Part shown: positions 1 to 64,000 of the stretch, piece by piece
Position numbering within the stretch: position 1 is the stretch's first letter
How the letters are laid out: the number at the start of each line of letters is the position of its first letter
Assembly (NCBI GenBank): GCA_030430625.1
Contig: JAUIKL010000001.1
Span: forward strand, 62,001 to 126,000
DNA length: 64,000 nt
DNA from: Gemmatimonadota bacterium
GTDB taxonomy: Bacteria; Gemmatimonadota; Gemmatimonadetes; Longimicrobiales; Gaopeijiaceae
Reading direction: 5' to 3'
Notes under the pieces: generated by a model
What the model was told of the DNA's origin: nothing
Database searches by the model: none
What the model saw: the letters and a program-made list of their open reading frames with translations, nothing else
Translations under genes and position numbers: made by a program

Positions 1-317
1 CCCGAAGCGTGGAGAGACGGCTTGTGCAGGGGCGCGGTCACGATGGCGTGCACCGATCCCTCCATGGCGTCGCCGACCGCACGCTCGATCGACTCGGCGG
101 CGAAGGCTCCCGAGAGCGCCTCGGCGCCGTGGCGCCACTCGTCCCGCGCGGCCTGCGCCAGTTCGGTCAGTTCGGTCGGGGTCAGCGGCCCGTCGGGGCC
201 GACCAACTCCACCTCGGCGCCGCGAATGTCCCGAAGAAACCGCTCTCGTGCCGCGATCGCGACTTCAGGCCCGATCCCGCGCGGGTCGCCGGGGGTACAA
301 ACGAGGCGGGGTGACAC
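1..317 (-). CDS. pdxA: 4-hydroxythreonine-4-phosphate dehydrogenase PdxA, N-terminal part
   Basis: Only the first ~105 codons are in the window; the gene runs off the left edge. The translated start contains TPGDPRGIGPEV, the glycine-rich opening motif of PdxA, and ends with AIVTAPLHKPSLHASG, matching the family's conserved IVT-P-HK segment. PdxA oxidises 4-phosphohydroxythreonine with NAD in the deoxyxylulose-phosphate-dependent pyridoxal phosphate pathway; pdxJ, the next enzyme, is at 59234. The start is a GTG directly abutting the TAG stop of surA with no gap, so translation is probably coupled. The order surA-pdxA is also found in many proteobacteria, which supports both calls. Confidence 0.9.
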   Translation of the reverse strand, partial: MSPRLVCTPGDPRGIGPEVAIAARERFLRDIRGAEVELVGPDGPLTPTELTELAQAARDEWRHGAEALSGAFAAESIERAVGDAMEGSVHAIVTAPLHKPSLHAS

Positions 318-1622
318 CTACATCCTGATGTCGATGTACGTCCTGGATCGGAGCTCCGCGAGGATCTCCTGAAACTGCTTTTCCTGCCGCAACTGCGACG
401 CGATCTGGGCCTTGAGGTCCTCGAACGTGTAGGCGCCCGCCTCGCGGACCTCCTCCACGTATACGAAGGCCACGCGCGGCTCACCGGTCGGCAACTGGTA
501 GTCGAACGGGCCCCGGTACTCTCCTGCACCCGTCGTGCGCAGGACGGCGTATGCGGGCGGCAGTTCACTGATCTGATCGAACGCGAAGGTCATCGAATCC
601 GGTGAAGCGGGGTCTCCGTGCTCCTCCCAGAGTTCGCGCATCGACGTCCCGTTCATGGCCTGCTGCTGGAGGTCTGCGGCCAACTCCCGGGTCCTCTCCA
701 CATCGATGTCGGTCTTCTCGGACGAGATGAGGATGTGCCGTGCCTGGCGCTCACCGGCACGGGATCGCTCGACCTTGATGATGTGGTACCCGAAGTCCGT
801 CTCGACGACGGGGGAGATCTCGCCGTCGACGAGGCGGAAGGCCGCGTCCTCGAAAGCGCGGACCATACGCCCGCGCCGGAACCAGCCGAGATCACCACCC
901 AGGGACGCGGTCCCCGGGTCGTCGGAGTAGATGCGAGCCAACTCCGCGAAGTCCTCACCGGCGTGCACGCGCTCGAGCAGAGCTTCGGCCTCGGTGCGGG
1001 CGCTGTCCTTGGCCGCCTGGCTGGCTTCGGGAACCAGCACGACCTGCCTGAAGGTCATGAGCTTGGGGCGCTGATCGAGCGAGCCTCGCGCTTCCTGGAA
1101 GCGCTCGAGCATCTCCTCCTCGCTCACGTCGACTTCCGGCGCGCTGGAGAGTCGCGACTGGAAGAAGAGCTGCTGGATCCGATCCGTACGCGCGTTCGTC
1201 CGAAGCATCTCACGATACTCGGACAGCGTCATCGCCTCTTGAGCGAGTGCCTGCTGGAGCGCCGTCTGGCCGCCGAACTCCGAGGCCAGCCGCTGGATCT
1301 GGTCGTTGACGTTCTCCTCGATGGCTGCGTCGTCCACCGACAACAGCGAATCGCGCGCTGCGGCCTGGAGGACCAGGAGTCGGTCCACGAACTGGTTCAC
1401 CACGTCCTCGAACACGCGCTCGTATCCGGGATCGTTCGGCGGCGGCACCGGCGCGCCCTGGAGCTGCATACGCTGCAACTCCTCGACGATTTGCGTGAAT
1501 ACGACGACCGAGTCCCCGACCACGGCGACCAGTCGCTCGACGACGTCGGGTTCCTGGATCTGCGCCGCGGCGGGGCGGGGTACCAGAAGGGCGGCGATCA
1601 GCAGCAGATAGCGAGTCTTCAT
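318..1622 (-). CDS. surA: SurA-like periplasmic peptidyl-prolyl isomerase/chaperone
   Basis: A 434-residue protein with a cleavable signal peptide ([20 protein letters not shown]). An N-terminal SurA-type chaperone region (about 25-185) contains [14 protein letters not shown] parvulin domain follows (about 190-295) with the family signatures [16 protein letters not shown] and FGYHIIKV. The C-terminal third opens with a parvulin-like ARHIL motif but looks degenerate. SurA escorts outer-membrane proteins through the periplasm. The ATG at 1622 is preferred because the signal peptide begins there; the frame extends 77 codons upstream in sequence that looks non-coding and overlaps the neighbouring gene only as a shadow. 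It follows another parvulin gene by 40 bases and precedes pdxA. Confidence 0.9.
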
Positions 1623-1662
1623 CAGGGTTCGTAACCCTCCAGCGGGTGGACGGTTCCGGGCG

Positions 1663-3093
1663 TCAACGGCCCGTAGTGTCGGCGGCGGCGATGGCCGAGT
1701 CGACCGTCTGCTCCATGGGTGAAAGGGCCCGATTGGCCCGGACGTTCGCGACCTCCAGGATCGCCTGTCCCACCCCGGCCTCGAAGACGGCGGTGGAGCG
1801 GCCCTCCCGGAGCTGGAAGCCGATGATGCCGAGGGTGAGAACAGAGGTCGCACCGTTCATGTTGTCGACGATCGCCTCCTCCGCGGCACGCGCCACCGCA
1901 ACCTCGAGGGCCTCGCCCGGCGCCCGATCCAGGTCGGTCAGACCGAGAACGCGGGTGGCCGCCACGAGCTGCCGGCGAGCTTCGTTCTCCAGGGCGGCGA
2001 TACTGTCTCCCGCGGGGCGCAGCCCCTCGCGCTCCGCGGCCGCGACCAGCAGATCCCGTCGAGCCAGGCTCTGGAGAAACTCCTCGGTCTGCTCGTCCGT
2101 GCCCTCTGCCACCTGGGCTCGGAGCTGCGGCGAACCGAGCTGGAGCGCCTCGCGGAGCCCACGGACCGTGACGCCCCCGGATCCCCACTCGATGACGTTT
2201 CGTCGCTCCGCGCGCCCGGCCAGTCGGGCTCCCGGTGTCCGGGCGACGTCCCGTACGATGTCGTAGGCGTCATCGACCACGACGGGGTTGGACGTCTCGA
2301 TGAGGGACGCGACGTAGGTCGACTCGGCCGCCTGGACCATCCGGGCCTGCTCCTGCCGCCTGAAGGAGAGCGCCACATCCTCGAAGGCCGGGACGCGCCG
2401 ATCGACGACCTCGATCAGGTGGAGTCCCATCGGCGTCGTGACGACGTCGCTCAGCTCCCCCGGCTGCAGCGCGAAGGCGGCCTCTTCGAAGGGAGCCACC
2501 ATCTGACCGCGCTGGAAGTAGCCGAGATCACCCCCGGAGGCCGCACTTCCGGGATCCTGGCTGAACTGGCGGGCGAGCGCCTCGAACGACGCACCGCCGA
2601 CGATCCGGTCGCGATAGGACGAGAGGAGGGCGCGCACGCTGTCGACCTGAGCCTGCGTGGCCTGCACGGGGGGCTGCAGCATCAGGTGCCGGGCCCGAAC
2701 CTCCGCCGACGGACTCGACGCCTCGTAGCGCTCCCGCAGTTCGACTTCCGTCACGAAGGTGTCGACCTGAATGACGGAGTCACGCAGTTGGAAGACCATC
2801 TGTTGACCGAGCTGCTGCATGACGATCGGGCCGAAGTCCAGCTCCGATAGGGTGGAGTCCACCGCGACCGCCTCGGCCAGCAGCACGTAGTCGATCCAGA
2901 GCTCGCCGAGGGAGGTCAGCACCGTCGCGTTCGAGGCCAGTCCCTCCTGATCGACGAGCAGGTCGACGGCGTCATCCACCGTCAGCGTGTAGTCTCCGGC
3001 CCGGGCGACCAGCCCAGTCTCGTCGACGTCGTCGGCACACGCCGACATCGTGACGGTGAGGGCCGCGAAGCCGAGGCTGAACAGTCTTTTCAT
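1663..3093 (-). CDS. Lipoprotein parvulin-type peptidyl-prolyl isomerase (PpiC/PrsA-like)
   Basis: A 476-residue protein. The N-terminus has a lipobox (LTVTMSAC, Cys near residue 19), so it is predicted to be lipid-anchored and periplasmic. A SurA_N-like helical region precedes a parvulin domain at about 130-245, seen from ARHLMLQPP through [16 protein letters not shown] to [11 protein letters not shown]. The long C-terminal part is mostly helical and has no motif I recognise. Likely role: folding of exported proteins, parallel to the SurA paralogue encoded 40 bases downstream. The ATG at 3093 is chosen because it gives a complete lipoprotein signal. It lies 34 bases downstream of mfd in the same operon. 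Confidence 0.85.
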
Positions 3094-3127
3094 GTGTGCT
3101 GGTCTCCGGACAGGCGTCGGGCAGGGC

Positions 3128-6100
3128 TCAGGCCGCGGATCGCTCGGCAGATCCGAGGGCGGAGAGCATGACGAGCACGATCTCCAGAACCGGGTCTGCA
3201 CCCTCCTGCTTGATCACGATCGACAGGGGCGCGTGCCGCACGACCTCCATCGATGCCTGACGTTGGGTAAAGATACGCTGAACCGCGTTCAACCTGGGAA
3301 CCGCCGACTCTCTGAAGGTCAGACGCGCGGAGTCGGTGCGAACGATGGCTCGCTCGAGTCCGACTTCCTTGCCGAGGATGCGGACGGCCGATCCGGTGAG
3401 GAGACGGTCCACCTCCGGGGGAAGTGCGCCGAAGCGGTCCGTGAGCTCCTCGCGGAAGCGATCGACCTCGGTCCTCGTGCCGGCCTTCGAGAGGCGGCGG
3501 TAGAGGTGGAGCTTCTGACTGGAGTCCGCCACGTAGTCGTCGGGGAGGTACGCGGGCCCCGCCAGCGAGACATCGGGTTCCGGCCACTCCTCGATCTCTC
3601 CGCCCTTTTCGATCCGTTCGACGGTTTTGCGGAGCAGCCGCATGTAGGCGTCGAGTCCCACCTGGGAAGCGAAGCCGGACTGGTCGGCGCCGAGCAGATT
3701 GCCCGCGCCGCGGAGCTCGAGGTCGCGGAGCGCCACCGAGTAGCCGCTGCCCAGTTCGGTGTAGTGCTCGAGGACTCGGAGTCGCCGCTCCGCCTCCTCA
3801 GCGACTCCGTCCGGTACCAGGAGGTAGCAGTACGCCCGGCGATCCGATCGGCCGACGCGCCCGCGGATCTGGTACAGCTGGGAGAGGCCGAAGCGGTCGG
3901 CGCGGTCGACGATGAGTGTGTTGGCGTTCGGAACGTCGAGCCCGTTCTCGATGATCGACGAGCAGACGAGCACGTCGATCTCCCCGTCGACGAACGCGGT
4001 CATGACCTCGTCGAGCTCCCCGCCGTTCATCTGCCCGTGGGCCACCCCGATCTTGGCGTCCGGAGCGAGGGTCTGAATCTCCTCCGCGATCGTGTAGATC
4101 GTGTCGATCCGGTTGTGGAGAACGAATGCCTGGCCGCCCCGGTCGAGCTCGCGGTGGAGCGCTTCCTGGATCAGCTGGTCCGTCCAGGGAAGGACGTGGG
4201 TGAAGATCGGCATCCGGTCCCGCGGAGGGGTGCGGATGAGCGAGAGATCCCGGATTCCCGAGAGGGACAGATAGAGCGTTCTCGGGATCGGTGTGGCGCT
4301 CAGCGTGAGGACGTCGAGGGTGGCCCGAAGCTGCTTCAGGCGCTCCTTGTGCTTCACGCCGAAGCGCTGCTCCTCGTCCACGATGAGGAGGCCGAGGTCG
4401 CGGAAGACGACATCCTCGGAGAGGAGGCGGTGCGTTCCGACCACGATGTCGGTCTCACCGGCCGCCACGGAGGCCAGCAGCGCCCGCTGCTCCTTGGGCG
4501 TCCTGAAGCGGCTCAGGCTTCCGACCCGGACGGGGTAGTCGGCCAGTCGCTCCTGGAAGGTGTGTCGATGCTGCTCGGCCAGAATCGTGGTCGGGGCGAG
4601 GACCGCGACCTGCTTGCCGTCCTGAACCGCCTTGAAGGCCGCGCGAATCGCGACTTCCGTCTTGCCGTAGCCGACGTCCCCGCACACCAGCCGGTCCATC
4701 GGCCGGCTCGCCTCCATGTCGCGCTTCACGTCTTCGGCGGCCTGGCGCTGGTCCGGCGTGTCGTCGTAGAGGAACGAAGACTCCATCTCCATCTGCCAAC
4801 GGGTGTCCGCGGAGAAGGCGAAGCCCTCGGCCGCCTGACGTCGCGCGTACAACTCGAGGAGCTCGGCCGTCATGTCCTCGATGATCCGTTCGGTCTTCGA
4901 GCGGAGGTTCTTCCACCGTTTGCCGCCGATACGGTGCAGGGCGCGCGGCCTCGCGTCGTCCGACTCGCCGACCCATCGCTCGATCAGGTCGAGCTTGGTC
5001 ACGGGTACGCGGAGGAGGTCGCCTCCGGCGTACTCGATCACGAGGACTTCGAGCTCCTGGGAGCCGATCGTGATGTGCTCGAGACCCTTGAACCGGCCCA
5101 CGCCGTGGTCCATGTGGACGACGAACGCGCCCGGGGTCAGCTGGGAGAGGCTCTCCAGCGCGACCGAGCCGCGGAATCGCCGGCTGCGGCGCACCCGGCG
5201 CGGTCGGCGGAAGATCTCGTGGTCGTTCAGGACGCGCAGGGGCGGACTCGTGCACGACAGCTCGAAGCCTCCTGCCAGAGCGCCCAGTCCGAGCCGGGTG
5301 CCCGGCGGTAGACGGCGACCCCCGCCGAGGATCTCCTCGAGCCGCTGCAACTGTCCCTGGTTGTCACAGAGGAGGAGGGTTTCCCTCCCTTCCTCGGCTC
5401 CGCGCTGGAGGTACGCTTCGAGCACGGCCATGTCCCGGGCGATCGTCGGGGGTGGTTCGGCCTCCACGGCCGGCGACACCGCCGGGTCTTCCACGACGTG
5501 GACGCGCGCCAGCCCCCCCATGCGCTCCACCACGTCGTCCGGCGCGAGAAAGAGGTCGCCGGGCAGCGGGGGCTCGGCGCCGGAGTGTACGAGGTTGTCG
5601 TACAGGGTCCGGACCCGTTCCCAGGTCCGAGTCAGTTCGCCCCTCAACCCCCAGTCGCCGATGCGAACCACGACGGCATCGCTCGGCAACAGTTCGAGGA
5701 GCGAGCGAGCGACCTGCTCGCCCTCGTCCCCGGACGCGGCGCGGAAGTCGACGGGGAGGACGTGGGTCTCCGGGACCTCGGAGGTCGAGCGCTGGTCGAG
5801 GATGTCGAAGGTCCGGATAGAGACGATCTCGTCGTCCCAGAACTCGATCCGCACCGGGTCTCCGGCCGAGACCGAGAATACGTCGAGGATCCCACCACGT
5901 ACGGCGAACTGTCCGACCTCCTCGACGTTCACGACGCGCTCGAATCCGCGCTCCTCGAGCAGCTCGGGAAGGTCGGCGAAGGGGACCGTGTCCCCCACCG
6001 CCAGTGTCGTGCGCAGGTCCGCCAGGCGAGCCGGAATCGGAGCGCGCTCCTGGAGGGCTCGCGGGGTAGAGACGAGGATCTTCGCCTCGCCGCGGAAGAG

Positions 6101-6442
6101 GGCCTCCACGGCCTCCACCCTCAGTCCACCGATCTCGATATGGACCTCGGACTCCTCGTAGGGGAGGGCCTCTTTCTGAGGGTAGAGGTGTGTGACCCTG
6201 TCGTCGTCCAGGAGCGTCTCGAGGTCCGTTTCGACGGCGATGGCGTCGCGGGGGCTCTCGACGAGGGCCACGAGAACGCGATCGGGCGCCGCGTCGTGGA
6301 GCGCGGCCAAGACGGCCGCGGGGAGCGAACCCACCGCACCGCCGAGTTCACGACTCTCCCCAGGGCCCGGTAGGTCGGTGGCGAGCGAGCGGACGGCGCG
6401 CGATGCGGCTACAGCACGGACGACGACGTTACTCGACTTCAT
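3128..6442 (-). CDS. mfd: Transcription-repair coupling factor Mfd
   Basis: A 1104-residue superfamily 2 translocase, slightly shorter than the E. coli protein (about 1150). It displaces stalled RNA polymerase and recruits nucleotide excision repair. Visible in order: a UvrB-homology region in the first ~350 residues (SPRDAIAVETDLETLL, PYEESEVHIEIGGLRVEAVE); an RNA polymerase-interacting CarD-like domain near 430-500 (GAFVVHMDHGVGRFKGLE, LRVPVTKLDLI); then the helicase motor with Walker A GDVGYGKTEVA, DEEQRFG box, TATPIPRTLYLS and QIRGRVGRS; and a C-terminal TRCF domain. The start may be ATG (6442) or the GTG one codon earlier; both overlap the end of the BatA-like gene. Confidence 0.96.
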   Translation of the reverse strand: MKSSNVVVRAVAASRAVRSLATDLPGPGESRELGGAVGSLPAAVLAALHDAAPDRVLVALVESPRDAIAVETDLETLLDDDRVTHLYPQKEALPYEESEVHIEIGGLRVEAVEALFRGEAKILVSTPRALQERAPIPARLADLRTTLAVGDTVPFADLPELLEERGFERVVNVEEVGQFAVRGGILDVFSVSAGDPVRIEFWDDEIVSIRTFDILDQRSTSEVPETHVLPVDFRAASGDEGEQVARSLLELLPSDAVVVRIGDWGLRGELTRTWERVRTLYDNLVHSGAEPPLPGDLFLAPDDVVERMGGLARVHVVEDPAVSPAVEAEPPPTIARDMAVLEAYLQRGAEEGRETLLLCDNQGQLQRLEEILGGGRRLPPGTRLGLGALAGGFELSCTSPPLRVLNDHEIFRRPRRVRRSRRFRGSVALESLSQLTPGAFVVHMDHGVGRFKGLEHITIGSQELEVLVIEYAGGDLLRVPVTKLDLIERWVGESDDARPRALHRIGGKRWKNLRSKTERIIEDMTAELLELYARRQAAEGFAFSADTRWQMEMESSFLYDDTPDQRQAAEDVKRDMEASRPMDRLVCGDVGYGKTEVAIRAAFKAVQDGKQVAVLAPTTILAEQHRHTFQERLADYPVRVGSLSRFRTPKEQRALLASVAAGETDIVVGTHRLLSEDVVFRDLGLLIVDEEQRFGVKHKERLKQLRATLDVLTLSATPIPRTLYLSLSGIRDLSLIRTPPRDRMPIFTHVLPWTDQLIQEALHRELDRGGQAFVLHNRIDTIYTIAEEIQTLAPDAKIGVAHGQMNGGELDEVMTAFVDGEIDVLVCSSIIENGLDVPNANTLIVDRADRFGLSQLYQIRGRVGRSDRRAYCYLLVPDGVAEEAERRLRVLEHYTELGSGYSVALRDLELRGAGNLLGADQSGFASQVGLDAYMRLLRKTVERIEKGGEIEEWPEPDVSLAGPAYLPDDYVADSSQKLHLYRRLSKAGTRTEVDRFREELTDRFGALPPEVDRLLTGSAVRILGKEVGLERAIVRTDSARLTFRESAVPRLNAVQRIFTQRQASMEVVRHAPLSIVIKQEGADPVLEIVLVMLSALGSAERSAA

Positions 6443-8360
6443 CACCCTTTCGGCGGAACGGGCCCCGGTCTCCCGAGGTGGCCATCATCGTCTCGGCGAG
6501 CATCAAGCCGAAGACGGCCAGGAGGAAGGGCCACCAGAGCTCGGGGCCCTGGCGGGCTCGGAAGGTCGATCGCGGCCAAGCCGCGGCGCGTCCGACAGCG
6601 GTGACATCGGAGCCCAGAAGGGCCCCGTAGGCATCCGACTCGATCGGCGCGAGGGCGGACTCCTCCGTGGGCGGGTTCACGGCGAGGACCGAGACCACCG
6701 AGTCCCCGGAGGTGAAGGTGTAGTGACCCGCCTCTCCGGTGCCTCGGACCATCCGCGTCCCGTCGATCTCGATCTCCGCACCCCCGGGGAAGCGGACGTG
6801 GGAGGCGGCTGACGGGGCGGAGAGATGGCTTCCGGCCGTCCACCGGACATCACCCCCTCCGGCACCGGCCCACTCGTTCGCCACCCAGTCGACGAACCTC
6901 AGCATTCCGGTGGAGACGGGTAGCGTCGTTCCCGTCGCGTCGAGGGGGGACGCCAGAACCAGGTACCGGTGGCCGGCGGCGTCCGTCCCTTCGACGAGCC
7001 ACGGTTCACCCCCGGCCTCGGCAAGACTCCGCGTCTGTCCGCTCGCTCGGTCCTCGATGGTCAGACGGAAGGGGGCGCGGACCTCGACGCCGCTGAGTGG
7101 GGCGGGCAACCGCAGGCCCTCGAGAGGCACACTGCCGGCTCCGAGTGCGGGAGCCACACTCCACGGGACCCCACTCTCCCCGAGGCGACGGTTCAGTGCG
7201 GGGAGGAGGGTGGCATCGGAGGGGGGAAGGACGACGACGGCGGCGGTGGTGGGTGCGTCGGACATCGAGGTCGCGCCGTCTGCGATGACGACGTCGGCCG
7301 AGGCCAGAGGGCCGCGCACGATCCGGCCCGCTTCCTCCAGAACCGTGAGGGCCTCCCGCACGAAGAGTCCCGGGTCACCGGCCACGGCGACGGTCGGCGC
7401 GGTCCGTGACCGGTAGGCGAAGAAGCGCCGGTCGTCCGCCCGCAGCGCGTCGGGGTCGGCGTCCACGTATCCCTGAACCCAACCCGTTCCGGTCGGGGGC
7501 AGGGCGATGGTCGTCTGGGCGCCGGCCGGCAGCGTGGCCGCCCCGCGGATCCGCTCGTTGACGACCAGACGAAGCGGGACATGTGTCGTGTCGGCGGCGT
7601 CGTCGGCCTCGAGCGCCGCGACCGTGACGTCGGTGCGTTGGCCCTCCAGGGGAGGGAGCCCCCCGCCCACCACGACGTCCGAGAGGGCCCGGTTGGGCGC
7701 TCCGGTGGCATGTCCCTCCCACACGATCACGGGGATCGAGTCGGCAGGTGCGGTCGTGCCCGTCGTGAAGGCGGTGGCCTGGAGGTCGGAGAGGAGGTGG
7801 ATCTCCCTGTGCTCCAGATCGGAGGTCCCGAGGAGTCGAGAAGCGCGTACCAGGGCGTCGGTCAGGTCTCCCCGGGCAGCACTCGCCTCGACGGCGTCGA
7901 TCGCTCGGCGAGCGTCGGCGGGACCACCGGGGATCGCGGGCAGCCATGGCTCCCCGGCGCGTAGGACCCAGAAGCGGTCGTCGTCGTTCGCGTCTTCGAG
8001 GGCCGACAGCGCCAGCGCCTTCAACTCGTCGAGGACGCGCACCTCCCCGACCACCAGGCCACTGCTCAGCGAGTTGTCGATGATGATGACCGCGGCGGTC
8101 GGCGGGTGCGACGCACCGCGCCCCCCGAAGAAGAGCCGCCCGCCGGCGCCGACGACGAGGGCCAGCGCCAGGACCCGCGCGATCATGAGAAGGATCTGCC
8201 GGAGACGGATCTGACGCGCGTGCTCGCGTTCGGTGCGCTCCAGGTATCGGAGCGCGGGGAAGGAGAGACGGCGCGCCTGGTGGCGGTGGAAGAGGTGCAG
8301 GTAGATCGGCACCGCGATCGACAGGCCAGCCAGCAGGAAGAGGGGGTTCAGCGCGCCCAT
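6429..8360 (-). CDS. BatA-domain protein with divergent von Willebrand factor A region
   Basis: A 643-residue membrane protein. The first 80 residues form the BatA-type N-terminus (MGALNPLFLLAGLSIAVPIY, then LPALRYL-like text and a second hydrophobic helix). A vWA-like region starts near 90 with IIIDNSLSSG, which keeps the D-x-S-x-S metal site. A long extracytoplasmic segment with beta-rich repeats follows, and a last membrane helix (WPFLLAVFGLMLAETMMA) precedes a charged tail. Such proteins usually sit with MoxR and DUF58 genes and are linked to envelope or complex assembly, though the exact role is unknown. It lies 16 bases after the DUF58 gene and overlaps mfd by about 14 bases. Confidence 0.82.
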   Translation of the reverse strand: MGALNPLFLLAGLSIAVPIYLHLFHRHQARRLSFPALRYLERTEREHARQIRLRQILLMIARVLALALVVGAGGRLFFGGRGASHPPTAAVIIIDNSLSSGLVVGEVRVLDELKALALSALEDANDDDRFWVLRAGEPWLPAIPGGPADARRAIDAVEASAARGDLTDALVRASRLLGTSDLEHREIHLLSDLQATAFTTGTTAPADSIPVIVWEGHATGAPNRALSDVVVGGGLPPLEGQRTDVTVAALEADDAADTTHVPLRLVVNERIRGAATLPAGAQTTIALPPTGTGWVQGYVDADPDALRADDRRFFAYRSRTAPTVAVAGDPGLFVREALTVLEEAGRIVRGPLASADVVIADGATSMSDAPTTAAVVVLPPSDATLLPALNRRLGESGVPWSVAPALGAGSVPLEGLRLPAPLSGVEVRAPFRLTIEDRASGQTRSLAEAGGEPWLVEGTDAAGHRYLVLASPLDATGTTLPVSTGMLRFVDWVANEWAGAGGGDVRWTAGSHLSAPSAASHVRFPGGAEIEIDGTRMVRGTGEAGHYTFTSGDSVVSVLAVNPPTEESALAPIESDAYGALLGSDVTAVGRAAAWPRSTFRARQGPELWWPFLLAVFGLMLAETMMATSGDRGPFRRKGDEVE

Positions 8361-8376
8361 GATCGTTCGACCGGCC

Positions 8377-9294
8377 TCAGCCGAGCCTCTCCCGCTTCCT
8401 CAGGTAGGCGCGCAACGCCAGCGACAGCGGGGCGTCGGTGTCGACGACCTCGTACTCGATCCCGTGCGGCCTGAGATCGCGGCGCCACTCCTGGAGCGCC
8501 TCGCGCACCGCCTCCCGGTACTCCTCCCGGATGTCCGCGACGCTCACCAGGAGTTCGGATTCGCTCTCCGGATCGAAGAAGCGGGCCTCCGACGCGGCTG
8601 GCAGCTCCCGCTCCCCGGGATCGATCAGGTGGAGGACGAGGACTTCGTGCCCCCGGTGGCGAAGGTATTTCAAGGCCGTGAGGGTCTCGTCCCGGGCCAC
8701 GAGCAGGTCCGACACCAGGACGACCAGGCCCCGCCGCCGCAGACGGATCGCCAGCTCGCGCAGGGCTGTTTCGGCCGACGTGCCACCACCCGATGACAGG
8801 GCGTTCAGCCGTCGGGTCAGTTCGTGCCAGTGCCTCCGACCGCCCTTGGCGTCCAGCCGGTCCACGATCTCGTGGTGGAAGGCCGCCATCCCCACGGCAT
8901 CTCCCTGCCGCGCCAGGACCAGGCCGAGGGCCGCACTGAGGTGCTGCGCGTACCAGAGCTTGGACGGCTGTGTCCCCGGGTTCGAACTCCACGCCATCGA
9001 TTCGCTGACGTCGACGAGCAGATAGGCGCGGAGGTTCGTCTCCTCCTCGAACTGCTTCACGTAGTAGCGGTCGGACCGCCCGTACATGCGCCAGTCGATG
9101 TACCGCAGGTCGTCGCCGGGCTGATAGGCACGGAGTTCGGCGTACTCCGCCGAGAAGCCGCGGTGGGGCGATCGGTGCAGCCCCATGATGAACCCTTCCA
9201 CGACTTCGCGCGCGATGAACTCGATACCGCCGAGCTGCGCGAGGGCAGCCGGGTCGAGGAGATCGGCGCGGGGGCGTGTGGATGGCGTATTCAT
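8377..9294 (-). CDS. DUF58 domain-containing protein
   Basis: A 305-residue soluble protein. The segment HRSPHRGFSAEYAELRAYQP followed by DDLRYIDWRMYGRSD is the DUF58 signature (G-x-G-x-E-F--R-Y-x-GD--R-IDW). Downstream is a vWA-like fold with LVDVSESMAW as the metal-binding strand. DUF58 proteins normally pair with MoxR AAA ATPases and BatA-type proteins; BatA is next, but no moxR is in the window and the region immediately upstream is a divergent promoter. The ATG at 9294 is preferred over an upstream in-frame start because a near-consensus promoter at 9306-9334 would put the transcript start a few bases before it. It opens the operon running through mfd to pdxA. Confidence 0.87.
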   Translation of the reverse strand: MNTPSTRPRADLLDPAALAQLGGIEFIAREVVEGFIMGLHRSPHRGFSAEYAELRAYQPGDDLRYIDWRMYGRSDRYYVKQFEEETNLRAYLLVDVSESMAWSSNPGTQPSKLWYAQHLSAALGLVLARQGDAVGMAAFHHEIVDRLDAKGGRRHWHELTRRLNALSSGGGTSAETALRELAIRLRRRGLVVLVSDLLVARDETLTALKYLRHRGHEVLVLHLIDPGERELPAASEARFFDPESESELLVSVADIREEYREAVREALQEWRRDLRPHGIEYEVVDTDAPLSLALRAYLRKRERLG

Positions 9295-9305
9295 CGGAGC
9301 CCGGT

Positions 9306-9334
9306 AAGCTACCGGGGCCGCCACGAGCCCTCAA
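9306..9334 (-). promoter_or_regulatory. Promoter of the DUF58-BatA-mfd-surA-pdxA operon
   Basis: Read on the minus strand: TTGAGG (9329-9334), 17 bases, TAGCTT (9306-9311). The start codon at 9294 begins about 11 bases past the -10, so the leader would be only about 5 bases: a nearly leaderless mRNA. The same -10 hexamer and spacing recur at 22296 and 63963. Confidence 0.6.
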
Positions 9335-9528
9335 CGGCAAGAGTGCTCGAAGGCACACCACCGCCACCGTCCTCTTCCGACCCGACACCCTGTCCTTCCG
9401 GGCGGACACCGTCACACGCTGCGTCCCGCACGGATGCCGGAACCGAGCGTTCCGCCGGGCCGCCGATGGATTGGCACGACCGTTGCTCATTTGCGGGGTG
9501 TGCGCACGGAGACACGGAGACGCGGACG

Positions 9529-10095
9529 ATGAACGATTTCACACGGGGCGCCTTGATCGCCCTCACCCTGGCATTCGCAGCCCAGCCGGCATCGGGCCAG
9601 CGCTTCGAAGACCGCGCCACGCCGAGATCGGTCGCTCCGACGGAGGCTCGCGTCTGGCTGGACCGGGGTCGTACGTCGACCGTGCGAGACGGGGAGGAGG
9701 TGCGCCTGTACTACCGCGCGAACTTCGACGCCTACGCGGCCATCGTGCGCATCGACACCCGGGGGCGGGCGCGTCTCATCCATCCGCAACATCCCGCCGC
9801 GAACGGCGAGGTCGGGGCCGACCGCGACTACCGACTGATCTTTCACGATCGGTCGCTCTGGCGGGTCCGCGACACCCCGGGCGAGGGGTACTTCTTCATC
9901 CTGGCCTCGGCCGTGCCACTCGACGTGTGGCAGTTCGAGTACGACGACGACGACGGTTGGCGGCTCGGGTCGATCGGTGAGCGGAGCTGGGCCGATCCGT
10001 ACGACGCGATCGACGAGTGGGTCGAGATGCTTCTCCCGGACTGGGAGACGACACCCTTCGCCCTCGATCTCCTGTCGTACGAAGTCGGCGGGTGA
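9529..10095 (+). CDS. Secreted DUF4384-type protein
   Basis: A 188-residue protein with a signal peptide (about residues 1-23, ending near PASGQ). The core matches the DUF4384 style: VWLDRGRTSTVRDGEEVRLYYRAN..AYAAIVRIDTRGRARLIHP describes an immunoglobulin-like beta fold in which a 'gift of strength and coordinates' style wording is common in surface proteins. In other bacteria such domains occur next to secreted kinases or proteases; here it stands alone between a divergent promoter and lepA. The ATG at 9529 has GGAG about nine bases upstream. Function unknown; the match is to the fold pattern I remember, not to a searched family. Confidence 0.65.
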   Translation: MNDFTRGALIALTLAFAAQPASGQRFEDRATPRSVAPTEARVWLDRGRTSTVRDGEEVRLYYRANFDAYAAIVRIDTRGRARLIHPQHPAANGEVGADRDYRLIFHDRSLWRVRDTPGEGYFFILASAVPLDVWQFEYDDDDGWRLGSIGERSWADPYDAIDEWVEMLLPDWETTPFALDLLSYEVGG

Positions 10096-10172
10096 GGTAG
10101 CGGGGGTACGGGCTGCGGCGGGCGCCGATTAACTTTCGCGACTCCGCCCGAACACCTTCAGCTGGCGCCGCC

Positions 10173-11975
10173 GTGCAGACCGAACTCATCCGCAACTTCT
10201 GCATCGTCGCGCACATCGATCACGGGAAGTCGACGCTGGCCGACCGGCTGCTCGAGGGGACCGCGACGCTCGACCAGCGGCAGATGCGGGCCCAGGTGCT
10301 CGACAACAACGAGTTGGAGCGCGAACGCGGCATCACGATCAAGCTGCACGCCGTGCGGATGGAGTACGCGGCCAAGGACGGGGTCCGATACGCGCTCAAC
10401 CTCATCGACACCCCCGGCCACGTGGACTTCACCTACGAGGTCTCGCGCTCGCTGGCGGCGTGTGAGGGGGCGATTCTCGTCGTCGATGCCACACAGGGGG
10501 TTCAGGCGCAGACGCTGTCCAACCTCTTCCTGGCCCTCGAGGCGGATCTCGAGATCATCCCGGTGATCAACAAGATCGATCTCCCGGGCGCCGAACCCGA
10601 GCGGCGGAGGGAGGAGGTCGCGGATCTCCTCGGCGTCGACCCGGACAGCATCCTGCTGGCCAGCGCCAAGGAGGGGGTCGGGATCGAGGAGATCCTCGAC
10701 GCCGTGGTGGATCGTGTACCACCGCCGACCGGCGACCGGAGTGCTCCGCTCCGTGCGCTCATCTTCGACTCGTACTACGACAAGTACCTCGGAGCCGTCC
10801 CCTCCGTCCGTGTCGTCGACGGGGCGGTTCGTGCGGGCACGACGATCACCTTCGGGAACGTCGACGCGGAGTACGAGGTGACCGAGGTCGGGTGCATGCG
10901 GCTCGGCCGGGTCCCGCAGAAGGAGCTGAGCCCGGGGGAGGTCGGCTACGTCGTCGCGGCCATCAAGGAGGTGGCCGACACGAAGGTCGGGGACACGATT
11001 CTCGACGCTGAGCGGCGCGCCACGGAACTCCTCCCGGGGTATCAGGAAGCCCGGCCCATGGTCTTTGCCGGGCTCTATCCGTCCAACTCGGACGACTACG
11101 AGGACCTCCGGGACGCTCTCGAGCGGCTCCGTCTCAACGACGCCGCTCTGGCGTACGAACCGGAGACGTCGGTGGCGCTCGGCTTCGGTTTTCGGTGCGG
11201 CTTCCTCGGACTCCTTCACATGGAGATCATCCAGGAGCGTGTCGAGCGGGAGTTCGACGTAGACCTGATCACGACCGTGCCGAACGTGGAGTACCACGTC
11301 GACCTCACGGACGGAGAGCACATCGAGGTCGAGTCTCCTACGCTCCTCCCGGACCCGGGTCGGATCGAGACGATTGCCGAGCCGATCGTCCGTGCCCGGA
11401 TCCTCGTCCCGTCCGAGTACATCGGGAACGTCCAGAAGCTCTGCCACGATCGGCGCGGTGTCTTCCGGGGCATGAACTACCTCGACACGCAGCGGGTGGA
11501 GCTCGACTTCGAGCTCCCGCTGTCCGAGATCGTGCTCGACTTCTACGATCGACTGAAGTCCGGTACGCGCGGATATGCCGCGCTGGACTACGAGTTCCTC
11601 GAGTACCGCCCGGACGATCTCGTTCGCCTGGACGTGCTGGTGAACGGCGACCCGGTCGATGCCTTCAGCGTGATCATCCACCGGTCGAAGGCGTACGAGT
11701 ACGGACGAGACCTCGTATCGAAGCTCAAGGACCTCATCCCCCGGCAGCAGTTCGCGGTGGCACTCCAGGCGGCGATCGGCAACAACGTCGTGGCCCGCAC
11801 CAACGTGAAGGCGCTCCGGAAGAACGTGACGGCCAAGTGTTACGGTGGTGACATCAGCCGGAAGCGGAAGCTCCTCGAGAAGCAGAAGGAGGGGAAGCGC
11901 CGGATGAAGCAGGTCGGCACCGTGGAGATTCCGCAGGAGGCGTTCCTGGCCGTCCTGAATCTCGGCGACGATTGA
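10173..11975 (+). CDS. lepA: Elongation factor 4 (LepA)
   Basis: A 600-residue translational GTPase, the usual LepA length. G1 is [10 protein letters not shown]3 DTPGHVDF and G4 NKIDLP; the C-terminal LepA-specific domain ends with the basic stretch [20 protein letters not shown] seen in all LepA proteins. It binds ribosomes and influences initiation or back-translocation. The start is GTG at 10173, giving the canonical [20 protein letters not shown] opening; no clear Shine-Dalgarno precedes it. A possible -10 (TAACTT) lies at 10130-10135 without a good -35. The stop overlaps the TTG start of the next gene. Confidence 0.97.
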
Positions 11976-12952
11976 GCCACCGCTGGGTCCTCGGGGTCGA
12001 CATCGGCGGCACGAACGTCGTCGTGGGCGCCGTCCCGTTGGAGGGAGGGCCACCCGTCGCCTCGATCAGCGGCCCGACACTCGCCGAGCGGGGTGGGGAT
12101 GCTACGGTCGCGACGATCGCTGCGCTGGCCGCGGAGGTGATCGAGACCACCGTGAGATCCGAGGGGGGTGATCGTGCGGACTTCGTAGGTGTCGGGGTCG
12201 GCTGTCCGGGGCCTCTCGACCTCGAGGCGGGGGCCATCGTTCGAACGCCGAACCTTCCGTGGGACGGCTATCCGATTCGTGACCGTGTGGCGGAGGCCCT
12301 CGGCCTCGAATGCGTGCTGGACAACGACGGGAACTGTGCTGCGTACGGAGAGTGGTGGATCGGTGCCGCGCGGGAGGCACACTCGGTGCTCTGCCTCACC
12401 CTGGGTACCGGCATAGGTGGCGGATTCGTCGAGGGAGGGCGGGTCTTTCGTGGCGTGAACGGCGCGGCCTTCGAGGTCGGGCACATCACCATCGAAGTCG
12501 ATGGCCGACCGTGCCCCTGTGGCAATCGGGGCTGTCTGGAGGCCTACGCATCCGCCACCGCGATCGCTGCTCGAGCGCGCGCGCGGATCGAGTCCGGGGA
12601 GGCGTCGACGCTGACCACGTATGCCGGAGGCCTCGAAGGGCTCACGGCCCGAGCGGTGTCCGACGCGGCCCGGGCGGGCGACGGGTTGGCGGCCGAAGTC
12701 ATCGAGGAAGCCGGGCGGATGCTCGGCGTCGGGGTCGCGAGCCTCGTGAACGTATTGAACCCGGAGTACGTCGTGGTGGCTGGGGGTGCAGCCGCCATAG
12801 GCGACCCGCTCTTCGGGCCGATGCGGGACGAGGTCCGCCGGCGCGCCTTCGAGGCGGCGGCCGATGCCTGTCGGATCGTACCGGGCAGCCTCGAGGGACA
12901 GGCCGGGGTCATCGGCACCGCCGGGATCTTCGTCGCGGAGTCCAGCCGATGA
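11972..12952 (+). CDS. ROK family sugar kinase (glucokinase-like)
   Basis: A 326-residue ROK kinase. The N-terminal phosphate-binding loop is [10 protein letters not shown]; the catalytic region has [12 protein letters not shown]; and the zinc-binding ROK signature appears as [14 protein letters not shown]. It probably phosphorylates glucose or a related hexose with ATP in the cytoplasm, but the exact sugar cannot be read from the sequence. The start is TTG in a TTGA overlap with the lepA stop; no alternative start lies before the first beta strand. It is translationally coupled to lepA. Confidence 0.88.
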
Positions 12953-13010
12953 CCGTTCGCTTCTCCCGCGGGGCGCGTGGCGATTCCCGATCCGTTACCA
13001 TCCGGCTCGC

Positions 13011-13028
13011 GGCCCCCCGTCGGGGGCC
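13011..13028 (+). other. GC-rich hairpin in front of the STAS-ATPase gene
   Basis: The arms GGCCCCC and GGGGGCC are perfectly complementary around a CGTC loop. No T-run follows on either strand, so this is not a textbook terminator. It sits in the 112-base gap between the ROK gene and the TTG start at 13065 and could attenuate or separate the two transcripts. Confidence 0.4.
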
Positions 13029-13064
13029 CGGTGGCGCCCCTTCCTTCCCGAGTGAGGCCGAGCG

Positions 13065-13955
13065 TTGAACGTCATCACGGTCCCGAGCAGCTTCGACCGC
13101 GCGACGATCGATTCCTTCCTGGACGAGGTGCACAAGCACCTCGGGGAGCGGATCCTCTTCGATGCCCGCCACGTGCGGTGGTTCGACCCCAACGGTCTTC
13201 TGGGGCTCCTCGTGGCCGGTCGTATGGCGCACGACGCGCATGGTGTACCCCCTCGTCTCGAGCTGCCGGAACAGGCCGACGTCGCCGCCTATGTCGGCCG
13301 GATGGGGCTGTACTCGGCGGCGCGCGACATCTTCGACATGGACGATCCCGGTCGGTCGACGTCCAGCCGGAATTCCGATGTCCTCCTCGAGATCACGCCG
13401 ATCGGGTCCCACGGGGACGTGCATCACGTCGTGGACCAGGTGCAGGGCCGTGCCTCGGCCATCCTGGCCCAGAAGCTGAACTACTCGGTCACCGCCGCCG
13501 TTCCCTTCGCCGTGATCCTTTCGGAGGTGTGTCAGAACATCGTCGAACACGCGGAAGCATCGGGTTGGGTGGCGGCGCAGACCTACTTCTGGAAACAGCG
13601 ACTCGGTCGACAGGTGGTCGTGATCTCGGTCATGGATGTCGGGCGAGGCTTTCGCGGGTCGCTTCAGGACGAACATGCCGCCCGGTACGGGGATCGCTGG
13701 GGTGACGTCACGTCACTCGAGGCTGCCTTCCTTCACGGGCTGACCCGTTTCCCCGACTCGGGCCGGGGGCAGGGAATTCAGCAGATGCGCAAACAGGTTC
13801 GGAAGTGGAACGGGGCGATCTCGATTCGGAGTGGGACTGCACGGATCTCGCAGGTGCCGGAGTGGGACGACACGCCACCGCTGACCGACGGCCTGGCTCC
13901 CGTTCCCGGGGCTCTGATCACGATGGTTCTCCCGGCCAAGGACGAAACGGAGTGA
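13065..13955 (+). CDS. STAS-like domain fused to a GHKL (HATPase) ATP-binding domain
   Basis: A 296-residue soluble protein. Residues 1-95 resemble a STAS/anti-anti-sigma fold (RILFDARHVRWFDPNGLLGL). The position that normally carries a phosphorylatable Ser (DSSG) reads DPNG, so this copy should not be phosphorylated there. After a Ser-rich linker (about 95-112), residues 115-290 form a GHKL ATPase: N box EVCQNIVEHAEAS (E154, N158, H162), G1 DVGRGF (191-196) and G2 GRGQGI (233-238). Related ATPases act as anti-sigma kinases. The TTG start lies in a weak ribosome-site context; the stop overlaps the GTG of the next gene, its likely partner. The specific function is unknown. Confidence 0.72.
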   Translation: MNVITVPSSFDRATIDSFLDEVHKHLGERILFDARHVRWFDPNGLLGLLVAGRMAHDAHGVPPRLELPEQADVAAYVGRMGLYSAARDIFDMDDPGRSTSSRNSDVLLEITPIGSHGDVHHVVDQVQGRASAILAQKLNYSVTAAVPFAVILSEVCQNIVEHAEASGWVAAQTYFWKQRLGRQVVVISVMDVGRGFRGSLQDEHAARYGDRWGDVTSLEAAFLHGLTRFPDSGRGQGIQQMRKQVRKWNGAISIRSGTARISQVPEWDDTPPLTDGLAPVPGALITMVLPAKDETE

Positions 13956-14554
13956 CGGGCGATCCCCTCGATCGGATCGCCATCGATGTTCAGGCCATCC
14001 TGGACGGGATCGGCGACCCGGTCGTGCAGCAGCGCGTGTCGCTGCACTCCTACCTCATCACACGCCCGACGGGGCGGGCGGTCCGGATGGCCATCGAGGC
14101 CCAGCTCCCCGGCCCCGGTCGTCTCTCGGTGTCGGTGATCGACTTCTCCGAAGTGCGTTTGATCGACTTCTCCTGCGCGGACGAGGTCGTGGCCAAGCTC
14201 CTTCTCGCCTACCGGCGGGAGGAGGGACCCGATGCCTTCTTCGTCTTTCGAGGTATCGGTGAGGCACAGGAGCCCCAGGTCCTGGCTGTCCTGGAGCGTC
14301 AGGCTCTGGCGGCCGTCGTGCAGACACCCGAGGGCGTGTACGAATTGGTCGGCGTTCACTCGGACGCCGAGCGGGCCGTGTGGGCGCGCATGGAGGATTT
14401 GGGAACGGTCGACGCCGACGGTGTCGACCGCCTCGTCGAGGTCGACCGGGACGAGGGGGCCCTCGACCGGCTCGTAGCCCGGGGCCTCGTCTTCCGGGCC
14501 CCGGACTCCGGCCGTCTACACGCCCTCAGCCGACTGGTACGACCTGCGTCCTGA
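13952..14554 (+). CDS. STAS (DUF4325-like) protein with predicted C-terminal winged helix
   Basis: A 200-residue protein starting at a GTG that overlaps the previous stop (GTGA). Residues 55-90 contain VIDFSEVRLIDFSCADEVVA, resembling the DUF4325/STAS-like motif (S-FADE) that typically partners GHKL ATPases. Residues 138-195 look like a winged helix: a helix AERAVWARMEDL, a second helix ending at DEGALDRLVARGLV and a hairpin FRAPDSGRLHAL. This would make it a DNA-binding or protein-docking output for the upstream ATPase, although a winged-helix dimerisation role is equally possible. The assignments are by eye and moderate in certainty. Confidence 0.65.
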   Translation: MTGDPLDRIAIDVQAILDGIGDPVVQQRVSLHSYLITRPTGRAVRMAIEAQLPGPGRLSVSVIDFSEVRLIDFSCADEVVAKLLLAYRREEGPDAFFVFRGIGEAQEPQVLAVLERQALAAVVQTPEGVYELVGVHSDAERAVWARMEDLGTVDADGVDRLVEVDRDEGALDRLVARGLVFRAPDSGRLHALSRLVRPAS

Positions 14555-14558
14555 CGGC

Positions 14559-16187
14559 TCAGGGCGCGTCCATGAACGGGTAACGGTAGTCGGTCGGCGG
14601 AACGAAGTTCTCCTTGATCGACCGAGCGCTGACCCACCGCAGCAGGTTGAACATCGAGCCCGCCTTGTCGTTCGTGCCCGATCCTCGGCCTCCCCCGAAC
14701 GGCTGCTGGCCCACGACCGCACCCGTCGGCTTGTCGTTGATGTAGAAGTTGCCCGCGGCCTGGTCGAGCCGATCCGTCGCCGCCCGGATGACGCGCCGAT
14801 CCTTGGCGAAGATCGCGCCGGTGAGGGCGTACTCCGAGGTCGAGTCGACGAGGTCGAGAACGTCCTCCCACTCCCCGTCCGGGTAGACGTAGATCGTGAT
14901 CACAGGCCCGAAGATCTCGTCGCACATCGTGACGTAGCGGGGTGACTTGGCCCGGATGATCGTCGGTCGGATGAAGTATCCGACGGAGTCGTCGCACTCC
15001 CCGCCGACGAGGATCTCCGCATCGTCCGAAGCTCGCGCGGCGTCGATGTATCCCTTGATCTTGTCGAACGACTCCCGGTGGATGACGGCGTTCACCAGGT
15101 TGGTGAAGTCCCGCACGTCACCCATCGTCAACGACGCCGTTTCCTCGATCAGAGGGGCCTCCAACTCGGCCCAGATACTCTCCGGGATGTAGGCGCGCGA
15201 TGCCGCGCTGCACTTCTGGCCCTGATACTCGAAGGCTCCGCGGACGATGGCTGTCTTCACCGCGGCCGCGTCGGCGGAGGGGTGCACCGCGATGAAGTCC
15301 TTCCCCCCGGTCTCCCCGACGATTCTCGGGTAGGCCCGGTACGTCTCGATGTTCTGTCCGATCGACTTCCAGAGGCTCCGAAAGACCCGGGTCGATCCGG
15401 TGTAGTGGATCCCGGCGAAGGTCGGGTCCGACAAGACGACCTCGGTGACGGAGGCGGGATCTCCCGGGACGAAGTTGATCACACCCGGTGGGAGCCCCGC
15501 TTCGTCGAAGAGCTGCATCACGTAGTAGTTCGACAACAGCGCGGCCAGGGACGGCTTCCAGACCGACGTGTTCCCCATCATGGCGGGGGTGCCCGGCAGG
15601 TTGGCGCCGATGGCCGTGAAGTTGAACGGGCTCACGGCGTAGATGAATCCTTCGAGCGCACGGTACTCCGCCCGATTCCACGTGTCCTTGTCGGACCGAG
15701 GCTGGATCGAGTAGATCCGCTCCGCGAAGTGGGCGCCGAAGCGGAAGAAGTCGATGATCTCACACGCGGCGTCGATCTCGGCCTGGAACGGATTCTTGCT
15801 CTGGTTGAGCATCGTGGCCGCGTTGAGCCTGGCTCGGCGCGGGCCGGCCGCGAGGTCGGCCACACGGAGGAAGACGGCGACCCGGTCGTCCCATCGCATC
15901 GTCGACCACTCGCGGTGCGCGCCGTTGGCCGCGTCGATCGCGCGTCGGACTTCGTCGGGGCCGGCCAGGTGTGCGCGAGCCAGAACGTGACCGTGGTCGT
16001 GGGGCATGACCACATCGATGGTGTTGCCGGTTCGGACCTCCTCGCCACCGATCACGAGGGGGATGTCGACGACTCGAGACGCCTGGGCCTCGAGTTCGGC
16101 TTTCAATTGCTCGCGCTCGGGGCTTCCGGGCGCGTAGGAGAGGATGGGCTCGTTGAGCGGCGCAGGGGTAGCGGGAATGCCGTTCAT
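14559..16187 (-). CDS. pruA: L-glutamate gamma-semialdehyde dehydrogenase
   Basis: A 542-residue aldehyde dehydrogenase of the 1-pyrroline-5-carboxylate dehydrogenase type, converting glutamate semialdehyde to glutamate with NAD in proline catabolism. Landmarks: YAVSPFNFTAIGANLPGTPA around the substrate/NAD pocket, VWKPS, FTG-type loop IHYTGSTRVF, the catalytic Glu in GETGGKDF, the catalytic Cys in YQGQKCSAASRAY, and EIFGPV. Length is typical of the stand-alone eukaryote-like P5CDH group. The ATG at 16187 is chosen because the family N-terminus (PAPLNEPILSYAPGS) starts just after it. It converges with the STAS pair and diverges from mrp. No proline dehydrogenase is in the window. Confidence 0.94.
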   Translation of the reverse strand: MNGIPATPAPLNEPILSYAPGSPEREQLKAELEAQASRVVDIPLVIGGEEVRTGNTIDVVMPHDHGHVLARAHLAGPDEVRRAIDAANGAHREWSTMRWDDRVAVFLRVADLAAGPRRARLNAATMLNQSKNPFQAEIDAACEIIDFFRFGAHFAERIYSIQPRSDKDTWNRAEYRALEGFIYAVSPFNFTAIGANLPGTPAMMGNTSVWKPSLAALLSNYYVMQLFDEAGLPPGVINFVPGDPASVTEVVLSDPTFAGIHYTGSTRVFRSLWKSIGQNIETYRAYPRIVGETGGKDFIAVHPSADAAAVKTAIVRGAFEYQGQKCSAASRAYIPESIWAELEAPLIEETASLTMGDVRDFTNLVNAVIHRESFDKIKGYIDAARASDDAEILVGGECDDSVGYFIRPTIIRAKSPRYVTMCDEIFGPVITIYVYPDGEWEDVLDLVDSTSEYALTGAIFAKDRRVIRAATDRLDQAAGNFYINDKPTGAVVGQQPFGGGRGSGTNDKAGSMFNLLRWVSARSIKENFVPPTDYRYPFMDAP

Positions 16188-16310
16188 GGACGTGTGGCGG
16201 GGTGTTTGGCGGGTAACACAGCCCCGGCCTGGCGGGGCCACGGACGGCTGAATCTCTTGTGCCCGTCAAGGGGGCGCAACTTCCGGCGGTTAAGGCGCAT
16301 AGACGTTGCG

Positions 16311-16340
16311 TTGACGGCCCGCTTCGGGCTCTGGTAGACT
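16311..16340 (+). promoter_or_regulatory. Promoter of mrp
   Basis: TTGACG (16311-16316), 18 bases, TAGACT (16335-16340), close to a housekeeping sigma consensus. It would give a leader of about 50 bases before the ATG at 16396, which has GGAAG six bases upstream. The divergent pruA promoter is not evident. Confidence 0.6.
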
Positions 16341-16395
16341 TCGATCCATCCTCGCCACCGGGTCTCCTCCGGTCGGCCCATCGCATGGAAGTACC

Positions 16396-17508
16396 ATGAA
16401 CCCCGAAGAGCTCCGCAGGGCCGTCACGGCCACCCTTTCGCGCATCGATCACCCTGAGACCGGTCGTGATCTCGTGACCGGTGGGCAGATCCAGAATCTC
16501 GAAGTCGACGGCTCCGGAGAGGTGCGCTTCCAGTTCGCGTTGCAGATGGGGGACCCGGGCGGTGCCCTGGTGAAGGAGGCTCGGACAGCGGTCGAGCAGG
16601 TTGAAGGCGTCCGATCCGTGAAGATCAACGTGCAGCTACCTCAGATGAGCGGGGGCGCCGGGAGTGGGGGCGGCAAGAAGGGGATTCAACCCGGATCCGT
16701 ACCGGCACCGACACCGAAGCCGGGCCTTCTCTCCCAGGTCGACCATGTCATCGCGGTCTCGTCGGGGAAGGGTGGGGTCGGAAAGTCGATGGTCGCGGCG
16801 AACCTCGCGGCCGGCTTCGCCAAGGCGGGGAAGAGGGTCGGGCTGATCGACGCGGACATCTACGGTCCCAACATCCCCCTCATGTTCGGCGTGCAGCGCC
16901 GGCCCAACGTCGTGGGGCCCAAGGGCGCGGAGCTGATCGAGCCGCTCGAGGCCCACGGGGTCAAGCTCATGAGCCTCGGCTTCCTGCTCGAGGAGGATCA
17001 GCCCGCCATCATGCGCGGACCGCTGATCTCGGGCGTCCTGAAGCAGTTCCTGGAGCAGGTCGACTGGGGTGAGCTCGACGTGATGGTCGTCGACATGCCA
17101 CCGGGGACCGGAGACGCCCAGCTTTCCCTGGTGCAGACCATCGACCTCGATGGCGCCGTGATGGTGACGACGCCCCAGCAGGTCGCGACCGGCGATGTTC
17201 GGCGCGGGATCAAGATGTTCGAGAGGGTGAATACACGCGTCCTCGGCATCGTCGAGAACATGAGTGGGTTCGCCTGCCCGGGGTGTGGAGAGGTCCACGA
17301 CGTCTTCGGCCGGGGAGGGGGCGAAGAGCTCGCGGGCGCCATGGAGGTGCCCTTCCTCGGACGGGTCCCGCTCGACCCCGCCGTGGCTCAGATGGGTGAC
17401 ACCGGCAAGCCGACGGTCGTCTCGGCGCCCGAGTCTGCGGCGGCCATCGCGCTCGGAGAGGTGCTGGCGCGGGTCCAGGAGGCCGTGGCGGTCCCGGTTC
17501 CGTCCTGA
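16396..17508 (+). CDS. mrp: Mrp/ApbC-type iron-sulfur cluster carrier ATPase
   Basis: A 370-residue protein. Residues 1-85 are a MIP18/DUF59 domain. After a Gly/Pro linker, a Mrp/NBP35 P-loop domain follows with the deviant Walker A SSGKGGVGKSMVAANLA, DADIYGPNIP and DMPPGTGDAQL. The paired cysteines CPGC (in GFACPGCGEVHDVFG) form the bridging Fe-S site of the dimer. It is thought to carry Fe-S clusters to apoproteins in the cytosol. It is a single-gene unit with its own promoter and is followed by a 70-base convergent gap. Confidence 0.95.
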   Translation: MNPEELRRAVTATLSRIDHPETGRDLVTGGQIQNLEVDGSGEVRFQFALQMGDPGGALVKEARTAVEQVEGVRSVKINVQLPQMSGGAGSGGGKKGIQPGSVPAPTPKPGLLSQVDHVIAVSSGKGGVGKSMVAANLAAGFAKAGKRVGLIDADIYGPNIPLMFGVQRRPNVVGPKGAELIEPLEAHGVKLMSLGFLLEEDQPAIMRGPLISGVLKQFLEQVDWGELDVMVVDMPPGTGDAQLSLVQTIDLDGAVMVTTPQQVATGDVRRGIKMFERVNTRVLGIVENMSGFACPGCGEVHDVFGRGGGEELAGAMEVPFLGRVPLDPAVAQMGDTGKPTVVSAPESAAAIALGEVLARVQEAVAVPVPS

Positions 17509-17578
17509 GCGAACAAGAGGGGTGAGCCGGGCCTCGTGTGGAAGCGGGGCCACGACCGACCCCGAACGTGCCTGACGG

Positions 17579-17815
17579 TCAGGCGCCGTCCAGCCAGCGG
17601 CGGTCGGCCGCCGACAGCGACGATCCACCTCGGCGCTTGTCGAAGATCTTCACGACGATCCACCCGACCAGCAGGATCGGGGCGACCTTGAAGAGCAGGA
17701 AGGACGCCAGTCCGAAGGTCAACGAGAAGACGACACCGACGATACCGAGCACGACGCCAGCCACGAGAAGGGTCACGAGGCCGACGGCGAAGAAGGTGAG
17801 CAGGGAGCCGATCAT
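17579..17815 (-). CDS. Small membrane protein, unknown
   Basis: A 78-residue protein with two closely spaced hydrophobic segments (about 4-38 and 40-58) rich in Gly, Val and Leu, then a basic patch (KIFDKRRGG) and a short acidic tail. It is the last gene of the sigma/anti-sigma/envelope cluster, 33 bases after the toast-rack protein, so an envelope role under the same control is plausible. I do not recognise a family. Confidence 0.6.
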   Translation of the reverse strand: MIGSLLTFFAVGLVTLLVAGVVLGIVGVVFSLTFGLASFLLFKVAPILLVGWIVVKIFDKRRGGSSLSAADRRWLDGA

Positions 17816-17848
17816 GGTGTCATTGACCGTGTGAGGCCGAGCTGTCGC

Positions 17849-18691
17849 TCAGCGTGTCCAAACCACGGAGATCGCGCCGAAGGCCGCATCCAACTCGACC
17901 TCCACCCGACGCTCCGCATCGTCGAAGTCCGGTGATTCGTACACGTCACCGCGCTTGATGAGCCCCTCCGAGTCGATCGCCGTCAGGAAGCTGTCCTTCC
18001 GCAACCGAAGGCCCACACCCTCGGGAATGCGAAGCTCGAGGTGCCCCAGGCCCATGTCGATACTGACCCGACCATCCGATGCCCATCGTCCGTCGAGACC
18101 GAGGGTGATCGAACCGACGCCGGCATCGACCTCGATGCGTTCCGCATTGAGGTTGCCGAGACCGGCGGCGGTGAACTCGGCCGCTCCCACCGCGAAGGTC
18201 GCCGTGCCGATCCGCTCGCGGTTCGGCTCGCTGATCTCGATGAAGGACTCGGATGCACCGGTGCTCAGTTCGAGGTCGGTCAGGTCCAGTCCGCCGAGAT
18301 CGATATCGGCCTGGACCGCGCCGAAGGTCAACTCGAGGTCCATCGGAACCCCACGGGGAAGCTCGAGATCGAGCGACCCGGTCTGACGACCCTTCAGGTT
18401 GATGTCCCGCCCGATCGTCTCGATCCCGAGGCGGAGACGGTCGTTCGAGAAGTCCGCTACCGGCTCGAACTTCTCTTCGTCGTACTCCAGCCTCATCCGG
18501 TAGAGGAGGTCGTCGTCGACCGACCGGACACTGAACTGTCCCGCGCCGTACTCCACCGAGACGCGGAGGTCGTCCACGCGCTCGAGGCGCTGGGACATCG
18601 TCACCGTCCGCCAATCCTGGCCGGTGACTCCGGCCGGCAGGAGGACCGCCGCGAGAGCCACCCCCGATACGATTCGCTTCGTCGTCGTCAT
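17849..18691 (-). CDS. Secreted toast-rack (LiaF/DUF2154-like) adhesin-fold protein
   Basis: A 280-residue protein with a signal peptide (ends near GVTGQ). The rest is a long series of short beta strands with alternating hydrophobic residues (LRLGIETIG, LDLELPRGVPMDLELTFGAV, DLELSTGASES, SITLGLDGRWASDG, GLGHLELRIPEGVGLRLR), the pattern of the toast-rack/DUF4097 beta-helix found in LiaF-type stress proteins. It probably faces the periplasm. The ATG overlaps the stop of the upstream gene (ATGA), so the two are translationally coupled. Exact role unknown. Confidence 0.72.
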   Translation of the reverse strand: MTTTKRIVSGVALAAVLLPAGVTGQDWRTVTMSQRLERVDDLRVSVEYGAGQFSVRSVDDDLLYRMRLEYDEEKFEPVADFSNDRLRLGIETIGRDINLKGRQTGSLDLELPRGVPMDLELTFGAVQADIDLGGLDLTDLELSTGASESFIEISEPNRERIGTATFAVGAAEFTAAGLGNLNAERIEVDAGVGSITLGLDGRWASDGRVSIDMGLGHLELRIPEGVGLRLRKDSFLTAIDSEGLIKRGDVYESPDFDDAERRVEVELDAAFGAISVVWTR

Positions 18692-20214
18692 CGCCCTTTC
18701 CCGTCCGTATCACTCGCGGCGGAGCGCCCGCCGAGATCCATGTCCATGGCCGCCGCCCACGCGGCGTCCGGATCGACTCGACCCGGGTACTCCCTCCGTC
18801 TGCCCGCGCGGGTCAGGAGCACCGCGCCGAACCCGATCTGTGCGGCCGCGAAGACCGCGATCCCACCCGCCAGGATGAAGAGGAAGCCGAACACGCCCAG
18901 GAGGGGCACGATCGAGACGATGTGCCCGGCAATGAACAGCCCCGCGATCCCGATCAGACCACCGAAGAGGGTGAAGATGTGGTTGGACTTCCGGATCCAC
19001 CCCGTCCAAGGGAGGTTGCTGTCCGCCATCCACTCGCCCGCGTTCCTCGCGACGGCCACGAAGCCGAGCACACCCGCCAGGGCAGCCGCCAGAGGGAAGA
19101 GGGGGAGCCAGGCGATCGCGACCGGGATCCCCACGATCGAGATCACGAGGGCGACCGTTCCGAGGAGCCAGACCGGTACGAGGAGGATGCTACCCGCCAG
19201 CCCGACGGCCGCGGAACGACCGGGAGAGCGTCTCGCGGTCTCCGAGACGGCGTCGACGTTCTGTCCCGCGAAGCCGATGAACCCGGCCCCCATGAGCCCG
19301 ATCAGGAAGACCGCGATCAGCTTCTCGACGATGTTGCCGACAGTGCGTGTCACGGGCCGGAAGACCGAGGAGACGCCCCGGCCGTCGCGGTCCCGGCTGT
19401 CACGGAACTCCGCGCGGATCTCGTCACGCAGCTCGGCGCGAAGATCGGAATCCGATTCCCGCTCTTCCTCGAGCAGATCGATGATCCCGTCCCGGACATC
19501 ACCTTCGGAGCGGGCCACCCGTGTGTCCGCCAGTCGGACCTGGCCGAGCACCTCTCCGTCCTCCCTCAGGTCGAGTACCCCGCCGACCACGACCGCGTCC
19601 CCATCCAGCGTACCGTCGATTCGCAGCGTGCCGTCGATCACGACGATCGTGCCCTCGCGGCGATCGGAGATCCGAACGTCTTCGTCCACGTAGACCTCGA
19701 CATCCTCGTCGAGACCGTCGAGCGCCTCCTCCAGAACGTCGAGGCGACCGAGTGACCGGAGGAGGAAACGGCCGAGTGACTCTTCGTCACGCTCGACCCG
19801 GACATCGCGAACCTCGACGTCATCGGCCGAACGGACAGCCCTCTCGAGGGCTTCGTCGACCCGGGTCGCGATCTCGTCCGAGGTCGGCGCTTCCCAGGTA
19901 TCCAGTGCCTCGGCGAGTTCGCCGTTTTCCAGGCTCATAGCGTCCTGGATCAGAGCCCGCCACGCGTCGTCGAGTTCTCCACCGCGCGGATACGAGCCGA
20001 TCTCCGCCCCGTCGACGAAGACCCGTCCGTCCTCGAGAGCGAGGCTGAACTCGGTGTCGTCCTCGAAGACGACGGCGAGAGCGGAGCCGGACGACGACGC
20101 CGAGATGCTCTTGGAGACGATCGCGCGAGACTGCGCGTCGACCGCCGCGGGAAGGACGAGACCGGCGACCACCAGGGCCGTCGCGGCCCTACGAAGCCAG
20201 TCGAGCATGTGCAT
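18688..20214 (-). CDS. Polymer-forming (bactofilin-like) membrane protein
   Basis: A 508-residue protein with a signal peptide (1-28). Residues ~30-150 include an acidic helical region. Residues ~160-235 hold a beta-helix-like stretch with repeated V-I-D-G-T-L/G-D-A units (TIVVIDGTLRIDGTLDGDAV, GGVLDLREDGEVLGQVRLA), resembling polymer-forming cytoskeletal domains. An acidic coiled segment (about 240-275, Glu/Asp/Arg-rich) follows, then about five hydrophobic segments over 290-470 and a short polar tail. It likely spans the inner membrane with the repeat part in the periplasm. It overlaps the anti-sigma gene by 26 bases, and its stop overlaps the next start. The family assignment is by resemblance. 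Confidence 0.65.
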   Translation of the reverse strand: MHMLDWLRRAATALVVAGLVLPAAVDAQSRAIVSKSISASSSGSALAVVFEDDTEFSLALEDGRVFVDGAEIGSYPRGGELDDAWRALIQDAMSLENGELAEALDTWEAPTSDEIATRVDEALERAVRSADDVEVRDVRVERDEESLGRFLLRSLGRLDVLEEALDGLDEDVEVYVDEDVRISDRREGTIVVIDGTLRIDGTLDGDAVVVGGVLDLREDGEVLGQVRLADTRVARSEGDVRDGIIDLLEEERESDSDLRAELRDEIRAEFRDSRDRDGRGVSSVFRPVTRTVGNIVEKLIAVFLIGLMGAGFIGFAGQNVDAVSETARRSPGRSAAVGLAGSILLVPVWLLGTVALVISIVGIPVAIAWLPLFPLAAALAGVLGFVAVARNAGEWMADSNLPWTGWIRKSNHIFTLFGGLIGIAGLFIAGHIVSIVPLLGVFGFLFILAGGIAVFAAAQIGFGAVLLTRAGRRREYPGRVDPDAAWAAAMDMDLGGRSAASDTDGKGR

Positions 20215-21421
20215 AGCGGCCTTCCGAAGGCCGGTCGGTGACGAGGTTGCGGTACAACACGCGCAGCGCGAGGACCGAGACGATCATGTACCCCACGACC
20301 GCCGCACCCAGGAGGAGCGGCGAATCGGAGAGGACTTCCACCGCCGAAGGACCACCGATCGCGGTGACGGCGCGCGTGAACGTTCCGCCGACGGCCGAAC
20401 CCGCGAGACCGACCAGGTCCGCGATCTGCCACGCGACGAAGGACAGGAGGGACCCCATGGTGACGGTCGGGTGGGAGAAGACCGCCCACACCGCGAGGCC
20501 GAAGATCGCGAGAGGAGTCACGGCCATCCCCGTGAGGGCGGCCATGGTCTCCCTGGGTCGACCGAGGGTGCGCCGGATCGCGACGGCCAGACCGGAGCGC
20601 TGGGGCACGGGCGCGGCCGCGGCCAACATCTGCTCGATCCGGTACGCCGCCATGACACGTTCCCCGAAGCCTTCGCTCGGCTCAGGCCGCTCCAGCGCCC
20701 GCAGGTCGACGTGGAGCCGACGCCACGCGTGGACCTCCGAGGCACACGACGCACACTCGCCGACGTGAGCCCGCACACGCGCGACGGCTCGCGGTGTCAG
20801 CGCACCATCGACGAAGTCCTGAAGCAGGGCCTCGGGCAAATGGGCCGACGTGTCCCCCTTGGCGAGTCGGGCGACCCGCTGGCGGATGCGTGCGGCCAGG
20901 GGGAGCGTCGCCGACGCATCCACACGGGCCATGACCCGCTCCCGGAAGCCGTTGGCCGGGGCGAACGAGCGCAGCCCGTCGAGATCCCGGAAGATCACGG
21001 CCCACGTGTCGACTTCGAGACTGCACGACGCGCAGGCGGCCAGGTGCGCTTCGATGCGCTTCGTCCGTCGGGGGCCGAACGCACCCTCGAGGAGATCCTG
21101 GATCGTGTCCTGATCGAGGTGCCCCTCCGCGTCGGCCGACAGGCCGGCCTGAACCCGGTCCCGTACCCGTGCCGCGAGCGGCTGAGGCTGGGGAAGCTCG
21201 ACCTCGGACATGACCCGCTCCGCGAAGCCGTGCAGCGGCCGGTGGGAACCGAGTCCGTCGAGATCCTCGAAGAGGACGCGCCAGCCGTCGAGTTCGGCCG
21301 AACACCGGGCGCACGACTCGAGGTGCTTCTCGGCGGACGCGCGCTCCCGACGGGAGAGCTCGCCCTCGAGAAACGCCTGGAGGCGTTCCGGGCTCAGGTG
21401 ATCGGCGTGCTGTGAACTCAC
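20189..21421 (-). CDS. Membrane anti-sigma factor with three zinc-finger repeats
   Basis: A 410-residue protein. Three consecutive ~95-residue repeats each carry the anti-sigma zinc motif H-x3-C-x2-C: HLESCARC, HLAACASC and HVGECASC. Each is followed by a helix with LDGL/LRAL and then GF-ERVM. Zinc-binding anti-sigma proteins normally have one such domain. The final ~130 residues contain two to three membrane helices (PLAIFGLAVWAVF, LLLGAAVVGYMIVSVLAL). It probably sequesters the sigma factor encoded 142 bases upstream. The GTG start at 21421 has a strong AAGGAG eight bases upstream. It is followed by an overlapping membrane-protein gene. Confidence 0.82.
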   Translation of the reverse strand: MSSQHADHLSPERLQAFLEGELSRRERASAEKHLESCARCSAELDGWRVLFEDLDGLGSHRPLHGFAERVMSEVELPQPQPLAARVRDRVQAGLSADAEGHLDQDTIQDLLEGAFGPRRTKRIEAHLAACASCSLEVDTWAVIFRDLDGLRSFAPANGFRERVMARVDASATLPLAARIRQRVARLAKGDTSAHLPEALLQDFVDGALTPRAVARVRAHVGECASCASEVHAWRRLHVDLRALERPEPSEGFGERVMAAYRIEQMLAAAAPVPQRSGLAVAIRRTLGRPRETMAALTGMAVTPLAIFGLAVWAVFSHPTVTMGSLLSFVAWQIADLVGLAGSAVGGTFTRAVTAIGGPSAVEVLSDSPLLLGAAVVGYMIVSVLALRVLYRNLVTDRPSEGRYAHARLAS

Positions 21422-21563
21422 TTCGGGACTCCTTCTTCGGTCCGTCTCCCACTACGGCTCGGGACCGAGCGAAGTTTCATGAAAAGTGTACCTCGGACGC
21501 CACTCTTTCGAGAGTCCGTAGGCCGATGTCCCACAGGGACGTAGCGCCGGTCCGACATCGTCA

Positions 21564-22232
21564 CTAGGCCAGGTGAGCGAGCGATTTTCTGAGCTCGCCG
21601 CGCGCGCGGTGGAGGTAGGTCTTCACGGTACCGAGCGGGAGGTCCATGATGTCGGCGATCTCGTCGTACGCGTACCCCTCGACGTGGCGCAGGACGATGA
21701 CGGTCCGGTACTCCTCCCGGAGGCCCCCGATGGCGTCTTCGATCTGGTTCCCGAGCTCCCGGTGCTCGACGTATTCGGCCGGGTTCTCGTCCTTCGACTC
21801 GATGACGACCTGGCTCTGACTGATTTCGTCGGCCGTGCGAGCGTGGGGGGACCCGTCGATCGAGACCGTGTCGAGCTTCCGCTTGCGCAGATAGTCGATC
21901 GTGTGGTTGTTCGCGATCTTCAGGATCCAGTTGCTGAACTTGTAACTGGTCTTGTAGGTGCCGATCGCGTTGAAGGCCCGGATGAACGCTTCCTGGGCCA
22001 GATCTTCGGCCAGCGTGCGGTCCCGGACCATCCGGTAGATGAGGGAAAAGACCGGGCGCTCGTAGCGGACGAGGAGTTCGCGGAATGCGGACTCCTGGCC
22101 TCGCGCCGCGAAGGTCGCGAGGTCTCGGTCATCCAGCGTGGCGTAGTCCGGAGCGGCCAGCGTTCGTGATCCCTGCCGTGAGTCAGCGAACCAGCGCGTC
22201 GAGCGCGGCAGAGAAGCGGTATCGGTGCTCAT
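21564..22232 (-). CDS. ECF-type RNA polymerase sigma factor
   Basis: A 222-residue sigma-70 family protein with only regions 2 and 4. Region 2 spans residues ~45-115 (FRELLVRYERPVFSLIYRMV, LAQEAFIRAFNAIGTYK, FSNWILKIANNHTIDYLRKR) and region 4 spans ~165-215 (LREEYRTVIVLRHVEGYAYD, LPLGTVKTYLHRARGELRKS). The linker between is acidic. The ATG at 22232 is chosen over longer frames because the upstream codons look non-coding. It is divergent from ubiE, and the gene after it encodes the three-finger anti-sigma factor. It likely responds to envelope stress given the membrane-protein neighbours; the target promoter is not known. Confidence 0.88.
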   Translation of the reverse strand: MSTDTASLPRSTRWFADSRQGSRTLAAPDYATLDDRDLATFAARGQESAFRELLVRYERPVFSLIYRMVRDRTLAEDLAQEAFIRAFNAIGTYKTSYKFSNWILKIANNHTIDYLRKRKLDTVSIDGSPHARTADEISQSQVVIESKDENPAEYVEHRELGNQIEDAIGGLREEYRTVIVLRHVEGYAYDEIADIMDLPLGTVKTYLHRARGELRKSLAHLA

Positions 22233-22295
22233 CGAGAGTGCCCTACGGTGCCCCGACCTCCGGGGTTTCGACCGCGCGCGCACGCCAGGCTCCCG

Positions 22296-22324
22296 TTGAG
22301 TGCCCCTCCCGCTTCCCGTAGCTT
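22296..22324 (+). promoter_or_regulatory. Promoter of ubiE
   Basis: TTGAGT (22296-22301), 17 bases, TAGCTT (22319-22324). The transcript start would be near 22331, giving a leader of about 64 bases before the ATG of ubiE at 22395. The element lies inside the sigma-factor upstream region on the other strand. Confidence 0.6.
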
Positions 22325-22394
22325 TCGGCCCCGTGCCGACCCCCGGCACCGCAGTCGGGCTTCCCACAAGTTACGCGGCCGAGCGACACCTGTC

Positions 22395-23123
22395 ATGCAA
22401 AGCACCCCCGAGGCCGCGCCGAAAGCGGGAGCCGCTCGAGAAGAGCAGGTCCAGCAGATCTTTTCGGAGATCGCCCCACGCTACGACCTGCTGAACCACG
22501 TCCTCAGTCTCAACATCGACAAGTCGTGGCGACGCCGCGCGGTCGACACGCTCGAGTGGGAGGGACGTGCCGACGGCACGTACCTGGACGCTTGCGCCGG
22601 GACCTACGACCTGGCGCTCGAATTGGCAAAACGTCCGTCGTTCCGCGGGGACGTCGTCGCCTCCGACTTCGCCCAGCCGATGCTGGCCGAGGGACTCGGC
22701 AAGATCACGGAGGCATCGATTCGCCCGGTCTGCGGGGACTCGCTTCGTCTCCCCTTCGGCGACGACGTCTTCGACGGGGCGACGGTCGGCTTCGGAGTCC
22801 GCAATCTGGCCCGGTTGGAGCAGGGGCTCGCAGAGTTCCAGCGCGTCCTCAAGCCGGGACGACGCCTCGTGGTCCTGGAGTTCACGGTCCCGCCCAACCC
22901 GATCGTCCGAGCCGGGTACCACATGTACTTCCACCACGTCCTTCCCGTGGTTGGGCGTATCGTCTCGGGTCACCCGTGGGCGTACACGTACCTGCCGGAG
23001 TCGGTCAAGGAGTTTCCCGGACCCCAGGCGCTCTCGGAACTCTTCGAGAGCGCGGGTTTCGGTGAGACCGGATGGAAGCTCGTCTCCGGTGGGATCGCGG
23101 CCATCCACTGGGGACGTGCCTGA
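22395..23123 (+). CDS. ubiE: Demethylmenaquinone/ubiquinone C-methyltransferase UbiE/MenG
   Basis: A 242-residue SAM-dependent methyltransferase. The N-terminus has the family motif IFSEIAPRYDLLNHVLSLNI, followed by WRRRAVD; the SAM site is YLDACAGTYDLALELA; and the later signature is VGFGVRNLARLEQGLAEFQR with EFTVPPN. It methylates the quinone ring, here most likely demethylmenaquinone. The ATG at 22395 follows a promoter at 22296. It stands as a single gene converging with an M16 peptidase gene seven bases away. Confidence 0.94.
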   Translation: MQSTPEAAPKAGAAREEQVQQIFSEIAPRYDLLNHVLSLNIDKSWRRRAVDTLEWEGRADGTYLDACAGTYDLALELAKRPSFRGDVVASDFAQPMLAEGLGKITEASIRPVCGDSLRLPFGDDVFDGATVGFGVRNLARLEQGLAEFQRVLKPGRRLVVLEFTVPPNPIVRAGYHMYFHHVLPVVGRIVSGHPWAYTYLPESVKEFPGPQALSELFESAGFGETGWKLVSGGIAAIHWGRA

Positions 23124-23129
23124 CACACG

Positions 23130-24647
23130 TCAGCGAGGCGCGCCTGGATCGAGGCGTGTGACCGGACCGAAGCGGGACAGGGGACCTTCGAGCGCCTCGG
23201 CGTCGCCGACCACGAGGATCGACATCCGGTCGGGGTGGAGCTCCTCGCGGAAGACGCCGAGGACATCGTCCGGCCCGACGCGCTGCACGCCGCGCCAGTA
23301 CGAATCGAGCCAGTCGGCCGGGAGGCCCTGCGCCAGGTAGAACATCTGCCGCGCCACGACCTGACTCGGCGAGTCGAAGCTGAAGACGAAGCCGTTCACG
23401 AAGCTGTCCACGGTGCGCTGCACCTCGTCCATCGTCGGCGGCTCGGTGGTCAGCTCCTCCATCGTCTCGAGAATCACCTCGATCGCGTCGGCGGTTCGTT
23501 CGGGCCGAGTCCGTGTGGTGGCCGCGATGATCCCCTCGTGGGAGGCGGGGGTCGTCCAGATGGAGGTGGCGGAGTAGGCGAAGCCCTCCTCCGTCCGGAC
23601 CCGTCCGAGGATGCGGGACGAGAAGCCCCCGCCGCCGAGGACGGAGTTGCCGATCATCGCGGCGTAGTAGCGGGGAGAGTCGGCGAGCCGAACGTTCGTG
23701 GCGTGCGCCATCACGATCACGGACTGCGCCAGATCCCGGTCGACGAGGTACACGCCCGGCGCCCTGCGGATGTCGGGGGCAGGGGCGCCCGGCAGCGGGC
23801 GGGCGCACGGGGGGATGCGCCGTACGAAGGCGTTCAGGGTCGACTCCAACCCCGCGGCCCCGAGGTCTCCCGTCACACCCAGGGTGAGGTTGTCCCGGCA
23901 CACGATCCGTCGGTGGACACCTTCGAAGCGTGCCCGGGTGAGCCGCGCCGGAGCCAAGTCCGACGCGTCCATCTCCCAGCCGACCGGGTGATCTCCGAAG
24001 AGAAGCCGGTTCATCTCGGAGAAGGCCAGACGGGCCGGGTCGTCCACCCGGCGGAGGACGCTCTCCATCTGTCGATTGCGCCACGCGGCGACTTCGACCG
24101 AGTCGAAGGCCGGCCGGGTGAGCATCTCCCCCCACACGTCGACGGCCGCTTCCAGGTTGGCGCTGAGCGTATTCACGGACGTCGTGATGCTCCCGCCCGC
24201 GCTTCCGAACGAGACCTGGAGAGCCAGCCCTTCCAGCTCTTCGTCGACCTCCCTCGGGGTGCGCTCGGTCGTACCGCCGTACCGAAGCAGGGCGGGGAGG
24301 CCGGAGGCCACGCCGTACACCTCTCGCCCGAAGCGACCGTAGCCACCACGGAGGTAGGCGTGGATCGTGACGAGGGGCAGGGTGGGGTCTTCGAGAGCGA
24401 AGACAGGAACACCGTCGATGTCCCATCGCTCGACCGACGGGCGATCGAAGGTGATAGGGCGGGCGACGAGCTCCCGGACCGTCTCCCGCAGGACGTCGTT
24501 CTGCCCCGCGGCGGCGCTGGGCGCGAGGGTCGACAGTATGCAGGCGGCAACGAGGCTCGTCGCGGCCCTGAGCCTCGTCGGGGCGACCCGTCTCGGTGTA
24601 GTTCGTCTCGGCCGAGTGACTCGTATCGGCGCGCGGACTCGCCTCAT
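23130..24647 (-). CDS. M16-family peptidase-like protein, inactive subunit
   Basis: A 505-residue protein with a basic N-terminus and a hydrophobic signal region (ATSLVAACILSTLAPSAAAG). It has the M16 fold pattern (LPLVTIHAYLRGGYGRFGRE, MLTRPAFDSVEVAAWR, NSVLGGGGFSSRILGRVRTE) but lacks the HxxEH zinc motif: the equivalent position reads GLPALLRYGG. The second-half R-Y-like region is retained (EEGFAYSATS). Such inactive partners pair with a catalytic subunit, here the next gene upstream. The start ATG overlaps that gene's stop by four bases (ATGA). It is the last gene of the purD operon. Confidence 0.88.
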   Translation of the reverse strand: MRRVRAPIRVTRPRRTTPRRVAPTRLRAATSLVAACILSTLAPSAAAGQNDVLRETVRELVARPITFDRPSVERWDIDGVPVFALEDPTLPLVTIHAYLRGGYGRFGREVYGVASGLPALLRYGGTTERTPREVDEELEGLALQVSFGSAGGSITTSVNTLSANLEAAVDVWGEMLTRPAFDSVEVAAWRNRQMESVLRRVDDPARLAFSEMNRLLFGDHPVGWEMDASDLAPARLTRARFEGVHRRIVCRDNLTLGVTGDLGAAGLESTLNAFVRRIPPCARPLPGAPAPDIRRAPGVYLVDRDLAQSVIVMAHATNVRLADSPRYYAAMIGNSVLGGGGFSSRILGRVRTEEGFAYSATSIWTTPASHEGIIAATTRTRPERTADAIEVILETMEELTTEPPTMDEVQRTVDSFVNGFVFSFDSPSQVVARQMFYLAQGLPADWLDSYWRGVQRVGPDDVLGVFREELHPDRMSILVVGDAEALEGPLSRFGPVTRLDPGAPR

Positions 24648-26191
24648 CGGGTGCCCTCCCGTCCGATCGTAGCGACCGTCCGGTTGTCCTCGGTGAGGTA
24701 GGTCGCCGCGACTCGGCGCACGTCCTCACGTTCGACAGCCAGGAAGTCGTCGGCCACCCGGAAGGTCTCCCGCCAATCCCCGAAGAAGGAGGCCGACTCG
24801 GCCAGCTGGAAGGCGAGACCGAGGTTCGACTGCATCCGCCGTATTCCGCTGGCCGCGACCTGGTTCTTGATCCGCTGGAGTTCCGCTTCGGTCGGACCGT
24901 CGCGGGACAGCCGGTCGATCTCCTCGTAGATCGCGCGCTCGAGATCCGCGGGTGTCGCCGGAGCGATCGGGGTGGCGTCGATCTGGAAGAGCCCCGGATA
25001 CAGCGAGCCGGGGCCGATCGATGCAAATGCGGCCGTCGCCACGGACTCTTCGGTGACGAGGCGGCGGTGAAGCCTCGACGTGCGACCCCCGGTCAGAACG
25101 GATGCGAGGATCCCGAGGGCCGGGTTGTCGGGGTGCGAGCCGTCGGGCACACGCCACCCGATCCGGAGCAGCGGCTCCGCGTCCCACGGAATGTCGACCC
25201 GACGCTCCTCGGATTGCTCCGGTTCTACGACGCCGACGGGAGGCGGGCGATCGCCCGCGGGAAGTCGGCCGAGGTACTCGGTCGCCCATCCAGCCACGTC
25301 GTCGGCGTCGATGTCTCCCACGACCGCCAGCACGGCATTGGCAGGACCGTAGAAGCGCCGATAGTACGCCTCCACCTCGGGCCGACTCAGCCGCTCCAGA
25401 TCCTCCATCGTTCCGACGACCGGTCTGCCGTACGGGTGCTGTCGAAAGGCCGCGCTCAGGTGCTGCTCGTACAGGGTGCCGCCGGGGCTCGCATCGACCC
25501 TCATCCGACGCTCCTCCATGACGACCGCACGCTCCGCGTGGAACTCTCGAAAGACCGGATTCGCCATCCGGTCGGCCTCGAGGGCGAAGAACAGCTCGGC
25601 TCGGGCCGACGGGAGTTCGACGTAGTAGATGGTCGCCTCGGACGTCGTCATCGCGTTGAGGCCCCGAGCCCCCGCTCGCGAGAGGATCTCCGAGTACTCG
25701 TTGGGTACGACGAAGCGCCGCGCTTCGTCCTCGAGCGAGTCGAGGCGTTCGGCCCACGTCGCGATCTGGCTCTCCTCGACGGAGCTTCGATCCCGGGCAT
25801 CGACGATCGAGTCGTGGAGGGCATCGATTCGAACGAAGAGCCGACGTTCGGCGTCCGCGTCGGTCGTTCCGACGGTCTCGGTCCCCTTGAAGAGCATGTG
25901 CTCGAGGAGGTGCGCGATGCCCGTCTGTCCTGGACCCTCGTCGACGCCCCCCACTCGGAACTGCATGACGAAGGAGACGGTCGAGGCTCCGTCGCGCGGG
26001 ACGACCAGGATCCGCATCCCGTTCTCGAGCGTGATCTCTCGGACCGGAAGGTCGACGACGTCGTCGTCGAAGTCCTGCGCCGAGATCGGCCCGGCGGCTC
26101 CCGCCGGAAGGAGGACCGCGCCGGTCGCGAACGCGACGATCGCGCCGCGCGGTCGCGCAAGACGGCGGTGTCGGGGTCGCGGCTGCGTCAC
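24644..26191 (-). CDS. M16-family zinc peptidase, catalytic subunit
   Basis: A 515-residue protein. The zinc site is HLLEHMLFKG (H-x-x-E-H inverted motif) in TGIAHLLEHMLFKGTETVG. The N-terminal domain has a typical ILVVPRDGASTVSFVMQFRV strand pair, and a signal region precedes it (GAIVAFATGAVLLPAGAA). It is probably exported and acts with the inactive partner downstream. A GTG at 26191 is chosen because it gives the signal peptide and overlaps the mutM stop in the order GTGA; the open frame otherwise extends 114 codons upstream in shadow sequence. Confidence 0.9.
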   Translation of the reverse strand: MTQPRPRHRRLARPRGAIVAFATGAVLLPAGAAGPISAQDFDDDVVDLPVREITLENGMRILVVPRDGASTVSFVMQFRVGGVDEGPGQTGIAHLLEHMLFKGTETVGTTDADAERRLFVRIDALHDSIVDARDRSSVEESQIATWAERLDSLEDEARRFVVPNEYSEILSRAGARGLNAMTTSEATIYYVELPSARAELFFALEADRMANPVFREFHAERAVVMEERRMRVDASPGGTLYEQHLSAAFRQHPYGRPVVGTMEDLERLSRPEVEAYYRRFYGPANAVLAVVGDIDADDVAGWATEYLGRLPAGDRPPPVGVVEPEQSEERRVDIPWDAEPLLRIGWRVPDGSHPDNPALGILASVLTGGRTSRLHRRLVTEESVATAAFASIGPGSLYPGLFQIDATPIAPATPADLERAIYEEIDRLSRDGPTEAELQRIKNQVAASGIRRMQSNLGLAFQLAESASFFGDWRETFRVADDFLAVEREDVRRVAATYLTEDNRTVATIGREGTR

Positions 26192-27015
26192 GTCGGTTGG
26201 CACGTCGGACAGAAGAAGGCGGAGCGATTGGAGAGGACGACCCGCTCCACGGTGTCCCCGCACGCAGCACACGGTTCGCCGTCGCGCCCGTACACGTGGA
26301 GTGCGCGCGCGAAGGTCCCCTCCTCGCCGTCGGCGTTGCGGTAGTCCCGGATGGTCGTTCCTCCTGCAGCGATCGCGTCGGACAGGACCTGACGGATCGC
26401 CCCGTGCAACTTCACGGCCTCGGCCTCTTCGACCGTCGAAGCGGCTCGCAAGGGATGCACCCCCGACAGGTAGAGCGCTTCGGCCGCGTAGATATTCCCC
26501 ACGCCCGCGATCTTCTTCTGGTCCAGGAGCCAACTACGCATCGGGGCCCGGGATCGTTGCAGGGCGGCGTGGAGATCACTCGGGAGGAAGTCGTCGGCGA
26601 GGGGCTCCGGACCCATGGCTGCGGAGCGCGCCTCCCACGTGGTGGCGTCGAGGCACTCCACCGTGCCGAAGCGACGCACGTCGTCGAAGACCAGAACTCC
26701 TCCGTCGACGAACCGGAATCGAACGGCGGGGTGCGTGGGGCGTGCTCCTCCGCGGGGTGGGAGGTCGAAGGGGAGAAGCCGACCCGTCATGCCAAGATTG
26801 ACCGCGATCACGGCGTCGTCGTCGAGGCCGATCACCACATTCTTGGCCCTTCGATCCACGCCCTGGATCACCCGGTCTCGAACCTTCGGCCCGAAGCTCC
26901 GCTTCGCCTCCCTCAGGATGTCGGGCTTGAGTACCTCGGCCCGTCGGATCCTGCGTCCCACGATCGTGCGGCGCAGGCCTCGGACGATCGTCTCCGCTTC
27001 GGGCAGCTCGGGCAC
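26188..27015 (-). CDS. mutM: Formamidopyrimidine-DNA glycosylase MutM
   Basis: A 275-residue base-excision repair enzyme removing oxidised guanine. The N-terminus is MPELPEAETIVRGLRR, in which the catalytic Pro1-Glu2 pair is intact. Lys in GMTGRLL is conserved, and the C-terminal zinc finger shows as CAACG and CPTC, with YGRDGEPC before. DQKKIAGVGNIYAAEALYLS is the H2TH signature. Length is normal. It lies 12 bases after purD, and its stop overlaps the M16 gene. Confidence 0.97.
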   Translation of the reverse strand: MPELPEAETIVRGLRRTIVGRRIRRAEVLKPDILREAKRSFGPKVRDRVIQGVDRRAKNVVIGLDDDAVIAVNLGMTGRLLPFDLPPRGGARPTHPAVRFRFVDGGVLVFDDVRRFGTVECLDATTWEARSAAMGPEPLADDFLPSDLHAALQRSRAPMRSWLLDQKKIAGVGNIYAAEALYLSGVHPLRAASTVEEAEAVKLHGAIRQVLSDAIAAGGTTIRDYRNADGEEGTFARALHVYGRDGEPCAACGDTVERVVLSNRSAFFCPTCQPT

Positions 27016-27027
27016 GGTCCGCTCCGG

Positions 27028-28308
27028 TCAGTCGGCCCGGATTCGGGCCAACTCCCGCCAGCCGATGTCGGTTCGGTGGAACGCTCCCTCGAACGTCACT
27101 CGCCGGGCGCCCTCACGGCTCCGCTCGACCGCCGAACCGAAGTCGTCGGCCAGGCCGGTCACCGCCACGACGCGGCCCCCGGCGGTCACCAGCGAGCCGT
27201 TCCGCTCGGCGGTCCCGGCGTGGAAGAGGATCACGTCGTCACCGAAGTCGTCGGGTACCGTCATCGGGACCCCCTTCTCGTACGCCGCTGGATACCCACC
27301 GGACGCTACGACCGTGGTGACGGCGAAGCCCGCACGGGCGCGGATATCCATCCCGCGGATCGACCGACCCTCCGCCACCGCCCGCACGAGGTCGAGCAGG
27401 GAGGAGTCGAGGAGGGGGAGGACGACCTGGGCTTCCGGGTCCCCGAATCGGCAGTTGAATTCGACGACCTTGAGGCCCTCGTCCGTCTTCATCAGGCCCG
27501 CGTACAGGAAGCCGGTGAAGGGACAGCCGTCCGCCGCAAGCGCCCGAAGCGTGGGAGCGATGACCTTCTCACCGGCCTCGGCCATGAGGGCTTCGTCCGC
27601 GATCGACACCGGCGCGTAGGCGCCCATGCCGCCCGTGTTCGGGCCGGTGTCCCCTTCGCCGACCCTCTTGTGATCCTGCGACGGCTGGAGGAGGACGTAG
27701 TCACGTCCGTCGCAGACCGCGAAGACCGAGACCTCTTCACCCTCCATGAACTCCTCGATGACGACCTCCCGACCGGCTTCGCCGAAGGTGAGGTCGCCGA
27801 GCATCGAGTCGATCGCTTCGATCGCCTCGTCCTCGGTCGGGCAGACGACGGCACCCTTTCCGGCCGCGAGCCCCGAGGCCTTCACGACGATCGGCGCACC
27901 CTCCGCCCGCACCCAGTCGACCGCGCCGTCGCGGTTGGTGAAGGTGCGGTACTCGGCGGTCGGGACCCCGGCGCCGCGCATCAGGTCCTTGGCGTACGCC
28001 TTCGACGACTCGATGCGGGCGGCGTCCCGAGTGGGGCCGAAGATCGAGAGGCCGCGCTGGCGAAAACGGTCCACGATGCCCGCGGCCAGCGGTGCCTCGG
28101 GGCCGACGACGGTCAGATCGATCCGGTGTCCGGCGGCCCAGCCGGCCAGGGCTTCGACGTCGGTCGGCGCGATCTCGACCGCTTCACACCAGGGCGCCAT
28201 GCCCGGAGTCGGCCGGGTGGCGAAGAATTCCGCGTCCGGCGCGTCGCGGCGGAGCTTCCAGAGCAGGGCGTGCTCGCGCCCTCCATGTCCAACGATCAGG
28301 ATTCGCAT
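27028..28308 (-). CDS. purD: Phosphoribosylamine-glycine ligase PurD
   Basis: A 426-residue GARS enzyme of purine synthesis: phosphoribosylamine + glycine + ATP to GAR. The N-terminus MRILIVGHGGREHALLWKL and the region VVGPEAPLAAGIVDRFR are diagnostic, as are FGPTRDAARIESSKAYAKD and the ATP-grasp segment EEFMEGEEVSVFAVCDG. The later MDIRARAGFAVTTVVASGGYP is the C-terminal domain signature. The promoter at 28315-28342 places the start about at the ATG, implying a leaderless or near-leaderless mRNA. It is the first gene of an operon with mutM and the M16 pair. Confidence 0.96.
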   Translation of the reverse strand: MRILIVGHGGREHALLWKLRRDAPDAEFFATRPTPGMAPWCEAVEIAPTDVEALAGWAAGHRIDLTVVGPEAPLAAGIVDRFRQRGLSIFGPTRDAARIESSKAYAKDLMRGAGVPTAEYRTFTNRDGAVDWVRAEGAPIVVKASGLAAGKGAVVCPTEDEAIEAIDSMLGDLTFGEAGREVVIEEFMEGEEVSVFAVCDGRDYVLLQPSQDHKRVGEGDTGPNTGGMGAYAPVSIADEALMAEAGEKVIAPTLRALAADGCPFTGFLYAGLMKTDEGLKVVEFNCRFGDPEAQVVLPLLDSSLLDLVRAVAEGRSIRGMDIRARAGFAVTTVVASGGYPAAYEKGVPMTVPDDFGDDVILFHAGTAERNGSLVTAGGRVVAVTGLADDFGSAVERSREGARRVTFEGAFHRTDIGWRELARIRAD

Positions 28309-28314
28309 GGCCGG

Positions 28315-28342
28315 AGTCTACCCGGTCCGGTGCGAAACGAAA
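28315..28342 (-). promoter_or_regulatory. Promoter of purD
   Basis: Minus-strand TTTCGT (28337-28342), 16 bases, TAGACT (28315-28320). The -10 ends seven bases before the ATG at 28308, so the transcript would start at or near the start codon. The -35 lies in the T-rich tail of the terminator of the upstream M48 gene, so the two signals overlap. Confidence 0.5.
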
Positions 28343-28372
28343 GGGGCGATCGGGCTTCCGCCCGACCGCCCC
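28333..28372 (-). terminator. Terminator of the M48 protease gene
   Basis: A 13-base-pair stem with one mismatch (arms 28343-28355 and 28360-28372, loop of four, TTCC on the plus strand) is followed on the minus strand by TTTCGTTTCG. The M48 gene stops at 28415, about 43 bases upstream. This looks like intrinsic termination. Confidence 0.7.
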
Positions 28373-28414
28373 CCGTGAGGCCCGTGTCGGCCCGCGGATC
28401 GAGTCGTCGATCGG

Positions 28415-29437
28415 CTACCGGCGGAAGCTTCCGAGGAAGTCCGATCCGGCCCGCTTGGCGGCGTCGGCCATCGTGTCGATGAAGTCCTTGGCCCCCTCGG
28501 CGTACGCCGAGGCCGCGTGCTTCAAATCCTCCTGGTAGGCCGGGTCCGGCTCACCGCGCCGCTGGTATTCACCCCGGATGATGCGGTCGTAGTCACCGCT
28601 CTCGATCCAGTCGCGCAGCTCGGCCACCCGGAGGACGTGGAAGGGGTGCGTGCGACCGAGGAGGTTCAGCACCTTGAAGACCTGATCGGCCACGTCCCCG
28701 CCGTCCCGGTACTCCTCGGCCTGGACGATGAACTCCTGCAGGCTCGTCTCGTCGGTCGTACCGCCGCCGGCCATCTTGAGCATCGTGCGCATGACCACCT
28801 CGGGGTCCTGCACACCGAGCAGCCCGGCACGGTCGCAAGACAGTTCGGACTTCCGGCTCCACTCGAGAAGCGCCACCAGCACCGCACGAGCGGCCAGGCC
28901 GACGATGGGGAAGCCCATCCCTGCCAGGTTGATGAGCAGGACCGTCATCGTCTTGTAGAGGACGTGGTCGCTCATGATGTGGGCGATCTCGTGCGCGATG
29001 ACGTACGCGAGCTCGTCCTCGTCGAGAAGGCGAACCGTACCCGAGTTCAGGATGATGAACGGCTTCTCCATCCCGTAGGCGCCCGCGTTCACCATCGGCG
29101 TCTGCGACATGAAGAGCGGGTACTCCTCCGGGGCGTCGAGCGTCTTCAAGCAGGCCTTGTAGACGCGGTACACGTCCGGGAACTGGTTCTCGCTCACCCG
29201 GACCGCGTCGGCCTGGAAGGCGAGTCGAATCGGCTTCTCACCGAAGAACCCGAAGATCTTCTTGAGCACCTCGTCGAAGATCGGAACGCGCCGCAGAGCC
29301 TGAAGCGCGGCTTTGTCCGCCGGGTGCTCCCAGCTGTGCGGCGCGATGTCGGTCAGGATCCGCCTGGAGCGCGTGCCCGTCCCGTTCTGGCCCGCGGCCT
29401 CGTCCTGACCCTCGGTGCGATCCTGTTCGTCCGCCAT
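28415..29437 (-). CDS. M48-family membrane zinc metalloprotease
   Basis: A 340-residue HtpX-type peptidase. The first ~28 residues are polar and rich in Glu, Gln and Gly. The zinc motif is VIAHEIAHIMSDH (HEIAH), with a third ligand in SRKSELSCDRAG. Between them are membrane helices (TVLLINLAGMGFPIV, LAARAVLVALL). Upstream residues 30-110 include a soluble domain (PADKAALQALRRVP). It probably degrades misfolded membrane proteins. The ATG at 29437 has a good GAGAGGAAG upstream. Its own terminator lies at 28333-28372. Confidence 0.88.
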   Translation of the reverse strand: MADEQDRTEGQDEAAGQNGTGTRSRRILTDIAPHSWEHPADKAALQALRRVPIFDEVLKKIFGFFGEKPIRLAFQADAVRVSENQFPDVYRVYKACLKTLDAPEEYPLFMSQTPMVNAGAYGMEKPFIILNSGTVRLLDEDELAYVIAHEIAHIMSDHVLYKTMTVLLINLAGMGFPIVGLAARAVLVALLEWSRKSELSCDRAGLLGVQDPEVVMRTMLKMAGGGTTDETSLQEFIVQAEEYRDGGDVADQVFKVLNLLGRTHPFHVLRVAELRDWIESGDYDRIIRGEYQRRGEPDPAYQEDLKHAASAYAEGAKDFIDTMADAAKRAGSDFLGSFRR

Positions 29438-29573
29438 CGTTCTTCCTCTCTGGATGGGGTCCCCGGACAACGCCGAGGCTCCGTCGTGCTGGCGGGCCTT
29501 ACGGCCCGTCGAACGTCACGGTTTCACTACCCGCCGACCGGGTGAACGGTACACGAAACCGGTCGAGCGCGTT

Positions 29574-30737
29574 TCAGCCGAGGACCCGCTCGAGGTCCGC
29601 GATGATGTCCGAGACGTCCTCGATACCGACGGAAAAACGGACGAGCCCGGGGGTGATCCCCATGGCTGCCCGCCGGTCCTCGGGTACCGAGGCGTGCGTC
29701 ATCAGCGCCGGGACGTTCACCAGGGACTCGACCCCTCCCAGACTCTCGGCCAGCGCGAAGATCTCGAGGTGCTCGGTGAGCGCCTTGGTCCGCTCGAGGG
29801 TCCCGACGTCGACGGACACCATGCCGGTGAAGCCGCTCATCTGACGCTTGGCCAGTTCGTGCTGGGGGTGGGACGGCAGACCGGGATAGAGGACACGGTC
29901 GACCGAGGGGTGCTTTTCGAGCCACTCGGCCACGGCCTGACCGTTGGCGTTGTGGCGCTCCATCCGCACGTGGAGCGTCTTGATGCCGCGCAGGGTGAGC
30001 CAGCAGTCCATGGGGCCGGGCACCGCGCCGGACGACTTCCGGATGAAGTAGAGGTCGTCGGCCAGCCCTCGATCCCGCACGGCCACGAGGCCGCCGATGA
30101 CGTCCGAGTGCCCGTTCACGTACTTCGTCGACGAGTGGAGGGTGAAGTCGGCACCGAGTTCGAGGGGCCGCTGATTGAAGGGGGAGGCGAAGGTGTTGTC
30201 GACGGAGAGAAGGGCGCCGTGTTCGTGTGCGAGATCGGCGATCGCCGCGATGTCGCACAGCTTCATCATCGGGTTCGTAGGGGTCTCGACGTGCACGAGC
30301 TTGGTGTTCGGACGCATGGCGTCGGCCACCGCCTGCGTGTCCTGGGCGTCGACATAGGTGAACTCGATCCCGAATCGGCTCAGGACGTGGTTGAACATCC
30401 GCGTCGTGCCGCCGTAGGTGTTCTCCTCGCTCACGACGTGGTCACCGGCGGAGAGGCGTTTCACGATCGCCTCGATCGCCGCCAGACCCGAGGCGAAGGC
30501 GATGCCGTGATTGCCCGCTTCCAGCGCGGCAATGCTCGCTTCGAGCGCCTCCCTCGTCGGGTTGGCCGTGCGCCCGTAGTCGTACGACCCGTTCTTCGGC
30601 TCCCCCACGGCCGGCTGGACGTAGGTCGACGTCTGGAAGATCGGGGTCATGATCGCGCCGGTGACCGGCTCCGGCTCGACACCCGCGTGGATGGCCAGCG
30701 TACCGAACGAAAGGCCCTGCGAGGCCGCTTTGCTCAT
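29574..30737 (-). CDS. Transsulfuration PLP enzyme (cystathionine gamma-synthase/lyase family)
   Basis: A 387-residue aminotransferase-fold enzyme. The PLP lysine lies in SSTKYVNGHSD. Other family landmarks are QTSTYVQPAVGEPKNGSYDY, YGRTANPTREALE and ETPTNPMMKLCDIAAIA, with SLGGVESLV near the C-terminus. Members include cystathionine gamma-synthase, gamma-lyase and O-acetylhomoserine sulfhydrylase; substrate specificity cannot be told from sequence alone. The ATG at 30737 gives the usual length. It is divergent from glmM across a 223-base gap that holds no convincing promoter. Confidence 0.9.
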   Translation of the reverse strand: MSKAASQGLSFGTLAIHAGVEPEPVTGAIMTPIFQTSTYVQPAVGEPKNGSYDYGRTANPTREALEASIAALEAGNHGIAFASGLAAIEAIVKRLSAGDHVVSEENTYGGTTRMFNHVLSRFGIEFTYVDAQDTQAVADAMRPNTKLVHVETPTNPMMKLCDIAAIADLAHEHGALLSVDNTFASPFNQRPLELGADFTLHSSTKYVNGHSDVIGGLVAVRDRGLADDLYFIRKSSGAVPGPMDCWLTLRGIKTLHVRMERHNANGQAVAEWLEKHPSVDRVLYPGLPSHPQHELAKRQMSGFTGMVSVDVGTLERTKALTEHLEIFALAESLGGVESLVNVPALMTHASVPEDRRAAMGITPGLVRFSVGIEDVSDIIADLERVLG

Positions 30738-30960
30738 GAGGGGAGACCCTTTGGAATCGTGTGGGCGTCGATGGCGGCTATGCGCCCGACGGACAGTGGG
30801 AACTCTCAATGTAGACCCGGCCCGCGAACGGTCGCCACGGAGGGGGGAAACGACTTCGTTGACGTGCCGCACTCGGGATCGCGAAACTTGACGAAGGCGG
30901 TACGGACTTCCCCGGATCCGCCCAGATTCTCGCGTCTTCCCCCCCGTTACGAGAACGCCC

Positions 30961-32346
30961 GTGCCGATTCACCTCCCGGACAACCTCATGGTCAGTGTCT
31001 CGGGTGTCCGTGGGCGCGTCGGCGCCCCACTGACCCCGGAGTTGATGGCCGGGGTCGCAGCGGCGCTCGGTGCCCACCTCAAGGAGCGGGAAGACGGTTC
31101 GACGGTGGTTCTGGGGCGGGACTCACGGGTTTCCGGGCCGATGTTCGCCCGGGCCGTGATCTCGGGACTCCAGTCGGTCGGCTGCGACGTCGTCGACCTC
31201 GGCGTCGTCCCCACGCCCACGATCCTCATGGCGGTGCGGGACCTCGGAGCGATCGGGGGTATCGGTGTGACGGCCAGTCACAACCCGGCCGAGTGGAATG
31301 CGCTGAAACTGGTCTCCAGCGAGGGCATCTTCCTCGACGCCGACCGTTCGGCCGACTTCCGCCGCTATCTGGCGGAGGTGGATCCTCCTCGAGCCGCGTG
31401 GAACGAGCTGGGGGGACTCTCCTACGACGACGGGGCGTGGGGGCGGCACCTGAAGCGGATCCTCGCCCTCCCGCAACTCGACCTCGACGCCATCCGGGGC
31501 GCTGGCCTCAAGGTCGCGGTCGACTGCGTCCACGGAGCCGGTGGTCCGGTCGTGACGGAACTGCTCGAGGCCCTCGGTTGTGAGATCGTCGGCATCGGCA
31601 TGGAGCCGGACGGTTGGTTCCCGCGCGATCCCGAGCCGACGGCCGCGAATCTGGCCGACCTCGGCGAACTGGTTCGGGAGTCCGGCGCCGCGGTCGGGCT
31701 CGCGATCGATCCCGACGCCGACCGACTCTCCCTCGTGGACGAAACGGGGCAGGCGATGGGGGAGGATCTCACCCTCGCACTCGCCGCGGCGGCGGTCCTG
31801 CCGACGACGAAGGGGCCGGTCGTCACGAACCTGTCGACATCGAGAGTCGTGGAGGACGTGGCCGAAGCCTTCGGCGTCCCGCTGGTTCGTGCGCCCGTCG
31901 GTGAGGTGAATGTCGCGCGCCGAATGCAGCGCGAGGGGGCCGCGGTGGGAGGTGAAGGCAACGGGGGCGTGATCCTGCCGGCCCTGCATCACACCCGTGA
32001 CGCGCCACTCGCCTGTGCCCTGATCCTGCAACACCTGGCGGTCGAAAGCCTCACGCCCACGCAGGCCGCCGGTCGATGGCCTTCCTATGACATCATCAAG
32101 GAGAAGGTCTCGTTTCCACGGGAGGCGCTGGCGCGAGGGTACGACGCTCTGCGCACGGACCTGGGAGCCGAGGCCGAGGACGAGTCGGATGGACTCAGGT
32201 TGGAGTGGCCGGCCAGAAAGACCTGGCTTCACGTCCGCCCGTCCGGGACCGAGCCGGTGGTGCGGTTGATCGCGGAGGCTCCTGATCGAGAGCAGGCGCG
32301 CCAACTCGTGGATCGAGCTGGCGCTCTCCTTGCAGGTGTCGCGTAG
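30961..32346 (+). CDS. glmM: Phosphosugar mutase, probably phosphoglucosamine mutase GlmM
   Basis: A 461-residue alpha-D-phosphohexomutase. The catalytic serine lies in GVTASHNPAEWNALKL, metal ligands in DPDADRLSL, and the phosphate-binding C-terminal loop in RPSGTEPVVRLIAEA. Adjacency to glmS (33 bases) makes GlmM the best assignment: glucosamine-6-phosphate to glucosamine-1-phosphate for UDP-GlcNAc. The N-terminal SVSGVRGRVG form and overall length resemble the archaeal/general phosphomannomutase-type group more than E. coli GlmM, so specificity is not certain. The start is GTG at 30961; an ATG nine codons later is also possible. Confidence 0.82.
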   Translation: MPIHLPDNLMVSVSGVRGRVGAPLTPELMAGVAAALGAHLKEREDGSTVVLGRDSRVSGPMFARAVISGLQSVGCDVVDLGVVPTPTILMAVRDLGAIGGIGVTASHNPAEWNALKLVSSEGIFLDADRSADFRRYLAEVDPPRAAWNELGGLSYDDGAWGRHLKRILALPQLDLDAIRGAGLKVAVDCVHGAGGPVVTELLEALGCEIVGIGMEPDGWFPRDPEPTAANLADLGELVRESGAAVGLAIDPDADRLSLVDETGQAMGEDLTLALAAAAVLPTTKGPVVTNLSTSRVVEDVAEAFGVPLVRAPVGEVNVARRMQREGAAVGGEGNGGVILPALHHTRDAPLACALILQHLAVESLTPTQAAGRWPSYDIIKEKVSFPREALARGYDALRTDLGAEAEDESDGLRLEWPARKTWLHVRPSGTEPVVRLIAEAPDREQARQLVDRAGALLAGVA

Positions 32347-32379
32347 TCTTCCTTTTCGAAACACGGAGTTAGATCGCCC

Positions 32380-34215
32380 ATGTGCGGCATCGTCGGATAC
32401 GTAGGACCGAGAGAAGCGACCCCGATCCTCCTGGCCGGGTTGAAGCGTCTCGAGTACCGCGGGTACGACTCCGCGGGCGTCGCCCTCCTCAACGGCAACG
32501 GCGTCGAAGTGACCAAGCGCCCGGGGAAGATCCGTGTCCTCGAGGAAGCCATCGACGCGGCTCCGTCCTCCGCCACGTGCGGCATCGCGCACACCCGGTG
32601 GGCCACCCACGGTGAGCCGAACGAGCCCAACGCCCACCCGCACACGTCCCCGGACGGCGACATCGCGCTGGTGCACAACGGGATCATCGAAAACTCCGAC
32701 GTCCTGAAGGCCCAACTGATCTCGGAGGGGTACGACTTCCGATCGGACACGGACACCGAGGTCGTCGTCCACCTGATCGACTACCTCTGGCAGGACGGCG
32801 AGCCGTTGGAGGAGGCGGTCGCGGCCGCGCTGCGACAGATCGAGGGCGCCTACGGCATCGCGGTCGTTTCGAGTCGCGATCCGAACAAGATCGTGGTGGC
32901 CCGTCACGGAAGCCCGCTCTTGATCGGGGTCGGGCAGGACGGTGAGATGTTGGCCGGCTCGGACGCGGCGGCGGTCATCGAGCGTACGCGCGACGTCGTC
33001 TACCTCGACGACGGGGACTACGCCGTCCTCACGCCGGACGGGTACCGGACCTACCACCTCGAGGGCCACGAGGTCGACCGGGGGGTGCACGAGGTCACCT
33101 GGGATCTCGATTCGATCGAGAAGGGTGGCTACGAGCACTTCATGCTGAAGGAGATCTTCGAGCAGCCCTCGTCGATCGCCGACGTGATGAGGGGGCGCCT
33201 GCTGGAGGACGACGGAGACGCTCGCCTCGGAGGGATCCAGGCACACCAGTTCGACCTCGGGCGCGTTCAGCGGATCGTCATCACCGCGTGCGGTACGAGT
33301 TGGCACGCGGGCTTGGTCGGCGAGTACATGTTGGAGGATCTGGCCGGGATCCCCGTGAGTGTCGAGTACGCCTCGGAGTTCCGCTACCGCAATCCTGTTC
33401 TCGAGGACGGGACACTGGCCCTCGCGATCAGCCAGTCCGGCGAGACCGCCGATACCCTCGCGGCGCTCAAGGAGGCCGAGCAGCGGGGGCTCAAGACGAT
33501 GGGCATCGTCAATGCCGTCGGGTCGACGATCGCCCGCCAGACGGACTTCGGCGTCTACCTCCACGCGGGTCCGGAGATCGGTGTCGCCTCGACCAAGGCG
33601 TTCACGAGTCAGCTCGTGGCGCTCGCTCTCGTGACGTTGTACCTCGGGCGCCGACGGGGGATGTCCGCGGTGCAGGGCCACGAGATCGTCCAGCACCTCC
33701 AGGCCCTCCCCGGGCAGATCGAGGAGGTCCTGAAGCTGAACGACGAGCTCGAGGACCTGGCCCGGAGCTACAAGGACGCCCAGAACTTCCTCTATCTCGG
33801 GCGCGGGTATCAGTTCCCCGTGGCGCTCGAGGGAGCGTTGAAGCTCAAGGAGGTCAGCTACATCCACGCGGAGGGATATCCGGCCGCGGAGATGAAGCAC
33901 GGGCCGATCGCCTTGATCGACGAAGACATGCCGGTGGTCGTGCTGGCGCCTCGGGACCCGATCTACCAGAAGGTCGTCTCGAACATCGAAGAGGTGAAAG
34001 CGCGGGCCGGGCGGATCATCGCGGTGGTTTCGGACGACGCCCCGGAGCTCCAGGGTAAGGTGGACCACATGATCAAGGTCCCGCACACGCTCCCTCACCT
34101 CCTCCCTGTCCTGACGACGATTCCGCTGCAGCTCCTCGCCTACCACGTCGCGGTCATGCGGGGTGCCGACGTGGACCAGCCGCGCAACCTCGCGAAGTCG
34201 GTCACGGTCGAGTAG
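32380..34215 (+). CDS. glmS: Glutamine-fructose-6-phosphate aminotransferase GlmS
   Basis: A 611-residue enzyme making glucosamine-6-phosphate from fructose-6-phosphate and glutamine. The N-terminal nucleophile Cys is in MCGIVGYVG. The glutaminase domain has CGIAHTRWATHGEPNEPNAH, and two SIS domains follow (ITACGTSWHAG, SQSGETADTLAAL; AEGYPAAEMKHGPIALID). The C-terminus PRNLAKSVTVE is canonical. It sits 33 bases after glmM with GGAG at 32365-32368. There is no space for a glmS ribozyme. It is followed by dtd. Confidence 0.97.
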   Translation: MCGIVGYVGPREATPILLAGLKRLEYRGYDSAGVALLNGNGVEVTKRPGKIRVLEEAIDAAPSSATCGIAHTRWATHGEPNEPNAHPHTSPDGDIALVHNGIIENSDVLKAQLISEGYDFRSDTDTEVVVHLIDYLWQDGEPLEEAVAAALRQIEGAYGIAVVSSRDPNKIVVARHGSPLLIGVGQDGEMLAGSDAAAVIERTRDVVYLDDGDYAVLTPDGYRTYHLEGHEVDRGVHEVTWDLDSIEKGGYEHFMLKEIFEQPSSIADVMRGRLLEDDGDARLGGIQAHQFDLGRVQRIVITACGTSWHAGLVGEYMLEDLAGIPVSVEYASEFRYRNPVLEDGTLALAISQSGETADTLAALKEAEQRGLKTMGIVNAVGSTIARQTDFGVYLHAGPEIGVASTKAFTSQLVALALVTLYLGRRRGMSAVQGHEIVQHLQALPGQIEEVLKLNDELEDLARSYKDAQNFLYLGRGYQFPVALEGALKLKEVSYIHAEGYPAAEMKHGPIALIDEDMPVVVLAPRDPIYQKVVSNIEEVKARAGRIIAVVSDDAPELQGKVDHMIKVPHTLPHLLPVLTTIPLQLLAYHVAVMRGADVDQPRNLAKSVTVE

Positions 34216-34227
34216 TCGACCGACCGG

Positions 34228-34677
34228 GTGCGCGTTCTGCTGCAGCGCGTTTCGCGCGCGTCGGTCCGGATCGAGGGCGAGACGGTCGGAGCCATCTCGA
34301 CCGGCCTCCTGCTGCTGGTCGGCTTCACGGATGGAGACGGGCCGGAGCAGGTGGACTGGATGGCCGAGAAGGTCCTCGGCCTGAGGGTCTTCTCGGACGG
34401 TGAGGGGAAGATGAACCTCTCCGTGCAGGACGTCGGAGGGGGACTCCTCGTCGTGAGTCAGTTCACGTTGTACGGCGATGCCCGCAAGGGCCGGCGCCCC
34501 AGCTTCGTGACCGCGGCACGCCCCGACGTGGCGATTCCACTGTACGAGAGCTTCGTGGCGGCGCTCTCCGACCGCTCGGAATGCTCGGTCGAGACCGGTC
34601 GCTTCGGAGCGTCGATGCAGGTGGAGCTCGTCAACGATGGCCCCGTCACCCTCATGCTCGAGCGCGAGTCGGCGTGA
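34228..34677 (+). CDS. dtd: D-aminoacyl-tRNA deacylase
   Basis: A 149-residue enzyme, normal length, that frees D-amino acids from mischarged tRNA. The family signatures are VVSQFTLYGDARKGRRPSF and the C-terminal TGRFGASMQVELVNDGPVT. The start is GTG at 34228, 12 bases after glmS. The stop overlaps the GTG of maf (GTGA). Confidence 0.96.
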   Translation: MRVLLQRVSRASVRIEGETVGAISTGLLLLVGFTDGDGPEQVDWMAEKVLGLRVFSDGEGKMNLSVQDVGGGLLVVSQFTLYGDARKGRRPSFVTAARPDVAIPLYESFVAALSDRSECSVETGRFGASMQVELVNDGPVTLMLERESA

Positions 34678-35282
34678 CCCGCGTTTCCCGACCTCGCGTC
34701 GTCCTGGCGTCGCAGTCCCCCCGTCGAGCCGACATCCTTCGTCAGCTCGGCCTGGAGCCGGAGATCTCTCCGGCCGATGTCGACGAGTCCGAACGCGCCG
34801 GGGAAGGTCCGGCCGCCTACGTGGAGCGACTGGCCCGGGAGAAGGCCGAAGCGGTCGCGATCGACCCCGCTGCGCTCTACGTCGGTGGCGACACGACCGT
34901 GGTCCTCGACGACGAGATCCTGAGCAAGCCGGTGCACGAGCAGGACGCGGTGGCCATGCTCCTGCGACTGGCCGGCCGGAGTCACCAGGTGCTCAGTGGT
35001 GTCGCCGTGCGCTCGGGGGGACGGACGGTGAGTGAGGTCGTGCGCACCACCGTGCGGATGCGACCCTTCGACGAGGCGGTCGCGCGCGGCTACGTGGCGA
35101 CGGGTGAGCCGATGGACAAGGCCGGGGGGTACGGGATCCAGGGACGGGGCGCCGCATTGGTCGACTCGATCGACGGGGACTACTATGCCGTCGTCGGCTT
35201 CCCGGTAGGTGCGTTTCTGCGGCTCCTCGGTCGGGTAGGCTGGCACTTCGACTTCGCCTCTCTCCGAGCCACCGACTCCTAG
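34674..35282 (+). CDS. maf: Maf-like nucleotide pyrophosphatase
   Basis: A 202-residue protein with the Maf motif VVLASQSPRRADILRQLGLEP, DVDES, GGDTTV and the C-terminal GGYGIQGRGAALVDSIDGDY. Family members hydrolyse non-canonical or methylated nucleoside triphosphates and have been linked to septum formation. The GTG at 34674 overlaps the dtd stop. It is followed 12 bases later by glpK. Confidence 0.93.
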   Translation: MTRVSRPRVVLASQSPRRADILRQLGLEPEISPADVDESERAGEGPAAYVERLAREKAEAVAIDPAALYVGGDTTVVLDDEILSKPVHEQDAVAMLLRLAGRSHQVLSGVAVRSGGRTVSEVVRTTVRMRPFDEAVARGYVATGEPMDKAGGYGIQGRGAALVDSIDGDYYAVVGFPVGAFLRLLGRVGWHFDFASLRATDS

Positions 35283-35294
35283 GAGCGTCCCGCC

Positions 35295-36791
35295 ATGGGC
35301 GTCCCCAGCGTACTCGCCATCGATCAGGGGACCACAGGCTCGACCTGCCTGGTGCTCGCCGAGGACGGCAGGGTCCTCGGGCACGCGTACTCGGAGTTTA
35401 CGCAGTACTTCCCTCGACCCGGTTGGGTCGAGCACGACGCGACCGAGATCTTCGAGGTCACCCGGGCCGTGGCCGCGCAGGCGCTCGATGCAGCCGGAGA
35501 CGCGGACGTTCGCAGCGTCGGGATCACGAACCAGCGGGAGACCGTGGTGTTGTGGGACCGGGAGACCCTGGAGCCGGTGCACCGTGCGATCGTCTGGCAG
35601 GACCGACGGACCGCAGACATGTGTCGCCGCCTCCGTGAAGCCGGCCACCTCGACGACGTACGGGCCCGGACCGGGTTGGTGCTCGACCCGTACTTCTCCG
35701 GGACGAAGGTCGCTTGGCTGCTGGAGGACGACCCACACCTCCGCGAGCGGGCGGAGCAGGGTGAACTGGCGATGGGGACGATCGACAGTTGGCTCATCGC
35801 CCGCCTGACCGGAGGCGCGTCCCATGTCACCGACCCTACGAACGCCTCCCGCACCCTCCTCTGGAACCTTCGCGACACCGATTGGGACCCGATCATGCTC
35901 GATCGGCTCGGGATCCCGCGGCCGCTCCTGCCCGAGGTGCGCCCCAGTTCGGGGATGTTCGGTACGACGGTGGGTGAGGTTTTCGGACGTGAGCTGCCCA
36001 TCGGCGGGGTGGCCGGGGACCAGCAGGCCGCCCTCTTCGGGCAGGGGTGCTGGGCCGCAGGCCTGGCCAAGAACACCTATGGAACCGGCGCCTTCCTCCT
36101 CCTTCACACGGGGGACACCCCGGTGCCATCGGAGCACGGACTGCTGACGACCGCGGCGTGTGCCCGGGACGGAGGCCTGGCCTACGCCCTCGAGGGTTCG
36201 GTTTTTGTGGCCGGGGCCGCGATCCAGTGGCTTCGCGACGGACTGGGCCTTCTCGACGCCGCCGGTGAGTCCGAGGCGATGGCGCGGTCGGTGGAGGACA
36301 CGGCGGGCGTCGTCTTCGTCCCCGCCTTCGTGGGATTGGGGGCCCCGCACTGGGAACCGGAGGCTCGCGGCTCGATGTTCGGCCTGACGCGGGGCACGAC
36401 TCGGGAGCACATCGTCCGGGCCGCGCTCGAGTCGATGGCGTACGGAACGGCCGAGGTTCTGCGCGCGATGGAGGCGGAGTCACGCGTGCGCACGAGCGAA
36501 CTGCGTGTCGATGGAGGTGTGGCGATGAACGACTGGTTGATGCAGTTCCAGTCCGACATCGTCGACACGCCGGTCCGACGCCCGGCCATCGTCGAGACGA
36601 CCGCCCTCGGTGCCGCCGGATTGGCCGGTTTGTACGCGGGTGTGTGGAGGGACGCCGAGGCGTTCGTGGAGGCACAGGGGGATCCGGTCCATTTCCGTCC
36701 GGGTATGAACGACTCCGAACGGCGGGATCGGATGGGCTCGTGGAACCGAGCGGTTCGGGCCACGGTTTCCTGGGCCAACGACGCCATGTAG
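35295..36791 (+). CDS. glpK: Glycerol kinase GlpK
   Basis: A 498-residue FGGY kinase, typical length. The N-terminus is AIDQGTTGSTCLVL, with GWVEHDATEI and TNQRETVVLWDRETLEPVHR as signatures; the FGGY-type motif GVAGDQQAALFGQGC and NTYGTGAFLLLHTG follow. It phosphorylates glycerol with ATP. A good AGGAG lies ten bases before the ATG. It is the last gene of the glmM-glmS-dtd-maf set. No glycerol transporter or glycerol-3-phosphate dehydrogenase lies nearby. Confidence 0.96.
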   Translation: MGVPSVLAIDQGTTGSTCLVLAEDGRVLGHAYSEFTQYFPRPGWVEHDATEIFEVTRAVAAQALDAAGDADVRSVGITNQRETVVLWDRETLEPVHRAIVWQDRRTADMCRRLREAGHLDDVRARTGLVLDPYFSGTKVAWLLEDDPHLRERAEQGELAMGTIDSWLIARLTGGASHVTDPTNASRTLLWNLRDTDWDPIMLDRLGIPRPLLPEVRPSSGMFGTTVGEVFGRELPIGGVAGDQQAALFGQGCWAAGLAKNTYGTGAFLLLHTGDTPVPSEHGLLTTAACARDGGLAYALEGSVFVAGAAIQWLRDGLGLLDAAGESEAMARSVEDTAGVVFVPAFVGLGAPHWEPEARGSMFGLTRGTTREHIVRAALESMAYGTAEVLRAMEAESRVRTSELRVDGGVAMNDWLMQFQSDIVDTPVRRPAIVETTALGAAGLAGLYAGVWRDAEAFVEAQGDPVHFRPGMNDSERRDRMGSWNRAVRATVSWANDAM

Positions 36792-36806
36792 GGGATTTCC
36801 CGGACT

Positions 36807-36835
36807 TTTCGGGGTGGGATGGCCTCGACTAGATT
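36807..36835 (+). promoter_or_regulatory. Candidate promoter of the ccm cluster
   Basis: TTTCGG (36807-36812), 17 bases, TAGATT (36830-36835) before ccmE at 36871. The -35 is weak, but similar TTTCG boxes occur before purD and recA. GAAGGAG lies about ten bases before the start codon. Confidence 0.4.
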
Positions 36836-36870
36836 GGCTCAGCGTGGAGTTCCCTGAAGGAGTGGGGCCG

Positions 36871-37305
36871 ATGAAAAACGGGCGATTCATGGTGGGTCTG
36901 GTCGGCGTTGCCGCCGTCGTGACCTATCTCATTTGGACCGGCGTCAGCGAGACGATGGTCTACTACGTCACTCCCACCGAGCTGATGGAGCGCGTCGAGT
37001 CGGATCCGTCCTTCCACGAGGTCGGAGTCAAGGTGGGCGGCATGGTGGTGCCCGGCAGCTACCGGCGGGTCGAAGGTGAGCTCCTCCACGTCTTCACCGT
37101 GCGGGATTTGACCGACGAATCGATCACCTTCGAGGTCGAGTACCGGGACGCTCTCCCGGACACGTTCACGGACGACATCGAAGTCGTCATGGACGGCAAG
37201 CTCGATGCGGACGGTGTCTTCCGTGCGACCACCCTTCTCACGAAGTGCGGGAGTCGCTACGAAGCGACACCGGAAGAGCTCGTCGAGCCGGTCGCATCTT
37301 CCTGA
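36871..37305 (+). CDS. ccmE: Cytochrome c maturation haem chaperone CcmE, Cys variant
   Basis: A 144-residue membrane-anchored protein: one N-terminal helix (residues ~7-24), then a periplasmic beta-barrel. CcmE covalently binds haem before handing it to CcmF. The canonical haem motif is HxxxY; here the position reads KCGSRY, so Cys126 takes the place of His, with Tyr130 retained. CxxxY forms are known in Desulfovibrio and archaea. It is the first gene of the ccm cluster. The ATG at 36871 has GAAGGAG upstream; a longer in-frame start would be in non-coding sequence. Confidence 0.92.
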   Translation: MKNGRFMVGLVGVAAVVTYLIWTGVSETMVYYVTPTELMERVESDPSFHEVGVKVGGMVVPGSYRRVEGELLHVFTVRDLTDESITFEVEYRDALPDTFTDDIEVVMDGKLDADGVFRATTLLTKCGSRYEATPEELVEPVASS

Positions 37306-37331
37306 CCTCCTGCTGACGAGGCAGTACATCC

Positions 37332-39401
37332 GTGACACTCCTCGGAGAGTTCGCGCTCTGGATTGCGCTTCCGGTGACCGCGTGGGGCATGATCCTCGGC
37401 TACGTGGGAGGGCGCACCCAGCGCGGTGACCTCGTCCTCAGCGCCGAGCGGAGCATCTACGCTTCCTTCGGTCTGCTCACGATCGCCTCGATCGGGGTCA
37501 CGGCCGCCTTCCTGAACGACCGGTTCGACTACTGGTACGTCAGCAACTACTCGAACGCGAACCTCGAGTTCTTCTACAAGGTCACGGGGTTGTGGGCGGG
37601 TCAGCGTGGTTCGCTCCTCTTCTGGGCGACCCTCCTCGGCTTTTTTGCCGTGATCTGCGCACTCACGAATCGGCAGAAGAACCGTGAGTTCATGCCGTAC
37701 GTCGTCGGGGTCCTCCAGACGATCCTCTTCTTTTTCGTCGTCGTCCTCCTCTTTGCGAACGTGAACCCCTTCGAGCGTCTCGTCGTGAACGGGATGCCGA
37801 TGACGCCGGCCGATGGACGTGGACTGAATCCTCAGCTCCAGAGCTATTGGATGACGATTCATCCTCCCACGCTCTACCTCGGGTTCACCTCCTTCTCGAT
37901 CCCCTTCGCGTTCGCGGTGGCGGCGCTGCTCAACGGCCGCCTCGACGCGCGGTGGATTCAGCTCACACGACGGTGGATCCTGACCAGCTGGTTCTTCCTC
38001 TCCGTCGGCATCGTGATGGGGATGCGCTGGGCGTACGAGGAGTTGGGGTGGGGTGGCTACTGGTTCTGGGACCCGGTCGAGAATGCGTCCCTGCTACCCT
38101 GGCTGACCGCGACGGCCTTCCTGCATTCGATTCAGATTCAGGAAAACCGGGGCATGTTGAAGGTGTGGAACATGTCTCTGGTCCTGATGACGTTCCTTCT
38201 GACCGTCTTCGCGACCTTCCTCACCCGGTCGGGTCTGATCGAGTCGGTGCACTCCTTCGCTCAGAACCTGGCGATCGCCTACATCTTCCTCGGGTTCATG
38301 GCGGCCGTGCTGGCGATCTGCACCGTGCTGATCGTCTATCGCCTCCCGCAGCTCAGGTCCGAGAACCAGATCGAGTCGTTCCTGTCCAGGGAATCGGCCT
38401 TCCTGTTCAACAACCTGATGCTCCTCGGGGCGGCCTTCACGGTGATGTGGGGCACGATGTTCCCGCTGATCTCCGAAGCCGTCACCGGTCAGCAGATCTC
38501 GGTGGGTCCGCCCTTCTTCAATCGGGTGAATCTTCCGATCGGACTGATCCTTCTCGCGCTCGTCGGCATCGGACCGGTCATCGCGTGGCGGCGGGCGACG
38601 AAGAAGAACCTCCAGAAGAACTTCCAGATTCCGGTCGGTGTGATGATCGGCACCGGGGTGGTTCTCTGGATCCTCGGTGCCCGCCATCCGCTGGCGCTGG
38701 TCACCTGGTCGCTCTCGGCCTTCGTGTTGACGATCATCACGACCGAGTTCTACAAGGGGACGAGGGCGCGCGCGCGCATCGAAGGGGAAGGGTACGCGCT
38801 GGCCTTCATTCACCTCATCACGCGCAACCGACGCCGGTGGGGTGGCTACATCGTCCACATCGGCTTCGTGAGCCTGTGTGTGGCGTTCGCAGGGGCCGCG
38901 TACAACACGGACGCACGCTTCAACGTGCAGCCCGGTGACCGCGTCGAGGTGACGTCGCCGTACGGTCACACGTACGAACTCACGTACGACGGCCTGTCCA
39001 TCTCCCGTGGCATGGGTCAGCGGAACCTGATCTGGCAGGCGATCGCCACGGTCTCGGTGTCCCGGAACGGAAAGCCGCTCGGCATCATGACGACCGAGAA
39101 GCGGCAGTATACGAACCGCGGCACCCAGCCGATGACGGAGGTCGCGATCAATTCGAACCTCCAGGAAGACCTGTACCTGATCCTTTCGGCGCTCAACGAC
39201 ATCCAGGGCGCCCTGGCGGCGGACTCGGACGCCCAGGGCATCGACCTCCAGGTCCTCGTGAAGCCGCTCGTGATCTGGATCTGGATCGGCTGCCTCCTGC
39301 TCGCCATCGGCACGATCATCGCCCTGTGGCCGAACGTCGATCGGCGCCGCTCCAGCGGTGTCGAACCGGCGGTCGAACCCGCCCTCGCGGGCGCGGATTG
39401 A
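37332..39401 (+). CDS. ccmF: Haem lyase subunit CcmF
   Basis: A 689-residue multi-spanning membrane protein. The WWD haem-handling motif is seen as GGYWFWDPVENASLLPWLTA, with an upstream SNLEFFYKVTGLWAGQRGSL-like region (actual residues NANLEFFYKVTGLWAGQRGS). Conserved His are in TIHPPTLYLGF and SIQIQENRGMLKVWNMSL. Length is typical. It attaches haem to apocytochrome c with CcmH. The start is GTG at 37332. It follows ccmE by 26 bases. Confidence 0.96.
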   Translation: MTLLGEFALWIALPVTAWGMILGYVGGRTQRGDLVLSAERSIYASFGLLTIASIGVTAAFLNDRFDYWYVSNYSNANLEFFYKVTGLWAGQRGSLLFWATLLGFFAVICALTNRQKNREFMPYVVGVLQTILFFFVVVLLFANVNPFERLVVNGMPMTPADGRGLNPQLQSYWMTIHPPTLYLGFTSFSIPFAFAVAALLNGRLDARWIQLTRRWILTSWFFLSVGIVMGMRWAYEELGWGGYWFWDPVENASLLPWLTATAFLHSIQIQENRGMLKVWNMSLVLMTFLLTVFATFLTRSGLIESVHSFAQNLAIAYIFLGFMAAVLAICTVLIVYRLPQLRSENQIESFLSRESAFLFNNLMLLGAAFTVMWGTMFPLISEAVTGQQISVGPPFFNRVNLPIGLILLALVGIGPVIAWRRATKKNLQKNFQIPVGVMIGTGVVLWILGARHPLALVTWSLSAFVLTIITTEFYKGTRARARIEGEGYALAFIHLITRNRRRWGGYIVHIGFVSLCVAFAGAAYNTDARFNVQPGDRVEVTSPYGHTYELTYDGLSISRGMGQRNLIWQAIATVSVSRNGKPLGIMTTEKRQYTNRGTQPMTEVAINSNLQEDLYLILSALNDIQGALAADSDAQGIDLQVLVKPLVIWIWIGCLLLAIGTIIALWPNVDRRRSSGVEPAVEPALAGAD

Positions 39402-39414
39402 GTCTGGCGGCGCG

Positions 39415-39852
39415 ATGACGTTGTACGTGGGCGTGGCCCTGGTCACGGCGGCCGTCGTCCTCTTCCTCCTGCATCCGGTCATCCAGGGCATCCACGCCTC
39501 TCTCGAACGAGAGGACGACGAGCTCACGGAGACGGAGGCCCGGAAACGGGTGGCACTTCTGGCCCTGCGGGACGTCGAGTACGACTTCCTCGCGGGGAAG
39601 CTCGACGAAGACGACTACCGGACGATGAAGGCCAAGTTGACGGCGGAGGCGCTCGACGCCCTGGCTGCCGACGAGGCGGCCAAGGGCGCCGGCTCCCACA
39701 CCGGGACGGCTGCGATCGAGGCGGAGATCGCCGCGATCCGTCAGGGGATCCAGGTGGGCGTACTCTGTCACGACTGCGGCTACAACAACCCCGTGGGCTC
39801 GCGCTTCTGCTCCGCGTGCGGTCGATCGGTCGCGGAGCCCGTGCCGTCGTGA
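39415..39852 (+). CDS. CcmI-like membrane protein with C-terminal zinc ribbon
   Basis: A 145-residue protein. An N-terminal membrane helix (VALVTAAVVLFLLHPVI) is followed by an acidic helical region (EREDDELTETEARKRVALLA, LRDVEYDFLAGKLDEDDYRT) of the kind seen in CcmI N-termini, then a zinc ribbon with CHDCG and CSACG near residues 118-136. CcmI normally has TPR repeats; none is present here. It lies within the ccm cluster and its stop overlaps the GTG of ccmA. It may hold the apocytochrome or regulate assembly, but this is inference. Confidence 0.75.
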   Translation: MTLYVGVALVTAAVVLFLLHPVIQGIHASLEREDDELTETEARKRVALLALRDVEYDFLAGKLDEDDYRTMKAKLTAEALDALAADEAAKGAGSHTGTAAIEAEIAAIRQGIQVGVLCHDCGYNNPVGSRFCSACGRSVAEPVPS

Positions 39853-40574
39853 CAGGCGGTACCGCCGTGGCCCTCGAAGCGCGGGACCTCGTCAGGGAGT
39901 ACGGATCCGTGGTCGCGGTCGACGGCATCGATCTGAAGCTGGCACCCGGTGAAGCGCTGACCGTCTTCGGGCCGAACGGGGCGGGGAAGTCGACCCTCCT
40001 TGGCATGCTGGGGGGGGCCATGCATCCGACTCGGGGCACGGTGTCGATCGGGGGCGTCGCGATCGACCCGTCGGTGACCTCGTGGCGGCATCGTGTGGGG
40101 ATCCTCTCGCACCGCGGCTTCCTCTACGCGCGACTGACGGCGGCTGAAAATCTGCGCTTCTATGCGGACCTGTTCGGCCTGGACGATCCCGAAGCCAGGG
40201 TGGCGCAGGGGCTCGGTCGTGTCGGCTTGACGGATCGGGCCCGTACCGAAGCCCGGCATCTCTCCCATGGGATGAAGCAGCGGCTCTCGTTGGCTCGGGC
40301 CCTCCTTCACGACCCGGAGATCGTCCTCCTCGACGAACCCTACACCGGCCTCGACCCGTCGGCCGCGGCGGTGCTGCGCAATGTCCTCGGCGAACTGAAG
40401 GACGGGGCTCGCACCGTGGTCGTCGTGACCCACAACCTCCGGGAGGGGCTCGCGATGGCGACGCGCGTCGCGATCCAACTCCGGGGACGTTTCGTGTGGG
40501 AGGGAGCGGCGAACGACCTCGATGCCGTAGCCTTCGAGCGCCACTACCACGAGACGATCGAGGTCGCGGCGTGA
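39849..40574 (+). CDS. ccmA: Haem exporter ATP-binding protein CcmA
   Basis: A 241-residue ABC ATPase. Walker A is FGPNGAGKSTLL, the signature LSHGMKQRLSLARALLHDPE, Walker B IVLLDEPYTGLD and the His-loop VTHNLREG. With CcmB it powers release of haem-bound CcmE. The GTG start overlaps the previous stop, and its own stop overlaps ccmB (both GTGA), so this block is tightly coupled. Confidence 0.93.
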   Translation: MTGGTAVALEARDLVREYGSVVAVDGIDLKLAPGEALTVFGPNGAGKSTLLGMLGGAMHPTRGTVSIGGVAIDPSVTSWRHRVGILSHRGFLYARLTAAENLRFYADLFGLDDPEARVAQGLGRVGLTDRARTEARHLSHGMKQRLSLARALLHDPEIVLLDEPYTGLDPSAAAVLRNVLGELKDGARTVVVVTHNLREGLAMATRVAIQLRGRFVWEGAANDLDAVAFERHYHETIEVAA

Positions 40575-41251
40575 GCACGTACCTTCGTCAGTTGGCGGCG
40601 ATCGTGCGCAAGGATCTGGTTCTCGAGTTCCGCTCGAAGGACCGCCTCGTAGCCATGGGAGCTTTCGCGGTCCTGGCTGCCGTGCTCTTCAACTTCTCCC
40701 TCGACAACGCGTCCGTCCGCCCGAGAGACGTCCTGGCTGGCCTCGTGTGGATGACGTTGGTCTTCGGAGGGCTCCTCGGAGTCGGTCGTACGTTCCACCT
40801 CGAGGCCGAAGACGACGCCTTCCGCGGACTCATGACCTCGCCCGCGCCGAAGGATGCTGTCTACCTGGCCAAGGTGGTCGTCAACTTCGTCCTCGTGTAC
40901 GGTCTCTCCGTTCTCGCCCTCGGCGTCTTCTCGCTCTTCTTGGCCGTGGACGTGGGCGCGAACCTTCCGGGAACGCTCCTCGTCCTGGCCCTGGGTGCGC
41001 TCGGTTTCGTGGCGCTGTCGACCCTTTTTGCCGCGGTGTCGACAGGAACGACGATGGGTGAAACGTTGCTTCCCGTGCTGGTCTTTCCGCTCCTGTTGCC
41101 CATGGTCGTTTTCGGCGCCGGGGCCACCGGTCGCCTCATAGCCGGGCGCCCCTTTGCCGAGGTGGCGGGCAACGTCCGTGTGCTGGGTGCTTTTGCGGTG
41201 GCCGCCGTAGCCGCAGGTGCGGTGCTTTTTCGTTTCGTGGTGGAGGAGTGA
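40571..41251 (+). CDS. ccmB: Haem exporter membrane protein CcmB
   Basis: A 226-residue six-helix membrane protein. Family landmarks are IVRKDLVLEFRSKDRLVAMG near the N-terminus, DALRPRDVLAGLVW-like text (actual NASVRPRDVLAGLVWMTLVF), FHLEAEDDAFRGLMTSPAP and TLLPVLVFPLLLPMVVFGA. It starts with GTG overlapping the ccmA stop; its TGA shares one base with the ATG of ccmC. Confidence 0.93.
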   Translation: MSTYLRQLAAIVRKDLVLEFRSKDRLVAMGAFAVLAAVLFNFSLDNASVRPRDVLAGLVWMTLVFGGLLGVGRTFHLEAEDDAFRGLMTSPAPKDAVYLAKVVVNFVLVYGLSVLALGVFSLFLAVDVGANLPGTLLVLALGALGFVALSTLFAAVSTGTTMGETLLPVLVFPLLLPMVVFGAGATGRLIAGRPFAEVAGNVRVLGAFAVAAVAAGAVLFRFVVEE

Positions 41252-41943
41252 TGTCGACTGCCGGAGTTCGTCGGGGAGGAACCGCACTCACGCTCATCGG
41301 CCTCGCAGGTCTGATCGGGCTGTTCTGGCTTTCCTTCTTCTGGGTCTCGACCGAGGTGAACCAGGGAGTCGCGCAGAGGATCTTCTACGTTCACGTCCCC
41401 GCGGCGTGGACCAGCTTCATGGCGATCGGAATCTCGGCGCTTTGCAGCGGCGTGTACCTGTGGCTTCGGGACGAGCGCCTCGACCGCGCCGCTCTCGCGG
41501 CGGCCGAGGGTGGCTTCGTCTTCGCCACGATCGTCCTCGTGACCGGGCCCCTGTGGGGCAAGATCGCCTGGGGGACGTACTGGACGTGGGAGCCTCGGCT
41601 GACGCTGACCCTCCTCCTCTGGTTCATCTTCCTCGGCTACTTCATGGTGCGAGGATCGACGGAGGACCCGGAGAAGGGGAAGCGATTCGCGGCGGTCGTG
41701 GCGCTCGTCGGCGCGATCGACATCCCGTTCATCCACGTGAGTGTCCTCTGGTTCCGCTCTCTCCACCCGCAGCCCGTCGTGGCCAAGGCGGAGGGCCCGA
41801 CCCTGCCGCAGGACATGCTCACGACCCTGCTGGTCGGTGTACTCGTCTTCACTGTGCTCTTCTTCGGACTGTTCTTGATGCGGTACGCGCTCGAGGGCCT
41901 GCGGGCCGAGTTGCAGCTCCGCGAACGGAGGACCTCTTCATGA
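41251..41943 (+). CDS. ccmC: Haem-handling membrane protein CcmC
   Basis: A 230-residue multi-spanning protein of the CcmC type. The WWD motif reads WGTYWTWEPRLTLTLLLWF; the usual Asp in WxWD is Glu here. Conserved His appear in IFYVHVPAAWTSFMA and in IPFIHVSVLWFRSLHP. It attaches haem to CcmE. The ATG is in a TGATG overlap with ccmB. The stop overlaps the next gene (ATGA). Confidence 0.93.
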   Translation: MSTAGVRRGGTALTLIGLAGLIGLFWLSFFWVSTEVNQGVAQRIFYVHVPAAWTSFMAIGISALCSGVYLWLRDERLDRAALAAAEGGFVFATIVLVTGPLWGKIAWGTYWTWEPRLTLTLLLWFIFLGYFMVRGSTEDPEKGKRFAAVVALVGAIDIPFIHVSVLWFRSLHPQPVVAKAEGPTLPQDMLTTLLVGVLVFTVLFFGLFLMRYALEGLRAELQLRERRTSS

Positions 41944-42176
41944 GATCGTTTCAGCTGCGTGCACTCGGTCCTGCCCGTGCCCTCGGGGCCGCGGTCTTCG
42001 CCGCCGTACTCACCCCGTCCGTCCTGGTCGCGCAGGCGTCCGGGCTCGGGCAGCAGAGCCTTCGGCCCTACTGGCACGTCTTCGCGGCGTACACCCTCGT
42101 GATCCTCCTGGTGGCCGCGTGGGCGTTCTCGATCGGGCGCCGTCTCAAGGACGTCGAGAACCGGCTCTCGGATTGA
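41940..42176 (+). CDS. ccmD: CcmD-like small membrane protein
   Basis: A 78-residue protein with an N-terminal hydrophobic signal-like stretch (GAAVFAAVLTPSVLVAQ) and a second helix (YTLVILLVAAWAFSIGRRL) followed by a basic-acidic tail (KDVENRLSD). That tail and its position right after ccmC match CcmD, which helps release haem-CcmE. E. coli CcmD has a single helix and no signal; the N-terminal extension is unusual. Its stop overlaps the TTG of the next gene. Confidence 0.7.
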   Translation: MRSFQLRALGPARALGAAVFAAVLTPSVLVAQASGLGQQSLRPYWHVFAAYTLVILLVAAWAFSIGRRLKDVENRLSD

Positions 42177-43618
42177 CGAAAACGCCCTTGCACCGGCGCC
42201 TTCCATCGGCGGTCGTCCTCGCGTCCATCCTGGGCCTGGGCTCGCTCTCGGGCGTGGCGCCGCTCAACACGTCGGCGGAGGCACAGACGCCGACGATGCC
42301 GAGCACCCTCCGGTACGGCTCCGGACTGATGGACGTCCCCGTGTCGAGTGTGCTCCCGCACCTTCAGGTCACCGGAACCCTGTCGGGCTTCTTCTCCCAG
42401 TTGGGGCGGAGAGTCCAGATCGACGAGGCCGGTGCGCCGTCGGGGTACGGGCCGGGCCGAGACGACTTCCTGGCCGACGGTGCCTTCGCCGTCGGGCTCT
42501 TCGACCGGGCCGAGGCGGGTTTGACGCTTCAGTCGTTCGGAGACGATGAGGAGGGGGGAGACATCTGGGGGCTCTTCGCCCGCGTGCGTCTGTGGGAGCC
42601 GGTCGACCAGGGGGTCGGGTTGGCGGTCGGGGCGCGCTGGATTGCCGGACCGTCCTTCGGAGATGGCGTCGACTACGCCCCGAGTCGGTTGGGTTTCCCC
42701 GACGAACGGCTGCGCACCTCCTACACGGGCGGGGGTGGGATCGACACCGACTTTTCGCCGTACGTCGTGGCGACTGCCTTCTTGAGGGGATGGGACGGGG
42801 GGCGTCTACCGCCCAACGACATGACCCTGACCTTCGGGCTGGGTCGCGGGATGTTCAGTGAGGGCGCCGAGTTGGACTTCTACTCGGACGGGCACGCCAA
42901 CGGATGGTTCATGGGGGCGGCGTGGCACGTCGACACGTCTCCGCGCTCGCAGCTCACTCTCATGGCGGAGCACAACGGCTTCGACGTGAACATCGGCGCG
43001 CACTACGACTGGCAGGGCATGCGGGTGGGTGCTCAATACCTGGCCGCCAATCACGACTGGCCCGCCGACGGGCACATCGGCGAGTACCAGAAGCCGAAGT
43101 GGGGGATCCTGGCGTCGTTCTCCCTCTGCCCGACTCGTCCCGGCATGCGCTGCACACCCCGTCCCATGCAGAGGGTCGAGCCGGACACGATCTACATCCC
43201 GCCCCCGCCCCCCGACACGATCGTGATCCGGACCGGAGGCCCTGTGGTCGAGCAGGGGAGCCCGATGACGCTCTGTCTCGCCACGGGACGCAACGTCGAG
43301 GTCCGGGTGACCGCCGCGGGGGATACACTGATCGGACCCGCGGGAACGCGTCTCGACGATCTTCGCCCGGTCGTGGACTTTGCCGGGAGCTACGCGGGGG
43401 CGTCGTTCTGGTACCAGAACGACGAGGTGATGATCTTCGAGGGGGCCGACTATCGGAGGTCGGACGAGACCTTCCCCGTCGACTGTGACCAGTTGCTCAG
43501 AGCGGGCGTGTACCGGGGCGTGCCGGTGTTCGCCGTGTCCTCGGGATCGAGACCCTTCGACGTGCTCTTCGTGCCCGTCGAGCCCGGCCTCTGGACGAGG
43601 TACGAGCGGGGCTTCTGA
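42173..43618 (+). CDS. Outer-membrane-type beta-rich protein, unknown
   Basis: A 481-residue exported protein with a signal peptide (RLPSAVVLASILGLGSLSGV). The mature part begins SGLMDVPVSSVLPHLQVTG and continues with alternating amphipathic strands containing aromatic girdles (FAVGLFDRAEAGLTLQSF, GGIDTDFSPYVVATAFLRGW, FGLGRGMFSEGAELDFYS), like YjbH-type or other beta-barrel proteins. A Pro-rich linker (IYIPPPPPDT) leads to a C-terminal ~110-residue domain (LCLATGRNVEVRVTAAGDTL). It starts with TTG in a TTGA overlap with ccmD, so it is coupled to the ccm cluster, but a role in cytochrome biogenesis is not shown. Confidence 0.7.
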   Translation: MTKTPLHRRLPSAVVLASILGLGSLSGVAPLNTSAEAQTPTMPSTLRYGSGLMDVPVSSVLPHLQVTGTLSGFFSQLGRRVQIDEAGAPSGYGPGRDDFLADGAFAVGLFDRAEAGLTLQSFGDDEEGGDIWGLFARVRLWEPVDQGVGLAVGARWIAGPSFGDGVDYAPSRLGFPDERLRTSYTGGGGIDTDFSPYVVATAFLRGWDGGRLPPNDMTLTFGLGRGMFSEGAELDFYSDGHANGWFMGAAWHVDTSPRSQLTLMAEHNGFDVNIGAHYDWQGMRVGAQYLAANHDWPADGHIGEYQKPKWGILASFSLCPTRPGMRCTPRPMQRVEPDTIYIPPPPPDTIVIRTGGPVVEQGSPMTLCLATGRNVEVRVTAAGDTLIGPAGTRLDDLRPVVDFAGSYAGASFWYQNDEVMIFEGADYRRSDETFPVDCDQLLRAGVYRGVPVFAVSSGSRPFDVLFVPVEPGLWTRYERGF

Positions 43619-43647
43619 CTTCCGGGGTGGTGAGGAGCCCTGGTGGT

Positions 43648-44079
43648 CTAGCGAGCGATCCGCTGTTCGATCACGCGGTTGCTGGCGTTCAGAACCGCCT
43701 TGACCGCCGCGGCCGGTAGATCGGACTCGCGTTCACACGGAGCTGCGCCGAGGAGGCGGTGGCTGTCGGCCCCGCTCCGACCGTTGATTCGAGTCACGAC
43801 GACCCAGCCGTCGAAGGCCCGCACGGCTTTGACACCGACCACCTCGAGATCGAGGGGGGCGTCACCGATCGCCGAGGCGCTCGCCAGGGTGGCGATCAGC
43901 GCCGCCTGAGACGCCGCCTTCAACACACCCTGCTGCGTCTCCAGGCAGCCGACGGTTCCTTCGTACGCTTCTCCACCCCACTCCAAGCGGACCATGACGC
44001 GACCCGATCCATCGGGCATCGTCGAATGGTCCAGACTGTCGAAGCGGAGGCGGGAGCGGACCCGATTCAGTGTTTCCAT
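43648..44079 (-). CDS. Hypothetical soluble protein, 143 residues
   Basis: No family recognised. The sequence has a repeated feel: a strand-rich N-half (VMVRLEWGGEAYEGTVGCLE), an Ala-rich helix (KAASQAALIATLASASA), strands (LDLEVVGVKAVRAFDGWVVV) and a last Ala-rich helix (AAAVKAVLNASNRVIEQRI). This alpha/beta pattern resembles a small ligand- or ACT-like fold, but that is a guess. It starts six bases after the glycosyltransferase fusion stop and is the last gene of that operon, converging on the ccm cluster. Confidence 0.6.
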   Translation of the reverse strand: METLNRVRSRLRFDSLDHSTMPDGSGRVMVRLEWGGEAYEGTVGCLETQQGVLKAASQAALIATLASASAIGDAPLDLEVVGVKAVRAFDGWVVVTRINGRSGADSHRLLGAAPCERESDLPAAAVKAVLNASNRVIEQRIAR

Positions 44080-44085
44080 TCCTTC

Positions 44086-45480
44086 CTATTTCGGGCCTGG
44101 GGGGCCGGACCCAAGCTGCGTGTCGATCGGAGGTCCTCGCAAGGGCTGTTGCAAGCTTCGTGCCCCCGTCGACTCGCCGAGCAGTCGCGTGGGGACGTCC
44201 GCCAACGTGTCTACATCAGTGCGAGCCGCCAGGAGCGCCACTCGCGCGCCCATCTCCCGGGCCCGGTCCAACGAGGTGGATAGGACCGATCGGGTGCTCC
44301 ACGTGATCCCCTCGAAGAGACCGGGCCGGTGGGTGGTGGCACCCACGAGGTAATAGCCTCCGTCCGTTGCGGGGCCGAAGACGACATCGGCGTCGTCGAG
44401 TGCTGCGAAGGCGCGATCGAAGGTCTCGATGTCCAGGTCGGGAACATCTGTTCCCACCACACACACGCGGTCCGACGAGAGAAAGGCTTCCTCCATCGCC
44501 GCGCTCATGCGCGCACCGAGGTCGCCGTCGATCTGGGGGCGGACGTCCTCGACGGGCACCCCGAGCCAGGTCGCGACTCTTCGCCGAGCCCCCTCGTCCG
44601 GCGGGTCAGCGAAGACCTGGATCCTCCACCCTCCGCCGTGGAGTGCTTCGACGGTCTCTCGGCCCAGGGTACGGTAGATGCGCGCCGCCGCATCGTTCCC
44701 GATGTCGGCCGCGAGCCGCGTCTTCACCCGTCCGGGTATGGGTTCCTTCGCGAACACCACGACCGTTCGGGACGGAACCGTCCGGTCCGCAGGGTACGCC
44801 GAGGCCAGACGTTGGGGGTCGCCCCCGAGGTGGAAGGAAGCCGCCACGCGCACGTTCCGGGCCACAGCCGACAGCGTGCCTTCCTTCTCGTACCGGCGCG
44901 GGCTGGTCGGAAGGGAGGCGTCCAGGCGGTGTCGCCGTCCCCCGGCGAGGTCGAGACGACGGAGGATTTCGACGTCCTCGAGGATGCGCCAAGGGGGGTA
45001 CCCCCCACTCCGCTCGTAGAGCGCTCTGCTCATCAGGAGGCCCTGGTCTCCGTAGACGAGTCCGAGCCAACGCTCCCGCGCCCGCTGGCCCCGTTCGACC
45101 CATCGGAAGCGTCGGCCACGGCCGTCCAGCTCGAAGCGGAAGTACGCGTACCGATCCTCTTCACCTCGGTCGAGGTGCCGCACGATGTCGGCATGTACGG
45201 TCGGCTGGACGGTACAGTCGGCGTGCACGACGAAGAGCCAGGCTCCGTTGCTCTTCGAAGCACCCGCCGCGAGTTGCACGCCCCGACCGGGCCCGGACAC
45301 GACCACACGGGCCCCGCGGCGTCGTGCACGCTCACGAGTCCCGTCTCTCGATCCGCCGTCGGCAACGACCACCTCGAGGTCGACGACGGTCGACAGCGCG
45401 TCGATGTCGTCGAGGATCCGGTCGATTCGTGCCCCTTCGTCCAGGGTCGGGATGAGGACCGTGAGCCCAGGGGCGGTCAC
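44086..45480 (-). CDS. Fused glycosyltransferase (TIGR04283-type) and TIGR04282-type transferase
   Basis: A 464-residue two-domain protein. Residues 1-225 are a GT2 glycosyltransferase (LTVLIPTLDEGARIDRILDD, VVVADGGSRDGT, GRGVQLAAGASKSNGAWLFV, HADC as the DxD-like site). Residues ~237-464 form a nucleotidyltransferase-like domain with VVFAKEPIPGRVKTRLA, VGTDVPDLD and DGGYYLVG. Both families are associated with selenium or arsenosugar radical-SAM loci; they usually sit as separate neighbouring genes. The start is GTG in a GTGA overlap with the TVP38-family gene. The substrate is unknown. Confidence 0.82.
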   Translation of the reverse strand: MTAPGLTVLIPTLDEGARIDRILDDIDALSTVVDLEVVVADGGSRDGTRERARRRGARVVVSGPGRGVQLAAGASKSNGAWLFVVHADCTVQPTVHADIVRHLDRGEEDRYAYFRFELDGRGRRFRWVERGQRARERWLGLVYGDQGLLMSRALYERSGGYPPWRILEDVEILRRLDLAGGRRHRLDASLPTSPRRYEKEGTLSAVARNVRVAASFHLGGDPQRLASAYPADRTVPSRTVVVFAKEPIPGRVKTRLAADIGNDAAARIYRTLGRETVEALHGGGWRIQVFADPPDEGARRRVATWLGVPVEDVRPQIDGDLGARMSAAMEEAFLSSDRVCVVGTDVPDLDIETFDRAFAALDDADVVFGPATDGGYYLVGATTHRPGLFEGITWSTRSVLSTSLDRAREMGARVALLAARTDVDTLADVPTRLLGESTGARSLQQPLRGPPIDTQLGSGPPGPK

Positions 45481-46205
45481 GGTGAAGCCCCGTGGTCGTC
45501 CGGGGGCACTCCGCTCACCTCGCGGCCTCCGATTCCGATGCGTCGGGCGATCGACGGAAGGAAGGAGAGAAGGAGGAGGAGGGCTCCCGCCACGACGACG
45601 CGGATCAGCGCATCTCGGGAGGCTTCGCGCGAGCCGGCGAGGAGTGCGTCGGCGAACACGATGTAGATGACCGTCCCGGGGAGGATCCCCACGGCGGTCG
45701 CGGCGGCGTAGGTCGGCCAACCGATCGACGTGAGCCCGGCCCCGAAGTTGAGTGCGTTGAAGGGCACCGCGGGAATGAGGCGAAGCGTCAACAACCCCTT
45801 GAAGCCGTGGTTCGTGGTCGCCGCGTCGAGGGCATCGAGTCGGCCGCGGGCGAGCGCCTCCACGCCACTCCGTCCGAGCGTGCGCGAGAGGCCGAACGCC
45901 GCGTTGGCTCCCAGGTTCGCCGCGATCGTGGTGTAGAGAATCCCCGGAACGACGCCGAACACCGCCCCGCCGGCGAGGGTCAGCACGGAGCCCGGCATGG
46001 CGAACGCCGTCGCCGCGGTGTACACGGCGATGTAGATCACCGGCGCGGCCGGCGCGGCCCGGAGTCCGTCGATCGCCCTACCGACCCCTTCGACCGAGAG
46101 CACGTCCCCGAGCGGCGTGAACAGTGCGGCCGACACGCCGCCCGCCAGAAGGACGGCCAGGAGGGCCAACCGGAGCAGGGGGCTTCGGCGGCTCAGGTGA
46201 GCCAC
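45477..46205 (-). CDS. TVP38/TMEM64 (VTT) family membrane protein
   Basis: A 242-residue inner membrane protein with five or more hydrophobic segments. The VTT core is visible as AMPGSVLTLAGGAVFGVVPG, followed by TIAANLGANAAFGLSRTLGR, and RLIPAVPFNALNFGAGLTSI. The GTG at 46205 gives a natural first helix and overlaps the end of the flavin reductase gene by 13 bases. VTT proteins are proposed lipid scramblases or transporters; in this operon type they often accompany mercuric reductase-like enzymes and glycosyltransferases. Confidence 0.85.
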   Translation of the reverse strand: MAHLSRRSPLLRLALLAVLLAGGVSAALFTPLGDVLSVEGVGRAIDGLRAAPAAPVIYIAVYTAATAFAMPGSVLTLAGGAVFGVVPGILYTTIAANLGANAAFGLSRTLGRSGVEALARGRLDALDAATTNHGFKGLLTLRLIPAVPFNALNFGAGLTSIGWPTYAAATAVGILPGTVIYIVFADALLAGSREASRDALIRVVVAGALLLLLSFLPSIARRIGIGGREVSGVPPDDHGASP

Positions 46206-47605
46206 GAGACCACCTTCTTCAAGACGACGCCTCCCATCCCCTCCAGTCGGCTCCTCTGGTACTCGGCCGCCGCGCGCTTCAGCCCTTCCGACATCGTCGG
46301 GTACGGAAAAACGGTGTCGGAAACCGTTCCGAGATCGAGCCCGTTCCGTTTGGCCAGCACCAGGGGGAGGATCAACTCGCCGGCGTGGGCACCCATGACC
46401 GTGGCGCCCAGGATTCGACCTCGCCGGTCCGCGGAGATCTTCACGACGCCCCGAGCCACGCCGTCCACGATGGCCCGGTCGAGGTCGTCGAAGGGGTATC
46501 GGTACGTCGTGCCTCCACGCGCCGCGGCGGCTGCCTCGGACAGGCCGATATGGGCGATCTCCGGATCCGTATAGGTGACCCGCGGGATGTCGCCGTAGTC
46601 GATCCTCGTCGACCCCGGTACGAGGGCGTTCCGCAGGACCGTCTTGGCCATGTACTCGGCCACGTGCGTGAACTGGAGGCCACCGGTCACGTCCCCAGCG
46701 GCCCAGACCCCCTTCGCGCTCGTACGGAGCCGGTCGTCCACGAGCACCGCCCCGTTCTCGGTTCGGATGCCGGCGGCGTCCAGGTCGAGCCCTTCCGTGG
46801 CCGCGCGCCGACCGGTGGCGACCAGGATCTCGTCGACGACGACACGGGCCCCACCGGCGACCGTGAGGCTCTTTCCCGCTTCCGTGCGGCCGACGGCTTC
46901 GACCGAGACGCCGAGGCGAACCTCGATCCCCTCGTCCTGGAGAATCCCCATCAACGACTCCGCGATCTCGGGGTCCTCTCGAGCGAGGATGCGGTCGCTC
47001 TGTTCGAGGACGACGACGTCGGCTCCGAGACGGGCCATCACCTGTGCCATCTCGAGCCCGATGGGGCCGGCTCCGAGCACCGCGACTCGATCGGGCAGGG
47101 TGTCCGCCTCGAAGAGGGAGTGGTGATCGAGGTAGCCGGACTCGGCGAGTCCCGGGATCGGTGGGACGGTCGGCACGGCGCCGGTAGCGAGGACGATTCG
47201 CTTCGAACGAAGCCTCCCGACACCCTCGACGTCGACCTCGTGCGGGCCCACGAACCGCGCCGATCCGAAGTGGACGCCGACCCCCATGGCGCGGAAGCGC
47301 TCCGGGTCGTCGTGGTGCGCCACGATGTCGCGGGCATGTCGCATGCGGGCCATGACATCGGCGAAGGCGTGCTTCGGGGCCGCGGAGACGAGTCCGAGCG
47401 CCTCCGCGTTGCGCATTGCGTGGGCCAGGCGAGCCGAGGCGATGAGCGCTTTCGACGGAACACACCCGGTCCACAGGCAGTCACCGCCGAGAGCGGCCCG
47501 TTCGACGATTCCCGCGCGGACGCCGAGGTAGGAGGCCCCCGCAGCCGAGACCAGGCCCGCCGTTCCCCCACCGATGGCGATGAGGTCGTATTCGATCGCG
47601 TTCAT
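46193..47605 (-). CDS. Mercuric reductase-like FAD-dependent disulfide reductase
   Basis: A 470-residue pyridine nucleotide-disulfide oxidoreductase. The N-terminal FAD loop is DLIAIGGGTAGLVSAAGA; the redox disulfide is GGDCLWTGCVPSKALIA; the NAD site is VAVLGAGPIGLEMAQVMARL; and the dimer domain includes YTDPEIAHIGLSE and HAGELI. There is no N-terminal MerA heavy-metal domain and no C-terminal Cys pair, so true mercuric reduction is unlikely; a thiol- or quinone-linked role is possible. The ATG at 47605 is supported by the FAD motif. It is the first gene of the four-gene minus operon. Confidence 0.88.
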   Translation of the reverse strand: MNAIEYDLIAIGGGTAGLVSAAGASYLGVRAGIVERAALGGDCLWTGCVPSKALIASARLAHAMRNAEALGLVSAAPKHAFADVMARMRHARDIVAHHDDPERFRAMGVGVHFGSARFVGPHEVDVEGVGRLRSKRIVLATGAVPTVPPIPGLAESGYLDHHSLFEADTLPDRVAVLGAGPIGLEMAQVMARLGADVVVLEQSDRILAREDPEIAESLMGILQDEGIEVRLGVSVEAVGRTEAGKSLTVAGGARVVVDEILVATGRRAATEGLDLDAAGIRTENGAVLVDDRLRTSAKGVWAAGDVTGGLQFTHVAEYMAKTVLRNALVPGSTRIDYGDIPRVTYTDPEIAHIGLSEAAAAARGGTTYRYPFDDLDRAIVDGVARGVVKISADRRGRILGATVMGAHAGELILPLVLAKRNGLDLGTVSDTVFPYPTMSEGLKRAAAEYQRSRLEGMGGVVLKKVVSWLT

Positions 47606-47724
47606 GTGGCCGAAGCTGGAGGGAGACGGACTCGCCGGGTACCGTCGCGAGGTGTATCCTGACGCCGCCCGACGCAACGCGCCATCCGTCCGTTGGAGTT
47701 CCCGCGAGGGCGCCCGTCCGGGCA

Positions 47725-47811
47725 TTCCGTCGACCCGGCGCGACGGATAGCTTCGGTCTCCCGACAGGGCGAAACGAAGGACTTTCGCTTTCTCTTCGGG
47801 TTTCCTACTTT
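47725..47811 (+). promoter_or_regulatory. Candidate recA promoters
   Basis: Two candidates lie in the 255-base gap before recA: TTCCGT (47725-47730), 17 bases, TAGCTT (47748-47753); and TTTCGC (47783-47788), 17 bases, TACTTT (47806-47811). I saw no LexA-type palindrome around either. The second would give a leader of about 43 bases with GGAGG before the ATG. Confidence 0.35.
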
Positions 47812-47860
47812 GTGGCTCGATGACGCCCGGAATGGCCGGGCGCACGGCCACGGAGGCGAG

Positions 47861-48946
<1,086 letters not shown>

Positions 48947-48976
48947 GCCCGGGTGCCGGGAGTCGTGGAGTGGATG

Positions 48977-49016
48977 GGGCGCCGGACGACAGATCCGTTC
49001 GGCGCCCTTATCTTTT
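48977..49016 (+). terminator. Terminator of recA
   Basis: A perfect 8-base stem GGGCGCCG (48977-48984) and CGGCGCCC (49000-49007), with a 15-base loop, is followed by TTATCTTTT (49008-49016). It lies 30 bases past the recA stop and 73 bases before the alaS start. Confidence 0.75.
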
Positions 49017-49089
49017 GCCCTTCGATCGCCTGCCCGATCCCTCCTTCGAGACGGGCTGGAATCGCCCTTCGCCACGCGAATCGACTGAG

Positions 49090-51722
<2,633 letters not shown>

Positions 51723-51726
<4 letters not shown>

Positions 51727-52010
51727 GTCGAGCCGGATGGGCGCAGCGCGGGGGACCGGAACCCCCGGTCGACCTCCTCGAGGCCATGTACGGGCGGATC
51801 GCTGCCGCAGACGATCCAGGTGCAGACGAGCTGTACGCCGCCGCCCGGGAACGGCTGGATGCGGCCAGGGCGGCACCGGGTCGGGTGCGGGACAGTGCCT
51901 TCGACCTCCTCGTGGCCGATGCTCTCCTCACCCATGCGTCGGCCGCTGCGCTCGACACCGTAGACCCCGAAGCGGTGTGGACCGCACTCCTGGCCATAGG
52001 GAGGAGGTGA
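51723..52010 (+). CDS. Small hypothetical protein
   Basis: A 95-residue, Ala- and Arg-rich, helical protein (VDLLEAMYGRIAAADD, ELYAAARERLDAARAA). The GTG start overlaps the alaS stop, which argues that it is translated and coupled. The 10-base gap to the next gene keeps it in the same operon. No family recognised; the composition could also suit a spurious frame, but the overlap pattern fits the rest of the window. Confidence 0.55.
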
Positions 52011-52020
52011 CGTCGGGCCG

Positions 52021-52869
52021 GTGATACTCGCCGAAGTACGGGAGTCCCTGATCGATATCCACAGCCATTTGGTCCCGGGCGTGGACGATGGGGCGAAGCA
52101 TGTGCCCGCGGTCCTGGCCAGCGCGGAGCGAATGGCCCAAGTCGGTATCCGAAGGGTTGTTACAACCCCTCACATCAGGGGGAGTCTCACCCAGGATCCC
52201 GGGGCATTGGAGCAGCGACTCTCGTCGGTGTCGCTCGCCTTCGACGAGGCGAAAGAGGCGCTCGCCGAGCACCTGCCCGACTTCGAGTATCAGCGCGGGC
52301 ACGAGGTGCTCATCGACATCCCCGAGCCGGACTTCTCGGACCGCCGGATCCGGATGGCCGGGACGTCCTTCGTCCTCGTCGAGTGGCCCCGGCTCGGCAT
52401 CCCGCCCGGTACACCCCGAGTCCTCCGGTGGATTCGGGACCAGGGGTACCGACCGATCGTCGCGCACCCCGAGCGGTACCACGGGATCGGAGATCGGCTC
52501 GACATCGTCGACGAGTGGCGGTCGGTCGGCGCGTACCTCCAGGTCAACTACGGCTCGTTCGTCGGGCGCTACGGTTCGGACGCCCAGGATGTGGCGCTCC
52601 GACTCCTCCGCGCCGGGGCGGCCGACTATCTGTCCTCCGATTTCCACGGTCAGTCGAACCTCAAGATCTACAAGAAGGAGGCGTGGGAGTTGATCGGGGA
52701 ACGCGGGGGAGAAGAGGTGTTGCTCACTCTCTGCCGAACGAACCCGGAGCGCCTCCTCATGAACCTCGACCCGGTGCCGGCCGAGCCGTTGCCGAAGATG
52801 CACGGCCTCATGGACCGACTTCGAGGAGCCATGAAGCTCGGAGACTCCCCGCGGAGGTCGAAGCGATGA
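52021..52869 (+). CDS. CpsB/YwqE-type PHP-domain tyrosine phosphatase
   Basis: A 282-residue metal-dependent phosphatase. The PHP motifs are LIDIHSHLVPGVDDGAKHV, TTPHI, HEVLID, RPIVAHPERY and SSDFHG, which together form the metal site. CpsB enzymes dephosphorylate tyrosine kinases that control capsule or exopolysaccharide chain length; no such kinase is in the window. The start is GTG at 52021. The stop overlaps the ATG of the sugar isomerase gene (ATGA). Confidence 0.88.
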   Translation: MILAEVRESLIDIHSHLVPGVDDGAKHVPAVLASAERMAQVGIRRVVTTPHIRGSLTQDPGALEQRLSSVSLAFDEAKEALAEHLPDFEYQRGHEVLIDIPEPDFSDRRIRMAGTSFVLVEWPRLGIPPGTPRVLRWIRDQGYRPIVAHPERYHGIGDRLDIVDEWRSVGAYLQVNYGSFVGRYGSDAQDVALRLLRAGAADYLSSDFHGQSNLKIYKKEAWELIGERGGEEVLLTLCRTNPERLLMNLDPVPAEPLPKMHGLMDRLRGAMKLGDSPRRSKR

Positions 52870-53462
52870 CCGGGTCGGCCCCCGTCCAACGGCGGTTCGA
52901 GGAAGTCGCTGAATTGGCCCGCTCGGTTTCGGAGTCGATGTCGGCGGACATCGAAGCCCTCGCGGACCTCGTCCGCGCGTGTCTCGAACGGGGTGGGACC
53001 CTCTACTTCGCGGGCAACGGGGGATCGGCGGCCGATGCCCAGCACCTGGCCGCGGAGTACGTCGTGCGACTGGAGCGGGATCGCGGCCCGATGAGGGCCA
53101 TCGCCCTGACGACCGACACGTCGGTGCTCTCGGCCGCGGGGAACGATCGCGGCTTCGACGCCGTCTTCGAGCGTCAGGTCCAGGCGTTGGGCCGACCCGG
53201 CGACGTGCTGGTCATGCACTCGACGAGCGGGGAGTCGGAGAACCTTCTCCGTGCCGCTGCGGCGGCGCGGTCCATAGGCCTGGAGACGGTGGCGCTTCTG
53301 GCGAAGGGGGGCGGACGGCTGGCCTCCAGGGTCGACCTGGCCCTGGTCGTGCCGACCGACTCCACGTCCCGAGCGCAGGAGATGCATCTGGTCATCGGCC
53401 ATCTGGTGTGCGAACTGGTCGAGGACTCGGTCCGAAACGACGAGGAGGAAGCGTGGGACTGA
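52866..53462 (+). CDS. gmhA: SIS-domain sedoheptulose-7-phosphate isomerase (GmhA-like)
   Basis: A 198-residue SIS protein: FAGNGGSAADAQHLAAEYVV and STSGESENLLRAAAAAR are the phosphosugar-binding signatures, and HLVIGHLVCELVE is the GmhA-type C-terminal helix. It probably isomerises sedoheptulose-7-phosphate for heptose used in the outer membrane. The ATG overlaps the CpsB stop. No other heptose genes are nearby, so the assignment rests on sequence. Confidence 0.87.
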   Translation: MTGSAPVQRRFEEVAELARSVSESMSADIEALADLVRACLERGGTLYFAGNGGSAADAQHLAAEYVVRLERDRGPMRAIALTTDTSVLSAAGNDRGFDAVFERQVQALGRPGDVLVMHSTSGESENLLRAAAAARSIGLETVALLAKGGGRLASRVDLALVVPTDSTSRAQEMHLVIGHLVCELVEDSVRNDEEEAWD

Positions 53463-54214
53463 TCGATCTGGCAGGCCGCCGTGCGTTGGTGACGGGAGGC
53501 TCCCGCGGGGTCGGCGCGGCGACGGCCCGACTGCTGGCCGAGGCGGGGGCGGACGTCGCGATCGCCTACCGAAGCCGGGCGGCCGACGCCGAGCGGGTCG
53601 TGGAGGTGTGTCGGGCCTCGGGGGTCGACGCGTTCTCGGTCGCCGGGGATCTCTCGGACCCCGCCGACGTCACCCGCCTCTTCGACGAGGTCGCGTCCCG
53701 CTTCGACGGCCTCGACATCGTGGTGGGCAACCACGGGATCTGGCCGCCCGAGGATGCGCCCCTGTCCGAGATGACCGACGAACAGTGGCACACGACGATG
53801 GGTGCCAATCTGCACTCGATCTTCTACACCTGCCGCGCAGCCGGCCGGGTCCTGACGGACGGTGGCCGGATCGTGCTCGTCACGAGCACCGCGGCCCAGC
53901 GGGGAGAGGCGTTCCACGGGGACTATGCGTCGAGCAAAGGGGCGATGGTCTCCCTCGTCAAAGGGCTGTGCATCGAGTTGGCTCCGCGCGGTATCACCGT
54001 GAACTCGGTCGCACCCGGTTGGATCGCCACCGAGATGACCGACGAGGTGTTGGCCGGTGAGGCCGGTGAACGCGTGGCGGCCTCGATCCCGCTCGGGCGG
54101 GTTGCGACGGCGGAGGATGTAGCGGGCCCGATCGTGTTCCTGTGTAGTGAGATGGCCCGTCATGTCACCGGTGAGATCCTGAACGTCAACGGCGGCGCGG
54201 TGTTGGTGGGATGA
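53453..54214 (+). CDS. Short-chain dehydrogenase/reductase (FabG-like)
   Basis: A 253-residue SDR. The cofactor loop is VTGGSRGVGAATARLLAEAG; the active site reads VTSTAAQR with DYASSKGAMVSLVK (Ser, Tyr and Lys present); and NSVAPGWIATEMTD and the C-terminal [14 protein letters not shown] are family-typical. The N-G-G-G at the end resembles 3-oxoacyl-ACP reductase, but the substrate is open. The GTG at 53453 lies inside gmhA's last codons with GAGGAGG upstream. The stop overlaps the CCA gene. Confidence 0.85.
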   Translation: MGLIDLAGRRALVTGGSRGVGAATARLLAEAGADVAIAYRSRAADAERVVEVCRASGVDAFSVAGDLSDPADVTRLFDEVASRFDGLDIVVGNHGIWPPEDAPLSEMTDEQWHTTMGANLHSIFYTCRAAGRVLTDGGRIVLVTSTAAQRGEAFHGDYASSKGAMVSLVKGLCIELAPRGITVNSVAPGWIATEMTDEVLAGEAGERVAASIPLGRVATAEDVAGPIVFLCSEMARHVTGEILNVNGGAVLVG

Positions 54215-55497
54215 AGGCCGGGCAACCCGCGCCCCCGTCCGCAGTCCACTGGATCACCAGTCGACTGGAGGACAGGGGCTTCGAAACATGGACGGTCGGT
54301 GGGGCCGTGCGGGACGCGATCCTCGGTCGGCCGAGCGGCGATTGGGATCTGGCGACGCGCGCCACGCCGAATGAAGTCCGCCGCATCTTCAAGCGGACCG
54401 TGCCGATCGGGATCGAACACGGTACGGTCGGTATCCTGAAGGGTGGAGTGCTCTACGAGATCACGACCTTTCGAAGGGACGTCGAGACGGATGGGCGGCA
54501 CGCCGTGGTGCGATTCTCGGACTCGATCGACGAGGATCTGGCCCGACGCGACTTCACGATCAATGCGATCGCGTGGCACGCTCTCCGTCGGGAACTCCGG
54601 GACCCCTTCGACGGTGCCGGCGATCTGAATCGTGGGTTGCTGCGTACCGTCGGCACGGCCGAAGAGCGCTTTCAGGAAGACTACCTCCGCATCCTTCGGG
54701 CCTTCCGCTTCGCCGGTCGTTTCGGGCTCAGGGTCGACGAGGAGTTGTTCTCTGCCGCGCAGACCTTCTCCGATCGATTGGCGACCCTGTCCGCAGAGCG
54801 CGTGAGGGAAGAACTCCTCAAGGTTCTCGATGCCGATCCCGACCCCACGGTCGCACTCGAGGCCTATCGCACCTCGGGTGCCCTCGCGGTCCTTTATCCG
54901 GAGTGGGCGCGGAGGATGTCCGACCCCGACGGGTCGACCTGGTGGGACGACGGCCTCCGGGTGATGGGGCACCTTCCGCCCGGGCGTCCGTCCCTTCGAC
55001 TCGCGTCCCGTTTGCGGGGTGTCCCGGCGGCGGACACGGCCGCACTCCTCGTCCGACTTCGATTCTCGAATCGGATGGCGGATCGCGTGGCCCGAATCGC
55101 TGCGGCCCGTGCGCTTCCGGACGGCGGCGAATCCGATGCGGCGGTACGGCTCTGGCTGAGCCGGGAAGGTCCGGAGATGCTGGCGCCGTCAGCTCGCCTC
55201 GAGCTGGCCTCGGCCCGCGCGGCGCGTGCGGGGCCGAGCCCTGACGAAGTCGTCGATCGGTGGCGGCGCGCCCGCGCAGCCCTCCGCGCCCGCCCCCCGT
55301 TGTCGGTCGGCGACCTACGAATCGATGGGCGGCGGCTCAAGGGCCTCGGTCTTCGCCCTGGGCCGCTGTTCGGTGAAATCCTCGAGGTCCTCCTGGGGGA
55401 GGTGCTCGAGTCACCCGAACGCAACGAGCCGGACTATCTCGACCGACGGGCCCTCGAAGTGGCGTCCGAAGAAGGGGAGGCGTCGCCCCGTGAGTGA
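54211..55497 (+). CDS. cca: CCA-adding enzyme / poly(A) polymerase family
   Basis: A 428-residue class II tRNA nucleotidyltransferase. The catalytic motif is [20 protein letters not shown]; the second is [12 protein letters not shown]; the third is [17 protein letters not shown]. The rest is helical. It adds the 3' CCA to tRNA, consistent with the tRNA-Gln gene at 61949 lacking encoded CCA. Poly(A) polymerase activity cannot be excluded. The ATG overlaps the SDR stop (ATGA), and the stop overlaps the rarA start region by eight bases. Confidence 0.92.
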
Positions 55498-56899
55498 GTT
55501 GAACCTCTTCGGAGGGGCCGGGGACCGGTCGACCGACCTCGGCACCGGTGGGGCCGACGGCGTGCCGGCAGGGGGTGAACCGTCTCCCCTGGACGCCAAC
55601 GCGCCTCTCGCGGCACGCATGAGGCCGCGGAGCCTCGACGAGTTCCGGGGGCAGGGCCACCTCCTCGGGGAGGGCAGAGCGATACGCGCCATGCTCGAGT
55701 CGGGTCACGTGGGAAGCATGATTCTGTGGGGCCCTCCCGGGAGCGGGAAGACGACTCTGGCGCGGCTGATCGCCGCAGAGTCGGGCATCACCTTCGTCTC
55801 CTTCTCAGCGGTCACCGAAGGGGTCGCGCGGGTGAGGGAGATCATCAAGGAAGCGGATGCTCGGCTGCGTGCCACGGGCCGTAAGACGATCCTCTTCTGC
55901 GACGAGATCCATCGGTTCAACAAGGCGCAACAAGACGCTTTTCTGCCCCACGTCGAAGCGGGCACGATCATCCTCGTCGGAGCGACGACCGAGAACCCCT
56001 CCTTCGAGATCGTTCGACCTCTCCTCTCTCGCGCTCCGGTCTACGTTCTCGAAGCTCTCGATCCGGACGATGTCCGGGCCATCCTCGAGGACGCGATCGC
56101 CTCGGATCGGGGTCTCCGTCCGATGGGAGTCGAGGCATCCGCGGAGGCGCTCGACTTCATCGCCGTGGCGGCCGACGGGGACGCCCGCCGTGCACTCGGT
56201 GTCCTCGAGGGGGCGGCCCAACTGGCGGGGGAGGGAGGCACCATCGAGGAGGAGGTCGCTCGCGAAGCTCTGCAGCACCGCTTCGCCTCGTACGACAAGA
56301 GCGGGGAGGAGCACTACAACCTGATCTCCGCACTCCACAAGGCTGTGCGTGGGTCCGACCCCGACGGCGCCCTGTACTGGTTGGCACGGATGATCGACGG
56401 TGGCGAGGACCCGCTGTTCATCGCGCGCAGGCTCGTGCGCATGGCGTCTGAAGACATCGGGATGGCGGACCCGGCGGCGCTCGGTGTCGCGGTCGGGGCG
56501 CGGGACGCCTTCCACTTCCTCGGATCGCCCGAGGGCGAACTCGCCCTGGCGCACGCGGCGATCTACCTGGCCACGGCACCCAAGTCGAACCGATCGTACG
56601 AGGCGTGGAAGTCCGCTCTTCGGAGGGCGAGGGAGACACCCGCTGCCCCGGTGCCGCTGCACATTCGCAACGCGCCGACTGCGTTGATGAAGGATCTCGG
56701 GTACGGCTCCGGGTACCGGTACGACCCCTCCGAGGAACACGGGGTTTCCGCTCAGACCTACCTCCCCGAGGCCCTCGAGGGAGAGCGCTTCTACACTCCG
56801 GGACGGTTCGGTTTCGAGAAGACCGTGGGTGAGCGGCTCGCGTGGTGGGAGGCCCGTCGCGCGGAGGCCCGAGAGCGAGGCACCTCCGACGAGGAGTAG
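55490..56899 (+). CDS. rarA: Replication-associated recombination protein RarA (MgsA)
   Basis: A 469-residue AAA+ ATPase. [20 protein letters not shown], Walker [13 protein letters not shown], Walker [15 protein letters not shown] and the arginine-sensor region are intact; the C-terminal MgsA domain shows as [20 protein letters not shown] and [20 protein letters not shown]. It acts at stalled replication forks. The N-terminal Gly-rich stretch is probably disordered. The GTG start overlaps the CCA gene by eight bases. Confidence 0.95.
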
Positions 56900-57048
56900 G
56901 GGGCGGGGGTCGCTCGACCGGCTGCTCGTTCGTCGCGATCCAGGTGGGCGAAAGGGCTACAGAGCGCGCCGATTCTGCTGTATTCTTCAGGCGTAGACGA
57001 CGGCGGGGAAGTGGCTCGTGTGGCCGGAGGTGAAGGATCCCGACCCAA

Positions 57049-58338
57049 CTGATCGACCTGAAGACCCCCGTCGACCGGGCGGTCCTGGTCGGAGCCCCTG
57101 ATCGGAGCGCGACCCTCGAGTCCGCGCAGGAGCACCTGGCTGAACTGGCCCGTCTGACGGACACGGCCGGCGGCAAGGTCGTCGCCACGCTCGTGCAGCG
57201 CATCCAGGCCCCTCATCCCCGCTACTACGTCGGGGAGGGTAAGGCGAAGGAGCTCGCGGAGTTGGTCGAGTCGTCCGAGGGGAACCTCGTCGTCTTCGAC
57301 GAGGAGTTGTCACCCGCCCAGGGCAAGAACCTCGAGCAGTTGCTCGGTGTCCGCGTCATGGATCGGTCGGAGTTGATCCTGGACATCTTCGCGACGCGGG
57401 CTCGATCCAGCGAAGCGCGAATGCAGGTCGAGTTGGCGCAACTCCAGTACCTGCTCCCCCGCCTTCGGCGCATGTGGAGCCACCTCTCCCGGATCCGCGG
57501 CGGCATCGGTCTGCGGGGGCCGGGTGAGACCCAGCTCGAGACGGACCGGCGCCTGATCGGCACGAGGATCGGGGACCTGCGTCGGAAGCTGAAGGCCGTC
57601 GCGAAGGCGCGAGCCGTCCAACGGAAGTCCCGCGAGGGCGCGTTCCGGGTGTCGCTCGTGGGATACACGAACGCGGGCAAGTCGTCTCTGCTGCGGGCGC
57701 TCTCGGGCTCGGACGTCCTCGTCGAGGATCGTCTCTTCGCCACGCTCGATTCGGCCACACGAAGTGTGGACCTCGGATCGGGTTACGAAGCCCTCCTCAC
57801 GGATACCGTCGGCTTCATCCGAAAGCTGCCGCACCACCTGGTGGCCTCGTTCCGGTCGACGTTGGAAGAAGCGCGCGACGCCGACGTCCTGCTCCACGTC
57901 ATCGACGCGTCGCACCCGGAGTGGGAAGAGCAGCGGGCCGTCGTCCTCGAGGTCCTCTCCGAGTTGGAGTTGCACGATCGGGAGAAGATCCTGGTCTTCA
58001 ACAAGACGGACCGGATCACGCACGAGGAGGAGGCCGCCCTGCGGGACCGGATCCGGGCGCTCGAACCGACCCCCGCGGTCTTCGTCTCGGCCCACGAGCC
58101 GGACTCTCTCGAGCGTCTGCGGGAGACGCTTCGGGCACGGGTCCGGGCGCGCCTGGCGACGGTCGTCCTCCGGATCCCGGTGGCCGACGGCGAGGCGATC
58201 GCGTCGGTGTACCGGGAGGGCGAAGTCACCGAACGGCTCGACGAGAGCATGGAGGTGGCCCTGACCGCGCGGCTTCCCCAGACGTTGCTGGGGCGGTTGC
58301 GTGAACGGGCTGGGGTCCGGATCGAGGAGGTCGCTTGA
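57049..58338 (+). CDS. hflX: Ribosome-associated GTPase HflX
   Basis: A ~429-residue GTPase. G1 is GYTNAGKSSLLRAL, G3 DTVGFIRKLPHHLV and G4 NKTDRI; the HflX N-terminal domain is seen in PHPRYYVGEGKAKELAE and the glycine-rich GGIGLRGPGETQLETDRRL. The family opening (KTPVDRAVLVGAP) begins near 57061, but no ATG, GTG or TTG precedes it: the in-frame stop at 57031 leaves only CTG or ATC. CTG at 57049 overlaps a short upstream frame's stop as CTGA. A GTG at 57193 would cut off the N-terminal domain. Some doubt remains about the true start. Confidence 0.9.
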   Translation: MIDLKTPVDRAVLVGAPDRSATLESAQEHLAELARLTDTAGGKVVATLVQRIQAPHPRYYVGEGKAKELAELVESSEGNLVVFDEELSPAQGKNLEQLLGVRVMDRSELILDIFATRARSSEARMQVELAQLQYLLPRLRRMWSHLSRIRGGIGLRGPGETQLETDRRLIGTRIGDLRRKLKAVAKARAVQRKSREGAFRVSLVGYTNAGKSSLLRALSGSDVLVEDRLFATLDSATRSVDLGSGYEALLTDTVGFIRKLPHHLVASFRSTLEEARDADVLLHVIDASHPEWEEQRAVVLEVLSELELHDREKILVFNKTDRITHEEEAALRDRIRALEPTPAVFVSAHEPDSLERLRETLRARVRARLATVVLRIPVADGEAIASVYREGEVTERLDESMEVALTARLPQTLLGRLRERAGVRIEEVA

Positions 58339-59237
58339 TGTTTCGCTCGGTCGCGATCGTCGGGCCGGGGCGGATGGGGCTCACGATCGCTTCGGCGCTG
58401 CACGATGCCGGAGAGGTCGGCACCCTCACCCTGTACGGTCGACACCCCGAGCCGCCGGGCCACCCCCTCTTCACCCAGGGGGAGGCGGAGTACGTGTACG
58501 GCGCCGCACCGCTCGATCGACGCACGACGGCACTCCTCCTGGCTGTTCCGGACGAGGCCCTTCCCGAGGTCGCACAGGCGTTCGCGGGGCAGGGGGAGGC
58601 GCCGGATGGATGCGCGGCTTTCCACCTGTCCGGTGCACTCTCGACCGACGTCCTCGAACCTCTCCATCATGCGGGGTACGCGGTGGGATCCGTCCACCCG
58701 CTGGTAGCCGTGTCGCATCCGGTGACCGGTGCGGATCGGCTCCCCGGCGCGTCGATGTCGGTCACCGGTGGGCCGAGCGCGACCCGAGTCGCATCCGCCC
58801 TGGCCCAGGCGTTGGGGATGTCGCTCATCGAGGTCCCGGACGGTCGCCGCTCCCTCTACCACGCCGCGGTCGTGACCGCCAGCACCTCGATCCTCCCGAT
58901 CCTGGATCTATGTGGTCGGATGTTGGCGCGCGCCGGCGTCGATCCGGACGACGCCCTGAGCGCGTTGATCCCGCTCGTGCGGACGACGCTGTCGAGCGTC
59001 GAAGAGCGAGGGGCCGCGGCTTCGGTTCGCGGGCCGATCGCCCGAGGAGACGTCGAGACCGTCGGTCTCCACCTCCGGGCCATGGATGCGGAGGACCAGC
59101 GGCTGTACGCGATGCTCGCCGTCGAACTCCTCCGGCTCGACGGTGACCTGGATGACGAGACGCGGGCCGCTATGTCGGCATTGCTCGCGCGCTACACGGA
59201 GCCCGCCCATACGGTCGCGGGGGGAGGTGCAGGATGA
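58338..59237 (+). CDS. Rossmann-fold DUF2520 domain protein
   Basis: A 299-residue protein. The N-terminal NAD(P) loop reads VAIVGPGRMGLTIASALHDA, and HPLVAVSHP with YHAAVVTASTSILPILDL is typical of the DUF2520 C-terminal half. It resembles ketopantoate reductase-like and pyrroline-carboxylate reductase-like proteins, but the substrate is unknown. The ATG shares one base with the hflX stop (TGATG). The stop overlaps pdxJ. Confidence 0.8.
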   Translation: MFRSVAIVGPGRMGLTIASALHDAGEVGTLTLYGRHPEPPGHPLFTQGEAEYVYGAAPLDRRTTALLLAVPDEALPEVAQAFAGQGEAPDGCAAFHLSGALSTDVLEPLHHAGYAVGSVHPLVAVSHPVTGADRLPGASMSVTGGPSATRVASALAQALGMSLIEVPDGRRSLYHAAVVTASTSILPILDLCGRMLARAGVDPDDALSALIPLVRTTLSSVEERGAAASVRGPIARGDVETVGLHLRAMDAEDQRLYAMLAVELLRLDGDLDDETRAAMSALLARYTEPAHTVAGGGAG

Positions 59238-59962
59238 GGCTGTACGTCAACATCGACCACGTCGCCACCGTCCGGCAGGCGAGGATGACCGACGAGCCGG
59301 ACCCGGTTCGGGCCGCCGTTCTCGCCGAACTCGGAGGAGCCGACGGGATCACGATCCATCTGCGCGAGGACCGTCGCCACATTCAGGACCGCGACGTTCG
59401 CGTTCTCATGGAGACGGCTCGGACCGTCGTGAACCTCGAGCTCGCGTCGACCTCGGAGATTCTCGACCTGGCGTGTGACCTGCACCCGTACCAGGCGACT
59501 CTCGTCCCTGAGAAGCGAGAGGAAGTCACGACCGAGGGCGGGCTTTCGATGACGGGGGCGTCGCTCGATGCGACGGCAGCCGCCGTCGACCGGCTGCGTA
59601 GCGCGGGCGTGCGGACCGCTCTCTTCATCGACCCCGAAGAAGACGCTCTGAGAGCCGCAGAGGCGATGGGGGTCGACGCCATCGAACTGCATACGGGTGA
59701 GTACGCCAACACCGAGGGCGAAGAGCGGGCGTGCCAACTGGCTCGCCTGGCTCACGCCGCCGACCTCGGGCGAACACTCGGGCTCGACGTGCACGCGGGC
59801 CACGGACTCACCTACGAGAACGTGGCACCGGTCGCCGCGATCGAGTCGCTCGAGGAGTTGAACATCGGGCACAGCATCGTATCGCGAGCGATCTTCACGG
59901 GGATGGAGGCCGCCGTCCGGGACATGGCCGCGATCATTCACCGCGCGCGGGCTGCCAGGTGA
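59234..59962 (+). CDS. pdxJ: Pyridoxine 5'-phosphate synthase PdxJ
   Basis: A 242-residue TIM barrel. MRLYVNIDHVATVRQARMTD is the conserved opening; GITIHLREDRRHIQDRDV and ELHTGEYAN follow; and NIGHSIVSRAIFTGM closes the barrel. It condenses deoxyxylulose-5-phosphate with the PdxA product to pyridoxine phosphate, so with pdxA at the other end of the window the B6 route is supported. The ATG overlaps the DUF2520 stop (ATGA), and its stop overlaps the next GTG. Confidence 0.96.
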   Translation: MRLYVNIDHVATVRQARMTDEPDPVRAAVLAELGGADGITIHLREDRRHIQDRDVRVLMETARTVVNLELASTSEILDLACDLHPYQATLVPEKREEVTTEGGLSMTGASLDATAAAVDRLRSAGVRTALFIDPEEDALRAAEAMGVDAIELHTGEYANTEGEERACQLARLAHAADLGRTLGLDVHAGHGLTYENVAPVAAIESLEELNIGHSIVSRAIFTGMEAAVRDMAAIIHRARAAR

Positions 59963-60978
59963 GGAACTGGGGCAAGGCCGTCGTCGGAGTCGCGGTCACG
60001 GTCGCCGCGCTCTGGTACGTCCTGCGAGACGTCGACTTCGGGGAGGTCCTGGCGCAGGTAGCCACCGGAAACTTCCTCCTCCTCGGGGCGTCCGTGTTCG
60101 TGGCCACCTTCGGCTTCTTCATCCGGGCCCTTCGGTGGAAAGTGCTGCTGGCCCCCGTGAAGCCCGACACGGAACTGCGATCACGATTTGCCGGTGTGTC
60201 GATCGGCTTCATGGTGAACAACATCCTGCCGGCCCGGCTCGGTGAGGTGGCGAGAGCTTTCTCCTTCTCCCGGATGGAGCCGGTCAGCGCAACTTCCGCG
60301 TTCGGGAGCCTGGTGGTCGAGCGCTTCATGGACGGCGTGGTGCTGCTCCTTTTCCTGGTCATCCCGGTCTTCACCCCCGGCTTTCCCGAAGCGGAAGCGC
60401 TGTCGCAGGGAGCGGGGCTCGCGATGTTCAACTTCGCGATCGCGCTCGTCCTCGGCGTTCTGGCTGTGCTCGTGACGATGGCCGCGCTCCCTCGGCAGTT
60501 CACATGGACGGCGGAACGGTTGACGAGGGTCCTGCCGGACCGGGTCGCCGCGACGGTGATGGGTGCGCTCCACGGACTGCTGGACTCGATCGCGATCATG
60601 CGGGACCCCAAGCTTCTGGCCCTCGGCTTCGGGTGGACACTGCTCTTCTGGACGTGGCACGGACTGTCGTTCTGGTTGGGGATGCTGGCCTTCGGAATCG
60701 ACACCGGGTTCGTCTCGGCCATCTTCACCGAGGCCGTCGTCGGCTTCGCCGTGGCTGTCCCCTCGGCGCCGGGTTTCGTGGGGACCTTCCACGCGGGCGC
60801 GTCCTTCGCGTTGACCACCGTGTACGGCGTGTCCGACCCCCAGGCCCTGGCCTTCGCCTTCGCGTACCACTTCGGAGGCTGGATCCCGATCACCGCCATC
60901 GGCCTCTGGTACGCGTGGAAGCTGGGTCTGTCGGTCGGGGACATGAGCCGAGTCGAAACGGTGGCCGACCCCACGTGA
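59959..60978 (+). CDS. Lysylphosphatidylglycerol synthase-type membrane protein
   Basis: A 339-residue protein with about eight membrane helices, the LPG_synthase_TM (formerly UPF0104) pattern. Visible parts: an opening helix, FFIRALRWKVLLAPVKP, MVNNILPARLGEVARAFSFS, GSLVVERFMDGVVLLLFLV, and AVPSAPGFVGTFHAG. Family members are proposed flippases or lipid-modification partners; no aminoacyl-transfer domain is present, so the catalytic half of MprF is missing. The GTG start overlaps pdxJ; the stop overlaps ispE. Confidence 0.85.
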   Translation: MRNWGKAVVGVAVTVAALWYVLRDVDFGEVLAQVATGNFLLLGASVFVATFGFFIRALRWKVLLAPVKPDTELRSRFAGVSIGFMVNNILPARLGEVARAFSFSRMEPVSATSAFGSLVVERFMDGVVLLLFLVIPVFTPGFPEAEALSQGAGLAMFNFAIALVLGVLAVLVTMAALPRQFTWTAERLTRVLPDRVAATVMGALHGLLDSIAIMRDPKLLALGFGWTLLFWTWHGLSFWLGMLAFGIDTGFVSAIFTEAVVGFAVAVPSAPGFVGTFHAGASFALTTVYGVSDPQALAFAFAYHFGGWIPITAIGLWYAWKLGLSVGDMSRVETVADPT

Positions 60979-61898
60979 CGACGAGACGTGCCGAGACGGA
61001 GGCCCCGGCCAAGATCAATCTCTTCCTGCGTGTGCTCGATCGACGGGACGACGGCTTCCACGAGTTGGAGACACTCTTTCAATCCGTCTCGATGACGGAC
61101 ACCGTCCGCGTCGAAGTCGGGCCCGAGGGAGGGGCGGCCGAGACGACGATCGAGGTCTCGGGCGCCGATGTCGGACCGGACGCCGAGAACCTCGGCCTGC
61201 GGGCGGCGCGGGCCTTTCGGGAGCGGTTCCCCGTCGACGGCTGCATCCACGTCGTTCTCGACAAGCGGATCCCGGCGGGTGCGGGGCTCGGTGGTGGGTC
61301 GTCCGATGCCGCGGCGGTGTTGCGGTGTCTGCACGAACTGACCGGGGCCGGGGCTCCGCACGAGCTGGCCGAGGTGGCCGCTGGGCTCGGCTCGGACGTT
61401 CCCTTCTTCCTCACCCCCACCGGCCTGGCCCTCGGTCGGGGTCGCGGAGAGCGCCTCGTGCCCCTTCCGGCCCTCGAGCCTCGACCTCTGGTGGTGGCCA
61501 TGCCCGATGTGCACGTGTCGACGGCCGGCGCGTATACGGCGGTGTCCGAGGAGAGAAACGGGGCTGCCCCTCCGTCGGCGCGGGCGCTCGCGGTTCAGGA
61601 TTTCGCCTCGTGGCCGGGGGTGGACGCCCTCTCGGAGAACGACTTCACGTCGGCCGTCGTGCCCACGCGACCGGCGATTTCCGCTGCGATCGAGGCGCTG
61701 TCCGCACGGCTCCCGGGGCCGGTCCTCCTGTCGGGTAGTGGGGGTGCCTCCTTCGGCTTCGCGGCCTCGGACGAGGAAGCGATGGAGGTCGCAGAGGCGC
61801 TCTCGGAGGTTCCCGGGTTGAGTGCCGCGGCATTGAAGACGCTCGCCGCGCCCCCACCGGTCCGGACGGCGCGTACGTCGCCGGAAGGGAAGGGTTGA
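60975..61898 (+). CDS. ispE: 4-diphosphocytidyl-2-C-methyl-D-erythritol kinase IspE
   Basis: A 307-residue GHMP kinase of the MEP isoprenoid pathway. APAKINLFLRVLDRRDDGFH is the N-terminal signature; PAGAGLGGGSSDAAAVLR is the ATP loop; SDVPFFL and LSGSGGASFG are the other GHMP motifs. The GTG start overlaps the preceding stop (GTGA). It is followed by tRNA-Gln, an arrangement also known in other bacteria. Confidence 0.95.
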   Translation: MTTRRAETEAPAKINLFLRVLDRRDDGFHELETLFQSVSMTDTVRVEVGPEGGAAETTIEVSGADVGPDAENLGLRAARAFRERFPVDGCIHVVLDKRIPAGAGLGGGSSDAAAVLRCLHELTGAGAPHELAEVAAGLGSDVPFFLTPTGLALGRGRGERLVPLPALEPRPLVVAMPDVHVSTAGAYTAVSEERNGAAPPSARALAVQDFASWPGVDALSENDFTSAVVPTRPAISAAIEALSARLPGPVLLSGSGGASFGFAASDEEAMEVAEALSEVPGLSAAALKTLAAPPPVRTARTSPEGKG

Positions 61899-61948
61899 AC
61901 CGACCCGCGTTCGTCGTCACACTTGGCTCGGCCTCGACGAGGCCAGGG

Positions 61949-62019
61949 TGGCCCGTCGTCTAAGGGCAAGACACCGGTCTTTGGAACCGGGAATCGTGGT
62001 TCGAATCCACGCGGGCCAA
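61949..62019 (+). tRNA. tRNA-Gln, anticodon UUG
   Basis: Acceptor arms TGGCCCG and CGGGCCA pair perfectly; the D arm is GTCT...AGAC; the anticodon arm is CCGGT-loop-ACCGG with loop CTTTGGA, giving anticodon TTG at 61981-61983; the T arm is GTGGTTCGAATCCAC. The U1-A72 pair is typical of glutamine tRNAs. No CCA is encoded, so it relies on the CCA-adding enzyme (54211). It lies 50 bases after ispE. Confidence 0.95.
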
Positions 62020-62059
62020 TCCACCCTCCGCCTCGTTCGCGCGCCATGCCCGGCCCCTC

Positions 62060-62065
62060 TAGCTT
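62060..62065 (+). promoter_or_regulatory. Possible -10 of a leaderless promoter
   Basis: TAGCTT ends seven bases before the ATG at 62072, which would make the mRNA leaderless. No convincing -35 was found (TTCGCG at 62036 with 18 bases is weak). The gene may instead be read through from the tRNA. Confidence 0.35.
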
Positions 62066-62071
62066 CGGGCC

Positions 62072-63937
62072 ATGTCGTCGTGGACCGACCGAAGCCCGCT
62101 GTACGCCCGCCTGCGCCCGACCTCGGTCGTGAGCCTGGCAGTGGGTCTGGCCTGCCTCGCGGCCGCCCCTGAAGTCTCCGGCCAGCTACGGACGGAGCCC
62201 GCGGTGGACCCCGAGCATGTGCGGGGTGCCGCCCGATCGGCGCAGTCCGACTTCGAACGACGGCGGATCCGCTACCTCCCGGTCGGGCCGCCGATCGGTT
62301 CCACCCGGTGTGACGGAACCGTCGGGCGCTTCTGCTGGTGGGCCGAGGACGGGGAGTGGTTCCCGGTGCCGGAGGACCCGCGCATCGTGGAGATGCGGGC
62401 CGACCTGCTGATCACGCTGGACTCCTTGCAGGGTCTCTCTCCGGACGACGACTGGGTTCTCGGACAGCGGGTCTGGTATCGCGCCGAGTCGAATGCCTGG
62501 CGGGAGGCGAGCGAGGTGGCTCGGGCATGCCCATCCCGCACCGGATGGTGGTGTGCGGTCCTGGAGGGGTATGCGCTCCACCACGGCGCCCGGTACGTCG
62601 GGGCGGAGCGCGCTTTCGCCATCGGCCTGGACGGCATGGATCCGGAGATGCGGCACCGCTGGACCCGACCGCGGTGGGCGGTCGACGGAGGCGTCCGGGA
62701 CGCACTGGACGACCTTCGAGACGACGATGCGGCGCTCGACGCCTACCTCGAAGCGCTGTGGACCTTCGCCGATCCGCTGTATCTGGAGGAGGGCAACGAC
62801 CGGTGGACCGGGCACCTGGCGCGATGGGTGGCGACGGAACTTCGCCGTGACGCCCGAAACCCGTTCCGACTCCGGTGGGGGGACGACCTCACCGAGTTGA
62901 CGGTTCGAAACGGGTGGGAGGTGGGATGGGAGCGCTCTCGGGCCCGCGACATCACGGGGCCCGACGAGGCGATCGGGCGCAAACAGCCGGAGTCGCGCGA
63001 TTACATGCCGCCCGGGGAGCTGCTTCGCTGGCCCGTCGAAGCGGGGCGTGACGCGCTGATCGCGGACCGAACGGCACCGAGATCGCTGTATGCACCGGCG
63101 TACGCACCCGTTCTACTCCCGATGTCCTCCGACGTGGCCGTCTTCCCGCGAGGCGCCACCACCGTGTACGTGGTGGCTCCGACCCTCCCGGACGACACCA
63201 CCTTCCACGCCCTGCACGACCATCCCCGTCCGTGGATGGAGCCGGGAGAGGACGCGGGGCGCCCCCCGGTCCGAGGACTCTTTGCCTGGCCCATCGGCCC
63301 GACGGCCACGAACCCCGCCTTCGTTTCGCTCGAGAGCCGCGCGCCGTACCGCACCGTGAGGACGGGATCGGACGACGGGCCGATCCTCCTCGAAGTGCCG
63401 ACGGGGACGTACCTCGTGTCCGCGGAGAGCCACCGGCCTGCGGAGCGTAGGGCAGGGCGGGTCCGAAGGGTCGTGGAAGAGCGCCGGGCCCTCGACGACC
63501 TCGCCACGCTCTCGGACATCGTCCTCCTCGACCCCGAGGTCTCGATCCTCCCGTCCACCCTCGAGGCGGCGGTCCCGGCCCTCCTGCCGGAGGCGCGCGT
63601 GCGTCGAGGGGAGAGCCTGGTCGTGGCCTGGGAGGTCGCCGGCCTCGGCTTCCGGCCCGAGTCGCTCCACTTCGAACTGTCGCTCGAGCGAGCCGACCGG
63701 GGGCTCATCGGTCGGTTGGGGGGCTTCCTCGGTCTCTCCAGTGGGCCACAGCCCGTCGAAGTCGCATGGGAGGAAGTGGGTCCCGATCGGCCCGGGCCGA
63801 TGTTCTTCGCCCTGCGCCTCGACCCATCGGGGGTCGAGGCGGGGCGGTACAGGCTGAAGATTCGGCTGCACACCGGGGGGCGGACGCCGGTCGAACAGGA
63901 GCGGGAGGTCACGGTGCTGGCCGAGGGGGAGGTGTAA
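62072..63937 (+). CDS. Large secreted protein with TPR-like region, unknown
   Basis: A 621-residue protein with a signal peptide (SVVSLAVGLACLAAAPEVSG). Residues ~120-190 read DDWVLGQRVWYRAESNAWRE, ARACPSRTGWWCAVLEGYAL and ERAFAIGLDGMDPEMRHRW, a pattern of paired helices that I know from secreted proteins of Gemmatimonadota. A middle section has aromatic-rich strands, and the last ~120 residues look like a beta-sandwich (RGESLVVAWEVAGLGF, YRLKIRLHTGGR). Cysteines occur in the N-terminal half and could form disulfides. No enzyme motif seen. The ATG is likely the true start. Confidence 0.6.
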   Translation: MSSWTDRSPLYARLRPTSVVSLAVGLACLAAAPEVSGQLRTEPAVDPEHVRGAARSAQSDFERRRIRYLPVGPPIGSTRCDGTVGRFCWWAEDGEWFPVPEDPRIVEMRADLLITLDSLQGLSPDDDWVLGQRVWYRAESNAWREASEVARACPSRTGWWCAVLEGYALHHGARYVGAERAFAIGLDGMDPEMRHRWTRPRWAVDGGVRDALDDLRDDDAALDAYLEALWTFADPLYLEEGNDRWTGHLARWVATELRRDARNPFRLRWGDDLTELTVRNGWEVGWERSRARDITGPDEAIGRKQPESRDYMPPGELLRWPVEAGRDALIADRTAPRSLYAPAYAPVLLPMSSDVAVFPRGATTVYVVAPTLPDDTTFHALHDHPRPWMEPGEDAGRPPVRGLFAWPIGPTATNPAFVSLESRAPYRTVRTGSDDGPILLEVPTGTYLVSAESHRPAERRAGRVRRVVEERRALDDLATLSDIVLLDPEVSILPSTLEAAVPALLPEARVRRGESLVVAWEVAGLGFRPESLHFELSLERADRGLIGRLGGFLGLSSGPQPVEVAWEEVGPDRPGPMFFALRLDPSGVEAGRYRLKIRLHTGGRTPVEQEREVTVLAEGEV

Positions 63938-63962
63938 TCCGGCATCGACTCCTGGCGATGCG

Positions 63963-63991
63963 TTGACCCTTTTTCAGGTCCTCCCTAGCTT
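63963..63991 (+). promoter_or_regulatory. Promoter at the right edge for a gene outside the window
   Basis: TTGACC (63963-63968), 17 bases, TAGCTT (63986-63991), close to the other strong promoters. Only nine bases remain in the window, so the next gene probably starts at or just past the edge. In many bacteria ispE and tRNA-Gln are followed by prs, but the gene itself is not visible. Confidence 0.6.
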
Positions 63992-64000
63992 TTCGGGCTG

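Follow-up and report, generated by a model that had tools for sequence, protein, structure and literature searches.

In the classical partner switches SpoIIAB/SpoIIAA and RsbW/RsbV, the kinase and its antagonist are each single-domain proteins, and a sigma factor and a PPM phosphatase complete the circuit. A two-gene layout described in EMBO J in June 2026 consists of CapK, with HTH, STAS, and GHKL domains, and CapS, with a STAS domain followed by a winged helix, and acts as a regulator of anti-phage operons (PMC13373217). According to the experimentally tested mechanism, CapK activated by single-stranded DNA (ssDNA) phosphorylates Ser54 of CapS, upon which the CapS dimer dissociates and the adjacent immune operon is de-repressed (PMC13373217). 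VapKSC, a related system, combines an HTH-less kinase with a STAS protein that is the antitoxin of VapC (PMC13373217). Our searches of the literature on DUF4325, on STAS proteins in Gemmatimonas, and on fused STAS-GHKL proteins found nothing relevant.

Here we report the analysis of a gene pair from a Gemmatimonadota bacterium, located in a window (the whole stretch of DNA that was analysed) of 64,000 nucleotides. The two genes, named here P1 and P2, encode a probable protein kinase and its probable phosphorylation substrate, the latter being of a DNA-binding type. P1 (positions 13065..13955, plus strand) is a STAS-GHKL protein kinase-like gene of 296 aa with a TTG start codon at 13065 and the stop codon at 13953-13955, recognised from its open reading frame and translation, a Pfam match, the AF2 model, and homology to CapK. 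P2 (13952..14554, plus strand) encodes a 200-aa protein with a STAS-like domain and a winged helix, is assigned by homology to CapS, and ends with a stop codon at 14554. As had been noticed in a sequence-only reading of this locus, P2 begins with an overlapping GTG, which is positioned at 13952 and shares 4 bases with the end of P1. Chance can be ruled out as the origin of the pair, since homologous pairs occur throughout the class. We propose, with a probability of about 0.6, that P1 and P2 constitute a CapK/CapS-type switch of kinase and substrate, with a housekeeping regulatory role in this bacterial class.

The fusion of a STAS domain to a complete GHKL domain in P1, seen in the sequence-only reading, was confirmed. 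The STAS domain spans about residues 1-96 (13065..13352, plus strand), as supported by AF2 and by a profile match to 4hyl, and the GHKL (HATPase) domain spans residues 106-290 (13380..13934, plus strand), as supported by HATPase_c, by AF2, and by Foldseek similarity to CheA P4 and anti-sigmaF. The three GHKL boxes are intact and their box residues are invariant in 75 of 75 class homologues: E154, N158, and H162 in the N box EVCQNIVEHA (residues 154-163; 13524..13553, plus strand), D191, G193, and G195 in the G1 box DVGRGF (residues 191-196; 13635..13652, plus strand), and R234 and G237 in the G2 box GRGQG (residues 233-237; 13761..13775, plus strand), the latter motif being invariant in its entirety in alignment A3. 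In Pfam searches, P1 matched HATPase_c at residues 149-258 with a score that barely passes the cut-off (E=9e-6) and STAS_2 at residues 4-60 below the threshold (E=0.011); HATPase_c was matched in all 26 class members of P1 that were scanned. With the class profile of P1, a STAS protein of solved structure (4hyl) was matched at E=0.0013, and RsbW (6m36) gave a weak match at E=0.46. The AF2 model of P1 has an overall pLDDT of 76 and a pTM of 0.82, with a confident STAS fold followed by a GHKL fold; the STAS part is built from strands 2-5, 30-33, and 64-66 and helices 15-24, 42-59, and 71-79, at a pLDDT of about 90. The best Foldseek matches of P1 in the PDB were CheA P4, a SpoIIAA homologue, and anti-sigmaF complexes, all of them weak, and neither the P1 nor the P2 model had a match below E=0.001; a search of NCBIfam gave no match. 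The sole match in the PADLOC defence-system search, a 1750-position DrmA model lying over the GHKL part, was taken as generic GHKL similarity and set aside.

The D-P-N-G turn of P1 (residues 41-44; 13185..13196, plus strand) does stand where the usual STAS phosphosite is expected, and SpoIIAA-type STAS proteins have a phosphoserine at the site matching Pro42. Pro42 and Gly44 are both invariant in the 75 class homologues. Since the phosphosite position is a proline in all of them, the STAS domain of P1 probably does not act as an antagonist that becomes phosphorylated, and the invariant serine of P2 together with the invariant proline in P1 points to P2 as the likely substrate. The suggestion of the earlier reading that the antagonist is fused to the kinase was thus replaced with another one: the fused STAS domain is better read as a regulatory portion of the kinase itself, one that cannot be phosphorylated and probably helps to read the input. 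Four tryptophans of P1, W39, W168, W176, and W248, are invariant or almost invariant across the class (in all 75 homologues, position 39 is W or F and position 248 is W), and a surface for a ligand or for nucleic acid may lie there.

The STAS-like domain of P2 covers about residues 28-134 (14033..14353, plus strand), based on an AF2 model of moderate to low confidence and on the alignment with the STAS domain of CapS. Its earlier description as DUF4325-like is retained in part. The model has a STAS-like fold, the sequence has the R..A.......V..iDFs.V...D...ADE layout of DUF4325, and DUF4325 (PF14213) was matched weakly in 5 of 23 P2 relatives (best value 0.009); no member in the 21 genomes searched reached the curated PF14213 cut-off, and P2 alone gave no Pfam match. 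The predicted phosphosite is Ser74 (codon 14171..14173, plus strand), which lies in the motif D-F-S-C-A-D-E and aligns with Ser54 of CapS; together with D72, D77, and E78 it is invariant in 72 of 72 homologues. The C-terminal winged helix that had been predicted for P2 is indeed present in the AF2 model, as three helices (138-150, 155-160, and 165-176) and a wing (180-191) with a pLDDT of 84-93. This domain, comprising about residues 137-195 (14360..14536, plus strand), is further indicated by the other P2 relatives among the 23, which match the winged-helix Pfam families TrmB (1e-4), MarR_2, and AsnC-type, and by a profile match to 9z71. The best Foldseek matches of the P2 model in the PDB were long and poorly superposed, while the winged helix alone superposed well; 9z71 was absent among the Foldseek matches listed, probably because that library is older than the structure.

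Comparison of the two proteins with CapK and CapS established the closest described relatives of the pair. The top PDB match of the profile of P2 relatives was 9z71, the CapS protein of Enterobacter roggenkampii (WP_001567865.1); the CapS structures comprise 9z71 and probably 9z72/9z73. In profile-profile alignments by hhalign, P1 matched CapK with a probability of 98.2 (E=4e-14) over 266 columns that begin after the CapK HTH domain, and P2 matched CapS with a probability of 95.0 (E=4e-8) over 145 columns, which extend across the winged helix. Both proteins are therefore full-length homologues of a published pair, and the sequence-only view of the locus as an undescribed module was superseded (PMC13373217). 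In both systems a gene for a STAS-GHKL kinase precedes one for a STAS-winged-helix protein, with no sigma factor; they also share the GHKL boxes including the N-box asparagine (N158 in P1, N218 in CapK), and the D-x-S phosphosite of the substrate, with D52-x-S54 of CapS aligned to D72-x-S74 of P2. Judged by their features, P1/P2 are homologous to CapKS and probably function like it. At the same time, CapK has an N-terminal HTH domain whereas P1 opens with the first strand of the STAS domain, the DNA contacts N145, K151, and G169-G170 (the GG of the wing) of CapS are not kept in P2, and CapK/CapS are mobile, patchy in distribution, and mostly located beside an immune operon, whereas P1/P2 are fixed, class-wide, and located beside metabolic genes. 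Because the HTH domain on the kinase, the DNA-contact residues, and the immune neighbourhood are all lacking, we do not assign the pair to CapKS proper. VapK resembles P1 in having only STAS and GHKL domains without HTH, and its Phe54 at the ssDNA position has a likely counterpart in a phenylalanine in P1 of the window, but VapS has a short tail and pairs with the VapC nuclease, in contrast to the winged helix of P2. On a plasmid of the cyanobacterium Nostoc linckia NIES-25 (L119:3995-5515), we observed another STAS-GHKL and STAS-winged-helix pair, annotated as hypothetical proteins; its kinase is without HTH and its partner has a winged helix, and the pair reads as an intermediate linking P1/P2 and the CapKS groups.

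DNA binding by P2 is uncertain because the winged helix is the least conserved part of the protein (mean pairwise identity of 26%, versus 47% for the STAS domain), has a median net charge of -2, and is without the CapS contact residues: N145 is not conserved, the position of K151 is occupied by D or E in 42 of 72 homologues, and the GG is absent. The loss of these contacts, the negative charge, and the fast drift of the domain would also fit a protein-binding module comparable to the C-terminal tail of VapS, in which case phosphorylation by P1 would release or capture another protein in a post-transcriptional switch; the STAS protein of the related VapKSC system binds a protein partner as well. 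We regard this alternative as possible but unlikely, as the winged-helix fold is kept across the class, relatives match the TrmB, MarR, and AsnC families of DNA-binding proteins, several members are strongly basic, and R177, G187, A191-L192-S193, and L195, in the wing and at the C-terminus, are among the positions of the winged helix conserved within the window's own family.

To describe the distribution of the pair, we analysed homologous loci of Gemmatimonadota, including Longimicrobiales and Gemmatimonadales. P1 and P2 each occur once in the genome of the window. P1 was identified in 38 and P2 in 39 of 39 relatives; in the relative without P1, a contig begins right at P2. Among 200 genomes of the phylum, P1 was found in 190 and P2 in 191 (~95%), and the two are present together or absent together in 199, a co-occurrence that had been proposed as a check on the pair. 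Both are absent from the same nine genomes, namely the six genomes of the out-of-class family f10, the two of family f8, and G126; in the sole discordant genome, G161, P2 is matched weakly (E=2.5e-5) and P1 is missing. A profile of higher sensitivity likewise did not find P1 in those P1-less genomes, in a search that included no positive genome. The identity to P1 is 64-70% within the genus and 42-57% across the class. Under vertical inheritance, the pairwise identities of P1 are expected to correlate with those of LepA from the same loci, and the Spearman coefficient between them is 0.68. P1/P2 are a fixed single-copy chromosomal pair in nearly every genome of the class.

The two genes are also tightly coupled. 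P1 precedes P2 on the same strand in all 79 distinct loci; they overlap by 4 bases in 47 loci and lie within 150 bp of each other in 26 more, so that 73 of 79 pairs are overlapping or separated by at most 150 bp. The exceptions in spacing belong to family f3. In this family (L114, L115, L116, and L117) the gap between P1 and P2 is 0.5-1.3 kb, and in the two examples that were read (L116 and L117) it contains a cyclophilin-type peptidyl-prolyl isomerase-like gene. The usual gene order is lepA, a ROK kinase, a PfkB-like kinase, P1, P2, and a Cys/Met PLP enzyme, with ftsE/ftsX/EnvC-like genes farther along in families f4 and f5. In the window, neither the PfkB nor the PLP gene is present at this place, and aldehyde dehydrogenase and Mrp genes are located 3' of P2; a search of the rest of the window gave no PfkB-like match. 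The slot of the PfkB-like kinase gene of most relatives is occupied there by a mini-ORF of 39 codons (12949-13068, ATG at 12949), which has 4-base overlaps with both the ROK stop codon and the TTG start of P1 and is possibly a remnant. A Cys/Met PLP enzyme that is 40% identical to the gene following P2 in relatives is encoded at 29580-30701 on the minus strand of the window, and may be a separate paralogue or a relocated gene. No immune operon was recognised in the neighbourhoods of the pair, and no PIN/VapC gene in the neighbourhood clusters beside P1/P2. What is new compared with CapKS is the setting: a pair that is near-universal and single-copy across a whole class and located by metabolic genes.

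These data bear on a stricter reading, in which P1/P2 would be a true CapKS system that senses ssDNA arising from DNA damage and controls a distant defence or damage response. The homology to CapK and CapS favours it, as do the conserved basic residues R179 and R182 and the invariant tryptophans of P1. The ssDNA-stacking residue W68 of CapK likely corresponds to residue 10 of P1, according to a hand alignment; this position is a phenylalanine in 8 of 75 homologues, including F10 of the window, which resembles Phe54 of VapK and also favours this reading, but a leucine in 63 of 75. An equivalence of W68 with P1 W39, given by MAFFT, was false, as MAFFT had placed the CapK HTH domain on the P1 STAS domain, and was replaced with hhalign and the use of an HTH-less CapK from Sphingobium. 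The predominance of leucine, the class-wide occurrence of the pair, its metabolic neighbourhood, and the lack of a recognised immune operon, as opposed to 348 of 443 published capK loci that lie beside one (PMC13373217), make ssDNA sensing of this kind rather improbable.

With the classical switches SpoIIAB/SpoIIAA and RsbW/RsbV, the pair has in common the GHKL serine kinase fold, the STAS fold of the substrate, and a serine where the second STAS helix begins; it differs from them in the Pro-marked STAS domain that the P1 kinase itself carries and in the winged helix of the P2 substrate. Consistent with the statement in the sequence-only reading that no sigma factor is adjacent, the nearest one is an ECF-like gene 7.3 kb away (Sigma70_r2 match at about 21876-22070, minus strand), and this gene was not found near other copies of P1/P2. 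Neither of the two outcomes that this reading had named as evidence against itself, namely a different C-terminal fold in P2 and homologues always accompanied by a linked sigma factor, came true. The ECF-like gene (at about 21.9 kb) occurs at 17849-22300 on the minus strand of the window together with a large membrane-like protein without a Pfam family and a LiaF/toast-rack protein, and this group looks like a sigma/anti-sigma/envelope-stress unit. SpoIIE-type phosphatases were detected in 21 of 21 relatives sampled, and a separate classical pair, an RsbW-like kinase gene beside a SpoIIE phosphatase gene, lies on another contig (G000 contig C234). Genome G140 has P1 and P2 but neither a SpoIIE-type (PF07228) match nor an HATPase_c_2 match over the cut-off, so the pair needs no classical RsbU/RsbW circuit; G126 is without the pair and has two SpoIIE-type and two HATPase_c_2 matches. 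P1/P2 do not track the classical system. That P1 is an anti-sigma factor and P2 its antagonist in an ordinary sigma-B type switch, with the sigma factor encoded elsewhere, is highly unlikely and was rejected on the architecture (the winged helix has no place in such a switch), on the lack of a sigma factor recurring in the P1/P2 neighbourhoods, and on the independence from SpoIIE/RsbW genes, even though P1 shows weak profile and fold similarity to RsbW and anti-sigmaF, Sigma70_r2 is matched 21 times in the genome, and SpoIIE-type phosphatases are widespread among the relatives.

Within the preferred CapK/CapS-type switch, P1 would bind ATP via its GHKL domain and phosphorylate Ser74 in the STAS domain of P2. 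As in CapS, the phosphate on Ser74 would break the P2 dimer or a complex of P2 with its partner, and the binding partner of the winged helix would change; the phosphorylation, its direction, and its effect are proposed here by analogy with CapKS. The likeliest output would be altered transcription, either of the P1/P2 operon itself or at other sites, with no sigma factor involved, and the input is probably not ssDNA read in exactly the way of CapK. A wider scenario, which we offer tentatively and with considerable doubt, is that a vertically inherited, near-universal switch of the CapKS type with a non-ssDNA input runs a core physiological response across the Gemmatimonadota class, and that housekeeping pairs of this kind gave rise to the immune CapKS and the VapKSC systems as mobile derivatives.

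The fixation of CapKS relatives in ~95% of the sampled genomes of the phylum suggests that this STAS switch, which works without a sigma factor, has an older origin or a wider role than immunity. Regulation in Gemmatimonadota is little studied, and the pair represents a putative single-copy core regulator in this group that is directly testable; knocking out both genes in a member available in culture could show what P1/P2 controls.

Follow-up and report, generated by a model that had tools for sequence, protein, structure and literature searches.

The window (the whole stretch of DNA that we analysed, 64,000 nucleotides of contig JAUIKL010000001.1 from a Gemmatimonadota bacterium) contains a gene for an anti-sigma factor, P0001, beside a gene for an ECF sigma factor, P0002. 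Table 1 lists the features of the locus; a UbiE-like gene diverges from P0002. The reading frame of P0001 is real; its GTG start at 21421 has the sequence AAGGAG a few bases upstream. The best NCBIfam matches of P0002 were SigW models, with scores under the equivalog cut-offs (162.8 bits for a cut-off of 209 and 146.5 bits for one of 243.1). Judged by its sequence, P0002 is thus SigW-like, not SigW.

Table 1. Positions (in the window) of the anti-sigma operon, its parts and the promoter-like sites
Feature	Position	Strand	Remarks
Anti-sigma factor gene P0001	20189..21421	(-)	410 aa; three class I anti-sigma domains (ASDIs), then membrane part
ASD 1, residues 8-77	21191..21400	(-)	ligands H8, H33, C37, C40; helix-1 acid E19; helix 4 GFAERVM
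ASD 2, residues 101-170	20912..21121	(-)	ligands H101, H126, C130, C133
ASD 3, residues 194-263	20633..20842	(-)	ligands H194, H219, C223, C226
Linker helix ASD 1-2, residues 82-94	21140..21178	(-)	predicted in the model of P0001
Linker helix ASD 2-3, residues 175-187	20861..20899	(-)	predicted in the model of P0001
Membrane part of P0001, residues 289-395	20237..20557	(-)	same make in one-ASD orthologues
ECF sigma factor P0002, 222 aa, very likely cognate	21564..22232	(-)	directly upstream of P0001, same strand
Envelope protein P0003	18688..20214	(-)	downstream; 26-base overlap with the end of the P0001 gene; weak match to bactofilin
Toast_rack/LiaF-like protein P0004	17849..18691	(-)	downstream of P0003
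Promoter-like GAAAC-N17-CGTA before the anti-sigma gene	21453..21478	(-)	motif
Promoter-like GAAAC-N17-CGTA before the sigma gene	22244..22269	(-)	11 nt from ATG
M48 peptidase, candidate regulon member	28415..29470	(-)	promoter-like site at 29500-29525 (-)

The Pfam model zf-HC2 (PF13490) matched P0001 in three stretches (E 4e-22, 78.4 bits, cut-off 22.2), and when the whole genome was searched, the same model hit this frame at three separate places. The protein has three H-x3-C-x2-C motifs spaced exactly 93 residues apart, each with a further ligand-like His 25 residues ahead of it and a GF-x-ERVM helix behind it. This confirmed the original prediction of three tandem zinc domains with GF-ERVM tails followed by membrane helices. 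The description of the repeat as a zinc finger of about 95 residues needs correction in that its period is 93 and that its unit is a whole four-helix class I ASD plus a linker, with the ligands in helices 1-3 and GF-x-ERVM as helix 4. Over 69 columns the repeats are 48% (1-2), 39% (1-3), and 42% (2-3) identical. Two NCBIfam models stayed below their equivalog cut-offs: the anti-sigma model NF052375, which also matched in three stretches (86.6 bits, cut-off 100), and TIGR03988 for RsrA-type redox anti-sigma factors (55.9 bits, cut-off 62.5). PADLOC gave no match.

The AlphaFold2 (AF2) model of ASD 2 folded alone had a mean pLDDT of 91.9, with helices at 4-11, 17-29, 31-48, and 59-66. When it was compared with the PDB by Foldseek, the best 14 matches were all anti-sigma chains (ChrR, RslA, RskA), with probabilities from 0.98 to 0.23 and weak E-values (0.14 to 3.2); the comparison with ChrR gave a VIA Z of 7.2 and an rmsd of 12.0 over 69. 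A sequence-profile search of the PDB found DdvA (2.6e-4) and, weakly, ChrR, RslA, and RsiW (0.02-0.09). The model of full-length P0001 had a pTM of 0.25, which makes the relative positions of its domains meaningless, so that only its local folds count. It repeated the order of helices 1-3 and helix 4 three times, with linker helices in between, and ended with long helices predicted at residues 289-316, 322-351, and 368-395. The C-terminal tail (ALRVLYRNL...GRYAH; 20192-20290) was similar to that of one-ASD and two-ASD orthologues; it is a possible candidate for a protease or partner site.

A sequence match, a three-helix bundle with a helix 4, an adjacent ECF sigma gene, and the sigma-contact positions described below were all found, and by all the sequence and fold criteria available P0001 is a class I (ASDI) anti-sigma factor, which bears out its original identification. 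P0001 shares with ChrR, RslA, RsiW, RskA, RseA, and DdvA the helix 1-3 bundle, ligands of the H-x24-H-x3-C-x2-C type, a helix 4 placed after a linker, and an ECF sigma neighbor. The sigma-binding ASDI is usually single in an anti-sigma factor, as it is in these six proteins, whereas P0001 has three in tandem and 45 of its relatives have two.

Domain number and sigma partner in related operons

A contig scan with P0001 as the query found no relative, while the alignment of sigma sequences as the query gave Gemmatimonadota loci. The loci named here come from the latter scan (80 kept of 260), the near ones being titled Gemmatimonadota, partly Longimicrobiales. After loci with identical sigmas had been merged, there were 81 distinct Gemmatimonadota sigma loci, and ASDs were counted with a repeat profile in 78 of them, leaving out a locus with a run of N (L120), one at a contig end (L112), and one with no recognizable ASD (L123). 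In this last locus an orthologous sigma gene was present, with no recognizable anti-sigma gene after it. The gene order, sigma then anti-sigma, was common to the relatives. Neighbors corresponding to P0003, P0004, and the UbiE-like gene were found at 75, 68, and 77 of the 78 loci, respectively, indicating that these are orthologous operons. They encoded one ASD in 25 loci, two in 45, and three in 8. Three ASDs were found only in the genus of the window, where all complete orthologues had them (8/8, the window and 7 others).

An orthologue of P0002 (E<=1e-30) was found in 50 of 59 genomes, that of the window included. Whatever the number of ASDs, there was one close sigma orthologue per genome, with the exception of G042, which had a second one at 8.5e-31. 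Thus, the number of ASDs rose without multiplication of the cognate sigma. Six of the 9 genomes without the sigma had no anti-sigma match and two had marginal ones (4.2e-4 and 7.3e-4); the ninth, G010, which was outside the ASD count, had the C-terminal part of the anti-sigma alone, at a contig end. The pair is therefore absent together in the 8 genomes other than G010. Because the two genes are adjacent and co-occur, P0002 is very likely a client of P0001.

One option put forward in the original prediction was binding to different sigmas. If each ASD had an ECF sigma of its own as partner, a single membrane signal would release several of them. Clients could be sought among the sigma-70 region 2 matches of the same genome, 15 of 21 of which had no zf-HC2 neighbor among the loci found; the repeats have diverged (39-48% identity), and there is a precedent in FpvR, one anti-sigma serving two sigmas (PMC4256889). 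Positive support was nevertheless not obtained, as a single close sigma orthologue (G042 excepted) lies beside the anti-sigma gene at any ASD number, the pair is absent together, and the remaining 5 loci with zf-HC2 in this genome each have their own sigma as a neighbor. To our knowledge, FpvR serves its two sigmas without any duplication of its ASD. We consider this explanation improbable.

The history of the array was examined with trees of the sigma and of the repeats. On the sigma tree, in which many forks were open owing to the shortness of the sigma and from which an Acidobacteria locus (L129) was left out, the ASD number required 4 changes; the three-ASD rows belonged to a starred set of 12 that included four two-ASD rows, and so were nested within the two-ASD relatives. 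The large tree of the repeats (144 rows, without L129, L130, and L133) was poorly resolved. In a separate repeat analysis, ASD 1 grouped with the first ASD of the two-ASD relatives (support 99/92) and ASD 3, weakly, with their second ASD (65/85). That ASD 1 and ASD 2 are sole sisters was rejected (p 0.0002), while ASD 2 could derive together with ASD 3 (p 0.45) or with the second ASD of the two-ASD relatives (p 0.19). In two distinct two-ASD proteins (L052, identical to L100, and L101), the second ASD was followed by an extra half unit made of helices 3-4, which suggests, from sequence, that the array is still being remodeled.

In 41 genomes of the phylum, with at least 164 zf-HC2 matches (E<=1e-4), inspection by eye of the matches listed showed frames with two or more matches only at the locus of the window, in a check that is insensitive, since a two-ASD genome (G020) gave a single match. 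Among eight genomes behind other loci, one, from Armatimonadota, encoded a 368-aa protein with zf-HC2 twice in tandem (L207:1362-2468, (-)), so that tandem zf-HC2 is not unique to Gemmatimonadota. This protein resembles P0001 in its tandem arrangement, but has two domains, is not immediately preceded on its strand by any ORF of at least 150 aa within the stretch listed, and is not an orthologue of P0001. Our literature search found no account of tandem, duplicated, or multiple anti-sigma domains, which is weak evidence, as a query for zf-HC2 and anti-sigma did not retrieve any paper either; the terms 'tandem', 'two ASD', and 'multiple ASD' were absent from the main text of PMC7406223. The tandem ASD array is thus a variant of the class I anti-sigma factors for which we found no description.

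Sigma contacts and zinc ligands in the repeats

The positions expected to contact sigma were mapped onto the repeats of P0001 through the numbering of RseA. They are the contacts common to four solved sigma/ASDI complexes (Table 2 of PMC7406223). In the 8 three-ASD proteins, all of the zinc ligands (12/12) were invariant, and the contact positions were conserved as well: the helix-1 acid (D/E) in 24/24 repeats, the helix-4 Phe and Val in 24/24 each, and the helix-4 Arg in 21/24. Since ligands and contacts were kept in every repeat, we did not find the two degenerate repeats, acting as mere spacers, that would have contradicted the original prediction. Identity was higher at contact columns than at others in ASD 1 (0.76 versus 0.53), ASD 2 (0.67 versus 0.42), and ASD 3 (0.63 versus 0.47). 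Random draws of columns reached the contact identity 10, 2, and 35 times in 500, respectively, so that the excess is weaker in ASD 3. Mean identity amounted to 59% for ASD 1, 49% for ASD 2, and 53% for ASD 3, so that the second and third repeats are the less conserved ones.

On the side of the sigma, R211, which a mapping from RpoE identifies as the arginine pairing with helix 1, was invariant in 10/10 aligned sigmas. Pairing of a sigma Arg with the ASDI helix-1 acid was found in an ECF/ASDI coevolution analysis (PMC7406223). We also compared the distances between ASDs with those between sigmas. For the zinc-type multi-ASD proteins, the partial r beyond the neighbor-gene control was 0.32 for the first ASD (1/500 permutations as high) and 0.37 for the last (0/500). 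The membrane part correlated more strongly with the sigma (0.65), indicating that this mirror-tree signal is not specific to binding. For the 8 three-ASD proteins, the values were 0.46 for the last ASD (9/500), which alone stood out, 0.17 for the first (106/500), and -0.23 for the middle one (415/500).

Zinc ligands were missing from both repeats in 13 of the 45 two-ASD proteins, in which the contact positions were kept (helix-1 acid and helix-4 Arg in 26/26 repeats each). The corresponding loci (L115-L118, L121, L122, L124-L127, L168, L062, and L064), which retained helix 4, clustered on the sigma tree. When a zinc-free ASD was compared with the PDB, only light-harvesting and designed proteins were returned, which we took as chance matches. 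Two further proteins of the 45 had lost the zinc motif from ASD 1 only, which indicates that one ASD can drift. Judging from these sequences, zinc is dispensable and would play a structural role in each ASD.

These data bear on another proposal of the original prediction, namely that the three zinc sites sense redox or zinc in a graded manner. The invariance of the 12 ligands within the genus would agree with it. The loss of ligands in 13/45 two-ASD orthologues with contacts kept argues against it, as does the fact that P0001 is membrane anchored and that its first ligand is a His; in redox switches of the RsrA type this ligand is a Cys. Binding of RsiW to its sigma is independent of zinc (PMC7406223), which also speaks against such sensing. 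We therefore disfavor this explanation, which appears very improbable.

Promoter-like sites and the proposed mode of sigma sequestration

The motif GAAAC-N15..17-CGTA was present between the sigma and anti-sigma genes at 76 of the 78 loci (mean of 0.06 after shuffling), the two others being L039, where a near-match was seen by eye, and L063. It also lay no more than 320 nt ahead of the sigma domain at 57/78 loci (shuffled mean of 0.12). Where examined, 10-11 nt separated the end of this upstream site from the start of the sigma or from its first aligned residue at 8/8 three-ASD and 8/10 nearby two-ASD loci, so that the sigma mRNA would be near-leaderless, in contrast to the anti-sigma gene, which has a normal leader with AAGGAG. 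At the 7 outgroup loci, of which 4 are from Bacillota and 3 from Eisenbacteria, no such site was found between sigma and anti-sigma.

Across the genome there were 17 GAAAC-N15..17-CGTAG sites, as compared to 3 for the reversed control. Genes close behind them encoded a Phage_holin_4_2 (YvlD-type) protein, a MacB-type permease, a PadR regulator, and the M48 peptidase of the window, while several of the 17 sites had no sensible gene behind them. The genes behind the sites plausibly form an envelope-stress regulon. The system resembles SigW/RsiW of Bacillus by its SigW-nearest sigma, its TGAAAC-N17-CGTA type promoter, its membrane anti-sigma, and a candidate regulon that includes Phage_holin_4_2 (YvlD-type) and Toast_rack/LiaF-like proteins; yvlABCD and this consensus belong to sigma-W. 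It differs by the scores of P0002 under the SigW cut-offs, by the lack of an inter-gene site at the outgroup loci and by the C-terminal membrane part, which is of another make in RsiW. RshA of Corynebacterium is a soluble, single-domain redox anti-sigma. As at our locus, a sigma-type promoter precedes its gene: in SigH/RshA, a sigma-dependent promoter serves the anti-sigma gene alone and was proposed to allow quick shut-off (PMC3489674). An internal sigma-dependent promoter for the anti-sigma gene and the service of two sigmas by one anti-sigma are therefore already known.

Anti-sigma factors are usually modeled as 1:1 titrators. We propose, with slightly more confidence than doubt, that P0001 is a polyvalent, autoregulated membrane trap for the adjacent sigma P0002. 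Each ASD would clamp P0002, with helix 1 on sigma4 and helix 4 on sigma2, and one chain could keep more than one P0002 molecule at the membrane. Free P0002 would drive two promoters, one for the sigma gene itself and a separate one for the anti-sigma gene. The internal promoter, together with two or three ASDs per chain, would provide a large sigma-binding capacity, which we propose to result in a low leak and a fast shut-off. Simultaneous binding of more than one sigma per chain is the most likely reading from sequence, and we give it about an even chance.

The spacing of the domains bears on this point. ASD 2 and ASD 3 were 22-23 residues apart in 8/8 three-ASD proteins; the spacing between ASD 1 and ASD 2 ranged from 1 to 23 residues (1-6 in 4/8), which is more in keeping with domains acting as independent beads than with a single rigid assembly. 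If, on the contrary, a chain held one sigma at a time, the additional ASDs would speed up rebinding or be partly redundant. Such a role would account for ASD 1 being the most conserved and grouping with the first of the two domains in two-ASD relatives, for the loss of the zinc motif from ASD 1 only in 2/45 two-ASD proteins, and for the lack of a sigma-distance correlation of the middle ASD in the 8 proteins. It is hard to reconcile with the conservation of the contact positions in all three repeats of 8/8 proteins and with the variable ASD 1-2 spacing, which offers no fixed geometry for a joint grip on one sigma. We find it rather unlikely.

Returning to a chain that binds several sigmas, its proteolytic destruction would free them together, as proteolytic release takes place with RsiW and RseA. 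In the most elaborate form of this idea, which we put forward tentatively and hold to be somewhat doubtful, P0001 would be a sigma magazine, one chain loading three copies of P0002, one proteolytic cut freeing them all, and the stress response having a gain set by the number of ASDs.

With one, two, and three complete ASDs set against a sigma that was not duplicated, the orthologous series permits direct tests of the stoichiometry, threshold, and gain of sigma sequestration. In the zinc-free two-ASD clade, what zinc does can be told apart from what sigma binding does. If the magazine does exist, the natural 1-2-3 series of the phylum, with its orthologous sigmas, could be used to test the gain.
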